DNA of 64,000 nucleotides, taken from positions 3,234,001 to 3,298,000 of the forward strand of contig OZ014413.1 of the NCBI GenBank assembly GCA_963965975.1, in the 5' to 3' direction. Source of the stretch: Xestospongia bergquistia (Eukaryota; Porifera; Demospongiae; Haplosclerida; Petrosiidae). Under the pieces are notes generated by a model. It ran no database searches and was not told where the DNA came from. It worked only from the letters and a program-made list of their open reading frames with translations. Positions 1-64,000 of this stretch are shown in pieces. Position 1 is the first letter of the stretch. Every line of letters starts with the position of its first letter. The position numbers were made by a program, and so were the translations under genes.

Positions 1-36
1 TTAGTAGTACATATCATATATGGTTATATTCTATAG

Positions 37-397
37 CTACTGATAAAGTATTAGTAGAGAAACAAGAAGAGATTAAGAAGTTAACCAGAGAGAATGAAGG
101 TGAGTTATATAGTAGTACATACCATATATGGTTATGTTCTATAGAGAAACAAAAAGAGATTGACAAGTTGACTAGAGAGAATGAAGGTGAGTTATATAGT
201 TCTATTAGTAGTACATGCCATGTATGGTTATGTTCTATAGAGAAACAAAAAGAGATTGACAAGTTGACTAGAGAGATTGAAGGTGAGGTATAGTATTGTT
301 AGTAGTACATACCATATATGGTCATGTTCTATAGCTACTGATACAGTATTAGTAGAGAAACAAGAAGAGATTGAGAAGTTGCCCAGAAAGAAAGAAG
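37..397 (+). repeat. Tandem coiled-coil exon array of gene C
   Basis: Four exon copies with their flanking introns repeat here. The full unit is 63 bp (37-99 and 335-397, reading ATDKVLVEKQEEI then KKLTREN). Two shortened 42-bp forms start directly at EKQKEIDKLT (145-186 and 241-282). Each is preceded by ctatag and followed by gtgag or gtaag. The same family occurs on the other strand at 4658-4950. Confidence 0.75.
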
Positions 398-1292
398 GTA
401 AGCTATAATACTGTTAGTAGTAAATCCCATATAATTATGATTAGCTGATGCTAGATGATATTTAAACCTATATTTAAGCCAATCACTGCATTTAACTTAT
501 AAAGACAAGCAAATACAGCTGATAAAACTATATGATTCACAGAACCATGCCATTTATAACATTACTATATACATGCACCAAGGAAAGGTTTCTACTAAAC
601 TAGTACAAAAGGTCCCAGATTTGATAAGTCAGTAGAAATTATATATAATTAGAAGTAAATGCTAAGAGCATAAAGGTGACTAACAAAGGTCAATATGAGG
701 GGAGAAGCAATGACACAATTATAGTGAATATACTTCATATGTAAAACACAATATCTGTTTATGCATGACTTGACAAAGTCTCTACTGACTGCAGTGATAA
801 TCTATACAATGCGACTACTGAAATTACACTAACATATCAGACAATCTATACCTACTACATACAGTAATTCTAGTAGTTACAAAGTTATTTGAAGGGTGGT
901 TAGGACTATATGGTATGATGTTGTATACTAATTTTATTGTTTAGATACAATTGCTTTCCATAAGTATGTACTGTTAGTAAAAGTAAATGATGTTTATCTG
1001 ACTTTAATACTTCTTCACAGAGGAAAAGCCTAAGAAACATGAATTGCTCAAGTCAATTTCTTCAATTAATAATATGTGGTATGAGCTTGGAGGTTATCTT
1101 GGAGTTGATACAAGCATTCTTGATGGCTTGTTAAAATCTACATATTCTGATGGTGTAAATATGTCAAAAATGTTGCAAAACTTTTTGGATAACCAACCAA
1201 CTCCTGCGACATGGAACAATATCATTAATGTTATAGAGAGACACCTACAAAAGAAAGCACTTGCTGATGAAATCCGTCAGAAAATTTATTAA
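37..1292 (+). CDS. Gene C: coiled-coil plus Death-like domain protein, 5' end outside window
   Basis: Partial gene. Short coiled-coil exons lie at 37-99, 145-186, 241-282 and 335-397; the terminal exon is 1021-1292, after the acceptor ttcttcacag. All are phase 1 at both ends and splice in frame. The last exon encodes about 90 residues starting EKPKKHELLKSI. It has the Death-domain spacing W..LGGYLGVD...LDGLL, then MLQNFLDNQP, TWNNIINVIE and ALADEIRQKIY before the stop. Death domains pair with each other in signalling scaffolds, so an intracellular adaptor or sensor role is likely (inference). The coiled coil probably oligomerises it. The gene runs convergently into gene A and shares intron sequence with it. 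The exon order is clear; the missing 5' part could carry any sensor domain. Confidence 0.6.
398..1020 (+). other. Intron of gene C
   Basis: No coding exon was recognised. The first 120 bases match, in inverted orientation, the gene A intron around 4520-4630 (shared blocks gatgatat, cactgcatttaact and aaagacaagcaaata). Confidence 0.45.
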
Positions 1293-2280
1293 GTAAGTAT
1301 TTCTATTATTAGTAACAGTAGCCAATTGTTTTTGTATGCTAGAGAACTTGACAAATGAAATTAAACCACAGTTGTTTTAAGCCAATGCACATTACAACCA
1401 ATGAATCTTGTCACAGCAATAAATGAGCATGAGACTGAGTGTCCTTTAAAAATACTACAGCTTCTGCTAGAACTCAATCCAATAATACAGGAGTATAATT
1501 AGTGATATTTATTATACATAACTATAGTGATATATATACTACTATGAATGCTTTTGTCTATCACTCTAGGTACAATAAAATTGACCTTTCTCAGATGTCT
1601 GTGATTTTATGAAATTATTATTTGATATTTTCATGTTTTAATGATTTACATTTTTTATCTGTAATATTACAATATATAATTACAATTATTTCAATGTAAA
1701 ATTGATACCATTTCTTGACAGTGTATTTAACATTATTACAGAGACTGAAATAGTAGTAGGAGAGAGAAACAATTATTAAACGAATGATGTGATACACTTG
1801 AGTACTGGTGTAGTACATGTATCATCATGTTGAACTCCAATATACGGTACTTGTTATCAAAGTATCTAGCAGTCCTTTTTTCTAATATTACTATCAGAAA
1901 GATACAATTTATAGAAGCAAATGTAAAGACTAAGAGAGCATACCTGTAGGCTTTCATTCAATGACTTGTTGAATGGGCATTAGGAATGTCTATAATAATT
2001 GTTTTTTTAGAGATGTGGGGCTAACTACTAAGAAACTTTCTATGATTAAGAAATTAGCTCTTTCTCAAAAACATCTATGACATTCTTTAAACAGCCAACA
2101 GTTAATTTAAAAAGTTGAGAAGTTATATAAGGTACATCTGCTTCTGTAGTGAAACAATAGCTGTAGGAATTTATTAATGATTCAAACAACATGCAAATAA
2201 TCTGAGTTAAAAAGACAAAACATTTTAATTTGACAGTAACTAAATTATCTCTCTCTCTCAATAACAACAATACTAATGAT
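1293..2280. other. Convergent 3' spacer between genes C and A
   Basis: AT-rich spacer with no supported gene. An open stretch on the - strand at 2046-2200 (LFESLINSYSYC, then a hydrophobic helix pattern) faintly resembles the end of the CARD-like exon next door. It may be a decayed exon copy, but the resemblance is weak. Confidence 0.3.
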
Positions 2281-4267
2281 TTATAAAAGGTCTGTTTCCA
2301 TGTTCTCAGCTATAGATCTAAATACCTCTAATTTCTTTAGAATATTAATTAATCTTTGTAATAACTGGGGCTGTGTATTTATAGAGGTCATTAAACCTCT
2401 CATTAATAGGACACCTTTTTCCATTTCAGTCTTTGGAGCATTATCTGTAGCACTATTGTAACACTCCAATGTAATGAGTCGAGCACTGAACAGTTCATTT
2501 GCTAGAGGTAATCTGTTATTAGAATCAGATACAAGATATGATAAATCAGCATAATGGGTCCTAAACACTTCTTCTGGAGAGGAATGACCTGTCAATTAAA
2601 TTATCACACTCACTATTAGCTATTAATAATAAATGATAGAATATATCACATACCTCTATCTTGTGTAGTCTCATTAGCTGATCCTGTACTAGATGTTTCT
2701 TCTTAAAAAGAACATGACTATACATCAAATAATTTAATGGATTACTTACCATTTCTACTATTACCAAGAGATCGTATAATGTATATCTTCCTGTTAACTG
2801 GTTTGATTCCTCTCAATGGTATACCATATTTTATTTCAGTCACTGTATCAGGTCCATGTTTAGCAGACACTGTGATCAGTATAGAAGGACAAGATGGAGG
2901 ATCTTCAGACCCAAACATGTCCACATCATTTTTGTATAAGATCTGCAAAAATTATCCATTAACACATGCACATCTATTAATATCTTACCACTGGATCTTG
3001 GTGAGGGTAGACATTCCATCCATTAAAAGGATGTTCTTGTTCTTCATTAAGGATTAATTCAATGTAACTATCACCTTCAAATGTGAAGTATAAGCGAACA
3101 TCTTTGTCAACATCAGATGGAAAAAATGTCTCTATATACTATACATACATTATATTATAATATATAACTCTATTAGTGTTTTACTAACCTCTAGCAAAGC
3201 ATTGAGACGTTTAGCAACCATGAAGTGCATTAACCATTTGGTACCATGACATTTAACCTCATATACTGTCTGAGCTACATACTTGTTATCAGGAAATGGT
3301 TTGTTAACAAGAGACTCATCTAGAGAGAAATATAGGTATCAATATTATTAAAACAGATAGTCTACCTTTTGTTTGAGACTGCTTATTAAGTAGAGTAGAT
3401 GAGTAAGGAAGCTGTGGACTAGGTTCTAGACTAGATATATCTACAGAGCTAGGCTTATTATCAGTTGGTGAAGAGGGGGTCAGCAACTTCAGTCTGTCTA
3501 TGGATATGAAGCCAGAACTCATTACAGGTGAATCGCCTATAAAGAGAATATAATTGAAATAGCATATCTTTGTATTTAGCATACCTTTTGCTGGACTGAG
3601 TTCATTCCCATACTCTTGAGTAGGTGGTTCAAGTGCATCAAAATATTCATCATCAGATGATGATCCACTACTTGCAGGATATTGAAACAATTTCATGATA
3701 TATTTGACAATAGCCTTAAAAGAGAAATGTGAAAGATAGATGCTGCCATACTGATCACCAGGGAAGAACGTTCCTCCATCTTCTAGCTCAAATTGATAAG
3801 GGAGTTCACTATTAAAAGGAGCTGTAACAAAGCTCAGATAAGTGGTATGATCTTCAGTAAGTAGATCTGCACAGTGCTGTATTTCAAATTTAACTGATTT
3901 GAGTAATGGCTTAGACACAGATATACCATAAACAGCACTGATTAACTCCGTCCCTTCAGGTAATTGAAACTGTCCACCCACTAGTGCTCTCACAGCAACA
4001 TCACTGGTGTCTAATGGAGACAAAGTGCCTTCAGAAACAGCAATTTTCAATCCAAATTGTTCCCAATTGAAGGACTGAGAAAAGTCTCCTTGAATATGAA
4101 ACAACTTCTCACCTCCAACATACATACCTTTAAGAGTATCTAAACAGCAAGAATTTAAAGACAATCTAGTATGATTTTAATACCATTTGATGGGATAAGA
4201 TAGTTAAATTGCACAGAAGCATCTTGTTTATCTACAATCACACTCTCCTTTGCAATTTGAAATAATT
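2281..4267 (-). CDS. Gene A 3' block: ZU5, UPA-like and CARD-like exons
   Basis: Eight exons with consistent phases. The ZU5 exon (3585-4139) shows LVGGQFQLPEGTELISAVYG, then FEIQHCADLL, FELEDGGTFFPGDQYG and the closing SHFSF. HFS lies at 3721-3729. The next exons (2750-3319) have no introns of odd phase. They contain YEVKCHGTKWLMHFMVAKRL, DVRLYFTFEGDSYIEL and CPSILITVSAKHGPD, a beta-rich region in the UPA position; calling it UPA rests on position. The last exon has about 100 residues: EEVFRTHYADLSYLV, ANELFSARLI, then amphipathic helices and the stop. This is the CARD/death-fold pattern also seen in gene B exon 3. ZU5-UPA pairs pack together and can mask a C-terminal death-fold domain. Confidence 0.65.
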
Positions 4268-5564
4268 CTATCAAGAAATAGATACAAATGTAACTAATGT
4301 CATATATGTAATATATGATCTAATGTTTGCTACAATGTTTCTAAAAACAAAGAAAAGCAATAAATGTAGTACTACAACAACTGCACAATATAATGGCTAC
4401 TGCATCTACCTGTATAAAAGAACAAATATAGACAAGATATTGATTATTGACAATACCAAAACTACTACATGCTAACAGTAGCATATATCAAAAATAAGTC
4501 AACCTAAGATTAAAGCTAAAAGTCCTTTTTCTTGGCTATATTTGCTTGTCTTTATCAGTTAAATGCAGTGAATGGTATACTAATATAGGCTTATATATCA
4601 TCTAACACTTGCTAATCACAATATGATATATATACTACTAACAGTACTACTACTCACCTTCTTTCTCTCTGGTCAACTTGTCAATCTCTTCTTGTTTCTC
4701 TACTAATACTCTATCAGTACCTATAGAATATAACCATATATAGTATGTACAACTAACAGTATTATAGCTCACCTTCTTTCTCTCTAGTCAACTTCTCAAT
4801 CAATTCTTTGGTCTCTATTAATACTTTCTCAGTAGCTATAGTACAAAAACAGATACGGTATGTACTACTAACTGTACTCTAGCTTACCTTCTTTCTCTCT
4901 GGTTAACATCTCAATCTCTTCTTGTTTCTCCATTAATACTCTATCAGTAGCTACAGAACATAAGCATATATGGTATGTACTATTATTAAGAGTACTCTAG
5001 TTTACCTTTCTCTCTGGTTATTTTCTCAATCTCTTCTTGTTTATGTGATAAAGTGTTTGTTGTTGATTGCTCTTGTTGTTGTTCCCTGTCTATACTCGTA
5101 TGATCTATTTAAACAAAAATCTTTTAGAGATTTGTAAGAACATGGCCACAGGGCATGAATAAATGAATGAACACTGCAACATCGAGTATGACCAATCATG
5201 ATTCAAAGGCTCAATGCTTGCTTATTTGCATATTAATATAATATATGTAGCATTTATAGTCTTATACAGACACAAAGCTCTAGTCAATGTTTCATTGCAA
5301 AGTCAGTATTTTGCAAAGCAATTATAGAACAGTTTTTCCAAATACAATCTTGCTATTAGGTATACTTTATCTAAATGCAAGTAAAGATTAAAATCAAAGC
5401 ATAGAAAATTAGTAACTCTAAAAGTTATAGGCTTATAGTATCCTTCCTACATTATATTTATGTATTAATGTATTATATTTTTATACCTTCCTCTTCTTCC
5501 AGACATACATATTGTGTTATTAGATATTTTGCTAATTATATATATATACATATATATATGTAAT

Positions 5565-5613
<49 letters not shown>

Positions 5614-6674
5614 ATTTATATATACAAATGTATGTGTGTGTGTGTGTGTGAGTGTATAAATGTATAGCATTTCATTATAACATCATATGCATAATTACCA
5701 TATCAAAATAATCATAAGACAACAGTTACAAATATAGTTTGTTTAAATAAACACATATAACACATACCAGCTCCACTTGGCTCTTCCTTTACAAAATAAA
5801 GTCTATCTTTAATTGACTTGGGAAGAGTCTTGCAAATCTTCTCATGTTGTTCAGATAATACGAGTTTTTGTATTTTGGTATTGTTAGCTAGTTCATCACA
5901 AATTGTCTTGATATTATCACCTTTTAGTAAAGTATTACGAAGATATAGTGTTTCCAACGATTTAGTTGCTTTTATTAAGTCAACTATTGCACTGGTACTA
6001 TCTGAAGTGATGTGAAGGTTACTAGTGAATGCTAATAAAGTCACTGTTTGGTTTTTAGTGAGGCCTTTACAAATATTTTTGACGCCATTGTCAGTGATGT
6101 CACAGTTAGAGAGATCTAGTGTTTGCAGTGTCGTATTATGTTTTAACATGTTAGACAGGTGATCTGTATCTTCATCTGTAATGGGAACATACCACATCAA
6201 TAATGCTTCCAGTGAAGTGTTAGTAATGAGAGCATCACTAAGTTGTATGATACCACCAGTAGGGAGAGTGAGGTATTTAAACATTAGTTTCTTCACTTTA
6301 GTAAATTTCTTTGACAACATCAACATACACCTACTGTCCAGTGTTGTGTCGTCTATGCAAAGTTCCCTCACAGAGAACTTATCGAGATCACTAATAATTA
6401 TGAGGGCATTTTCAGGAGATGATGAACGAAGCTCAATACGCCATTCTTTTCCTGGTTGGTCTTCTTTTATCAATCTACTCACGATATTTCTGCATTGTTT
6501 AGTAGTTGGTGAAATGATTAAAACACTGCTGTCATCATCTCTCCACTCAACTCTCTCAACTCTTCCTTTATCTGGACCCTGCAGTGAACCTGAGAAAAAA
6601 TTATTAAATTATCAGTGTACTTATAATTTAAACATATTATGTTTCTGGATATTTTATGAAATATGATGATAAAC

Positions 6675-6738
<64 letters not shown>

Positions 6739-9691
6739 TATACATATACAGGGTTTCATTTCCAAAAAATGTAGCAAGGACGCAAAATTTAACTTTGAAA
6801 ATCTTAACAATGGAGATGACTTGTTAGTAGTAATCAATAATTGCATAATAAATTATTATCCTATAAATAAATTGGCAATATTGTGGTTTAGCTATAAATC
6901 AATTATCACCAACAAATTTGTAACAAGACATATTAAAAATGACGTTGTCACATTATTGGCAGTTATTAATCTGATAGTATAGAACTATAATTTGACTTGA
7001 GAACCCTAATTAGCTCAAAATTGCAATAGAGTTGTTACCTATCAAACTTTCAGATAAAAATTGTTGACATTTTAAGAACAACCTACACAAGTTGCTATTT
7101 CACTTTGTTCTTGCTTTTATTTGTGTCTCATGTATTCTGATCATTTTATATTTACATAAAAATAAAGCACTAAATTGTCAAAGGGGGGAGGGGCAAATGC
7201 CCTCCACCCCCACCCCTAAATGAAACCTTGATATATATATATATAGCATTTCATTATGACATGACATGCATATGCATCACCACTATGAAAATAATAATAT
7301 GAAAAACAATGACAATACAACATACTAGTTCCAATTGGCTCTTCCATTACAAAATAGACTCTGTCTTTAATAGACTTGGGAAGACTCTTACAAATCGTCT
7401 CATTTTGTTCGGATAATACAAGTTTTTGTATTGTGGTGTTGTTAGCTAGTTGATCACAAACTGTCCTGATATTATCACCACTTAGTAAAGTGTTGCGAAG
7501 ATATAGTGTTTCCAATGATTTATTTGTGTTTATTAAGTCAACTATTGAACTGGTACTATCTGAAGTGATGTGAAGGTTATTGCTGAATGCTAATATAGTA
7601 ACTGTTTGGTTTTTAGTGAGGCTTTTACAAATATTTTTGACGTCATTATCACTTATGTCACAGTTGGAGAGATCTAGTGTTTGCAGTGTCGTATTAAAAC
7701 TTAACATGTTAGAGAGATGAGTTGTATCTTCATACGTAATAGGAACATGCCACAACAATAATGCTTCCAGTGAAGTGTTAGTAATGAGAGCATCACTAAC
7801 TTGTTTGATACCACCAGCAGGGAGAGTAAAGTGTTTAAACATTAGTTTCTTTACTTTTGCAAATTTCTTTGACAACGTTGACATGCACATACTGTCCAGT
7901 GGAGTGTTGTCTATACAAAGTTCCCTCACTGATAACTTATCAAGATCACTAATAATTATGAGGGCATTTTCAGGAGATGATGAACGAAGCTCAATACACC
8001 ATTCTTTTCCTGGTTGTTTTTCTTTTATCAATCTATTCACGATATTTCTGCATTGTTCAGTAGTTGGTGAAATGGTTAAAACTCTGTTTTCATCATCTCT
8101 CCACTCAACTCTCTCAGTGTCTCCTATTATAAAACAGATATGATATACACACCTGGACTGGGGTCAATTACATTTAAATGTAATTAATTACAATTACAAA
8201 TTATAATCTGTCAAATACAAATACAATTACAATTACTCCTTGATATTCTATTTGTAATTACATATACAACAACATTACTGCTTGATGATTTTATTAACTT
8301 TAATCAGTAGCAGGCTAGCAGCAGTAGTAAAAGAACAGCAAGAGTAAAAGACCAGCATCAAACAGCTACTTTTATAATTCAAATTTTAAAAGAAGCTGAA
8401 TTTAGAATATTTGCATGTGTTGCTGTATTAATAATGTACTAATGTGTAGTTTTGTAGTATAATGTGCAAACTGACCAAACCAACCAGTGTATTGTGTGTA
8501 ATTACATGTAATTACAATAACAGTGACATCAATTTAATTACAATTACAATTATTAATATCTGATAATACTCAATTACAAACACAATTACAATTACAATGA
8601 AAATGTAATTAATTACCACTAATTACCAATTACAATGTAATTGACCCCAGCCCTGATACATACACAGTTAAATATACTGATTCTACAAGACGCAAATGAG
8701 ATTAAGGTTTCCTGTTTATATTTACATTTGTATACAAGGCATTTGAAGAGTCAAGTTGCTACATTCATTATCTATGACTTTAAAAGCAGATTGTGTCATC
8801 CAATTGTTTTTCCCAATATAACATTATGACAACATTATAACGTTAACATTATTATATTATTATTATTATATCACATGATATATTAACATATGACATTAAT
8901 TATCAATATGAAAGATTTGTCACATTGCTTTAACTAAGTTCGTAAGTTTAAATGATTTGATTCACTCCATGCAAAGCCAAAACATGATCTCTAGCAGATT
9001 TTACCTAACCTTGAATGTTTTACCATACAAGACTATGCATGTTGCTAAGTTACCAATATTACTATAACTGTCATTATTTACTAGCTTACGTTTTGGTCCA
9101 TACTTAAACAAAATTCTCTTTGCCATATTTTCAAATCCTTTCCGTAACAAACCATCTATGTCATCAAAAGTAAGGTCATCCATCCGATGCCATCCCAGAA
9201 CAAACACGATCTCCTCATATTTGAGAAAAGATGATGAGCCTGTTATTAAATTTTTCTTTACCACAACATCACGTCTAAATTCCTCACAGATCTCATCAAC
9301 TGCTGATTTGTAGGTTGTAATGTGAGATCTGACATTTTCAATGTTGTAATGGTCAACAATAGCCTCGAAACAGGCAATGTTAATTACAGTGCAACTCTCT
9401 TTCATTGTTGTCATAACATCCTCAAATGATTCAACTATATATAGTTGTGGTGCTAGCTTATTGAAATGTTTTACAAGAAACATCTTGACATCTTCGAGTG
9501 AAGGGATACCCCTAGCAATAAGTGGTACAATAGTATGAGTAAGTTCTTCAAATTTCGCTTTTATTTTATCGAAGTGATACTTGTAAGCAGAAGATAGATG
9601 AAGCTTTATTTTACGACCTAACAATGTAGATAAATATCCCGTTGAGACAATATAAAATTTTACACTCACCTAGACGTTCCTCAGTTGCCAT
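2281..9691 (-). CDS. Gene A: N-domain/LRR/coiled-coil/ZU5/UPA-like/CARD-like sensor (18-exon model)
   Basis: Proposed exons in transcription order: 9670-9691, 9090-9617, 7326-8123, 5768-6589, 5006-5104, 4888-4950, 4773-4835, 4658-4720, 4184-4267, 3585-4139, 3366-3536, 3189-3319, 2989-3129, 2750-2942, 2654-2701, 2281-2588. Optional small exon: 5487-5531. Without it the sum is 4089 nt, about 1362 residues, and every junction keeps frame. Order: start MATEERLG and a domain shared with gene B (about 1-183), LRR blocks (184-723), coiled coils (724-819), ZU5 (about 850-1000), UPA-like region (about 1090-1250), CARD-like end. PIDD1 (LRR-ZU5-UPA-DD) and NLRP1 (LRR-FIIND-CARD) have this logic, so an intracellular danger sensor is inferred. 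The 3' half, from 5104 down, is the firmest. Joining the 9.0-9.7 kb exons and the LRR exons to it is less certain; they could be separate transcripts. Confidence 0.5.
4658..5104 (-). repeat. Tandem coiled-coil exons of gene A
   Basis: Exons 4658-4720, 4773-4835 and 4888-4950 are each exactly 63 bp, phase 1 at both ends. They read (A/G)T(D/E)(R/K)VL.E followed by a charged heptad pattern and LTREKEG. Exon 5006-5104 (99 bp) starts DHTSIDREQQQ and ends with the same heptads. Its DHTSID start matches gene B exon 15238-15285 (AHTSMDENQS), tying the two genes together. Each 63-bp unit adds 21 residues, three heptads, so unit gain or loss keeps coiled-coil register. Confidence 0.75.
5487..5531 (-). 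CDS. Possible small exon of gene A
   Basis: A 45-bp open segment between acceptor attag and donor gtataa, phase 1 at both ends, reading AKYLITQYVCLEEEEG. It would splice in frame between LRR exon 5768-6589 and the coiled coils. Support is only open frame plus splice sites. Confidence 0.25.
5535..5656. repeat. Compound microsatellite (TA)n (AC)n (TG)n
   Basis: Runs of ta, then acacac, tatata and tgtgtg. The AC and TG tracts are complementary, so the block can fold into a hairpin. It lies in the intron after an LRR exon. Confidence 0.8.
5768..6589 (-). CDS. Leucine-rich-repeat exon, copy 1 (gene A)
   Basis: A single 822-bp exon, phase 1 at both ends (acceptor ttttttctcag, donor gtatgt), 274 residues. 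After a lead-in with RVERVEWRDD come repeated ribonuclease-inhibitor-type LRRs: LEALLMWYVPI, LQTLDLSNCDITDNGVKNIC, LETLYLRNTLLKGDNIKTIC and IQKLVLSE. LRRs of this kind in NLR and PIDD proteins sense ligands or keep the protein inactive. The block is a tandem duplicate of 7326-8123, including flanking intron sequence (tatagcatttcatta at both). No NACHT ATPase was found, so this is not a complete NLR. Confidence 0.7.
6677..6748. repeat. (TA)n microsatellite
   Basis: About 70 bases of alternating ta with a few tac interruptions, directly next to the left end of the element at 6749. Confidence 0.9.
6749..7230. mobile_element. Non-autonomous inverted-repeat element between the LRR exons
   Basis: The ends are inverted repeats: cagggtttcattt at the left, and cAaggtttcattt on the complement of the right end. 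Both flanks are TA-repeat, so a TA-type target duplication fits but cannot be delimited. The interior has no transposase. Near the right end, 7184-7216 is unusually G/C-rich for this window. A MITE is the likely class; the superfamily is unknown. Confidence 0.45.
7326..8123 (-). CDS. Leucine-rich-repeat exon, copy 2 (gene A)
   Basis: A 798-bp open exon, phase 1 at both ends (acceptor tataatag, donor gtatgt), 266 residues. It closely follows copy 1 from ERVEWRDDENRVL through KEEPIG-type residues. Repeats include LEALLLWHVPI, LQTLDLSNCDISDNDVKNIC, LETLYLRNTLLSGDNIRTVC and IQKLVLSEQNE. Differences cluster at variable LRR surface positions (for example YVPITDED versus HVPITYED), but this was judged by eye. 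The two copies may be used together or as alternatives; phase allows either. Confidence 0.7.
8153..8655. mobile_element. hAT-like MITE with 8-bp target duplication
   Basis: Left end ctggactggggtcaattaca; right end, on the complement, cagggctggggtcaattaca. The flanks are atacacac (8145-8152) and atacatac (8656-8663), a 7/8 match as expected for an 8-bp hAT target duplication. The interior is built from aattacaattac-type repeats and has no coding capacity. CAGGG-type ends with an 8-bp duplication are typical of hAT elements. Confidence 0.6.
9090..9691 (-). CDS. First exons of gene A: start and conserved N-terminal domain
   Basis: Exon 9670-9691 encodes MATEERL and ends at gtgagt. After an intron of about 52 bp (acceptor acattgttag), exon 9617 downward continues in frame. 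The domain is all-helical by composition: HFDKIKAKFEELTHTIVPLI, then IPSLEDVKMFL, VESFEDVM, CTVINIACFEAIVDHYNI and EIVFVLGW. The same motif order occurs in gene B at 15496-16178, where IPSLQELKTFL, AESFDDVM, CTIINIVCLEAIVDTFNI and VEFVLEW are seen. I do not recognise a named family. Compared with gene B it lacks the C-terminal 60-70 residues. It may end at the TAA at 9001-9003 as a short protein, or splice from cgtaag at 9089 into the LRR exon. Confidence 0.55.
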
Positions 9692-10129
9692 AACGAGTAA
9701 TTATGGATATAGGAGCTAGTAGCCAGCTTCAGAAAAACGGTTGTTTTAATTACAGATATTAGAGTAGATATCATCTATGTAAACAGGAAGGATATTCTTT
9801 CGATCTGACGACAATCACATGATCATGCTGTAATATTATTAACCCTTTAGAAATTTGGATTTTAAAAAAAGGATAATTATAGTGAGTGTTCAGTACTGGC
9901 TATATAATTTAAAGTAGTCAAATATCACTTCTTTTTATAAATGTCTTAAAAATAGTTTGGGGAACTTTAGTCAAGCCAGCCCTACATTCACTTCCTCATA
10001 TTCATTCCCAAATAATTTAAGTCTATGATGAGCAAAATTTATACTGTAGTCTCACATTGATAACACACCATTTGATCAAGTATTTATTCTTGATGAGTGT
10101 ATGTATGATTGATATGAACTAAGGTAGCC

Positions 10130-10277
10130 AGACATATCAGATTAAAGCATTGTCTACTTTGATAGAATTTCTTTCTTTTTCCCTGTCCTCAAAAAATTAC
10201 CATGTAAAGGCAACACTGGCATTCACTGCAATTTTTAGATTTGCAAGGAGAACAATCTCCACATCTGCATTTTCTCC
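10130..10277 (-). pseudogene. CXXC zinc-finger exon remnant with in-frame stop
   Basis: After an acceptor at 10278-10279 (tactag) the frame reads GRKCRCGDCSPCKSKNCSEC and then QCCLYMV. This is the CxxCxxC-x4-CxxCxxC core of CXXC domains, with the four-residue spacer of the DNMT1 type. The family then has a KFGG motif. Here the same frame reads IF, stop (TGA, 10189-10191), then G, followed by QGKRKKFYQSRQC, which fits the rest of the domain with one Cys lost. CXXC domains bind unmethylated CpG. The stop and the missing Cys suggest a dead copy; alternatively gtaatt after LYM is a donor site. Confidence 0.5.
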
Positions 10278-10925
10278 CTAGTACATTGAATATGAGTATT
10301 ATAAAGTTGAATTAGTTGTTGTTATTATCATATGCATTTCTCCCTTTGATATCAAGTTCATTGCTGTGCTTATAGATGTTTCTTCTGTAAAAGAGGAAAG
10401 AAGAAGCAGGAATCATGGTTTGTCTTTCTAGTTATGTACTTTTACTGTAACTTTTCTTTATAAAATTTACTGAGTTGCAAAGATGCTGAGTTCTGTTAAT
10501 AGGATTAAAGAATGTCAGATTTTCTTGGGTAATAGAAACAATCTGTAATGATATCAGGTTGAGAACCTATATGAGTTACATGAAGCTTTAAGGATCTTTT
10601 AACTTCTAGTACATTTGTAATCACCTTAAACACTAGTTCATATATTTTTCAATAGGTTTAGGATGAATATGTTGTATATACAATGTATACCTTCTCACAT
10701 GTTGGATGAAATATATAATGTACCTCTTTCAGCAGGAAGAAAAACAAAGCATTTAATTGTTGTATTAATGTTTCCTTTTTGTTAAGAGAATGATGTAGTA
10801 TCAACAAATCTTTTATAACATCTTAGATTAAAGACTAGAGGCTTCATTCTTTTTGATTTGAAACTCATTAAAGAAAGTGATAGAACAAAATACTATGAGT
10901 GCCTTACAGCCAACTGTTCATTTAC

Positions 10926-12449
10926 CTTGTAGAGAATTACATTTGGAAGTGTAGGACTCATTACATTTCTTATCCTTGAAGTAATGGTACTAAACTGTTG
11001 GTCCAATTTATAAATATTTGACATAAAGAAGGGGGTATTATCAAACTCAACTTTCTGACCCTTAATTAAATGTTCCCAGAAATTTTTACTCATGATATAA
11101 TAATACAGTATTCTTTATTATTAATTAAATATTAATAGTTATCGATAGTATTGAGTTTCATATATGAAAATATAGCAATATGACAGTAATGATAGATAAC
11201 CTACATTGGTCTCATTGTAATTTATTTGTGGATTACCATTTTCAACTTCATTGTCATCATGACCTTGGATAGAATGATAATCTTTTAAAGAGGATGTCAT
11301 ACCAAAAGTTAACTCAGTATTGATCTTGTGTTTATCTAGAACACACTGCATTATCTACAAACACAGTATAATCATTTTTACCCACCAATTTTAGACCTAC
11401 AGTCCAAATAGGTACAAAAGCCATTACTAATTCTTGAACTAAACAAAATTTCTCATGTATTGTTCACAGTTCAATAATGCACGTTATTTCCTTTCTTCAG
11501 ATCAAGTGAACGTAATGAGTCCCAGCCTGTCACAGTAACAAAGTTATTAGTTATTCATAACTTCTTTCCCACAACTAACATTAGACGAATGCACTCCTTG
11601 ATACACAGAAATAATCCAGAATTGGGTAATATCAAATATCTGAATCTATATTGTATAGTATTAATAATGCTATTACTTTAATTTACTAGGTATACTAGTA
11701 TACATAACAGTATTAATCAACATAATTATTATAAGAGGATATTTACTTTCTCTTCACAGTGTTTTGAATGCTTTATAGACACAAGGAAAGTGAGTAAGAG
11801 AGAGCTATGTGGTGAAACACCCAACCCTTTACAAGTAAATTATACATACTTTGTTTCTGTAGTCACTTCTCTTACTTTTATCATTATTCAGCATCATTAG
11901 CAATAATTTTGACATATTTATGCATTATAATATAGAACAAACCTAAATTATCAGAAAAAGGTACTCTTGCCAAACTTTGTCTTTAAGCCAGCACAATCCA
12001 TTATTGGAAAATTCCCATTCTTGTGAGATTGTCTTTAGATCGTAGTTTATACATAACCTCAGCTCTACATAATAATTACTCCAAACTACTTTCATTGAGC
12101 CTCCAGTATACCTTAATTTAACCCTGTGAATGTAACCTTTTATACATGATTACAAAGTAATTGCAATTATGTTTATCCATACATTTGCTAGAGGGATAAA
12201 ATGTTTTTTATCATTTGCTGGTGTCCTCTTATTCTTGTTCATTTGTTGCTTGACATCTCATTGTCCTATTTGTTATCTATTATTGTTCTAATTGCTATAG
12301 TGGTTTTGTAAATTACCTTGACAATCAATGTCATGATTTTCTAAAAGAGAAGACAAGCTTGCATGATGACATTGACAAAACATGAAATACCATTGTTCTT
12401 TATTCCACAATGCACAATTAGTAGTAGTTAATATATATAATATAAAAAC
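10926..12449 (-). other. Orphan exon candidates of unknown gene(s)
   Basis: Three open segments have splice-like borders. 12317-12449 follows tctcag, ends at gtaatt, and reads NCALWNKEQWYFMFCQCHHA. 11205-11354 follows tttgtag, ends at gtaggt, is 50 codons in phase 0 at both ends, and reads QCVLDKHKINTELTFGM. 10926-11093 starts MSKNFWEHLIKG and ends at gtaaat. The phases do not chain cleanly with each other or with the CXXC remnant, so this may be a decayed gene. No family was recognised. Confidence 0.25.
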
Positions 12450-13017
12450 CTGAGATACAAGTGAGGTGAGATAAATCATATCATGTATTTTGTTTCTTGG
12501 TTATGTAAGTACTTCATAACATACTACTATGATATTGTCCTCTTGTGTTTTATATTTTACATGATTATACATACAACTCTTTCTTTGTTAAAGTCCTCTT
12601 GCAAGTATTTTTGCATCAGTAATACTAATACAAATCTTGTCATAAAAACAATAACATTTCTTTTCCAATAAAAGCATTAGTATATGACATAAGCAAAAGA
12701 AAGAGTTCTAAAGAGAAGTAGTAGAGGACCCCCACTAGTTAACACAATATTTATTGGAGATTGTGTATGGTGCTAATTACCACCATTTTGAAAATTAAGA
12801 CCTATATAAATGATTATATAATACAAGTAAAATAAAGGTAGGAAGATACAAAAACTATGATAATAATACAAACATATTTACATCATGCAAAACCTTTTAT
12901 GTAACCATTTTCTAAACAAACAGGAGATGATAATAACAAGGAAATTTTGTAACAAAATGATTGGATTTAAGCTAAAAAATTGTCTACTGTACATTATAAA
13001 CTGAAGTAAAAAGAGTT

Positions 13018-16000
13018 CTAAAGAGGAGTAGCAGAAGACCCCTCACTAGGTAATACAATATTTATGGGAGATGGGGAACGGTGCTTATTACCAGGGTAGG
13101 TCATGTGGTTAGGAGATGATGACTGTGGAAGTAAAGGAGTCGGGCTGGAGTCTCTATCAGATAACGATAACTTCTTGTCTGAGGACACAGGATACATTAT
13201 ATGATAATTAGTTAAATGCAAAGTTTTCCTTAATAGAGAACTGTTTCCAGTATCTGAAGATGAGTATACTCCCGATGAAGATGAGTCATCATATTTTTGT
13301 AGGTGGGGTGGTAACCTTTTTGGGAGAGTCTTTAGATTTGAGGGTATGATGGATTCCTCAGTAGCTAGACAAGGGTCAGAACAAGTAGAGTCATTGTCAT
13401 CAGAATTTACAGTCTCTTGTTTTGTTGGTATAGCATAAGATTGCAATGCAGCTTGTTTGAAGAACGTAGTCGAGAGGGGTATACCTGGAGTAGGAGTCAA
13501 GTCAGGCTCAGACAAAGAGACTTCCTTACCGATGGCACTTAAGGGTAACCTTTCAAATGTGTCATCTGTAGTACTATATTCATCATCAGTGACAGCTTTA
13601 CATGTCTGTCTTTTCCTACGATGTGTTCTCTCATCATCTTCAGTCTCAGTACTAGAAAAGATCAATTCCTCGTCATGTAAATGTGATGCTGAGTGTGAAC
13701 GCTGGCGTTCAAATTTAACCCCTAGACTATGCATGGGAGAACGAACTGGTGTTGGACGCTTCTCTCGTCTTCTGAGCTGTCTATGTCTTTCAGTATCAGG
13801 AGTCTGTATGTTTTTTATGGCTTCCTGAACCGCTTCCTGTCCATTACGTTCAACTATCTTCTCAAATTGTCTTTTGATGAGCTTACAAGTACCACATGTT
13901 TTGCGATTACTACAATTTTCATGTTGTAGAAATAACATAACTGTTAAGAGAATGTTGTCAGAAACTGGAGACCCAATATAATCACCAGCAGCTGGAATAG
14001 GGAGATTTTGAGGTCTAGCTTTCAAGAGTGTTTGATGATCTGGTTCTTCCAGAGGAGTGTTAGGCACTGAGTTAAAAGGCTCTGTCCCATTGGGACTAAT
14101 GGGAACGTTTTCCATAACTGGTGTTGGCATTTGAACACTGATTGCAGGGATCTCAACGGGAATAGATAGAGTAGAGGGTACACTGAGACTTGATTGATGA
14201 TAATGGTGATAAATAGTAGGATGGGAAGAGAGATCTGGATAACCATAACGTGGTACATCTTGGCTAAGATGACTGTGTGAAGTATAACATTGAGAAGGGT
14301 CTGATTCTAATGCAGCTGATTAAAACATTGCTATTACTATACTTTATTGCATACCTGATGAGTACCCACTTGATGATTGATTATCGTGTCTGGATACATA
14401 ACTATATTCTAATAATACAAGTAAACAACTAATGTAATTGACTGATAGTCTACCTTCCTTTATAACCTATCATTATTAGTAATTATTATTTGTAATATAT
14501 TCATCTAATACAAGAATATCTGAAGTTAATAATGTATGACGTTCTGTTTGCACATCACTGTATCCTAAGAATATATAGGTACTTTGATGACTACATTTGT
14601 GTGTATAGATATGCAATTGATCATGATAAGAGATCATAATTGTCTAAGCTGTAGGTACTACAAACTATAAGGAAACCTCCTTTACCATTAACTTACTTTT
14701 CTTTTGTTTGAAAGCAGACTTGAACTTTTCCATTACAAATGTTCTTGCTTTACTCATTTTATTCTGCATTTTAATGTTTCCTCTCAGCTCTGATTCCATT
14801 TGGCAGATCTTTTCATCTCTCTCCCTTAACTGTAAATTTAGTGATCTTATTTTCTCCTGTAGTATTTCTATTTCGTTTTCTTTGTCTACTAATTAAGTAA
14901 TAGACTGTTATAGCACTCAATGTATACAAACACACCTGATAAGTCCTTAGTTGAGGGCTCAGCTCTTCTCTCCATAATGCTAGGTTCTATAGTAAAATAT
15001 TATAATGCACACTGTCAAGTTGCTGAGTTAATAATCACAGTTATTTCTGTGTTCATTTCACCTTCAATGTTATCATGTGTAGACTTTAACTCTTGTATCT
15101 CCCTTTCTCTCTGTTGTAATGACTGTCTGACTGACTCCAGTTCTAATGTCTTTGCTTTACTCATTTTATCTAATAGTGTTAACTTCTCTGTTTACATTAG
15201 GTCTATACATGTAATACCTCTATTAATGTACATGTACCTGATAAAATGTCTGCTGTTGATTGATTTTCATCCATACTGGTATGAGCTAAATGGAAATATG
15301 TACATGTATTTTAAGACATTCCCACTATACAGAAGTATGTTTGAGTACATCATTTTTGTATATTGATACTCACCTTCAATATAAGACCTTAGCTCCTTTA
15401 CATCAGCTAATGCCTTTCTAGTCTTTTCCTCAAGGTCTTTCATATCCTATACACAACACTCACACACACATAATATAGTATTAATCACCTTTTACTTTAT
15501 CTTTTATACGTTCATCCCAGACAATTGAGTAGCCAATTGTTAACTTAATTAATCCCATCTTTTTCAGAAGATTAAGATTCTTCTCTGCTTCTATTAGTAA
15601 AACATCCATTATGTGTCGTGGAGCATAGCAGGTCACAATGATGGAGTTGCCTCTCTTTATTATTCTAATCTGTACTCGTTTTGTAATGTCTTTGAAGGCC
15701 TCTGTTAACAGATCTCTGATTTGAGTTAGAGTATAGTCATCTGGTTCCCATTCCAGAACAAACTCGACAGTTTCACATTTAAGAAGAGTAGATTGACTAG
15801 TTAAAAAACTTTGATTTTCACATACACTAAGTTTAACTTCATTACAAAATGCATCAATTGTTGCTTGATAGTCCTTAATGTGCTGCTTTGCTTCTGAGAT
15901 GTTAAATGTATCAACAATAGCCTCCAAACAGACAATATTAATAATGGTACATTTGTCTTCCACTAATTCCATAACATCATCAAATGATTCGGCTATAGAC

Positions 16001-17035
16001 AATTGAGGTTTTAGCTCACGGTAGCATCTTCGAAGAAATGTTTTGAGTTCTTGAAGTGATGGAATACTCTTAGTAATAAGAGGTGCAACAGTATGGATAA
16101 GCTTTCCAAAGGTCACTTTCATTTCATCAAATTTCTTTTGAAAGGATAACTCAAGAGATACTTTAGGGAACACTTGATCTAAGAACGTATTCTATAAAAA
16201 ATAATAACCGTAAATCACTTACCATACTCTTTGAGTATATCCTTTGCTACACGTACTGTGTCTTCTGATTGTAAAAGCACATTAGTGAAAACTCTTAACC
16301 TATTTGGATCCTCAGATACAGCACTAGACAGTGCTCTCAATGAACTATCAGCTAATAAACCTCCAGATATCTCCACCTCATTAAAAGTTTCCTTAGAAAT
16401 GACTCCCTCTGTATGTAGTGTTAGTGACACATCAGTTGGAAGAGAAACTGGAAACTGTCTGTGAAAATGTTTTCGTAACACTTGGTAAGCTGAAGTAGAC
16501 ACTTCATCTATTTGATGAAATGTAGAATATAATTATTAAAGTGTATTAATTTAGTGTCAGGCCCAGACAATCAACCAAGGTAGAACAGTGAACGACTCAC
16601 ACAAAGCTATTACTCACTTAATAACTTAGGTATTTTCATAGCAGCAGAAACTTCTCCTATCTTATTAAGTGCACTAGTTAATGACTCCACTGTAGGACCT
16701 CCACTCTCATCAACATTGTCAGCTCTACTCAACCATCGTGTCAAACAATCTTGTAGACATTCATCTGGATCATTATTGTACTTTGCTTTAATATCTGTCA
16801 GAGTAGGTTGTAGTAGACCCAGTTGTAGACCAAGAGGAGACCATCTGCTACTTGGGAAATGACTATCACTCAAAGTATTGACAATATCTTTCAAACAGCC
16901 GACCTCTATCGTTAATATATATATTAAATATAATTAAAGTATTAATTGATCTTTCAGGGGCAAATACCGATATTAAAGTTTAGAATAGAAACGTCACTTA
17001 CCTAATTGAATGTTTTCCATAGATCGTTCTGTCAT
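13018..17035 (-). CDS. Gene B: Death/CARD-like/N-domain/coiled-coil adaptor with Ser-rich tail
   Basis: Eleven exons: 17002-17035, 16618-16905, 16223-16507, 15496-16178, 15374-15446, 15238-15285, 15062-15187, 14936-14986, 14697-14888, 14355-14408, 13018-14315. They total 3132 nt (1043 residues) with unbroken frame. Start MTERSMENIQLG. Death domain at about 12-107 (RWSPLGLQLGLLQPTLTDIK, CLTRWLSR, LTSALNKIGEVSAAMKIP). CARD-like domain at about 108-202 (YQVLRKHFHRQF, LHTEGVISKETFNEVE, RVFTNVLLQ). The gene A-type N-domain spans about 203-430 and coiled coils 431-611. The tail of 430 residues is low-complexity, Ser/Thr/Pro-rich, with a short Cys cluster (HENCSNRKTCGTCKLIKRQF) and a Lys/Arg stretch. 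Two death folds plus coiled coil suggest a scaffold that links sensors to effectors (inference). Confidence 0.7.
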
Positions 17036-17169
17036 AGTCACTGATGATGGCACTGATAGGCAGTGCCTATTTGTTCGGCAGGAAGTACATATTTTGTGTA
17101 TATATTAAATTAAATTATGATTGAAAAAGTAAACATCTATGACTTCATGCAATTTGCGCATGCTCAGTA

Positions 17170-17545
17170 AAGGTGGAGCCTACGGAAGCGACATTCCAAT
17201 TTCTTTCCAATTTCAATTAAACGGAGTTATACAGGGTTTGAATGTCCATCCTCTGTCCCTGAAAAATAGAACTACAATATACAATCAAAATCAGAGACCC
17301 AACCTAACTGGAAACATCTCGCTAACGCTCGATTCTAAGAGACGGCTGGTGGTACTTGCACTTCGCATTTTATTAAGTAACAAGAAAAGCCTAGAAATTG
17401 CGTACATGTCTAAAATGGAATTAGGAATAAGAAATTGGAATTCATTAACTGGGTTCTTAATTGTTTTTTTTAATGTGCCAAAGTTCGCGGAAGAAATAAG
17501 AAACAGGAATTGGAATGTCCGTCTGCAGGTTCGGTAGGAGCCCAT
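17170..17545. mobile_element. Inverted-repeat element, copy 1
   Basis: The ends face each other as imperfect inverted repeats: agcctacggaagcgacattc at the left, and on the complement of the right end accgaacctgcagacggaca followed by ttccaatt. Its interior (acccaacctaactggaaaca) matches the reverse strand of the element at 20525-21200. The open frame across it has no recognisable protein. Confidence 0.4.
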
Positions 17546-18501
17546 TTGTAGGTAGTCTCTTTCATACGCAAATGGTAGCTCATCAAGAAGGAGATGCTCA
17601 TTAGATTGCAGATGCTGCTTTAACCAAGTTAGAAATATTAGCTTAAAGCACTTGTAATCCTTAAATTAAGTCATTGCTTGGGAATTCTACAGTGTAGATT
17701 GACTGTTGTTTTCAAAATAGGAGACAATTTCAGTTCAAATATCTCCAAGCTTACTAGCCTCAATAAACTCATTCTCTTATGTCATTAGTGAAAATATGCA
17801 ATAATAAAAATAACAGTATAATAATAATATAAGTACATAATGATATTATATATTATATATTTTAATATTGACCACAAAATGTGTCCTTATTGCAGATTAA
17901 TTTTAAATCTTCTTCTACTGTAGCTATTTCGATATAGCTAATTCTGAAAACAAGAATAGAATACTCATTACTTGCTAATATCTATACTTTTAACTGTATC
18001 TTTCTATTTTGCTGCAATGATATTACCTAATTCATTTTGACTTAATTTTTTTAAATGTTTAAAATATCAGGATTATGCTCAATATATTATTTAGACATTA
18101 AAGAATTTTTTCAAGACACTCTTCATATGAATTTCTAGTTTGTCTGTCTCTAGTTCTCAAATAAACATCCTCATGTTGATCAGGAATAATGTATTTAGCA
18201 TACACTCTTCGTCAGAACAATGAGGTCAATATAGTTGATTTAACAATGATATCAGTGCATGTATTGACCTAAAGTCTGTCTAGCCTACATCAGAGTTCAA
18301 GAGTTCAGAGTACCATCTAGATTGTAGAAATCTAGACAAAATGTGAGTTATTAGTAAGATTATATATATCAGAAAGAAAAAATCACCTATAATTTTAATG
18401 ATTGGTTAATGTTAATAAATATGTTCTATGCCTATTATCGAAGAATTGATGAATTAATTTCATGAATAAGTTTTTATTAAATATATATAATTATATATAT
18501 G

Positions 18502-18556
<55 letters not shown>

Positions 18557-19706
18557 ATATATGTCACGTGTTGCTGACTGGTTGTTTGAATACTAAATTA
18601 AAATTAACAAATAAAATTAACAAATTTATCTTGTTTTCAATGTCACTACTACTCAGTATACATAAATAATGAGGGAATGGCAGTTGAAGAAATCAATTTT
18701 GTAGAGTTTGTATACCAGAATTTATGTAATGTAAGATTTAACTTAATTTAAAATATTTATTTAATTAGACAATATAACTTTGAGTAATCGTTGATGTATC
18801 TGGAGTACCAACATCAGTAGTATGTTATAATAATAAGTAATTCAGTTAGAAAATTACACCATAATACTTCAGTCAACAAATTAATAATAGCAGTACGCAT
18901 TTTTTTCTTAGTTTAAACATATCAGTAATAGAAATGACACATTCCATTTACTGAAATGTCTACATTCCACACCATTTTATTAAATCTGACAATAATGAAC
19001 ACATGTAGCATGTTTAATTTCTTATAACTACTGCATAGTTGGAAAATGTGACGAGAGTTTAAATTGTCAAATTGTCAAATTTGCCAAATTAAACTTCCTA
19101 GATATTAATATTAATAAAGTCAGATTTAGTAAATTAACAAATTCCAACTCACCAATAAATTGTTTTGGGAGCAATTGGTCAAATTTAATTTGAAAAAAAT
19201 AAAGATCTACTTTATGCAATCTCTTGCCACAAATTGTAAGTTCTAAGCTAAATCATGTATAATTTCTACATTATGAATTACACTCATTTGACAAGTTAAC
19301 TTCGTACCCAGACATAACGGACTATTAACAAGTATAATACATAATATACAACATGTTCTTAACAATTTCATATTTTCAGATTAATTCATAATGATAGTTT
19401 GTGAATTATTTATATTAGAGCTGAAATGAATACAGCAAATTAGATGAATTTTCAACTGATAAGTTAAATATAATTATAGTCGAAAAGAGCTCTATATAGT
19501 TGTGTAGTCAGGCACATTGGCAATTTTACTTTTGTTGAATATAGACATATCAAAATTCTCTTTATTAAAGATCTTTAATGAAAAGAATAGACTCTGAACT
19601 TCAGAGAAGTAAGAATGCATTAATTACGTACATGTATATTATGATAACATACTAAATTGTTGTAGAGAGAATTGAGTTTTTTTTTTAATTTCAACAAACT
19701 ATGCAC
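17546..19706. other. Gene-poor AT-rich spacer
   Basis: No supported exon was seen. It contains the TA microsatellite listed separately and many short direct repeats such as caaattgtcaaatt near 19068. Confidence 0.5.
18481..18562. repeat. (TA)n / tatatatg microsatellite
   Basis: About 80 bases of ta repeats with tatg and ttta interruptions. Confidence 0.9.
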
Positions 19707-19995
19707 TTACCATATAATTTTTGAATACATCATTTGCTACATGTACTGTCTCTTATGATAATAATAAGACAATACCTAAACACTTATTAACTAGTTTATG
19801 ATCTTAATTATGTATACTGTACTAGATAGTGCTCTCAATTAGATCTGCATGAGCCCTCAGGCCAGCACGTATATAAAAAGTCTCCTTATATTTAGAGATA
19901 ACATCCTTTGTATATAACGTCTTAACTGTCACTATTGGAAGAGCGAGGTTTGAGAATATTTCAGAGTGATGTTGTAGTATCTGATGATGGCTTTT
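19707..19995 (-). pseudogene. Decayed copy of the gene B CARD-like exon
   Basis: The + strand text follows exon 16223-16507 of gene B along its length: accata at the donor side, catttgctacatgtactgtc (functional exon: cctttgctacacgtactgtg), actagatagtgctctcaatt, aaaagtctcctta and attggaagagcgagg. Frame breaks and stops are frequent, so no protein can be made. The acceptor side is lost. It marks a dispersed duplication of a single domain exon about 3 kb upstream of gene B. Confidence 0.6.
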
Positions 19996-20524
19996 TTTGT
20001 AGATAAAAAAAGTCAAAAATATTAAATTAAGTTATGAATACATATAACTTGCTCATACTCATTTTCCACTAAAGTCTTTATATATTTCTAAGTACATACA
20101 TTTTCATTGATGGCTAAAATGAACAGTGTATCTATGATCTCTCTTCTAGTAGCATTAGATTCAGCCACAATTCAAACATCTTTAAAACTTTACTATATGT
20201 CATCATTTATGTATTGCTGATCAATACTATCTAGGTCAGTGGTATTTAACTTGAGGAGTACACAAAACTTGTTCCACTTAATTTAGCATTAATAGTGACA
20301 TGATCTCATAACTTGTCAAAAATTTTGTTATCCATTTAAAAAACCAGTATTCGTGTTACTCTATTCAATCATGTTGAGAATGACCACTAACTACTCGGTG
20401 TTTTAAATCTAGGAATGAACTAGAAAGAAATGGTTTGCACTGTTTAAAAGCCCTTCCAAGTCTGCAAATGTTATTACAAAACTAGAGTGCTGCTATTTAA
20501 GAAAGCTATAAGTTACAACAAGAA

Positions 20525-21200
20525 AGAAATCCCTTATATTCGGAAGCCAAGATGAATATCCCAATTCCAATTTCCTTGACATACTTGAAAAGGTATGTTG
20601 CAGTTTATGTACTACCTTATTAATTTTGCACGTACAATATTAATTTGCACATCAGTACTAGCTTATTAATTAAACACGCCTTATTAATTATGCACAATCT
20701 ATTTATAGTATAATTGAGATAATAAAAATTAAACTAAGGGATACTGTCTATTTAAAATAAAATTTAAAATTAAACTAAAGGAAATTATTCAGCAATATGC
20801 TCTATAATTTTATTAAAATGATCACATAGTTCAAAAATCTCTTACACCACAGGAACTCTTGGATGATTAGGCAAGTAAATGCTTGTGTTGAATTTTTATG
20901 AATGACCCAGTTGATGAGTTCCAATTCTTTATTCCTTTTCCATTGTTGATATCTACAACATTTCAAATTTTATCAAGCTTTTCTTGATACGTAGTAAAAT
21001 GCGGACCGGGTTACCACAAGTTGTGTCTTATAATCGAGCATCACCAAAATGTTTCCAGTTGGGTTGGGTTCCTGTCTATACATTGTAATGAATGCCCTCG
21101 GCTTCCTTACCAACTGGTCGTTAAGTGGAATTTGGGAAGTGTGCGGAAGAAATAAGATGGAATATCTGTCCTCAGCCTCCGTAAATAAGTATCATCGGTT
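20525..21200. mobile_element. Inverted-repeat element, copy 2 (opposite orientation)
   Basis: Left end cttatattcggaagccaaga; the complement of the right end is cttatttacggaggctgagg. Both continue into a cca-rich segment. The inner block on the complement (ggaacccaacccaactggaa, then gctcgatt.taagag) matches copy 1 at 17290-17340. No transposase was found. A two-copy non-autonomous family is the simplest reading. Confidence 0.4.
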
Positions 21201-23734
21201 TGTTCTGTAGAAAGCAGAGTATTCGTCCCCAGGCTGTGGCTCATACAATCTGCATCTACAATCTTAGGATGGAGCTCATTTGCAGAATTGCTGTCAGTCT
21301 TTCTCCTTATACACGCACAGTATATATAAAGTGATATATATAGCTTAGTGTTTATTTAGAGTTTAACAAGAAATAAACACTCATTTCATCCTTCTCCTTG
21401 ACAACAATGGTTTACTCATTTGAAAGTTATAAGAAAGCCATTATCAATGTCCTCAGTCAGCTCTACAGGATGCATGACAAAATTTAGTGAGGAAGCATTT
21501 ACTGCTACACTGAAAAAAACATATTGTCATTTTAACTAAGGTCTTCGTTACTACAGTTACATTAATATGATGTAAGCCCAATTCTAAGTTGCTACAAGGA
21601 CAATAATAGTGTAACTCAATATGCATATATCCAACTACAACCACATTGCTTTACACCCATTTTGTTATAATAATCGAATCATGGCTTCATTTGAAGCTAT
21701 AAGTAAAGAACTAATCCAGTTAAGTTGAAATAGTATCTACCTCTCTCTCATGGTCTCAGTTATTGGATAATAAAATACAAAGAGTACTTTTTGGCTTCTA
21801 ATTCACTTTATAGATACTGAGTAAACAAGTTTTTAGCTTTGTGATAACTCAATAATGGCCTTACATCAACTTGATGAGATTCTGGTAGCAAAAACAATAG
21901 TTTAAATGACAAAATACTATTTTAAGTGTATATAGTCTAATATCTGTTAAATCCCTGTTATGAGAGGCGAGAAATTTGCTGACATAGCTAATTCATTTAC
22001 AATAGGATTGAAGTTAAGGAATGCAGAGGAAGTAGAGACACACTGTCAATGTCTTAATTATTAGAATTCTTGAGAATCTTGGAGGACCAGCAGCAATAGC
22101 TGGTAGGAATCTGGTAGTATAAAGCTATCAACATTTGATCTTCAATACAGTATGTCACTGGTGACATCATTAGTAGTTATTCTCACGTTTAATATGTATT
22201 GTTAGAATAAATAGGATTAATTAAGTTTCTGGTTAATAGTCAAAATTAGTGTCCAAACTGCATTGGAAATATAACCAGAAATTGTTATTTATATATTTAA
22301 TTTAATGTCTGGTGGTGTTGCATACACAGGATGAACTATTCCCTGGTCTTATGTTTTAGTCTTTATGTTGCACATCACTCAGAGAACATTGTGTCATTTC
22401 CACAATGGTCTTTGATGCCATAATTTTATTTATAATGCCCAGTCCAAAATGGTGGTGTCCACAAAGCCAAACTAGTGTAACTCAAACACTAAAATGAATT
22501 AAGAACCCAATAAATTTTTTTTGTAGTATATTGCCCAACACTAGAAGCCATGAACATGAAATAAATACTATTCTATAACAAGATATCTGTGACCAGTAGT
22601 CACATGCAAACAACCTCACATTTACGGTTGATTACATTAACATACTTTGTAAACTATATACTTAACTCTATAAGCTTAATAGAATTATACTAGAGTATAA
22701 AGGATAAAAATAGTAACGCTAGATACTGCTGCTGTAATCAAAATGGCTATTTCTTGAATGTGATAGTAAACTAATACATTTCCAGTGTTACTATTGTTGT
22801 TGTTTATATGCTCGTCAATATCTTTAAGATAAACTACTTAGGCAAAATTAATAATTCTTTTGTCCAAAGCATTTTAATAATACAACAGGTAGAAATAATA
22901 CACTAATATTTACAGTGTGGTACTAACAGTTGTAAATAGTTGCATTATAATTATCCTCTGTAAAGTATAATGAAGAAGTTATAATTCATTATTACAAACA
23001 ATGTTTGTGAAATATTAACCACACCCTCAGAAACAGTTATTTGGGTCCAAGTGTTTACAATAACCTTTGTGTACCATGCATTTATTGCTAATAATCAATG
23101 TCTGCCTATGCTTTTGTTCAATAGTCATTGCTATATGTTTTAATATATTTATGATTTAAAAGTATAAAGTTATTATATACTAAAAGCATATGGATAATCC
23201 TTTTCTTTTCTACTTCCTTACATTGTATTAATAGATTCCATCATTCTATTATTAAAATCTTGATATCTAGCTGTCAAAAAGCTAGAAGGTAGAAATGAAT
23301 TTTCCAACATGTTCATAAATAAAAGAAACTTCAAAGCTTACTTTGTTGTAGCACATACAGTAAAGACTATAATTAAGTTTATTGAATAGTTGAAAAATGC
23401 TATGTAAATATCATAAATATCTAACATCAAACACATCACGTCTGAAAAGACCTATATCACCTCAGGTGAACTTTTCATAGCCACACAATTTGATTTCAGA
23501 CCACATCATATCAGATGATCTCTACATAGCCACAAAAATTCAAATCATGCAATATATTTAAAATACAATAACTTATAAAATAAACTTGGTTTATATCAAA
23601 GGTTACTTAACAGAATTAACCAGGCTTGTTATTTCAGAAGCCATCACATGTATGACAATACTGTAAGTCGATAGCCTTAAACCACAAACTACTTGATGCA
23701 TGGCTTTAACTATTGCATTACCTAGCTTGTACAG
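21201..23734. other. Spacer upstream of the collagen gene
   Basis: No supported gene. 21260-21650 holds short open stretches without splice context. I see no clear repeat family in the rest. Confidence 0.5.
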
Positions 23735-23746
23735 TATAAATAAAAG
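23735..23746 (+). promoter_or_regulatory. TATA box of the collagen gene
   Basis: tataaataaaag lies 41 bases before the ATG of the collagen gene, so the 5' UTR is expected to be very short, about 15-20 bases. Confidence 0.5.
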
Positions 23747-23786
23747 AATGCCTTTTAGCTATACTGTGTCAGTCTGAAAGACAAAA

Positions 23787-24640
23787 ATGAAACAAGAAGT
23801 GTTCTTCCATATATTGGTGGTGTCTAGTCTCGCAGTAGCAAGTCAAGAAGGTACTGTAAAAACAGTAGGTAATGATATGTTATTATATACTACACAGATA
23901 AAATAAGAAGTGATCTAACAAAGAGAGATGTAACAGGTCCACATGCTAATATCTCTCTCTGTGGCAAATCCCAATGTCTACAAGTATTGAGAGGTAGAGA
24001 AGGTATTGCAGGTAGAGATGGAGCAAAAGGTTTGAAAGGAGACAAAGGGGAAAATGGAATGAAAGGAGAACAAGGTCCTGTAGAACCACAAGGACCCAAG
24101 AGTGGTGGAGTCAGTTACATACGATGGGGTCAAATAACTTGTCCTACAGGTGCTACCTTAGTTTATAGTGGAAAGGTTGCAGGTAGTCATTACAGCAAAG
24201 GAGGAGGAGCAACTAATCACTTGTGTCTACCTTATGATCCAGAGTATTTGGAATATAAACCTGGCAAAAATAGTTGGGGTTCAAAAATATATGCAGCTAA
24301 ATATCAGGGAATTATTGGATCTCTATCTAGTCTTCATAATCACAATGTACCATGTGCAGTATGTTATGTCTCAAATCGTACAACAGTTCTCATGATACCA
24401 GCTAAAATAACTTGTCCTACATCATGGACTAAAGAATATCGAGGATATCTTATGGCTGAAAGGTTTGATTATAAACCTTCAACATATGAATGTATTGATG
24501 AACATTCTGTTGGTATATTAGGAAATATTACTAACACTGATGGAGCTCTTTTTCATCATGTTGAACCTCTGTGTTCTGGTGTACTTTGTCCTCCATATGA
24601 TGAAACTAAAGAGTTAGCCTGTGTGGTGTGTACCAAATAA
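23787..24640 (+). CDS. Short-chain (C4-type) collagen-like secreted protein
   Basis: Two exons, 23787-23850 and 23898-24640, with a 47-bp intron (gtactg...acacag); 268 residues. The N-terminus MKQEVFFHILVVSSLAVASQ is a signal peptide. A short Gly-X-Y stretch at about 68-106 (GREGIAGRDGAKGLKGDKGE and on) forms a triple helix. The C-terminal globular domain has Cys-rich duplicated halves: YIRWGQITCPTGATLVYSG, HNVPCAVCYV, then AKITCPTSWTKEYRGYLMAE and LACVVC. This C-terminal domain is characteristic of sponge short-chain collagen C4-like proteins, components of spongin-type extracellular matrix. The collagen stretch is short, with one imperfection (VEPQGP). A donor alternative at 23868 (gtaatg) would add six residues. 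Confidence 0.8.
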
Positions 24641-25639
24641 AAAATTGATATCATAAGTACCTATGTATTGTTATAACTTTAGTAATTTCATTTGTAAATT
24701 ATTCTTAAAAACCATCAAAACTCAGAGGACAATTATTCTAAAATTGTAATTTTAGATAACGCCAAAATAGTGCTAACAATGAAAATTGAAAAGTCAAAAA
24801 AATGTGCACATGAGTATTAACTAAACTACTTCTATTGAGGGTTTGTGTGATTAGGCGAAGCAATTACTTATTGACAAATTTTTGCTTAGGAATGTTTATT
24901 AATAATCCAGTTAATTTGTTTGCATGGCACACTATGTATGCAATAAAATGCCAAGAATATTTTAGATCATGTGAGTACTTTTCCATATGTGGATGTCCAG
25001 TTTCATAATCTTAATAATTGTTATATGGGACTTTCAAGAGCACAGAAAAAAAACTTTCACTGTTAGCACTTCAGCAATTTCATATCTTATGCAAACTCTC
25101 CACTCTTAACATTTAGCAATAAACTAGCCCATAAAGTAACATATGTACTATCACAATAATATTATAACAATTTTATTAATCATAATCTAGTTCCAAATCT
25201 ACTGATACAGCAAGTAGGTGTGGTCACCTGCCAAGATTGTTCAGTTTTGCAGTTTGTCATAAATAATACACAAAGCAATGAAAGTGTTTAAGATGACTAA
25301 AACTGTTATGTCCCATATTAAAATTTTATTTGTTCGATACAACAGAGCCCAATTAGAAAGAAATTTATACAGAATGATACTGAATTAATAGTGTCATAGC
25401 ACATTTGGAATTATTATTTAGTAAAAAGTAAGAAATTAGTAACACATAAAAGTGGTAAAGGTAGAAGTATTAATATTCATTGATTGGTATTGTGATGGCA
25501 GATACTTAGTCTAATGAGCTAGGCCCTCTTAATGTGATGGGTTGGTGGAGGAGGATCTAGAAATGAACTAGGCTTATGGCCTCACTGAATGTGAAGCAGT
25601 ACCACAATGTTTACACAGGTGGTTAAACTGTTATTATTA
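24641..25639. other. 3' region of the collagen gene and spacer
   Basis: aataaa overlaps the stop region (24637-24643) and could serve as polyadenylation signal; further aataaa-like sites follow. No other gene was seen. Confidence 0.4.
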
Positions 25640-25800
25640 TTGCTTTAAATTAATAGGTTTCATAATACCAATTATCTCTCATCTGGTCTTCACAATGTAC
25701 CAGTGCCATAAGTTATGCTTCTAATCAAGCAATTTTACTTATTATACCAGTTAAATACTTGACCCTCATCAAAAATAAAGAATATAGACAATGAACACTA
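25640..25800 (+). pseudogene. Fragment of a second C4-type collagen gene
   Basis: The sequence ataccaattatctctcatct, then ggtcttcacaatgtaccagt and ataccagttaaatacttgac, parallels 24308-24440 of the intact gene (ggaattattggatctctatc, cacaatgtaccatgtgcagt, ataccagctaaaataacttg). Stops and indels break it. Only the centre of the globular domain remains. Confidence 0.55.
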
Positions 25801-28252
25801 TTATCATAATGAAGTCACATACAGTATGTATGGAGCTTATTTATGATAATATTATTCATAACCTTGCCTTGTCTTATAATTAATATATTGTCTTCAAATA
25901 ATGCCACCAAAACTAATGAGAAAACATGACAGTAGTAGAGTTGAACCATAACAACACCCCATTAAAAAGGCACATCCATAATTATAAGTGCAACTGTAAA
26001 TACCACATTGACCCATTGAGCTTCAATGGCCACGCCTTCTACTTCTTGGGTGTGGCTTATTTTGAGCACAACTTATAATTAATCAATACTTGGTAACCAT
26101 TTTGTTATTTAAGAGATAGTACTAGAATATAAACTTACGAAGAAAGAGAGAGCACAACAACATTGAGCTGACAAGAGGATTACTTGTACTCCCTTCCTTT
26201 TTCAACCCAAACATGTTATTAGTAACAATAGCACATAAACATTGTTCATTAATATACAAAGTAAACACAATTTATATGTGTACTTTGTCTTAAGGAAATA
26301 GGAAACACACTGTAAAAAATAGTTCTTACATATATGCAAAAATGGCTAACAGACCACATGGTAGAAAGAATACAATCAAACGGATGTGTTAATTATAGGT
26401 ATAACCCTCCCTTATATAAGGGAAATGTTGTACATGCTGATAATCACAAAGTGGCCAAAATACCTAGCTAGCTGCAAATAATATCGAATATAAGTACAGT
26501 TTGTTACACAAATTTATATAAGCTCCTTCCATCATTATCTTTTGTCTCTGTTATCTAAGCTGTATACAATTATCATATACAGGTGCTTACCTATTAGATA
26601 CTTTCAGAATGATTCAAATGTTATAGTCCATAATATACATTGAACTTCTTCGTTCAAGCTAGGTAGAAGACAGCATACACTACATTAATACTAAGATCTG
26701 GACAGTGTTAATAATGAATGGTTAAATTTAATATCCATTAATAATGTAGTCATTAGTTGTTTGTAATATCTTTGTGGCTGAGTCACAAATATATTGTGTG
26801 AATGTTACACAATTTCAAATAATGTCCTAGTTACAACCTATGTGTGAGTGCTAATAGATGTGAAATCACTTTTGTGTGAACATCACATCCCATTTTTTAT
26901 AGTGCATTGTCTTCTTAAATATGGAGTTATAAATTATGAGCCTGTTCTTCTCTCAAATAAAGTGTAAGACAATAGTTAACTAATCTCTTATCTATAGTCA
27001 ACAGGAGAGTATACATTGACGGGAACTCCACTACACTAAAGAGGATAGATTGAAACTCCAGACTGTTATGACTGACAGAATTTCTCAGAACAACCTATAA
27101 CACACATTAATAGAACACAAGATTAAATATACAACAGAATTGAATATCCAGGAGTTAGCCTACAAACTCACTGTATATTCTACTCCATTATGACCTGTGA
27201 ACTACAAATATACAGTATACAGAAAGGTACCATAAAAGACTTTCGATCCTTTTGCAGTAACATCAATAAATTAATATTCTGCAGTGAGCTCACAAGAATT
27301 GCAATATACTACCTACTCAGTTCACTTGTAGTATACTGAGTTAGTATACTGTGTCAATATACTACAATTCACGTGAGTAGGTACAACTTGCCGCCATAAT
27401 ATTAAAATACAGACATTGCAGTTGCAAGAAGTTATGAAGAATTGAAGGCCTCTCATGCTATCTTTAAAAGATTGATACATTTCGCACAGTGAGGTTAATT
27501 ATACCACATTGTTTTTATGATAATACCTTGATCTTTGTTGACACAGAAAATCCTTACTCATATAAAATCTTAAAATAATGATATGAAATATCAATATAGT
27601 TATGCACAAAGTAAAATTATAAAAGTATTTTGCATTGCCATATTTTAGTGTTCACAAAGTCAAGTTTTAATTATTGATTGAATGTTAATTTAAAATTATT
27701 AAAGACATTTGTATTGTGTATATAGTATATGTATATAGTCTTCATTATCCTCTATTAATTTAAATAAGTTTTGATTGAATTGGTACTCATTATAATTATA
27801 TACTTTGACTAATCCCATACCATATAATATAATGACATAATCAATGTGATGATGTTCTTATAAACTGTCAACAGCTTTTTCTTTTATTGTGTCAATGAAT
27901 CACATTTAGAGAATGGTACTATTGTATATAGTATGATAAGGCAAAGCAGACATTATTAATGAATGGAAATGTTACCCCATATGACAATGAAATGCATCTT
28001 TTCTATAAAAGAGATAAAATTGTTTTTCTTTCACTTTTCTTGTGTGTCAAAAACATATTAAAAACAAAACTTTTATCATAATAGTACTAATATGAGTACA
28101 TGTTTGTAAATTGGTTTTCTTTTGTATAGCTTCAATACTCTTTTAATGCTTATAATAAAAGCAAACACACATTTCTTTGAGTCTAATTAATAATATATTG
28201 TTGTAGTTTTAGATGTATTAATTACTAGTACTAATCTAAACCTTTTAGGAAA
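25801..28252. other. Spacer upstream of the transporter array
   Basis: Contains the segmental duplication listed at 26120-27440. From about 27,950 the sequence is the upstream part of the transporter duplication unit (gaatggaaatgttacc, cttttctataaaag, ttgtgtgtcaaaaacatatt), repeated before the second and third genes. Confidence 0.5.
26120..27440. repeat. Segmental duplication, copy 1 (partner at 48480-49230)
   Basis: Shared blocks in the same order include actagaatataa, aagaaagaga, acacaatttatat, gttaactaatctcttatc, ctcagttcact, atactacaattcac and aaaatacagacatt. The partner also lies upstream of a transporter gene (51,225), so it may be an old flank of this gene family. Confidence 0.5.
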
Positions 28253-29764
28253 ATGTCAAGACTTTTGATTAAGTCTCGATCAGCACTACTAATTCTTCTC
28301 TGGGACTTCTTTATGTTCATTAATATTAGTTTCATTAGAAATTATGCAGCAACTATGTATGCTAAAGTTAATAATGGTGGTCATCAAATTGTCTTTGATG
28401 TTGGATATTGTCTTAATTTCTTTTTATTTCCCTTACTTGGTCTACTTGCTGATGTAAAAATAGGTAGATATACATCTATCATTACTGGTGTGTATCTGTC
28501 ATTTTTGTCATGGATAATCGCTGGCTTGAGTTTTATCATAAAGAGTTCATCACATTATAATGTGCTGTATTATATAACAAGTGGTGTTGCCTATTTGCTA
28601 CAAGTGATTGGATACTCATGTGTACGATCAAATATTATTCAATTTAATATTGATCAAGCCATTGGTGCTTCTGGTGATGAATTAAGTGCTATTATATATT
28701 GGCACTCACTGATTTTACCTGTAATTTTTTTTATTGGCATAATTGTACAATGCTTGATAAATCAGTTGATCATTGTGTCATATGTGCTATCAGGAGTGGC
28801 TGTCATTACAGTGATTGTCACTAACTTTCTCTATAAACATTGGCTGGATACTACATGTCACATTGTTAATCCTGTCAAATTGATTGCTAAAGTACTCAAC
28901 TATGCCAGAAAAAATAAGTATCCCAGGAATCATAGTGCCTTGACCTATTGGGAAGGGAATTACCCTTCCAGATTGGACCTAGGTAAAAACAAATATGATG
29001 GACCATTCACAGAAGAACAGGTAGAGAATGTCAAGGTAGTTATACAATTGACACCATTATTTATTTGCATTGTTGGTCTTGTTTTTGCTGATGATTTTAA
29101 ATGGATTAATTACTATAAATCAAATGATGACTTGTCTTTTATTGATTGCTTTATGTTCAAAAGTGCGTTACATGCTTTAGTAGCTTCACTTTTAATTCTC
29201 TTATATCAGTTAATTATACATCCTTGCTTTCCAAATTACATTCCAAGTATGCTTAAAAGAATTGGAGTTGGACTGATGTTCTCATTATTTACAACAATAT
29301 ATTCTGTCATAATACTTACTTACAAAGATCATTTTCATTTTGAAATAACTTGGTACAATTTCACTGTTGTTTCTTCAGTTTTACATGGAATAGCATATGC
29401 TTTAATTTTGCCAACATCCTTAGAGTTCACAATAGCTCAGTGTCCATATGAAATGAGAGGTTTATTGGTAGGACTATGGTATTCAGCATTTGGCATTGGT
29501 TATATTTTTTCTGTGAACAGCAAGTATCTATTTAAGTGTGAAAGCAAGATGACACGTCAAAGTGTTTACTATTACATTGTTAAGAATGTGCTTGTTCTTA
29601 TTATTCTTATAGTGTTCATAATATTAGCTAAATGTTACAAGTTACGTGTAAGAGAAAATGAAGTCAATGTATATTTAATAGCCGAGGAACATTATGAGAG
29701 ATATATGGACCAAGAAGTAGAGTATAACAACAAAATAGGGGACTCACTTGAGTGTACTAACTGA
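28253..29764 (+). CDS. POT/SLC15-type transporter 1
   Basis: Intronless, 503 residues, about 11-12 hydrophobic segments. POT-family landmarks: GLLADVKIGRYTSIITGVY (loop 2-3), VRSNIIQFNIDQAIGAS (the N..FG.DQ-type motif after TM4), the central loop with RNHSALTYWEGNYPSRLDLG then GPFTEEQVENVKVV, and LEFTIAQCPYEMRGLLVGLW (TM10 region). Family members move di- and tripeptides or histidine with protons. The canonical ExxER motif of TM1 is absent: the position reads ISFIR, so both acidic residues are lost. The start ATG follows ggaaa and is conserved in copies 2 and 3. It heads a three-gene tandem array. Substrate cannot be predicted. Confidence 0.8.
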   Translation: MSRLLIKSRSALLILLWDFFMFINISFIRNYAATMYAKVNNGGHQIVFDVGYCLNFFLFPLLGLLADVKIGRYTSIITGVYLSFLSWIIAGLSFIIKSSSHYNVLYYITSGVAYLLQVIGYSCVRSNIIQFNIDQAIGASGDELSAIIYWHSLILPVIFFIGIIVQCLINQLIIVSYVLSGVAVITVIVTNFLYKHWLDTTCHIVNPVKLIAKVLNYARKNKYPRNHSALTYWEGNYPSRLDLGKNKYDGPFTEEQVENVKVVIQLTPLFICIVGLVFADDFKWINYYKSNDDLSFIDCFMFKSALHALVASLLILLYQLIIHPCFPNYIPSMLKRIGVGLMFSLFTTIYSVIILTYKDHFHFEITWYNFTVVSSVLHGIAYALILPTSLEFTIAQCPYEMRGLLVGLWYSAFGIGYIFSVNSKYLFKCESKMTRQSVYYYIVKNVLVLIILIVFIILAKCYKLRVRENEVNVYLIAEEHYERYMDQEVEYNNKIGDSLECTN

Positions 29765-29800
29765 TATATTTCTACATTTATCCATATCTTTATTTATATG

Positions 29801-29860
29801 AGTTATATATATATACAATATATATAGCCATATGGCTATATATATATTGTATATATAACT
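29801..29860. repeat. Near-perfect 60-bp palindrome after transporter 1
   Basis: agttatatatatat...agccat|atggct...atatataact. The arms differ only in the number of ta steps. It begins 37 bases after the stop codon, is identical at 32911-32970 and survives as a half arm near 36828-36854. It could form an RNA hairpin in the 3' UTR. Confidence 0.8.
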
Positions 29861-29931
29861 CTTCTATATTTTTTTATTTTTGTTTGGTTTATGCAAACAG
29901 AATGTTTGTATAAATCATGCATGGTGTTTGA

Positions 29932-30958
29932 GTCCACATACTTTGTCCATGGATTACATCTATTTGCATTTGATTTAGCCGGCTTTGATCGGCAAACTGT
30001 TGCAATGTGCCCTTTCTTGCCACAGTTGTGACATTTGGCATCTAGAAATTTACATTCTTTCGCCGTGTGATTTTGCTTACCACATCGATAGCAGGCGTCT
30101 CTTCCCCCCTTATCTTTGGGTTTCTGGGAGGGCCGTGTTATCTTTTGGACTATCCCGTCTCCTCCTTGTAGAGACTTCGAGTTCTTGTCAGCCGCTTCCA
30201 TTCCTTGGGCGAGATCATAAGCTTTCGCAAATGTTAAGTTGTCCTCTGTTAGCAACCTTTTTTGAATGCTTTCACTTCTCAGCCCACATACGAGTCTATC
30301 CCGTAGTGCATCATTTAGCTGCTCGCCAAAGGCGCAGTGAGTAGCTAGCCGACGTAGTTCGGCTATGTACTGTGCCAGCAATTCTCCGACTGCTTGATTT
30401 CGACGATAAAAATGGAACCTTTCTGCAATGACTATCGGCTTTGGCTGAAAATGTGTCGTGAGTGCACTCATAAGGTCCTCGTAGGACTTGTCTTGTGGCC
30501 TTTCTGGTGCCGTGAGACTGCGTAGTAAAGAGTAATTCTTCGCTCCAATTACGCTAAGGAATACTGCTACTTGCTTCTCTTCTGCAATAGAGTTAGCTTG
30601 GAAATAGAGACTTGCACGTTCCAAATAGGCAGCAATCGTTTCTGATTCAGGTTGAAACTCCTGAAGTTGCCCAAAAGTAGACCTTGCCATATCCACGAAC
30701 CCTCGTCGCCAGTTGTGATATCTTGTTAACTTCACGTAGATATCAACTTAAAGTGTGTATATTTTTATTATAACTTTATAATGGGAGAACAATAAAGAAG
30801 ACTGTTACAACAACATAAGAGAGTAACTTAAATACAAGTAGGATAAACAGTGCTAACAAAAAGGTGTGAACACTAAAAGATTAACAACTAATAAACCAAT
30901 ACATAAGTGTCAATAACACAAATTAACAAGTCTATTAAATTGTAGTTAACATACTACA
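29932..30958 (-). mobile_element. Ty3/gypsy LTR retrotransposon fragment: LTR plus gag
   Basis: A putative LTR at 30714-30958 starts TG (tgtagtatgttaac) and ends CA, followed by actggcgacgaggg, a leader typical of gypsy-type elements. Gag starts at the ATG at 30690 (MARSTFGQLQEFQPESETI). It runs through a retroviral-type gag core (AYLERASLYFQAN, LMSALTTHFQPKPIVIAERF, LRDRLVCGL) to two zinc knuckles, CYRCGKQNHTAKEC and CHNCGKKGHIATVC. It stops at a breakpoint near 29,932, before any protease or polymerase; pol and the second LTR are missing. Its GC content is clearly higher than that of neighbouring DNA. It sits exactly between transporter duplication units 1 and 2. Confidence 0.75.
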
Positions 30959-31362
30959 TTAATGAATGGGAATGTTACCATATGACAACGTAATGCATCT
31001 TTTCTATAAAAGAAGATAAAATTGTTTTTCTTTCACTTTTCTTGTGTGTCAAAAACATATTTAAAAAAACTTTTATTATAATAGTACTAATATGAGTACA
31101 TGTTTGTAAATTGTTTTTCTTTTGTATAGCTTCAATACTCTCTTAATGCTTATAATAAAAGCAAATACACATTTCTTTGAGTCTATTTAATAATATAAGG
31201 TTGTAGTTTTAGATGTATTAATTACTAGTACTTACATCGAAAGTAAAACTATCAACCAATTCAACTATTAACAACAAACCAATTCTCAAGACACCATTCC
31301 TTTGAATCATTTATTGTTGTAGTTCTAAATGTATTAACTACTTATCTAAACTTTTTTGGAAA

Positions 31363-32874
31363 ATGTCAAGATTTTTGATTAAGTCTCGATCAGTACTACT
31401 AATTCTTCTCTGGGACTTTTCTATGTTTATTCATATAAGTTTTATTAGAAATTCTGCAGCAACTAAGTATACTAAAGTTATTAATGATGGTCATCAAGTT
31501 GTCTTTGATGTTGGATATTGTCTTATTTTCTTTATATTTCCCTTACTTGGTCTGCTTGCTGATGTAAAAATAGGTAGATATACATCGATCATTACTGGTG
31601 TGTATATGTCATTTTTATCATGGATAATTGGTGGCTTGAGTTTTATCATAAAGAGTTCATCACATTATAATGTGCTGTATTATATAACAAGTGGTGTTGG
31701 CTATTTGCTACAAGTGATTGGATACTCATGTGTACGATCAAATATTATTCAATTTAATATTGATCAAGCCATTGGTGCTTCTGGTGATGAATTAAGTTCT
31801 ATTATATATTGGCACTCACTGATTTTACCTGTAATTTTTTTTATTGGCATAATTGTACAATGCTTGATAAATCAGTTTATGATTGTGTCATATGTGCTAT
31901 CAGGAATGGCTGTCATTACAGTGATTGTCACTAACTTTCTCTATAAACATTGGCTGGATACTACGTGTCACATTGTTAATCCTGTCAAATTGATTGCTAA
32001 AGTACTCAACTATGCCAGGAAAAATAAGTATCCCAGGAATCGTAGTGCCTTGACCTATTGGGAAGAGAATTACCCTTCCAGGTTGGACCTAGGTAAGGAC
32101 AAATATGGTGGACCATTCACAGAGGAACAGGTAGAGAATGTTAAGGTAGTTATGCGATTGACACCATTATTTATCTGTATTGTTGGTCTTGTTTGTGCTG
32201 AGAACATTAAATGGATTAGTTACTATAAATCAAATGATGACTTGTCTTTTATTGATTGTTTTATGTTCAAAAATGGATTACATGCTTTAGTAGAATCACT
32301 TTTAATTCTGTTATATCAGTTAATTATACATCCCTGTTTTCCAAATTATATTCCAAGTATGCTTAAAAGAATTGGAGTTGGACTGATGTTCTCATTATTT
32401 ACAACAATATATTCTGTCATAATACTTGCTTCCAAAGATCATTTTCATTTTGAAATAACTTGGTACAATTTCACTGTTGTTTCTGCAGTTTTATATGGAA
32501 TATCATATGCTTTAATTTTGCCAACATCCTTAGAGTTCACAATAGCTCAGTGTCCATATGAAATGAGAGGTTTATTGGTAGGACTATGGTATTCAGCATT
32601 TGGCATTGGTTATATTTTTACTGTGAACAACAAATACCTATTTAACTGTGAAAGCAAGATGATGTGTCAAAGTGTTTACTATTACATTGTTAAGAGTGTG
32701 CTTGTTCTTATTATTCTTATAGTGTTCATAATATTAGCTAAACGTTACAAGTTACGTGTGAGAGAAAATGAAGTCAATGTATATTTAATAGCCGAGGAAC
32801 ATTATGAAAGATATATGGACCAAGAGGCAGAGTATAACAACAAAATGGGGGACTCACTTGAGTGTACTAACTGA
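31363..32874 (+). CDS. POT/SLC15-type transporter 2
   Basis: Intronless, 503 residues, almost identical to transporter 1 in DNA and protein, including both flanks; a recent tandem duplicate. The same landmarks are present (GLLADVKIGRYTSII, IIQFNIDQAIGASGDELSSI, TYWEENYPSRLDLGKDKYGG). Here TM1 reads FIRNS instead of FIRNY, and the acidic ExxER residues are again absent. Differences from copy 1 are scattered (MSFLSWIIGGLSF versus LSFLSWIIAGLSF; CAENIKWISYY versus FADDFKWINYY). The tail ends AEYNNKMGDSLECTN. Expected in plasma or lysosomal membrane. Confidence 0.8.
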   Translation: MSRFLIKSRSVLLILLWDFSMFIHISFIRNSAATKYTKVINDGHQVVFDVGYCLIFFIFPLLGLLADVKIGRYTSIITGVYMSFLSWIIGGLSFIIKSSSHYNVLYYITSGVGYLLQVIGYSCVRSNIIQFNIDQAIGASGDELSSIIYWHSLILPVIFFIGIIVQCLINQFMIVSYVLSGMAVITVIVTNFLYKHWLDTTCHIVNPVKLIAKVLNYARKNKYPRNRSALTYWEENYPSRLDLGKDKYGGPFTEEQVENVKVVMRLTPLFICIVGLVCAENIKWISYYKSNDDLSFIDCFMFKNGLHALVESLLILLYQLIIHPCFPNYIPSMLKRIGVGLMFSLFTTIYSVIILASKDHFHFEITWYNFTVVSAVLYGISYALILPTSLEFTIAQCPYEMRGLLVGLWYSAFGIGYIFTVNNKYLFNCESKMMCQSVYYYIVKSVLVLIILIVFIILAKRYKLRVRENEVNVYLIAEEHYERYMDQEAEYNNKMGDSLECTN

Positions 32875-32910
32875 TATATTTCTACATTTATCCATATCTT
32901 TATTTATATG

Positions 32911-32970
32911 AGTTATATATATATACAATATATATAGCCATATGGCTATATATATATTGTATATATAACT
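32911..32970. repeat. 60-bp palindrome after transporter 2
   Basis: Identical to the palindrome at 29801-29860 and at the same distance from the stop codon. Confidence 0.8.
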
Positions 32971-33310
32971 CTTCTATATTTTTTGATTTTGTTTGGTTTA
33001 TGCAAACAGAATGTTTGTATAAATCATGCATGGTGTTTAAACTGTTCTTGTATTAACATTTTAGTCTATTGATATTATCACTGAATATAACACTTTGTTT
33101 TGTTTTTAAAAATGAAAATCTCTATCATCTTAGATTGATCTAAGTTGTATTAGAAATAAACCAGCTTTTACATAATTTAATAATATTCCTATAAGATTTA
33201 ACATAACAGTAATAATCATGAGAGATATACAGGACACGAAGAAAGATATTATAATACTTGTCAGTCCAGTTACTGATAATATAGTATATACTGGCTATCA
33301 TAACTTTAAA

Positions 33311-33596
33311 TTAAATTGTTAATGTTTTAGCTAATAGATCTGACACAGAATAAAGAAAAGTCACAATTTTTACACTTAGTAAAGCAATAGAACATACTTA
33401 ACACGTTTATGGCAACAAACTCTCTATCAAACATACCAGAAGAATGTAGAGTCCCAGTGAATTGTAGAGCTGACCCCATTAATAATAAATGGGCTCCTTT
33501 GTAAGGAATACAACAAATGGTACAATATCTCTTCACGATGTCTGTTAAGATGCTTCTATAATGGTTATGGTTTATAAGCAATATTGACTCTTCCAT
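33311..33596 (-). CDS. Small two-exon gene of unknown function (75 residues)
   Basis: Exon 33398-33596 (donor ttaa|gtatgt, phase 1) and exon 33311-33339 (acceptor gtgtcag) join in frame: 228 nt including stop. The protein starts MEESILLINHNHYRSILTDI, contains LLLMGSALQFTGTLHSSGMF and ends NLLAKTLTI. There is no signal peptide or membrane segment. It lies head-to-tail within the transporter duplication unit; a frameshifted copy is at 37190-37460. I do not recognise the family. The conserved splice sites in both copies favour a real gene. Confidence 0.45.
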
Positions 33597-35263
33597 TTCT
33601 GAACGTCAGTGCGGTCCGTCATCGAAAGGCGTGGACATAAACGAGTGTACAGAAGATGTACGTAAAAGTTTCTAAATTTGTAGACACACAATAACGAATT
33701 ATGTTATTTTTCATCATTCTCTCAGTACTTCTTGTTATGTTGTATTTTTTTTTGATATGGATAAATATCAATAATGATCATGATTGAAGTGATGGACCAA
33801 TTCTGTCAAATTTTGTTGCCTTGTTGACATTTGCAAGATATTAAATAATTTAGTAGGGTAGTAAAGTGTTTTTCTAATTTGACATCTGTTTTTAAAAAAT
33901 CTCCTTTAGTTGAAAAATGAAGTGAATATGACAATAATAAGAGTGTCTTTAATTTGTTGCTACACTACAATACAACCTTTATTTATATGTTCATTATGTG
34001 GCTCTACTTTTTGCTTAGTAGGCAATTTACTAAGTCCATAATCTAAGTATAGTCTTGATCATGCAAACCTCTAGTAATATATATCTAATTCTTTATCAAT
34101 TAGTAAAAAACAATTTCATTGACCCCATCCTTAAGCTATTAATTAGCCTCACTTTGGTCATAATATGCTTTACATACTTTTACATTGTTTAGTCTTTTCA
34201 AAGTCCCTGGGCAGATGTTTCTTTAATGACTTGTTAAATTCAGAAGACAAAACCACTACTCCTTATATAAAGAACACAACAAGAGCTTTGTCAGTCAAGT
34301 TCCATTTCAAATCCCTCTTTATTATTTTTAATGTTAATATTAAGAAATGAAAATTTTGATAGTACTGTGTTTAGTTGAAAAGCCAGGAATCTTGTCTCCA
34401 TAGTTGAAATATTTATTGAACAATTATCACTTAAGAGACTTAACTATTATACTATTTATAATTTATTACCTCATTACAATTGTAATTTAGTATGCTGTTT
34501 GTGGCAGGCAGTCTTCAGACTTTTTGGACCATGTGTGTTATGTATATTGATGTGTCCATTTCACGTTTTCAATCTATTGTTGTATGTCACTTTTGAAAAC
34601 AATAAATGAAGGCAGCTCACATAAGTAACTATTGATCATGTAGTAACCTACAAATTTCTTTTTTATTATATTGTGTCAATGCATCACATTCAGAGGATAA
34701 TGCTATCATGCAGAATGATAAATTGAAAGAAGGCAAAACCGATTTTATCAATGAATACGACGAACATTACCATATGACAGTGAAACACATCTTATCTTAC
34801 TAAAATGTACATAAAATTGTTTATCTTTCACTTTTCTATTTTGTCAAAAACATATCAGAACAACAAAATCTTATAAGATACTTGTGCTAATATAAATACA
34901 TGTTTGCATATTGGTAGTGTTGTATATAGCTTCACTACTTTCTTAATGCTTATACTGAAAGCAAGACATCGTTATTAGCAATATCAGGACATCCTTATTA
35001 CTACTAACATTTTGATAAACACTCCATAATAGACACAATATAAATGAAAACATTGTTATATTTATTTTTGATAAAATCATTACATACTGGTTATGCTGTA
35101 TACCTTCAATTATTTATTAATGCTTACACTGAAAGTAAAACTATCAACCAATTCAACTATTAACAACAAACCAATTCTCAAGACACCATTCCTTTGAGTC
35201 TATTTAATCATTTATTGTTGTAGTTCTAAATGTATTAGCTACTTATCAAAACTTTTTTGGAAA
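33597..35263. other. Spacer between transporters 2 and 3
   Basis: No gene was seen up to about 34,680. From there the upstream part of duplication unit 3 begins, more diverged than unit 2. The last 150 bases (aagtaaaactatcaaccaat, caagacaccattccttt) are near-identical to 31238-31362. Confidence 0.5.
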
Positions 35264-36766
35264 ATGTCAAGATTTTTGATTAAGTCTCAATCAACACTGC
35301 TAATTCTTTTCTGGGACTTCTTTATGTTCGTTCATATAAGTTTTATTAGAAATTATGCAGCAACTGTGTATGCTAAAGTTAATAATGGTGGTCATCACAT
35401 TATCTTTGACATTGGATATTGTCTTATTTTCTTTATATTTCCCTTACTTGGTCTACTTGCTGATGTAAAAATAGGTAGGTATATATCTATCATTACTGGT
35501 GTGTATATGTCATTTTTATCATGGATAATTGCTGGCTTGGCTTTTATCATAAAGAGTTCATCACATTATAATGTACTGTTTCATATAACAAGTGGTGTTG
35601 CCTATTTGCTACAAGTGATTGGATATTCATGTGTACGATCAAATATTATTCAATTTAACATTGATCAAGCCATTGGTGCTTCAGGTGATGAACTAAGTTC
35701 TATTATATATTGGCACTCATTGAGTTTACCTATAATTTTTTTAATTGACATAATTGTACAGTGCTTGATAAATCAGTTGATCATTGTGTCATATGTGCTA
35801 TCAGGTGTGGCTGTCACTACAGTCATTATCACTAACTTTCTCTATAAACATTGGCTGGATACTACATCTCACATTGTTAATCCTGTCAAAATGATTGTTA
35901 AAGTACTCAACTATGCCAGAAAAAATAAGTATCCCAGGAATCGTAGTGCCTTGACCTATTGGGAGGAGAATTGCCCTTCCAGATTGGACCTAGGTAAAAA
36001 CAAATATGGTGGACCATTCACAGAGGAACAGGTAGAGAATGTTAAGGTAGTTATGCGATTGACACCATTATTTATCTGTATTGTTGGTCTCGTTTGTGGT
36101 GAGAATATTAAATGGATTAGTTACTATAAATCAAATGAAGACTTGTCTTTTGTTGATTGCTTTATGTTCAAAAATGGATTACATGCTTTAGTAGCTTCAC
36201 TTTTAATTCTCTTATATCAGTTAATCATACATTCTTGTTTTAACAAGTACATTCCAAGTATGCTTAAGAGAATTGGAGTTGGACTGATATTCTCATTATT
36301 TACAACAATATATTATGTCATAATACTTGCTTACAAAGACCATTTACATTTTAAAATAACATCATACAAATTTACTGTTGTTTCTCAAGTTTTGTACGGA
36401 ATATCATATGCTTTAATTTTGTCAACATCCTTAGAGTTCACAATAGCTCAGTCTCCATATGAAATGAGAGGTTTATTGATTGGACTGTGGTATTCAGCAC
36501 GTGGTGTTGGTTATATCATCACTATGAACAGCAAATACCTATTTAAGTGTGAAAGCAATATCACGTGTGAAAATGTTTACTATTTCATCGTTAAGAATGT
36601 GCTTGTTCTAATTATACTTATAGTGTTCATAATACTAGCTAAATGTTACAAGTTACGTGTGAGAGAAAATGAAGTCAATGTACATTTAATAGTTGAGGAA
36701 CATTATGAAAGATATATGGACCAAGAAGTAGAGTATAACAACAAAATGGGACACTCATTTGAGTAA
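35264..36766 (+). CDS. POT/SLC15-type transporter 3
   Basis: Intronless, 500 residues, the more diverged third member of the tandem array. POT landmarks are intact: GLLADVKIGRYISIITGVY, IIQFNIDQAIGASGDELSSI, TYWEENCPSRLDLGKNKYGG and LEFTIAQSPYEMRGLLIGLW. TM1 again lacks the ExxER acidic pair (HISFIRNYA). Its end differs from copies 1 and 2: after HSFE the stop is supplied by a 22-bp segment (taataaatgggctcctttgt and on, 36764-36785) that also occurs inside the small gene at 33483-33504, replacing the usual ECTN ending. Confidence 0.8.
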   Translation: MSRFLIKSQSTLLILFWDFFMFVHISFIRNYAATVYAKVNNGGHHIIFDIGYCLIFFIFPLLGLLADVKIGRYISIITGVYMSFLSWIIAGLAFIIKSSSHYNVLFHITSGVAYLLQVIGYSCVRSNIIQFNIDQAIGASGDELSSIIYWHSLSLPIIFLIDIIVQCLINQLIIVSYVLSGVAVTTVIITNFLYKHWLDTTSHIVNPVKMIVKVLNYARKNKYPRNRSALTYWEENCPSRLDLGKNKYGGPFTEEQVENVKVVMRLTPLFICIVGLVCGENIKWISYYKSNEDLSFVDCFMFKNGLHALVASLLILLYQLIIHSCFNKYIPSMLKRIGVGLIFSLFTTIYYVIILAYKDHLHFKITSYKFTVVSQVLYGISYALILSTSLEFTIAQSPYEMRGLLIGLWYSARGVGYIITMNSKYLFKCESNITCENVYYFIVKNVLVLIILIVFIILAKCYKLRVRENEVNVHLIVEEHYERYMDQEVEYNNKMGHSFE

Positions 36767-37189
36767 TAAATGGGCTCCTTTGTAAACTATCTGATATATT
36801 TCTACATCTATCCATATCTGCATGTATATGGCTATATATACGATGTATATAACTCTTTTACACTTTTTGATTTTGCTATGTTTATGTAAACGTTTGAATA
36901 AATCATACATGGTGTTTACAATGTCTTGTATTGTATTGATATTATCATTGAATATATTTTTTTGCTTGATTTTTAAAATATAAAAAATGTCATCTTAGAT
37001 TTATCTAAATTTCATTAGAAATAAGGGATCTTGTACATAATTTAATAATATTCCTATAAGCTTTAACATAACAGTAATAATTATGAGAGATACACAGAAC
37101 AGGAAGAAAAGATATTATAATTGCTGTCAGTCCAAGCACTGCTAATATAGATAGTACTGGCTATCATAACTTTAAATTACGTTATTACT

Positions 37190-37460
37190 GTTTCAGATAG
37201 ATCTGACACAAGATAAAGGAAGAAGAATCAAAATTTTTACAATTAGTAAAGAAATAAAAAATATACTTAACACGTTAGTGGCAACAAACTCTATCAAACA
37301 TACAAGAAGAATGTGGAGTCCTAGAGAGTTGTAAAACTGACCATTAATAATAAATGGGCTCCTTTTAAGGAATACAACAAATGCTACAATATCTTTTCAC
37401 AATGTCTGTTAAGATGCTTCTATAATGGTTATGGTTTGTAAGCAACATTGACTCTTCCAT
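37190..37460 (-). pseudogene. Frameshifted copy of the small 75-residue gene
   Basis: Same start context and reading (ATG at 37460, then EES.LLTNHNHYRSILTDIV) as 33596. At cctttt/aaggaatac one base is missing relative to cctttgtaaggaatac region of the first copy, shifting the frame. The splice-site region aagtatat and tgtcag is still recognisable. Confidence 0.5.
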
Positions 37461-37978
37461 TTCTGAATGTCAGTGCGGTCCCGTCATCAAAAGGCCTGGA
37501 CATAAACAAGTGTACAGACGATATAATATACAATTTCTATATTTATAAAGACACAATAATGAATTATGTTATTTTTCATCATTCTACAATTCACTCAATT
37601 TCATTATTTTACTAATAAGATTGTATCATACTGTAAATAGACATGGGCAATGCAAATATAGTCCTGCACTTAATTACAAATCTGCCTCCTAAGTACTCAA
37701 AAGTAATATCCCTCAATTTGTCAATGGTAATATAATCAAGTTATGGAGTAATACTAAAGTATATGTATTAATTGTAAGATGAATGTACAGTCATAAAAAG
37801 ATTTAACTAAGTAGTCTGTAAAATAAATGATGTAATATGTTATGATTATCTTTCCTATTTATCTTATATTCCAGATCTAATCATTGCATTTCAATTTCAT
37901 ATCTCCTTTGCCAACTCTGGTCAATGTCTTCCCTGAAATTCAACCTTCTTGGTTTCTGCTTTAAGTTTCCTGACTTTA

Positions 37979-38570
37979 TCACCTGTGACAATTTGTTAAG
38001 GTGTAGCTGAAGATTAAGTATATGACAACACTAATGAGGATTTCAAGAAAACAAAGACAGATTATTAAATGCTGTAGCTTATCTTTGTCCAGCCAGCAAT
38101 GCCCTAAGTCTTTCTCTTGTGGAGCATAGTCGGCTGGTATATAGAGATGCCAATTACCATCACATAATCTGCACACATGTTCAGGAAAACTGTCCAAATA
38201 CTCTAATTAGGATAGATGTTATTGGTTTGCATGATCACTTACGTTTTATAAGTCTGTTAACTATTATCATTGATTTGTAATATTTGTATTAAAATGAAAA
38301 TTATTGTACTTTATAACTAGTGTTATAATTACTTGTTCAGTGTAATTATATATTGTATTATTACAGATAAAATATGTAAAAACATTAAAAACAATAAAAT
38401 ATCTAATAATACTTTCATAAAGTCATAGACATCTGAGAAAGGTCATATCAATCATTTATAATGTAAGTAAAATGTGTAGAAAACTTGATTTTACCAAAAT
38501 ATTAATGAGAACTCACCTTTACTCTCACTCAATATCTTCCCTTTGAATATGTCCAGTTCCTCTCTAAGAG
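37979..38570 (-). CDS. 3' exons of an unknown gene with a C-terminal membrane anchor
   Basis: Exon 38517-38570 (acceptor cttgatag, donor gtgagt, phase 1 both ends) reads LREELDIFKGKILSESK, a short coiled coil. It splices in frame to the terminal exon 37979-38202 (acceptor taattag): EYLDSFPEHVCRLCDGNWHL, then KDLGHCWLDKDK, a hydrophobic segment (IICLCFLEILISVVIYLIFS) and a short end TLTNCHR. The Cys-Trp-rich part followed by one membrane helix suggests a tail-anchored or type II protein. 5' exons were not found before the next gene at 39,805. It may be incomplete or decayed. Confidence 0.4.
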
Positions 38571-39804
38571 CTATCAAGAAAGAATAACAATTTAAGTTCT
38601 GTGCTTGGTTTTCTTAAGTTTTCACATATCCTGTTTTAAACCACAATATATTAACTAAGACATGTAACTTCATATATCAGCCATTCCCTCTTACAATTCT
38701 TTGGTTCATGTAGTATGTATAGATATATGTCATGGAAACTTAGTTTACTTGTATATGTGGTCTGAGCATGTTTTGAAATGTGATAATTGCATTACTGGAA
38801 GTTGGAACCACAGGTATGCAAGACTTAGAGCATGTGTTTAGTTATGTCCACTGAGAATAATTGACATTTAACAATGCAAGAAACTTAAAGAGAACCTCTA
38901 CCACAAATGATTGAATATTAACTTGCTATTTAAATAAATAGTATAATATTTAGATCATTAAATAATACTGTCATTGATTTGGATACATGGAATATGAAAA
39001 TGACAAAGCAACATTGACAAGAACAAGAAGGACCATATATACTTTAATTCACTTCTTTATCCTGTCTCAGTCATATGTATTCTTAAGAGCAGATAGTGGG
39101 TATTCATGGATAACTAGAGAAATATTTGGACTACCGAAGGAATACTTTATTAATGGAATTAGTCAACACTTATATGGTATTAGATTTATTGAGTAATCTC
39201 TCTTCAAATGATTTTATGTGACAGTCATAATGACTATATACTTGCTTTAGTCATACTACCAAATATGACAGAAAACAAAATTGTAATTTTATTGATGTAA
39301 TTTGGGTTTAATACTTCTCTCAGTCAAAACTTTAATGCATAGATTGTAATATACTTTTAATGTATCAAGAACACCTGTAAACAAAGGCAACTTAAGATCT
39401 AAGCCACTCCTTACTAGACAACTTTACAACTATATGTCTAAACCAAATAGAATATTTTCTAATTATATGCAGTCTGTACATCTACTACTAAGCATATATG
39501 TTGTGTTCTATACTATTGACAGTTGTCACCTTAAAAGCTTGTTTTTGTAATGTGTCTGTTGTGATAAGATGACCTGTACACTATTTGTAATTGCCAAGTA
39601 ATCTGTAACTAGATGTATTTAAACTGTTTGTTATAATACCAAATGTAACTTTCTTGTTAGCTAACAATGACATAGTAAATGAAATATTGCATCACTTAAT
39701 TAAAACAATTGTGAAGACAGCACTTATTACTACGCTACATTATATATATGACATTACAAATATGAATGAAATGTAATTATCAAATGTTGTCTGATTTAGT
39801 AGCA
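38571..39804. other. Spacer; no supported exon
   Basis: AT-rich. A 69-codon open stretch on + at 38987 has no splice or family support. 5' exons of the gene at 37979-38570 should lie here if it is intact, but I could not identify any. Confidence 0.4.
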
Positions 39805-42800
39805 CTAATCATCACCCTCAAACAACATTGATTCTCTTGATCTGATTGCATTCATTGACACCACTGATGATAAGGCAGGTTTACTTTCAACACTAGGAGA
39901 TCCTAGACATGGTGGAGGAAGTTTGGCATCATCAGAGCGAGAAGGTGGTGGAGGTCTCTTGAAAATTTTCTTGACTTTTGCAATTAGTTTTTGCAAATGA
40001 GACTTTAACAGATGATCCCAGACATGATAAAGTATAACACCACAAAATACAGCAAATGACATAGATATTAAAATGATACTTAAAATTTGTCGTTTGGATT
40101 TTTCAGAGGTTTGAAGGTTCACATGAACCATTAACATAAGGTTGATAATGAAAAATTCTTCTAGACAAAGCAAAGGAAAATGTCGATATACTCCTTCCAA
40201 TAGAAAATACATGATGATAATAACAATTAAAAATGATGTTAACACATCCAAGCTTACATTATCGTCAGTATCTAGAGACACAACCAGTGCTAAAATAACC
40301 CGAACTAGTAGTAAAAATCCAGTCCAAAAGCGACACTTGTCCTTATATGGACCTCCATATGCATCAAAGAAAGGCTTCATATTTGTTGAGAACTTTTGGC
40401 AGCAGCATATGTACTTTGATAGAGGTCCTTCAAATAATGGTATAGTGAGAAGGTAGAAGGTGTATGGAACAATTAGTATAATGAGCACAGCCAGTGAGAA
40501 CAGAAACAAGGGTATATGACAACCTCCCAAATATTGGATATTAGCATCAATGGTCCACCTCAGGAGTCTATTACCACTACAGTGAATATTGGTAAAATAA
40601 AGGGCCTGAAAGACAGTGCGTATTAGTTTGGTATAAGAAAGAAGGATCATAGTTGCTAATACTGGAATTGCTTGTCTTCCAACAAGTCGAACAACTTTGC
40701 TGGAATATTGTGACAATATTATGATAAGTATTAGAAGAAACCAAACATAGGCCGGAAAGATAAACTGTAGCCATGTCTTACTGCAAGAATTCATATTATG
40801 AAAGAAACAAGTCTTAATACCCAAATCGAGATTGACCCAGGAAATGAATTGACTAAGAAATGGAATTGAACCATTAGGAAAGAAGATGGGTTCGTAAATT
40901 TTGATAACATTAGCATAGAATATAAGTCCATTGATGGTACCCACTGACACAGTTAGATTTAAGGCTATAACAAAAGCTACCAGTGCTATACCAGCCACAG
41001 CAAATGGAATGATAAGAGCTATGTGGTTATTAGTACATTGTCCACATTGACTAGAACCTAACATGAGGCTGAGCCCTTTTGTACATTGTCCACAGAGTAC
41101 GCCAGACCTTTTGTGAAGACACTGTGGATCAGGAGAGGTGACTTTAAATTGAATGTTTCCATCATTACAATAGTCAAAGGGGCATTTTTGATGCACAATA
41201 AGACAGTCTGAGTCATTTTTGTAACCAATCCACATATCACCATGTCTGCTTATGTGTTGAGTGGTAATATCACAAGTTATTGAAGATAAATTTAAGTCAG
41301 GCCTGCAAACACAAGTGTCCTTTCCCAGCAAAAACCCAAGTGGACAAGACTCAATTGTAACACCAATGACTTTTGCTAACTGGTCAGATGAAGGTTCAAT
41401 TGAACTTTCAAGTGAGGCATATACCTGATCAGTGATCAATGAAAGATTAGTCTTAAATGTAACATTGATACACTTTGCACTGACTCTAATTATTGTAGTT
41501 GAGCTATCTGATGATGTCAATTTTATCACACCCTCTGTTAAGCCGTCCTTTGAACCAACAGTAGCTAGTGATATATTAATATCAATCCCAGGTATTGCAG
41601 TTATATTGACGTTTCTGATGGAACAATTTTGTTTATCTGATTGACAAAAACACACTTTTACAGGATCTGATGACACAACTGATAGACCTGTTTGTTGAAG
41701 GTAGTCAAAAAGGTTTTTAAACTCATCTTCTTTATAACATTTATCGACATTACCACCATATAGTATGTCACCTGATATGGCAGCTGTATTGTTGACAAAA
41801 TAAAAGGTAGCACTAGAATTATAGTAAGAACGATGAGGAATAACTTCAAAGGAACAATCAGTGCTCTTGTCTACACCAACTACTTGTGATACAAAGATTC
41901 CTCCACCTGACACACTGGCAAAATTATTGAAAAATGATATGTTCAAAGTTTTGTTTATATGTTCATATAGTAATAACCGAGAAGACTCATACAAAGCAAT
42001 GCCTCCACCATTAATTCCAGAATTGTTTAAAAATATGCTATGACCATCAAATGTTATTTGGCTATTAAAACACACCAAACCAGTCGTGTTATGATTACTA
42101 ACTTCAATTTGGTCAAACATAATATTAGCAATGTTGAATAAGACCACAGCAGATTGATATATTTTTCGATATACAGCCAGTTTATTGGTTGCTTTATTGA
42201 AGTGAAATAAAACATTTTGAAAATAAAAGCTACTTGCTGTCAAGGTAGCATGAAGAGAACGGAGATACAATCCTGATCCGAGGTATGCAATATTTTTGAG
42301 TATTGTGCAGTTACAAAATTTAACACAACTACGTCCTTCATACAAATCAATGTACAGTCCTCCTCCATCATATTGAGCAGTATTGCTGTATACAATGCAG
42401 TTATGATACTCAATTCTACCGACTCCTTCATATAAGTCAATGTACGTTCCTCCTCCATCATACCTAGCATTATTATTGTATATAGTGCAATTATGATACT
42501 TAATACTACTTGTCCCATATGTATCAATAAACACTCCTCCTCCATATTTCAGAGCAGTGTTATTGTATATAGCGCAGTTACCAAACTCAAAATTACCACC
42601 TCCATGTAGTCTAAAGTAAACTCCTCCTCCATATTGTAGAGCAATATTGTTATATATAGCACAGTCAAGAAACTGAATGTTACCATACCAGTATGATCTA
42701 ATGTACACTCCTCCTCCATATATCTGTGCAGTATTGTTGTACATAGTGCAGTTATGAAACTCAATAGTACCAATCCCACGTGATTCAATATACACTCCTC

Positions 42801-43581
42801 CTCCATACCCAACAATATTGTGTGAAAAATAACAATTTTCAATGATTACTTCAGCTTCATTATAATTAAAATACCAAAAATCCATTCCAGTTTTTGACCC
42901 CAGTGTAAAATTACATTTTATGATATTAACTCTGAATAGCCCTTTACGCCGGTTATCATAGACAATGTATGCATTGCCTGTATTTGTAGGACCTCTATTG
43001 TTAGCAAATGTGGAATTAGCAATAAACACATCAAAACTATTGACTATACAGAGTCCATAAACTGAACCATTCTGGACTGATACCCATTCCAATGTGACAT
43101 TATCAGTGTCAACAAAGAATAAACTAACATAGGCACTGCGAGGGCTTGCTTGGCTACTGACAAAAGTAAAGAACCTGCAGTTTATTATTGTTAATGATTT
43201 CATTGCAATGTCTGTACTACTAATAAATTTTATGCCAGCTCTTATGTTATCATTACATTTTATTACTGAGGTGGATTGTATAACTGTCTCATGAAAGCCT
43301 TGTTCTACATCTCCAAGTCCCTGTAGAGTTATGTTACTTACATCACTGATCTCCAACGTACGTTGTAGAGTATGACTTCCTGCTTGAAAGTAGAAGATCG
43401 TATCATTAGTGAAGTAAGTTTTAAAATCAACAACGTAGTATGAGAGGTTATGACAAGGTAGCCCATGCCAATTGCAGGGTGCACCATTTGAATCTCCAGA
43501 GACATAATACTGAGAAGCAGTAACATATCCACTGTAGATATGCAGTATAACTGATGTTAAATAGATACAGCACCAGCTCAT
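39805..43581 (-). CDS. Large secreted beta-helix protein with multi-pass membrane C-terminus
   Basis: Intronless, 1258 residues from the ATG at 43579-43581 (MSWCCIYLTSVILHIYSGYV, a signal peptide); the open frame reaches further upstream only through a TTG. Residues about 80-620 form a right-handed parallel beta-helix with about six repeats of 34-36 residues carrying NCT(I/M)YNN(T/N)A then Y(G/D)GGGVYI-like cores, and many N-glycosylation sites. Next is a Cys-rich segment (CPLGFLLGKDTCVCRPDLNL; later SGVLCGQCTKGLSL and SSQCGQC), followed by about eight membrane helices and a cytoplasmic tail with RPPPPSRSDD and LPPPC. Beta-helix folds bind glycans. A cell-surface recognition receptor or adhesion protein is a reasonable inference; exact function unknown. 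Confidence 0.75.
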   Translation of the reverse strand: MSWCCIYLTSVILHIYSGYVTASQYYVSGDSNGAPCNWHGLPCHNLSYYVVDFKTYFTNDTIFYFQAGSHTLQRTLEISDVSNITLQGLGDVEQGFHETVIQSTSVIKCNDNIRAGIKFISSTDIAMKSLTIINCRFFTFVSSQASPRSAYVSLFFVDTDNVTLEWVSVQNGSVYGLCIVNSFDVFIANSTFANNRGPTNTGNAYIVYDNRRKGLFRVNIIKCNFTLGSKTGMDFWYFNYNEAEVIIENCYFSHNIVGYGGGVYIESRGIGTIEFHNCTMYNNTAQIYGGGVYIRSYWYGNIQFLDCAIYNNIALQYGGGVYFRLHGGGNFEFGNCAIYNNTALKYGGGVFIDTYGTSSIKYHNCTIYNNNARYDGGGTYIDLYEGVGRIEYHNCIVYSNTAQYDGGGLYIDLYEGRSCVKFCNCTILKNIAYLGSGLYLRSLHATLTASSFYFQNVLFHFNKATNKLAVYRKIYQSAVVLFNIANIMFDQIEVSNHNTTGLVCFNSQITFDGHSIFLNNSGINGGGIALYESSRLLLYEHINKTLNISFFNNFASVSGGGIFVSQVVGVDKSTDCSFEVIPHRSYYNSSATFYFVNNTAAISGDILYGGNVDKCYKEDEFKNLFDYLQQTGLSVVSSDPVKVCFCQSDKQNCSIRNVNITAIPGIDINISLATVGSKDGLTEGVIKLTSSDSSTTIIRVSAKCINVTFKTNLSLITDQVYASLESSIEPSSDQLAKVIGVTIESCPLGFLLGKDTCVCRPDLNLSSITCDITTQHISRHGDMWIGYKNDSDCLIVHQKCPFDYCNDGNIQFKVTSPDPQCLHKRSGVLCGQCTKGLSLMLGSSQCGQCTNNHIALIIPFAVAGIALVAFVIALNLTVSVGTINGLIFYANVIKIYEPIFFPNGSIPFLSQFISWVNLDLGIKTCFFHNMNSCSKTWLQFIFPAYVWFLLILIIILSQYSSKVVRLVGRQAIPVLATMILLSYTKLIRTVFQALYFTNIHCSGNRLLRWTIDANIQYLGGCHIPLFLFSLAVLIILIVPYTFYLLTIPLFEGPLSKYICCCQKFSTNMKPFFDAYGGPYKDKCRFWTGFLLLVRVILALVVSLDTDDNVSLDVLTSFLIVIIIMYFLLEGVYRHFPLLCLEEFFIINLMLMVHVNLQTSEKSKRQILSIILISMSFAVFCGVILYHVWDHLLKSHLQKLIAKVKKIFKRPPPPSRSDDAKLPPPCLGSPSVESKPALSSVVSMNAIRSRESMLFEGDD

Positions 43582-43729
43582 GATGGCAACAGATTGAACA
43601 GTGAAAGATGAAACAAATAGTATGGAGATTTGTTCTGTCAAAATTCACCTTACTTCTAGAAAAATGTACAAGAACCAAGCCAATGCTCTGTCAAAGTCAA
43701 TAATGTTCGAATGAGATTGCTATTAAATG

Positions 43730-44384
43730 TAATCTGATTTGTAATACAGGACCATTTCTGTTAAAACATTCGTAACCTGATTTGTTATAAAAAGACCACT
43801 ATTAAAACATCTTAAACATCTTTGAAAAACAGTTTTGTATACATACAGAATTGTTATGCATATATAGTAGCTGTATGTAAAGCTGTTTTTGAGATACTTA
43901 GCAGGGGCCCCTTTTCACAAATTGGATTACAAATGTACATGTCTTCCTGGAAATGGTCCCTTATTGCAAATCAGGTCACAAATAACTACCCTTTCATTAA
44001 GAAAAGACAAAACATTGAGGTTTATTTATACTATATACATCACGTGGTAGTAACATAGTTGAGAATCAAAATATTCTCAGTAACAAGATCAATATACAAT
44101 GATAAAACAAACATTCAATACATGCGACCTAATTTGTAACAAGGGACCACTTCTGTCAAAACACTCGTGACCTGATTTGTGAAAAAAAATGACTGTTAAA
44201 ACATATTAACGATCTTTAAAAAACAATTTTGTATACATACAGAATTGTTATGCATATATAGTACCTGTATGTATACAAAACTGCTTTTGAGACGTGTTAA
44301 CAGGAGTGTCTTTTCAAAAATCAGGTCACAAATGTACATGTTTTCCTGGGATTGGTCTCTTAGTACAAATCAGGTCACAAATAG
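43730..44384. mobile_element. Two adjacent palindromic elements (copies 1 and 2)
   Basis: Copy 1 about 43730-43986, copy 2 about 44125-44384. Each reads inward from both ends as (t)gacctgatttgt..., with a centre around ttttgtatacatacag and ctgtatgtatacaaaa. The copies lie in tandem with shared outer sequence (tatacatcac.tggt). Related copies are at 61069 and 62059. No coding capacity. Confidence 0.6.
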
Positions 44385-44559
44385 CCCTCACTTTCGTTAA
44401 AAAACACAAGACATCGATGTTTATTTAAACCATATACATCACATGGTGGTAACATAATTGAGAAACTACAATAATTTCTATATAGCAAGAGCCATAAATC
44501 ATGATTGAACGAAGGTTCCTTTGTCTTGTCTGTACTAATTCTACATCCGTTTAAACATG

Positions 44560-45968
44560 GTTAGTGCCTTTATATCATGTGTACCATTCTCTTGTCTTTC
44601 CACTTCAAACATATTATTTTACCATCATCAGTGATATCACTGTATACTTCACCTATATAATGGCAAGGTAATTGATTGTCTATCCGTTCTAATCACCCCA
44701 CAAGCATCAAATCCATTATCTTTTAAATCTAAGAAAAGGGTAGGTGATGAGTAGTAATTATCACTGTACACTCTGTAACCCATATTAGAGAGAGGTGATA
44801 GTAGTTCCATGACTACTCGGTGAGCAAGTCCTTTCTCAACTGAGCCATCTATCTTTTTCCCTAGTAATATCAATGGCATTGTTAATTGGAGAGTATGTAA
44901 TAATTTACCTGTATATAACTTGAAATTATGCACCTAAACATTTTTTGCATCAGCTAACACCCATCCTTTGATACCCCATTTTGTGTTTTTTTAGGCATAT
45001 ACTGAATCCATGAAAGCCTGCTTTTGTAACCTATCATGCTCTCATCAGCAGATAGTTCTTGATTAGGGACATAAACGGACTGGAATGCCTTTATTACTAA
45101 ATCAAGGAGTGGCCTAATTTTGTAGATCTTATCGTAGTCATGACTGGTACGATTGGGTTGCTTCTCTGCATCATTGAGGTGAAAGAACTTCATCAATAGT
45201 TCAAACCTTCTTCTGGACATAATGGCACTGAAACTTTCATTATAAAATGGTCACTTGGTACTCCAGTAAGATCTGTTACACATAAATTGTTACGTAAACT
45301 TAGATGTAATTATATATAAGCATATGTTCATATGTATTATGTGTAAACAATAGTAAACTAGTACATTGCAAACATTCACCTTACTATAAGGAAACCCATT
45401 ATTCCCATGATGATAATGATAGCCAGTAATGAATTTACTTCTTCTCTTCTCATAGGAATTCTTATCCATTCATGTCCACGTGCTTTTGGATGTTCATTCA
45501 GATGCGTTTCAGACAAGGTAAGAATTTGTTCAACTGTCTCTGTATAGATTAAATTTTTTTACTTCTGACATGAAGGTTGAAGAAATCCACTGGTAACTTC
45601 CCACTCATGTCAACAGTTAGACCAGGTGTAGCAGTAGATGGATGTATTGAGGAGAAAAGGAAATAATAAGAATAAAATAATTAATTATTTATTTATATAT
45701 TATGTATACATACCTGTGTGGGTGGTAGAACTACTAGGAGTGGCTGATTAGGTGGAGAACTGGGAACAGAAGTGATGGAAAAGGAAGTACTTGTTTTGTT
45801 TGGAAAGCTGTTACAGTGATCAGTTGGAGATTCTTCGTCTTCGCTGGCAGAGTCATCAATGTAACCATCGAAGTCGCTGTCTGAATCATCTTTTGGCAGA
45901 TGATCAAAATAGTTTAAAATGAACTCTAGATCGGATGGTATATATCTTGAGGTGTTTTTGCAAGCCAT
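44560..45968 (-). pseudogene. Decayed piggyBac-type transposase
   Basis: Start MACKNTSRYIPSD, acidic N-terminus (DDSDSDFDGYIDDSASEDEE), then, across frame breaks, EHPKARGHEWIRIPM, FELLMKFFHLND, LVIKAFQSVYVPNQELSADE, SWIQYMPKKT, VMELLSPLSNMGYRVYSDNY and the end piece GKIICLKWKDKRMVHM. These are the ordered landmarks of the piggyBac DDE domain (ADESM and SDNYY carry catalytic Asp residues). Several frameshifts and stops separate them, and the C-terminal Cys-rich finger is missing. The element is dead as a source of transposase. Confidence 0.75.
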
Positions 45969-46141
45969 TAAAAGTTTAAAGTGATATTTCTTTAGCTGCT
46001 TTCAACGTAACATACTTCGTATATGTTGTAAACAAATGTACAGGCTGTGTATGTGCTGTTGCTGCGCAAAATTGCGCTACCGCCCAAACAGGAAGTGATT
46101 ACACATGCGCAAAATTGCGCAATTGACCATCAAAGGGTTAA
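45969..46141 (-). mobile_element. 5' end of the piggyBac element with TIR and TTAA site
   Basis: On the - strand the element begins ccctttgatggtcaattgcg after TTAA (46138-46141), as expected for piggyBac. gcgcaaaattgcgc occurs twice (46063-46076 and 46107-46120), a sub-terminal repeat and likely transposase-binding site. The other end was not found. Confidence 0.65.
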
Positions 46142-47633
46142 AGAAAATATCTTGAATGATATTTTTGTGTTTGAGGACAGTATGCCAGGAAAACATAGGT
46201 GGATTTCTTGAAATATCTGAATTTTAGAACTGTAGAAAATAGAGTTTGATCATTCCTTAAAAGGCTTCAACTTCCACAAAGAAGTGCTTTAACTGTACAA
46301 ATCTATTACCTCAACAACCATTCCCATACATTGTCAATTACTTTAGTCATACAGTTCATATAGACCAGAATGAAAAGTTATCATGTTTTGTGTTATCTTG
46401 TGTGGACTGTTCATGGATTCAGTGAGAAAATAATAGCACTAGCACAATGCCAGTGAAGAAATATGTTACTATCTATGAGCATATATGCTTGTGAAAACAT
46501 TTAACGTCATGCAAAAAGTACCTTTATTCTCCATTGTTTAGGTGGTGATCATAGACCATGAAGTATAGGATAAAATTAGGTTGAGTATGAAACTGAGTGG
46601 GCATTGATGCTGTTCATGCAAAGTCAGCTTGGGCAATTCAATAACCACTTTATGTACAATCAACATCAAAACTTGTAGATGATAACATTAATTGGTTGGT
46701 ATTAATATTATATTGCTGTCTAGAATCATAGAGTGGAAGGATTGTGGCTTGAAGTAAATGATTGAGTTAACTATCCCTTGAAGGAAACTCTTATAAAAGT
46801 AATGGATATTTCTGAATTATATATGGACAATAAGTTACACAAGTATTGCATTTCTTGGTTCATGATTAGTGTGCATAATGCAGGCATCAAGTTATTTCAT
46901 GAGATACACATCTTTTACTTAGTATGTAATATGTATTGATTTTAAAACTCATTATCCATTGTAATATATAGGAATAAATGGGATCTTAAAAGGTATACCC
47001 AAGGAAAGAATGTTAAAGACAATAATGTAAAGCACATTGATCATTCACTTTTGCCAATATCCAGTCAGATTGTAGAACATTATAGAAAATGTGGACATAT
47101 CATTTGTCTTTGTCTTAATTAAAAACATTCTTTTATTGAGTACAACAGTGTGATGTGATGATATTTACATATTTGTCACATTTATATGTATAATTATTTA
47201 ACCCAACTGTTATATTGAAAATTGAAATCAATTTCTTCTTAAATTTATAAATTTTAAAAATCAAAAATACTGAAGATAAATAGAGTAGACTCTATTTTCT
47301 TTGGATCTATAAACATTTGGTTAAAATGGATATTTAGAAAAAACCTAATTTCCACAATCAATGTTCAATTTTTCTGAGAAGATATAAACTTGATGCATTA
47401 AAAATTTGAACTTCAATTTATATTCTAAAAATTTTTTTCTGCACTCAAAATTCAAAATTTATCGTACATGCTGATTGATATAAGAATTTATATTGAAATT
47501 TCATTATAAAAGAAACAGAATCAGTTTATTGAATTTTTAGATATTATTTAATTCTCAATTGAATTGAATAATATTTGAAACATGATCTGCTTCAATCTTG
47601 ATTTTATATTAAGTAACTTAACAATTGAATTCC
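46142..47633. other. Spacer with no supported gene
   Basis: AT-rich. From about 47,250 the text becomes rich in attgaa and aatttat words that lead into the minisatellite, possibly older degenerate units. Confidence 0.4.
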
Positions 47634-48107
47634 ACACTTCGATATTGGAACAACTAACTCTATATTGACTTTGATATTATATTGATTGCTTCTTTATTGG
47701 ATCAATTGGGGTTGATATTGGATCAATCAATTGTATATTGAATTAATCACTTAAATATTGACTTGATTTCTTCAAAATTGAATTCATCAATTCTATATCG
47801 AATCAATCTTTAATATTTAAATGATTGCTACTATATGGATTGATTGGGCTGATATTGGATCAATCAATTCTATATTGAATTAATAACTTTAATATTGACT
47901 TGATTTTGTCAATATTGTATCAATCAATTTAATATTGATTCAATCTCTTTACTATTGAATTAATTGCTTCAGTATTAGATCGATCAAAGTCTATATTGAA
48001 TAAGTCACGTTGATATTACATTGATTGTTTCTATATTGGATCAATCAATTCTATATTGAAGTAATCAGGTCAATATTGAATTGATCAAGTCGATATTGCA
48101 TCAAGAT
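47634..48107. repeat. 20-bp minisatellite
   Basis: About 24 imperfect copies of a 20-bp unit such as caattctatattgaattaat or tgtttctatattggatcaat. The fixed core is (a/t)tattg..t(c/g)aat. Unit length stays at 20 (rarely 19 or 21) across the array, although most copies differ in several positions. Confidence 0.75.
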
Positions 48108-48292
48108 AATGTAGTAAAGATCAATTATTAAACTATTTTGAAAAAATGGTACACTATCATACCTCTGTAATCTCCTCAGACACTTGTCATTTCTTTTTCA
48201 ATAAGTTTAGGATTAATAAATTATGCATATCATGTACTTTCTTATGTTGGATAAAATTAGGAAGAAGGAGAAAATATAACTAGTGTACTTAC

Positions 48293-48415
48293 ATTTTCCA
48301 TATCCACAAATGTCATGACAATACTAGCATCATAATTGACATAACTCATAAGATCAATGGAAATGTCATCAAGATGCTCATCATTTGTATCCTCTAAAGG
48401 CCTTGTCTCTTCCAT
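48293..48415 (-). CDS. Orphan exon candidate of 41 codons
   Basis: ATG at 48415 followed by an open acidic frame (MEETRPLEDTNDEHLDDISI, then MSYVNYDASIVMTFVDMEN) ending at a strong donor gtaagt in phase 0. No second exon was found; the minisatellite lies directly downstream. It could be the first exon of a lost or distant gene. No family recognised. Confidence 0.3.
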
Positions 48416-48479
48416 GAGATGATGACTGACTAGCATTGACTAAGATTTGGTAACCTTTCTATGTTGTCTCAAGAGAGGA

Positions 48480-49230
48480 CTAGAATATAATCCTATGAAG
48501 AAAGAGAAAATACAACAACAATAAACTGATGACAGGCATATTTGTCATTCCTTCTTATTCCTACCTAAAGTTATTGTTAGTTACAGTAGCAGATAACACT
48601 GTTGATCAATACACAAACTAATACACAATTTATATATGTACCTTATATTGAGGCAATAAGAAACATGAAACATTGTTATTTTAATAAGTGAAGTTATAAA
48701 CCATGACCATGTTCTTACTGACAAATAAAGGGTAAAACATTAAAGTTAACTAATCTCTTATCAAAAGTCGACAGACTATTGATAAACTTCAGGTTATCCC
48801 TACTAATAAAGACATTTAGATAACCAGTTTTACAAACTCAGAACAAACCTATGACACATAGTGAGAAAACATAAGTGTAAATATCCAACAATCATTCAAA
48901 TTCTTCATTATTCAGGAGTTAGCACATAAAATGACTATATAATCTAATCCAATAAGACCTGTGAACTTGAAACATACCAATACTGTAAGTAGTATGAGAG
49001 ACTTTCAATCCTGTTGCTGCAATCTCAATAATTAAATATTCTGGAGGCAAACTCTGTGTGCTCACGTGATGTATAGCATACTGACGTAGTATTCTAACTC
49101 TACACACACTCAGTTCACTCGTAATATACTTACTGAGTATATACTACGTCAGCATACTACAATTCACATGAGGATGTACAGCTTAAAATACAGACATTAC
49201 AGTTGCAAAATGTGAAGAGGAATCATACTA
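48480..49230. repeat. Segmental duplication, copy 2 (partner at 26120-27440)
   Basis: See the partner for the shared blocks. This copy is shorter, with internal deletions, and contains near-palindromic agtatactacgtcagcatac-type sequence around 49075-49165. Confidence 0.5.
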
Positions 49231-49257
49231 CCTTACAGTTTTGACATGTTTATAGTT

Positions 49258-49622
49258 CACAGATATTAATGGAGTAGCTTTATTTCTATAGGATCATATA
49301 TTAGACATCAGGATCTGGGCTCAAGACATCTATCTATCTCCTAATCTGGAGTGTAAGTTAACACAATACAATACTTGTTTACAATATCTCATAATGTATC
49401 TTTACTCTTTATTTCTGCATAATTTATATAGGATCATTGGATATCAATTAAGATCAGGGCTCAAGACATCCATCTATCTCCTATCTGTTAGTTACCAGTT
49501 AGCATACACTACTAGTTTACATTATCTCATTATATATTATTGCTCTTTTTTCTGTTTTATTTCTATAGCATCATTGGACATCAGGATCAGGGCTCAAAAT
49601 ATCTATCCAGCTGGGGTGTAAG
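49258..49622 (+). repeat. Three tandem exon-like repeats, about 150 bp each
   Basis: Units around 49288-49349, 49431-49487 and 49569-49618 each start after ttctatag or tatatag and share atcattggacatcaggatca and gggctcaagacatctatc, then gtaag or gttag. Units 1 and 3 are open and read LDIRI(W/R)AQ(D/N)IY; unit 2 has a stop. Intervening introns are also alike (tttacaatatctcat). Probably decayed tandem-duplicated exons of an unknown gene. Confidence 0.5.
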
Positions 49623-51224
49623 TAGACAATGAACACTGATAGTTTTAAATTATAACATGTAATGTAGTGATTGACAGTATTACATTTGACAGTATTATAT
49701 TTGGTACTATCACATAGTTGTGGTAAAAATTTGTGTAACTTAACTAAATTTTCCAATATATTATTCACAATTATATATTCTAGAACAGCAGACAAATGTG
49801 AGTAGAAAGAATGATTTTGACTAGAATACTATACAATTATATCCAGTAGAGTAAGGACAAAGGTAACTACATTATCAAGATAGATGACTAAGGAAGTCCC
49901 ATACAGCAAGTGAATAGTCTAATTGCCAGCCTCTTACATCCCAAGGCTTTACAACCTAGAGCATTAATTAAAAATGAAATATGGTCAAAATAAGCCACAC
50001 CCAAATTCTTAATGACTACTGAAACTTAATGTGTGGGTGTGGTTCTTGTGGTTAGGTATATATTTGTGGGGGTGGATATAGAATATCTCACTACCATTCT
50101 CTCATTATGTTTGCTAACCTTATCTCAAGACATAATATAGTTACCACTTACATTGTATCTAGTGTTTCTGGTTACTTATGGTTACCTCTGTTTACTAATA
50201 CTCTAATACATGTACATGTAAATTAATGAATCTCTTAATACTCTAGAGCAACAAACTAAAGTGAGTACATCATCTAAAGAGAAAACTTAAAAATCTTTAC
50301 CCAGCCCACATATACCCAAGCATGTTAGGAACTGAAAATGTTTAAAATTTATAAATAATTGTGAGGTGTTGTTTAAATAAGACATTTCACTTAATCTTAT
50401 TTTGCCTATTTTTACGCTTTTGTGTGAATTTGGTTAATTATTTTGAAGTACTTACTGCTTTAAAAATGTGATATAAAAGTGATAACTGTTGGGTCTTTGA
50501 TTCAATTTGCATCAGGAGACTATCTACCTTCAACAGTATGTAGGCACATTCCCAAGGACAGCAGAATAGTAGAACTCTTATATTCATTTATTGAAATGCC
50601 ATTAGCCTCAAAATTAGTTAAGGACTTTCACTTACTTAAATATGTAATAAAACTGTTTAGTATCAATATACATTTATAATTTCAACTATTTTTTTAGTAA
50701 TCACTTATTACTAACACCTTTAGACAACTTGATAAACACCTTTATTATAAACACCTTTAGACAAGTTGACACTTTTAAAAGTACAAAATGTAAACAAAAT
50801 AGGAATATCCCAATAATCCACATCCAATAATATAAGCAATAGTTAGTTAAGCCAGAATGTTGATTGTCACTTTAGTTTCTTATAGAGCATTATCATATAG
50901 TACATGATCCTACAACACAGCAAAATGTGATTTTGTACTTGACCTCTTGGCACTACTTAAGAAGAAAAAACATCATGTCATTCCTACATATTCAGTGTTA
51001 CTGCTTGCCTGATGGTCTGATACTATAGAATGACAACATTTTGTGTTATTTTTTAATTTTGTCATCTATGATGCACAGGTGGTCATTGATTACTTTCTAT
51101 AATGTCAGTGTAGTTATAGCAATCAACATTGTCATGATTACCTCATATGTAATACTCAATGAGCACAGTCATTAATATTGTCTAGGTCTATGAAAAGTGA
51201 TCTCTTTCAAATGATAGTGACAAC
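49623..51224. other. Spacer upstream of transporter 4
   Basis: Two similar mini-segments look like 14-bp exons: tctag|aacagcagacaaat|gtgagt at 49784-49803 and tctag|agcaacaaactaaa|gtgagt at 50246-50265. No complete gene was recognised. Confidence 0.3.
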
Positions 51225-52799
51225 ATGTCAACCTCTCAATTGGTCAAGAGAAATAATAGAGTCAAGAAATGGGATACAGGATTTTGTCATCGATTGCCTA
51301 TTGTTAAGTCCAAAAAAGCCACTCTTGTTCTAGTGTGGAGTATCTTGATGAGTATATTTGAAGTCTTCTTATTTCGTGTTGCTTTATTGTTCCTCTCAGT
51401 ACTCAAGAGACATTCATCCACAATGATTATGTCTAAAGGTTCCAATGACTTCTACTCTTTTATCTCCTTCGCTTATCCAATAGGTGGTCTGATAGCTGAT
51501 GTATACTATGGAAGATATCGTATTATTTCTTATGGAATATATATGGCTTTTTGTTCTTACATACTTATTGCTATTGGCTGCATATTATGGTATGTTAATG
51601 AAATTATGTGTCAAGTTTTCTTGTATATAGGATTGCTAGTATATGCAATAAGTTTAGCTGGTTTTCGATCAAATATTATCTTATTTAATATAGATCAACT
51701 TATTGGTGCTTCTGCTGATAAACTAAGTACTGTTATCTACTGGCATAACTTTGGACATGGCTTAAGTTTCATTACTGTCTTCTTCTTAGAATTGTTGACT
51801 CATTCAAGAGCACAATTAGCCATCACTCATTTCATAATTGCTGGCTTTGCTATTGGTACAATTGTCATTACACAGAATCTACTTAAACATTGGCTGGACA
51901 TTACTCCACAAACTACCAACCCTATCAAATTAATTGCTAAAGTACTTTATTATGCTAGAAAGAACAAATACCCAAGAAATCGTAGTGCCTTGACCTATTG
52001 GGAGAATGAAGTCCCTTCACGCCTAGACTTGGGTAAAGAGAAGTATGGAGGCCCATTCTCAGAGGAACAAGTAGAGGATGTCAAAACAGTACTACGGTTG
52101 ATTCCAATGTTGCTTTGTTTAGCAGGAATGATGATAGCTTGGGAAACATCTTTTAACCTTCTAATAGAAATTGAACCTTCATATGGTCATCTTAAAGATA
52201 TTGATACATTTCTATTAAGTGGTGGTTTGTTAGTACTTATTTCAACAGTCTTAATTCTCCTCTATCAGTTTCTAATGTACCCATGTTTATACAAATACAT
52301 TCAGAGTATGCTCTCTAGAATTAGATTTGGTCTAGTAATTGCTTCAATATCCTCTTTGTCCTATTTAGTGCTATATATTGTATGGTATTATCAAGACAGG
52401 TTTGTAAAGGATTCTTGCACATTTGCTAGTATTTCCAATAGTACCACTGATGCTTTAGTTACTGGTAATTACTGGATCCTTGTACCTATTGTAATTCATA
52501 GCTTTAGTTTTTTCATAATATATACTACATCCATGGAATTTACTATAGCACAGTCTCCTATGAATATGAGAGGACTTATGATTGGACTATGGTACACTAC
52601 CTATGGTGTTTGTCTAATAATTAATAACTATTTCTATGCTCCATTTATGTACCTTAAGTCAACTCCTCTTGGATGTGATTTCTACTATTTTCTTGCTAAG
52701 AGTATTGTTGTTGTATTTGTACTAGTTATATTTCTAGTGTTAGCTAAACGTTACAAGTTACGTATAAGAGAGAATGTTGTCAACATACATGAAATATAG
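51225..52799 (+). CDS. POT/SLC15-type transporter 4, C-terminus shifted
   Basis: Intronless, 524 residues, diverged relative of the 28-37 kb array. Landmarks: GGLIADVYYGRYRIISYGIY, FRSNIILFNIDQLIGASADK, TYWENEVPSRLDLGKEKYGG then PFSEEQVEDVKTVLRL, and MEFTIAQSPMNMRGLMIGLW. TM1 (FEVFLFRVALLF) lacks the exact ExxER spacing. It carries a longer basic N-terminus (MSTSQLVKRNNRVKKWDTGF). The frame ends at TAG right after NIHEI. A homologous tail (VEDHYERYIHQEELHMN and on to a TGA at 52886-52888) is readable in another frame just beyond, so a small indel has removed about 30 conserved cytoplasmic residues. Confidence 0.75.
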   Translation: MSTSQLVKRNNRVKKWDTGFCHRLPIVKSKKATLVLVWSILMSIFEVFLFRVALLFLSVLKRHSSTMIMSKGSNDFYSFISFAYPIGGLIADVYYGRYRIISYGIYMAFCSYILIAIGCILWYVNEIMCQVFLYIGLLVYAISLAGFRSNIILFNIDQLIGASADKLSTVIYWHNFGHGLSFITVFFLELLTHSRAQLAITHFIIAGFAIGTIVITQNLLKHWLDITPQTTNPIKLIAKVLYYARKNKYPRNRSALTYWENEVPSRLDLGKEKYGGPFSEEQVEDVKTVLRLIPMLLCLAGMMIAWETSFNLLIEIEPSYGHLKDIDTFLLSGGLLVLISTVLILLYQFLMYPCLYKYIQSMLSRIRFGLVIASISSLSYLVLYIVWYYQDRFVKDSCTFASISNSTTDALVTGNYWILVPIVIHSFSFFIIYTTSMEFTIAQSPMNMRGLMIGLWYTTYGVCLIINNYFYAPFMYLKSTPLGCDFYYFLAKSIVVVFVLVIFLVLAKRYKLRIRENVVNIHEI

Positions 52800-53837
52800 T
52801 TGAAGATCATTATGAGAGATATATACACCAGGAGGAATTGCATATGAATGAACAAGACAATTTATATGGGTCTATCAGTAGTGACTGAGAGGCCATTCAT
52901 TTATTGCAAGTAACTTTATTTCATATTAATTTAGCATTTGTTTATTTTATTCATCAATTACTTTGCATATATACTCAAAATTGTTTTCAATTGTTAATGT
53001 GATGTCATTACTATTATAGTTATTGTAGTTAATACATATTAACTTTGAAGTATATTTTTCAAGTCAATAATCTTACCAGCAAAATGTTATACATGTATAA
53101 ACTTAATATGTATGTAGAAATACTTCTGCTGTACATATAGTAGTATGTTTGTCATTCAGCTGGTCATGCATTCAGATGTTAGTCTGGGTTGTTGAGTTTT
53201 TTGTATACGTTTCTGTCTGTAACACAAATACACAAGTAGCAACATTGTTAATAATATGACAAACATCTGTTCAATATCAATATGTATTAACTACATATAC
53301 TTACAGCAAATATGTATGTTTGCAAAAGATGATGACATTACCAAAGAATAACTACACATTAAGTGATGTATTAGTAACACAAACAAAATACTACATCAAT
53401 AACAAGTAGATCATATAATTATTTTAGTTTAAAGAAAGTTTATAGACACTCAGTCATTACTGATAGAACAATATAACTTATTACGATGATTCATACATTT
53501 AGTTGATCATTGCATTACAAAATAGAGAGATAAGAACTGAAAGTTACATAAAACAAAGGAAAATGAAAAATTACCACTTGACAGCTTAACTAAAAATACT
53601 TAAAGTTCATATTAATACTGAAAGTTTATTGACTAGAAACATATATATTATGTCAATATTAGTATGCATTAACTACATAACTATAGTAATATATTAACAA
53701 GACCACATCAACAAAAAAAAACAATTTGATGATATACACTAAGTAATTGATTAATAAGACAAACAATGTTATATCAATAACAATCAAAAATTATTGCTTA
53801 CTTAAACTGATGAACAAACTCTAATGATACTTAATCA
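52800..53837. other. 3' flank of transporter 4 and spacer
   Basis: The first 90 bases encode the out-of-frame transporter tail. The remainder is AT-rich without a supported gene. Confidence 0.4.
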
Positions 53838-54860
53838 CTTCTTACAGACTCATATATACTATTGTAGTCATTCATATACAATTCCTCCTGTTGCATATAT
53901 TTCACACATCAGCTATAAGGCCACCTACTGGAAAACCAAGACGACAAAAGAGTAGAGTTCATCAGAGCCTTTTGATATAATCATTGTCGGTGAATGTCTC
54001 TTTTGTACTGAGAGGAACAATAAAGCAACACAAAATAAGAAAACTTTATATCCTTTAGAGGACCACGCCTATTTTAATGATTTCACTTAAAAACCACAAG
54101 ATTCTAGAAAAAAGCCGGAGTTAATTGATGAAAACAACCAGTGTACGTATGCTTCAATTTCTGTTTTCACAATAGCAAATTGCTTTAGACCATCAACGAC
54201 TAATGTATGTTTGTAGTTCTTGCCTACAGGACCACTTCTATGGACACTTGAGTGCTGTGCTTAGCAACGAGTACAGGCTTGTAGTTTTGTAACCTTTTCA
54301 ACTTGCGTAATTATGCGAACATATCATATCTGAAAACTACTATACATTAGCTTGAGTCAAACATGGTATTTTTAAAACATTCATGTTAACACAACAACTT
54401 GTAGGACTCCACTATCCAGTTCTGCATCGCAACTACAGTCATAATCGTAACTGCTCTCTCACTCTCTTTTTTAATATCAGAGCGATTTTCAAAATTCTGA
54501 TGAAAGTTTTTGTTGTTCTATAGTAGTAATTATGTAAGATTATATTGATAACCCTTCTATGGAAAAATAAAGTTAAAACGTATAAAATAAGATACGTTTT
54601 TAATTAACATTCCACATGTCTCAATATTGTGACAGTGGTTTTATAATGAAGGTGGGCGTGTCACGAATTTGTGACAGTGGTCCTCTAAGGGATATATACT
54701 CATCAAGATGCTCCACACTAGAACAAGAGTAACTTTTTTGGATTTAACAATAGGCAATTGATGACAAATTCGCTTATATCATTTCTTGATTGTATTATTC
54801 ATCTTGATTAATTGAGAGGTTGCACTAGATCTCTTATTACTATCACTACAAAGAGATCAC
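53838..54860 (-). pseudogene. Transporter 4-like pseudogene, deleted and interrupted
   Basis: In transcription order it shows the transporter 4 start region (caacctctcaatt, atcaattgcctattgttaa, gtgtggagcatcttgatgag; 54860-54697), then an inserted element (54051-54692), the next coding part (tgttgctttattgttcctct to ggtggccttatagctgatgt; about 54040-53935), and a jump directly to the tail (caacaggaggaatt...; 53900-53838). About 1.2 kb of the coding sequence between TM2 and the C-terminus is deleted. It is inverted relative to transporter 4. Confidence 0.65.
54051..54692. mobile_element. Inverted-repeat element inserted in the transporter pseudogene
   Basis: Ends tcctttagaggaccac (left) and, on the complement of the right end, tcccttagaggaccac. 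Flanking tata occurs on both sides (54047-54050 and 54693-54696), a clean 4-bp target duplication. The coding frame of transporter 4 allows the insertion point to be placed exactly. No transposase inside. Confidence 0.65.
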
Positions 54861-56606
54861 TGTTCATATGCTGACAGAAAATTGGCAAATATTCTCACAA
54901 AGCATAGAAGAATTCATTAAAGATGATGAACCATGATAAAAATTATTGTTATATATAATTATATATACAATGACAATCTGAGAAATATATAATCAATGAC
55001 AAACAACTAGTGTCATCATAATGGTAGGAATTGAAAACAGCATAAGAAGTTTATGCATCTTGTTATATTGTCTACTTCATTGTTTTATGTTACCATGATT
55101 GCTTGTAACGTAGAACAATAAATATATAAAATTTTCCTCAAGTTATGTATTCTGTAATATCTTAAGTTCACGATGTGCACATGAAATGACATGGTTTGTG
55201 TGTGGTCTGTTATGCAGTGTTTGGACTTGATTGTGTTATCAATGTCAAAAACAATTTCCCATTCAAATGTCAAAGAGAAAATGTCTGCATGTGACAGAAA
55301 CAGAGCTAACATACATTTGACCCAAAATCCCTCATGATGATAGTCTTGAGCAGTACAATACTTTCTGTAATGAAACAAAGGAATCATCTACACTATCTAA
55401 TGTCATCATCACTCTCACTAAATTTATCTTGACTCCCAGCTATGAGCTTGAATTTAGTACATTTTTACATAATGTTGTGTGAGGAAAGGGCACTAAAATG
55501 GCTCGTTAATGAAGAGAGAAGAATTTGGACTTTAAAAGGTATATTTTCAATGGAAAAGGATACAACAGAGACATGGTACTAAGACAGATTCCTTGCTAAC
55601 AGATTTGAGTAAGACTGATGAAAAACTTCCCCCCTAAAACAACCTCCCAAAATTTAGAACAAATTGGTCAGAAGTACTTTCCACTCATATTGTAAGTGCA
55701 GCACATTCGTCTGCAGGAAGTCAAGATGCTTGACCTATATATAGTCTTGTTTCACAAGAAGACATGATTAGAAGTAGTCCATGTTTAATATATTATATGT
55801 TGCTATGACTGCTTCTCATAAACAGTAGTCAAATTAATCTATTGTAGACAATGACTTGCATTATTGTACATAGGGAAGACTGGCCAAATATTGAGAAATA
55901 GAAGGAACCATTGACACACCATCAGGACAGTAAAACAGACATTTTCTGGTAGTGGATCATTTCTCTTGTCAGGGACACTCTAAGAAAGACCTTAAGATCT
56001 TTGTCCTTAAGAGCAACCCTCAAAATGATGGCATTTACAACAGCTAAACTGACTAAAATTTTTTTAGTAGTAACTAGTTAAGATATTGAGATTGTTTGAT
56101 AAATACAGTAGTTTAAGCTTAATGTCTTTAAAATTTAAAAAGTGTTATAGAAGATGTATCACTATTAAGGATAACCACAAAAGAAGTTTTGAATCTTTTG
56201 GACTCTTGTTGATTGAAAGATCTCCTATAGAGTGGTTTCACTTGAAAGGATAACAATTTTTTGATGTGTGATACATCTTATAAAGCAAGAAAATGCCAAA
56301 TAAAATTTTAATTCAAAAGAATAGAATGACTAGTACTGACAGGGTGATAATTCCATAGATTCATATGACACGTACCCTCTGTTTTTGCTAATTACCAATT
56401 TAAACAACTACTATGACTGTATGTATACACAATCATGTCCATGCATACAGAAAGGACATAGGAATATGACTGACAATGACTTTTTGTCAAAAATTAAAGT
56501 GAGACAAAAAATTCAATTAAAAAAGTTGTATTTGATATATAATAGTAATCAATGAAGACAAGAGAAAATTTTTAAAAAAATTTACAAAAATTCACCGAAC
56601 ATTACT
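54861..56606. other. Spacer between the transporter pseudogene and transporter 5
   Basis: No supported gene; an open - strand stretch at 55085-55387 has no splice or family signal. Confidence 0.4.
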
Positions 56607-58151
56607 TTAATCTGAGGACTCAAGTGATAGTCCCATTTGTTTCCTGTACTCTACTTCCTGTTCAATGTATCTGTCATAATGTTCCTCAGCTATCAAATGT
56701 ACATTGACTACATTCTCCCTCACTCGTAACTTGTAATACTTAGCAAGTACCAGATACACTATCAGTATGACAAAAATTATTATGCTTTTAAAGATAAAAT
56801 AGTAAAGATTTTGACAGATAATATCTCCTTCACATTGGAAAGGATATTTACCATTGATACTGATCACATATCCAAGTCCAAATGCTGCATACCATAGTCC
56901 AATCATAAATCCTCTCATATCATGAGGAGACTGAGCAATTGTAAATTCCAAAGATGTTGGAAAAATTAAAGCAAAGGACATTCCAAACAAAATTTGAGGG
57001 ACAATAATAGCTGGATATGAATTAGTATTTAATTGAAAGTGATCCTTACAAACAAGCATGATGACATAGTAAAGTGGAGTTAATAAAGCAAAAACCAAAC
57101 CCAGACCAATTCTCTTAAGCATACTTGGAATATATTTATTAAAACATGGATGTATTATCAGTTGATGCAATAGTAGAATAACTATAACAATTATAAACTG
57201 TAATGAGTTATTTAATAAAAAGCATGAAATGAACTTCAAGCCTTTGTCTAAACTAGAAAAGCTATTCCATCTTGTCTCTTCTGCACAACATAAACCCACT
57301 ATACTAATGAGTAATGGTGTTAATCTTATAATTGTTTTGACATCCTCTACCTGCTCCTCTGAGAAAGGTCCTCCATACTTTTCCTTACCCAGTTCTAATC
57401 GAGAAAGGTAGTCCTCCTCCCAGTAGGTCAAGGCACTTCGATTCCTTGAGTACTTGTTCTTTCTGGCATAGTTGATTACTTTACCAATCAGCTTTATAGG
57501 GTTGGTAATCTGAGGTGTTGTGTCTAAATGATGTTTAAAGAGATAGTTAGTGATAAGAACTGTAGACACAGCAACACCTGATATAACATAGCACACGATA
57601 ATAAACTCCTTGATAAGACATTGTCCAATTTCAATAAGAACATACACAACTGGTATACTCACAGAGTCCCAATAGATTATAGTACTCAGTTCATCAGCTG
57701 AAGCTCCAATAGCTTGGTCAATATTAAACTGGATAATATTGGACCGAAAACTACAGTATCCAATAACTTGTAAAATATAAACAAGACCCAAAAGAATTAA
57801 AATAGGTAGTTCTAACATGAAATATATTTTAACAAATAAAATTAAGCCACCAATTAACCAAGACACAAACGAGAAGTGTACACCAGCAATAATGGATATA
57901 TATCTACCAGTCTTTATATCAGCAAATAATCCAAACAGAGGGTATAAGAAATATGTTACACAATATATAATATCAAAGAAGGCATACAAACTTTTGTCAT
58001 GTTGCACATGGATATCAATGTAAGTAGTTAATGCAAAATACCTTAATAAACTAACTTGAGCATACATCAAAGCATTCCATAGAATAATAAGCAGTATATT
58101 TCCAGAACTCACACATCCAATCCTTTTCTTATTATAAGTTAACTGCTTCAT
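56607..58151 (-). CDS. POT/SLC15-type transporter 5
   Basis: Intronless, 514 residues, opposite strand to the others. Landmarks: GLFADIKTGRYISIIAGVHF, FRSNIIQFNIDQAIGASADE, RNRSALTYWEEDYLSRLELG then YGGPFSEEQVEDVKTIIRL, and LEFTIAQSPHDMRGFMIGLW. The TM1 region (AQVSLLRYFALTTY) lacks the acidic ExxER pair. The cytoplasmic end VHLIAEEHYDRYIEQEVEYR then KQMGLSLESSD matches copies 1 and 2 closely, so this is the best outside reference for the intact C-terminus of the family. Aligns more closely with the 28-37 kb array than with transporter 4. Confidence 0.8.
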   Translation of the reverse strand: MKQLTYNKKRIGCVSSGNILLIILWNALMYAQVSLLRYFALTTYIDIHVQHDKSLYAFFDIIYCVTYFLYPLFGLFADIKTGRYISIIAGVHFSFVSWLIGGLILFVKIYFMLELPILILLGLVYILQVIGYCSFRSNIIQFNIDQAIGASADELSTIIYWDSVSIPVVYVLIEIGQCLIKEFIIVCYVISGVAVSTVLITNYLFKHHLDTTPQITNPIKLIGKVINYARKNKYSRNRSALTYWEEDYLSRLELGKEKYGGPFSEEQVEDVKTIIRLTPLLISIVGLCCAEETRWNSFSSLDKGLKFISCFLLNNSLQFIIVIVILLLHQLIIHPCFNKYIPSMLKRIGLGLVFALLTPLYYVIMLVCKDHFQLNTNSYPAIIVPQILFGMSFALIFPTSLEFTIAQSPHDMRGFMIGLWYAAFGLGYVISINGKYPFQCEGDIICQNLYYFIFKSIIIFVILIVYLVLAKYYKLRVRENVVNVHLIAEEHYDRYIEQEVEYRKQMGLSLESSD

Positions 58152-60106
58152 TATTTGTAATTAACAGCAATACAAGATTGACATCACTAAAATACAAACT
58201 ATGGATATTGAATTTTGTTGTCTTTATTCTCAACTGTTGTTTCAGTATAGATCAGTAATTATGAAAATGAAAGTAACATTGAGAAAATTATGGTTGTTAC
58301 TCTGAAACAGGAAAAAAACAATAGCAAATAATTTTTTAATTCATCACATACTTTATCCAAAAAATGCCATCACTACCAATTTAATTGAAGAGTACTTGCA
58401 AAACATTGAATAGAATTTAAAATGATTAATAATGATATATTAGATATGTATCAGATTGTTTAATTTATATGTAGTGTGTAATCTAGTTAGTATTAGTGTA
58501 TCAATTCCCAAATATCAATTCCCAAAATATCAATTCTCATAATGTCAACTTTCAAATTGTCACTGTAAATTGTCAATGTGCCAAAGTGTCAAGTCTATAT
58601 AACAAAATGACAATGTGTATCACCAAATGAAAATCAATAAACTTACTCTATCATATTAACCCAATGGCAAAGTATATAGAAGTTATCATGTAGTTTAAAC
58701 ACAATATTGATTTTTCACACAAGCTAAATTTTAATGCTTATAAAATCTAAAGTCTTCAATGTTATATTCTTCTGCTTGTAGCCTCCTTTGCAGCTTTTTA
58801 AGTTCCTGTTCCTTTATATTGATTTCTTCTTTCTTGGAATACTCAAACACTTTTAGATACTTTATGTAACTATACTAATCCTTGTTACCTCTGCACTGAG
58901 GTGTTTAACTTGAATATTTGGTGGCAGATATAAAATTACATTAATTAATAGTGTGTAATAGTTGAATAGACAACATCAAAGGCTTTGCTACAGCAGTCAT
59001 AAAGTTCATTCGTTATTTTCATTTAGTATTAAAAATGGTACATTTCCAAAATAACTCCTTCTATTTGTAAAAAGCATTCAAAATGAGATTTCTATAACTG
59101 GATACATCATAATTCTCGGTGTAAAAATAACCTTGAAAAACAAATACTTTATAGTTATTGGGATGCAAATAGAACAATAGGAATAAGATGGAAGATCATA
59201 CCATCCTCACATAGGCAGTGCTATACTGCCTTCTCAATTAGAATCATACATTATCAATGCTCTTATTAACACTTGCTGTTTACTTGCAAGTTTTGCCTGT
59301 ATTAATAGATTTACCACATTATACACCTCATTATATAAGTAGCCTTATTGTTTATACTTAGTTTGACACATGAAGAAGAACCATACTAGGTGGAAACTTT
59401 TTTATCAAAAAAAAAGTTATAATCATCATAACTGTTTCAGGTTGCTTTTTTCCATGAGCTTACTAATTCCATTGATGCGATTTAGTTGAAGTATTTCATG
59501 TTTGTAGTAGGTAAGAAGAGATAAACCACATAAAAAGGACAGATTTATGTTAATGCTATAAACAAAAATGTGAAAAAAAAATTTAAAAAAGATGAAATGT
59601 AAAGATGGTTACACAAGCATGTAAAACAAGATCAGAGTAGAAATGATAGTAAAAACCTTCCAATATTGTTGCATAAATCAAGAAAATAATCTTTACTTGC
59701 CATGATTGGTAAAAGATAAGTGTCATAGCAATCCAGATTTTACTGTAAAGCCATTATATGTATGTAAGGATTTTCATATTGTATTCCTATAGGTACTAGA
59801 GGGAAGAAGAATTAAGATAATTATACTACCAGCAAAAGTATTTCTTCTTAAGTATTTTACAATACATTTAGAAATAGTAAACTAAACTTTGAACAATATT
59901 GAAAACTAAGAGTCAAATTAAAAATAAGTCATTTATATAGTTCCAATACTGCTTACTAATCTAACCTCTTTTCGAAATATGCACATACATAATTAAAGTA
60001 ACCAACATGACAGATACTTGTATATATATGCACTTGATGAGTAACATGTAGTCCAAGTATCTCTGACAAGTAGGTATCTCTAATAATACATGAAGTGTCT
60101 AATAAG
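58152..60106. other. Spacer with no supported gene
   Basis: AT-rich. 58499-58590 contains short imperfect repeats of the type atcaattcccaaaat and aatgtcaac. Nothing else recognised. Confidence 0.4.
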
Positions 60107-60643
60107 TTGGAGAGCTACACAACCATAATGTGAGGAAAAGAAAAGATGACTCTGAACAGTACCAACAAAAGTGAGAGGAGAAAAAGAGTGTGTATGTGTG
60201 TGTAAGAGAGCATTTGAAAATTACTTATCAATCTCCAAGTGGTGTGGTACAATCTTTTTAAACATCTTTCAATCATTAGCTAGTATAGCTAGCTTAAGAG
60301 AAAATATAATTGGATGGACATTTAATGATTAACCAATTAAAGTTTACTCAGAACCTACAACATTTCTCATTTCTACAAATAGTGACTGTGTTGAAAATAC
60401 CAAAGTTACAGAGGTTAATAATCAGCTTACATTGGATGTAGAAAATGTTTTGATCTATTTTGTGATAATGTGATCCCATGTTCAAGTAAACATCAAGTCA
60501 AATGACCAAACATAAATTGATGACTGACTCCCAAAATTGACAGTTCATGATTGATAAATTATTGTTATATTAAGTCATGAATATAACATTTCAGAACAAC
60601 ACAATGATTTCTGTACATTGTAATTTACAAGTTGAGTTTGTTT
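60107..60643. repeat. Segmental duplication, copy 1 (partner 61321-61892)
   Basis: Begins ttggagagctacacaaccat and ends ttacaagttgagtttgttt. Near-identical to the partner, but its possible coding frame is broken by stops (for example after catttaatgatt). Confidence 0.75.
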
Positions 60644-61068
60644 GACCAGGTTGTACACTGTACCACAACATTAATTGACACAAGACAGCCTACACTAATG
60701 CAATGACAATAAATAGACTGTTATAGAACATTATGGATTATTTATCATGATATTCATGAATCTATCCAAAGGTTGGGAAAACGTTTACAAGCATAAGTGT
60801 AATATGAAAGGAGCGGAGTGAACTGAATTTGATGGTCTATGACATAGTTCTAAAGTTATGCCAGACAAGATAAAAGATAGATAAAAGAAAAAATAGACAA
60901 GGTATGTATAATGGTATATGTATCATCCTTCTCTTCTCTTTCATCTATACATATACTACTTGTCCTTTTCCTTTATCACTCCTTCTATTATAAATGTAGA
61001 CATTTCTACATGCATAATATGAAATAATAATATGAAAGTTATTTTATGTAACTTAATTGAAACAAAAT

Positions 61069-61299
61069 GTGACCTGGTTTGCCAAAAGGGACCACTTCTG
61101 TCAAAATAGTTGTGACCTCATTTGTCAAAGAAAACCATGTTAAAGCATCTCAAAAAAGTTTTGTATACACACAGTTGCAATATATGCATAACTATTCTAT
61201 ATATATGCAAAACTCTTTTTCATATGTTTTAACAGTTGTTTTTTTAACAAATAAGGTCACTAATGTTTGATAGAAGGAATCCCTTTTTAGGTCACAAAA
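61069..61299. mobile_element. Palindromic element, copy 3
   Basis: Starts tgacctggtttgccaaaagg, has centre agttttgtatac / tatatgcaaaactc, and ends ttaggtcacaaa. Same family as 43730 and 44125. Confidence 0.55.
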
Positions 61300-61320
61300 A
61301 TTGTTAGTTTGGTGATAATT

Positions 61321-61892
61321 TTGGAGAGCTACACAACCATAATGTGAGGAAAAGAAAAGATGACTCTGAACAGTACCAACAAAAGTGAGAGGAGAAAAAG
61401 AGTGTGTATGTGTGTGAGAGAGAGCATTTGAAAATTACTTGTCATTCTCCTAGTGGTGTGGTACAATCTTTTAAAACATCTTTAAATCATGAATTAATCA
61501 ATTTTCAATCATTAGATAGTATAGCTAGCTTAAGAGAAAATATAATTGTTTGGACATTTAATGATTTACCAAATAAAGTTTACTCAGAACCTACAACATT
61601 TCTCATTTCTACAAATAGTGACTGTGTTGAAAATACCAAAGTTGCAGAGGTTAATAAACAGCTTAACTTGGATATATAAAATGTGTTGATCTATTAAATT
61701 TTTGTGATAATTTGATTCCATGTAAACATCAAGTTACTTTAACTCTAGGAATGACCAAACAGAAATTGATGACTGACTACCAAAGTTGACAATTCATGAT
61801 TGATAAATTATTGTTATATTAAGTCATGAATGTAACATTTCAGAACAACATAATGATTTCTGTACATTGTGATTTACAAGTTGAGTTTGTTT
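61321..61892. repeat. Segmental duplication, copy 2, with an open 91-codon frame
   Basis: Repeats 60107-60643. In this copy + strand 61404-61679 is open: LKITCHSPSGVVQSFKTSLN, WTFNDLPNKVYSEPTTFLIS and VAEVNKQLNLDI. Composition looks protein-like but there is no start context, splice site or family match. Possibly the remains of a transposon gene. Confidence 0.6.
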
Positions 61893-62058
61893 AACAATCT
61901 ACAGTGTCCTCAGTAGTGACTTCATATGGAGGATGATGAGAACTAAATGAGCATGTGTGCAAACTTTCACCAACCAAGAAGTAATTATTGTCATCAAATG
62001 CAATTATGTCAATGATGATGTCAAATCTTGGATAGACTCCAGCAGAAAAAATAATGAC

Positions 62059-62290
62059 ATGACCAGGTTGTAGCCAAAAGTAACTCCATCTGTCAAAACA
62101 GTTGTGACCTCATTTGTAAAAAAAACATGTTAAAGCATCTCAAAAAACAAGTTTTGTATACACACAGTTGCTATATATGCATAACTATTCTATATATATG
62201 CAAAACTCTTTTTCATATGTTTTAACAGTTGTTTGTTTAATGAATAAGGTCACTAATGTTTGATAGAAGTAGTCCCTTTTAGGTCACAAA
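62059..62290. mobile_element. Palindromic element, copy 4
   Basis: Closely follows copy 3 (tgtgacctcatttgt, atatatgcataactattcta, taaggtcactaatgtttgat). Copies 3 and 4 flank the duplicated segment 61321-61892. Confidence 0.55.
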
Positions 62291-62538
62291 AATTGTTAGT
62301 TTATTGATAATTTTGGAGACTTTAGTCTGGTATATAAATTTGCAGAAATAACTTTATAAACAAGGATATCAAAACACTGATAATATGGAATAGCAAGTCA
62401 CCACAAACATAATCTTGGAGACAGTTAGTCTAATATATAAATTCATTAGTGATCCTCAATGAAACCACCTACAACAATTTAATATTGAAGTTGATGTTAC
62501 CATGACAACATGACTCTAGTGATGAGATCATTGGAGCA

Positions 62539-62546
62539 TATAAAAG
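62539..62546 (+). promoter_or_regulatory. TATA box of the serine-protease gene
   Basis: tataaaag lies 92 bases before the ATG at 62631; transcription would start near 62,570, leaving a 5' UTR of about 60 bases. Confidence 0.55.
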
Positions 62547-62630
62547 CAGAGCAACTATTGATCACTAGCAGCTGCTGTAACACCAACACTATTAACCTGT
62601 CATTCACTTCTTTGCAAGTTTCAAGTTACA

Positions 62631-63604
62631 ATGATGGTATCAATGATCCTTTTTGTGCTGACCAGCTCTTTCCTCCTTTGGGGTTCCATAGATGCTCGTC
62701 CTCAAATTCAAGGGAGAAAGATTCAATTCTCTCCTATAAAGAGCATCATTGGTATGCCTGTCAGATTTAGTGACAAGGCTGCACCTCTTGAGGGCACAGA
62801 TGAATTCCTAGAGGGTCTTCGACTTGTTATGGTGACCAAAGATGGATACGAATACACTGGAAGTCTAGAAGATGTGGAAAGTCTTTTCTACACGAAAGAA
62901 GATAAGGTGGATGAAAATGAGGAACTACCAACACATCATCCTAATGAATTTCGTAAGGTTCTAGAAGACTCATTAGAGGACCTGGCTGAGAAACGTTCCG
63001 TCATTGGATCAGACTCACGTAAACGACAAGTTCCAAATGCTTTTCCTTATACAGCCATTGGACGAGTTGCTATCGGATGTACTGGAACATTTGTAGCTCC
63101 AAAGACTGTTCTGACTGCAGGTCATTGTGTCCATGGCAGAAGTGGATGGTACTCTAAGTTGAATGTCCATCATGCCAAGGGCTGTGATCCAAATAAAGGG
63201 GCAAGTTCATAGTTGGAGAAATGCTGTTACCATTAATGGGTGGATTAACAATCCTCATCATTGTGAGTAGTCGCTCTCCAGTCACAATGAGTTTTACTTC
63301 AATAACTCCTCCAGCTGCAACAACAACTATTTTCATTTATGGTTACCCAGCAGATCTCCCAAAACGGTGTCTCTATGGTACCAGTTGTCCTCTTGCTCAA
63401 GTTCTTGATAAACGTCTGAAATATACCTGTGATACTTATGGTGGTAACAGTGGCAGTGCTGTCTACTACCGTAAACGTAACAAAGAGTACACAATCATTG
63501 GAGTACATGCTTATGGTGTCTCTCGAGGAAAGAACAGTGGTACTCGTATGACCGGTTCCTACTATGCTATAACAAATTCTGTTATTAATAAATATGGTAG
63601 ATAA
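62631..63604 (+). pseudogene. Trypsin-like (S1/V8-type) serine protease, frameshifted, catalytic Asp lost
   Basis: Signal peptide MMVSMILFVLTSSFLLWGSI, a pro-region with KR sites (AEKRSVIGSDSRKRQVPNAF), then the protease fold: YTAIGRVAIGCTGTFVAPKT, catalytic His in VLTAGHCVHG (about 63108-63137), and in another frame PADLPKRCLYGTSCPLAQ, DTYGGNSGSAVYY with catalytic Ser (about 63430-63470) and IIGVHAYG. The first frame stops at 63210 after CDPNKGASS. The sequence then continues in a second frame (VHSWRNAVTINGWINN) and a third (LIIVSSRSPVTMSF). The stretch that should hold the catalytic Asp between GWINN and LIIV is missing. Probably secreted originally; inactive unless the assembly is wrong. 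An aataaa follows near 63,640. Confidence 0.6.
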
Positions 63605-64000
63605 TGGCTGACTCATCTCATTCAAGTTCTATCGAACAATAAACAAATTTTAGTAGAATTCTTGAGCAGTTTTATTGATTTCTAGACCTTAATTTTACTA
63701 ACTTCTCTTTTTAGACTTTTCAGTTTGATAATACAGTTTCATGCCTTTTATAATTTTAGAAGCTCAAGTTATTTTTCTATAAAAAATGTTGAACTTGAAT
63801 ACAATTTACCCACAATTATTAATTATAATCTGTAAAGCATACTATTCTCAAATTGCTATTCTCAAATTGGACGATGTGCATCATACAGTTCTTTTTGTAT
63901 ATAAACATGATATATGTGTACTAAGAGTGATAATGTATGTAGAACTGCATGATATTGCAGTTCCACTGTATACAGTCAGATAACCTTCTTCCTTTCACTT
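63605..64000. other. 3' flank of the protease gene; no further gene seen
   Basis: aataaa near 63,640 is a likely polyadenylation signal. The rest is AT-rich to the window edge. Confidence 0.4.

Follow-up and report, generated by a model that had tools for sequence, protein, structure and literature searches.

Functional degradation is known from vertebrate NLRP1 and CARD8, two sensors that are triggered by loss of their own front half. PIDD1 has no NACHT domain, and the GAIN domain of adhesion GPCRs belongs to extracellular receptors that have neither UPA nor CARD. The accessible text of PMC3210808 places cleavage at SF/S in CARD8 and NLRP1 and at HF/S in PIDD1 (the slash marks the cut bond), describes the serine as necessary and the phenylalanine as important, reports a leucine in place of the phenylalanine in UNC5b, and gives PIDD1 more than one ZU5 domain and a Death domain at its end. 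In CARD8, a disordered N-terminal region precedes ZU5 (PMC9213247, accessible part), and NACHT-ZU5 genes occur in sponges and cnidarians (accessible parts of PMC12909245 and PMC8260672). Kaur et al. (2021; PMC8195603, accessible part) reported that Amphimedon has 357 TRADD-N proteins, their C-terminal partners including LRRs, described TRADD-N fused to FIIND and UPA-ZU5, predicted such fusions to be self-cleaving, and placed the ZU5/FIIND fusions in a DEDD2-like clade; the Amphimedon partners given there are ankyrin, SH3-LRR, kinase, MATH, caspase and others, and ZU5 is not listed.

Analysis of 64,000 nucleotides of the Xestospongia bergquistia genome (the window) revealed a gene with the order N-terminal domain, two LRR exons, coiled coil, ZU5, UPA and CARD. 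It probably encodes a cytosolic, NACHT-less, self-cleaving ZU5-UPA sensor, from which UPA-CARD would be freed when the front half is degraded. Computed support comes from the gene structure (through paralogy), the ZU5-UPA fold (through a relative), the CARD fold, the conservation of the site and the modular family.

The gene resembles NLRP1, in which CARD follows FIIND, in having ZU5-UPA and then CARD. It differs from NLRP1 in giving no match to NACHT or PYD in the Pfam sequence scan, in a front that carries a coiled coil and a TRADD-N-type N-terminal exon, and in the motif (HF/S instead of SF/S); DPPIV_N gave only 8 short matches in the genome, all on one contig. CARD8 is likewise a NACHT-less ZU5-UPA-CARD protein, with the UPA-CARD release predicted here, but its front is disordered, whereas the sponge gene has LRRs and a coiled coil ahead of ZU5 (PMC9213247, accessible part). 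PIDD1 shares LRRs ahead of ZU5-UPA and a death fold, together with the exact HF/S motif, but has two ZU5 domains and a Death domain, whereas a single ZU5 exon (a second was not found in the gene) and a CARD are present here; in the sister locus L050 the CARD is replaced by a Death-like exon, which lies below the Pfam cut-off. The ZU5-UPA-DD supramodule of UNC5 and ankyrins is the best fold match of the sponge family's modelled relative, although the Pfam scan of the gene found neither a receptor ectodomain nor ankyrin repeats. Because the defining features of each are missing, the gene should not be called an orthologue of NLRP1 or PIDD1: the PIDD1/NLRP1-like reading of a preliminary description, made from the same DNA, holds for the LRR-coiled coil-ZU5-UPA-CARD order, the lack of NACHT and the N-terminal exon that recurs in a neighbouring gene, and does not extend to orthology.

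With respect to early-branching animals, the NACHT-ZU5 genes of sponges and cnidarians also place ZU5 in immune-type genes but differ by their NACHT (accessible parts of the two sources above). The Amphimedon TRADD-N expansion probably represents the same N-terminal helical/TRADD-N exon family as that of the sponge gene, and the family fits the prediction of self-cleavage for TRADD-N/ZU5 fusions in the accessible text of PMC8195603, which does not name sponge ZU5-UPA-CARD genes. No description of such a family was found in the open-access literature, in which the accessible part of PMC12909245 mentions NACHT-ZU5 in one clause.

Gene structure and paralogous loci

Hand splicing of the window gave a minus-strand model from 9691 to 2281 with 16 exons, 1365 aa and no internal stops (Table 1). 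All 15 introns are GT-AG and the phases match across exons, nearly all being phase 1. The limits, domain order, single strand and compatible phases given in the preliminary description were thus reproduced, as were its LRR exons (Pfam LRR_6, E 1.3e-8) and its 63-bp coiled-coil exons, now three of 63 bp and one of 99 bp, all phase 1 and together covering aa 724-819. The UPA comprises three exons (aa 1090-1247). Among the open frames of at least 22 residues in the four large introns, none resembled a missed exon by eye, and the TRADD-N tail of the neighbouring gene had no convincing match in these introns.

Table 1. Positions of the gene's exons, the predicted cleavage motif and the adjacent sister locus in the window.
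Feature	Position	Strand	Remarks
Probable end of convergent sister gene	36..1292	+	coiled-coil matches 36-399, Death-like exon 1008-1292
Exon 16, CARD, aa 1264-1365, and stop codon TAA at 2283-2281	2281..2588	-	AF2, Foldseek, VIA
Exon 15, short linker, 16 aa	2654..2701	-	
Exon 14, UPA part 3	2750..2942	-	present in paralogues
Exon 13, UPA part 2	2989..3138	-	present in paralogues
Exon 12, UPA part 1	3189..3319	-	present in paralogues
Exon 11, linker between ZU5 and UPA	3366..3536	-	
Exon 10, ZU5 domain, aa 848-1032	3585..4139	-	
HF/S motif, His985-Phe986-Ser987, predicted self-cleavage between F and S	3721..3729	-	motif as defined in accessible text of PMC3210808
Exon 9, linker, aa 820-847	4184..4267	-	
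Exon 8, coiled-coil unit, 63 bp	4658..4720	-	
Exon 7, coiled-coil unit, 63 bp	4773..4835	-	
Exon 6, coiled-coil unit, 63 bp	4888..4950	-	
Exon 5, coiled coil, 99 bp	5006..5104	-	
Exon 4, LRR block 2, aa 450-723	5768..6589	-	82% identical to block 1
Exon 3, LRR block 1, aa 184-449	7326..8123	-	Pfam LRR_6, LRR_1
Exon 2, N-terminal helical domain and probable first part of TRADD-N-like domain, aa 8-183	9090..9617	-	
Exon 1, start ATG (MATEERL)	9670..9691	-	donor GTGA, phase 1

The structure was read from the DNA, and the support for one gene is drawn from paralogous loci in the contigs of the source genome (146 Mb, 21 contigs). The searches listed 150 matches for ZU5 (150 of 309 candidates scored), 150 for the N-terminal exon (150 of 404) and 146 for LRR (146 of 389), and found 92 for UPA exon 14 and 44 for CARD. 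Of the 150 listed ZU5 matches, 14 are interrupted by stops, and in at least three cases two matches cover the two halves of a single exon. Within 5 kb of these listed ZU5 matches, LRR lay upstream on the same strand in 7 versus 1 on the opposite strand, the N-terminal exon upstream in 8 versus 2 downstream, UPA downstream in 70 versus 2 upstream, and CARD downstream in 17 versus 2 upstream. At 8 kb the counts for the same 150 were 8 upstream, 3 downstream and 2 opposite for LRR, and 12, 6 and 3, respectively, for the N-terminal exon.

The tail was followed in 29 ZU5 paralogues (L010-L038) taken with 1.5-kb flanks. Downstream of ZU5, exons 12 and 14 were found in all 29 and exon 13 in 28, and a stretch homologous to exon 9 lay upstream in 22. 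A CARD match followed ZU5-UPA in 7 of the 29, one of them weak, the flank often stopping short of the CARD. In the eight loci from the Pfam search (L001-L008), the search with UPA and ZU5 exons found UPA exons only in L002 and L006, ZU5 only in L003, L004 and L007, and nothing in L001, L005 and L008. Splice positions were compared in seven paralogous loci by choosing, for each site, whichever in-phase AG or GT lay closest within 20 codons and counting zero shift. In exons 10-14, zero shift and homologous phase were seen at 21 of 25 acceptors and at 20 of 25 donors. Over the full set of exons, terminal donors not counted, the homologous position was kept at 30 of 45 acceptors and at 35 of 41 donors, with the one LRR exon in each of L050 and L051 entered under both LRR queries; the acceptor and donor of exon 3 were at the homologous position in L050, L051 and L052.

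These comparisons bear on the possibility that two adjacent genes, one N-LRR-coiled coil and the other ZU5-UPA-CARD, were wrongly joined in a model read from DNA. Among the matches listed, 46 N-LRR and 2 N-LRR-LRR chains have no ZU5 within 5 kb, and the majority of ZU5 matches have no listed LRR nearby. Moreover, the annotated Amphimedon relatives P0014, P0015 and P0018 begin at or just before ZU5, and LRRs were marked in none of 35 related proteins, in a search limited to proteins of up to about 906 aa. Nevertheless, N, LRR and ZU5 stand in order in at least seven loci including the window with steps of up to 8 kb (at least six with 5-kb steps), one ZU5 match with a stop and another partial being counted among the six further loci. 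In L050 and L051, N, LRR, coiled coil and ZU5 are colinear within 6 kb, and the predicted Amphimedon chains P0009 and P0016 consist of Kelch, a coiled-coil-like stretch (by eye) and ZU5. Together with the compatible phases and conserved splice positions, this makes a false junction quite improbable. The separation of LRR and ZU5 into different genes, which the preliminary description had named as the outcome that would speak against it, did not appear at the DNA level, where paralogous loci keep the two colinear. That LRR through CARD form one gene is supported by the paralogy of exon order and splice positions.

Selection was estimated by pairwise dN/dS against ten chosen loci, a rough method on short exons. 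Values were 0.19-0.36 for the CARD (6 of 6 below 1), 0.25-0.65 for ZU5 (10 of 10 below 1), 0.25-0.98 for UPA exon 14 and 0.31-1.40 for UPA exon 13. Against L019 and L021, dS was 0-0.19 for the UPA exons versus 0.45-0.52 for ZU5, and therefore a recent exchange of UPA exons is likely. The small divergence of these exons and the stops in 14 of the 150 listed ZU5 matches might suggest a decaying, non-functional member of a tandemly expanded family, maintained by recent duplication only. This is very unlikely, given that all 16 exons are open and that every dN/dS value for ZU5 and CARD is below 1.

ZU5-UPA fold, predicted cleavage site and CARD

Sequence searches of Pfam, NCBIfam and PDB with the ZU5-UPA-CARD part of the window's gene returned nothing useful; since these sequences are too divergent for such searches, folds and paralogues were used. 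The ZU5 domain, called clear in the preliminary description, has no Pfam ZU5 match of its own, and its fold is upheld by a modelled relative and by Pfam ZU5 matches in 7 of 11 members of the window ZU5 alignment. The relative, from Amphimedon, models as a ZU5-UPA-helical bundle, for which Foldseek placed UNC5b and ankyrins at the top and also matched NLRP1 and CARD8. The ZU5-UPA fold of the gene is thus supported through this model, and the beta-rich segment previously assigned to the UPA position corresponds to the three exons kept after ZU5 in L010-L038.

The window ZU5 bears HF/S, the cleavage motif of PIDD1, a point absent from the preliminary description. Among 35 proteins related to the ZU5-to-CARD region (from the search limited to chains of up to about 906 aa), phenylalanine is followed by serine in 22 and by cysteine in 13. 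At the genome level, 35 of 38 loci, including the window, could be aligned at the site and all carry a nucleophile (serine 26, cysteine 9), with phenylalanine before it in 30 (the exceptions, predicted not to cleave, being L024, L029, L031, L033 and L035); a gene may be entered in both of these sets, once per assembly, and certain loci are almost identical to each other. In the modelled relative, the predicted scissile bond lies between strands 186-191 and 196-202, ahead of the last ZU5 strand. Alignment and model thus place phenylalanine plus nucleophile before the last ZU5 strand, as in ZU5-UPA of the PIDD1/NLRP1/CARD8 type, and the cleavage site of the gene is apparently intact.

The protein might instead be a non-cleaving scaffold, that is, a closed adaptor of the UNC5b/ankyrin type opened by a ligand, with HFS incidental. 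UNC5b and ankyrins being the top Foldseek matches, and the missing phenylalanine at P1 in 5 of the 35 loci, would agree with this. However, UNC5b has leucine where the sponge family has phenylalanine (PMC3210808, accessible text), all 35 related proteins retain F-[SC] despite varied flanks, and serine exchanges only with cysteine, both usable nucleophiles. Ankyrin repeats and a receptor ectodomain are also unmatched in the gene, and a scaffold is therefore unlikely.

Because the relative's C-terminal bundle was hardly covered in the structural match, exon 16 of the window was folded alone. The AF2 model (pLDDT 95.5) is a CARD, best matched by that of a zebrafish GBP-NLRP1-like protein, and the Foldseek and VIA matches are mostly CARDs. 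The CARD exon family has no Pfam CARD match. An NLRP1/CARD8-like CARD at the gene end is supported by this model; the death-fold end proposed earlier is thus specified as a CARD, and a fold outside the death superfamily, which would have told against that proposal, was not obtained. RXLR_WY matches to CARD members (7 of 26, best E 6e-5) were set aside as an artefact of helical pattern, as was a match below the cut-off to the CARD of L053 (E 0.012). L053 offers a lead towards a single CARD-caspase gene, on which exon phases do not decide. A CARD exon adjoins a caspase exon at C3:1233683-1235755, possibly within one gene.

For the self-cleaving sensor, the motif and fold suggest that ZU5 would cut its own chain at His985-Phe986/Ser987 during folding. 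By analogy with NLRP1 and CARD8, the N-terminal fragment, made up of N domain, LRRs, coiled coil and ZU5, would stay non-covalently bound to UPA-CARD and silence it. Attack on, or degradation of, the LRR-bearing half would then leave UPA-CARD free, and its CARD would nucleate a CARD complex, probably with a caspase. Such a mechanism would run without a NACHT oligomerisation engine. We infer in this way cleavage, masking, release, caspase recruitment and an immune or self-recognition role.

Apparent module exchange and neighbouring loci

Kelch-type searches listed 125 matches (150 of 303 candidates scored) and NACHT searches 95 (103 of 156). Within 5 kb, Kelch-type matches lay upstream of 27 of the 150 listed ZU5 matches and never downstream or antisense; within 8 kb, 28 were upstream versus 12 downstream. 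At 8 kb, the 95 listed NACHT matches lay near none of the 150. Kelch and ZU5 also share a single predicted protein in Amphimedon (P0009 and P0016). At the other end, L050 has N-LRR-coiled coil-ZU5-UPA followed by a Death-like exon (Pfam Death E 0.033, below the cut-off), which had no match in PDB. A Death exon 87% identical to it follows UPA at equal distance at C3:291542, and exons of this type lay within 3 kb downstream of 8 of the 150 listed ZU5 matches versus upstream of 1. In L051, N-LRR-coiled coil and a 78% identical CARD flank a 36% identical ZU5, and UPA is recognizable by eye only.

The LRR or Kelch fronts, the CARD or Death-like ends and L050-L052 suggest that sensor, fuse and output are traded in the form of exons. 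The ZU5-UPA tail seems to have been copied behind either LRR or Kelch, with CARD and Death-like domains replacing one another at the end, and with a tail shared by varied sensors the gene seems to belong to a large repertoire. We tentatively propose, as a possibility short of an expectation, that the sponge holds more than 100 NACHT-free self-cleaving sensors in which a ZU5-F/[SC]-UPA fuse is combined with interchangeable LRR or Kelch-propeller detectors and CARD or Death outputs. If so, an early-branching animal would rely on functional degradation as one of its chief means of immunity or self-recognition, and the architectures of NLRP1/CARD8 and of PIDD1 would represent two draws from an older stock of freely combined modules. 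A NACHT-less sponge gene with such a tail, motif and CARD, in a large family with swapped sensors, would imply that the trick is old or was invented repeatedly and that degradation-release can run as a diversified repertoire. The sponge ZU5-UPA-CARD would also offer a simple, testable system for self-cutting and caspase activation.

Exon 2 belongs to a family with at least 150 matches in the genome (150 of 404 candidates scored). As previously noted, the N-terminal domain is common to the neighbouring gene, whose exon at 15484-16191 (minus strand) is about 40% identical. A genome search with PF13820 (NCOA6_TRADD-N; E up to 1) gave four matches, all overlapping the exon 2 family and all below the cut-off. 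Three of these four exons scanned alone had PF13820 as best match (E 0.005-0.006), a result not independent of the genome search. The neighbour's full-length exon gave no PF13820 match and aligns with these three through the GNS turn, before which exon 2 of the window ends. Exon 2 is probably a helical domain plus the start of an NCOA6-type TRADD-N domain, seemingly incomplete. The family profile also matched ribosomal protein L7/uL30 in PDB (6 of 9 matches, best E 6.7e-4) and, weakly, uL30 in NCBIfam (E 0.077); this assignment was set aside as probably due to chance.

A sister locus adjoins the gene. L052 (C3:3228000-3234100, plus strand), left of the window, contains an N-terminal and two LRR exons 85-89% identical to those of the gene, and these exons and window 36-1292 may form one convergent sister gene. 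Its Death-like exon falls below the cut-off (E 0.014), and no ZU5 was found in L052 or window 36-1292. In L051 (C3:3218900-3225000, minus strand), the divergent ZU5 exon extends, after the ZU5 core, as a lengthy hydrophobic segment rich in Gly, Ala and Val that may be a membrane hairpin.

On contig C11, 12 exons 62-70% identical to the L050 Death exon lie amid caspase matches. The reading of this exon as one shared with caspase prodomains was dropped after unit L054 (C11:6465800-6475000, one stretch, by eye) was read, because its caspase-like exon lacks SGHG/ACRG and is accompanied by a ROCO-like GTPase; Death and CARD-like exons are also present. L054 units form a tandem array on this contig. 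Contig C4 carries a large array of N-exon and LRR-exon matches at about 8.4-9.6 Mb, in which none of the 150 listed ZU5 matches falls. The neighbouring gene of the window (14665-16933, minus strand) comprises, besides the exon at 15484-16191 with its helical and TRADD-N-like parts, a Death domain at 16610-16933 (E 1.5e-4, just below the cut-off), a small frame at 16215-16532 and coiled-coil-rich frames. Further along, a collagen-repeat frame at 23876-24640 (plus strand; Pfam Collagen E 8.8e-4, below the cut-off), with cysteines in its C-terminal part, presumably resembles short sponge collagens.
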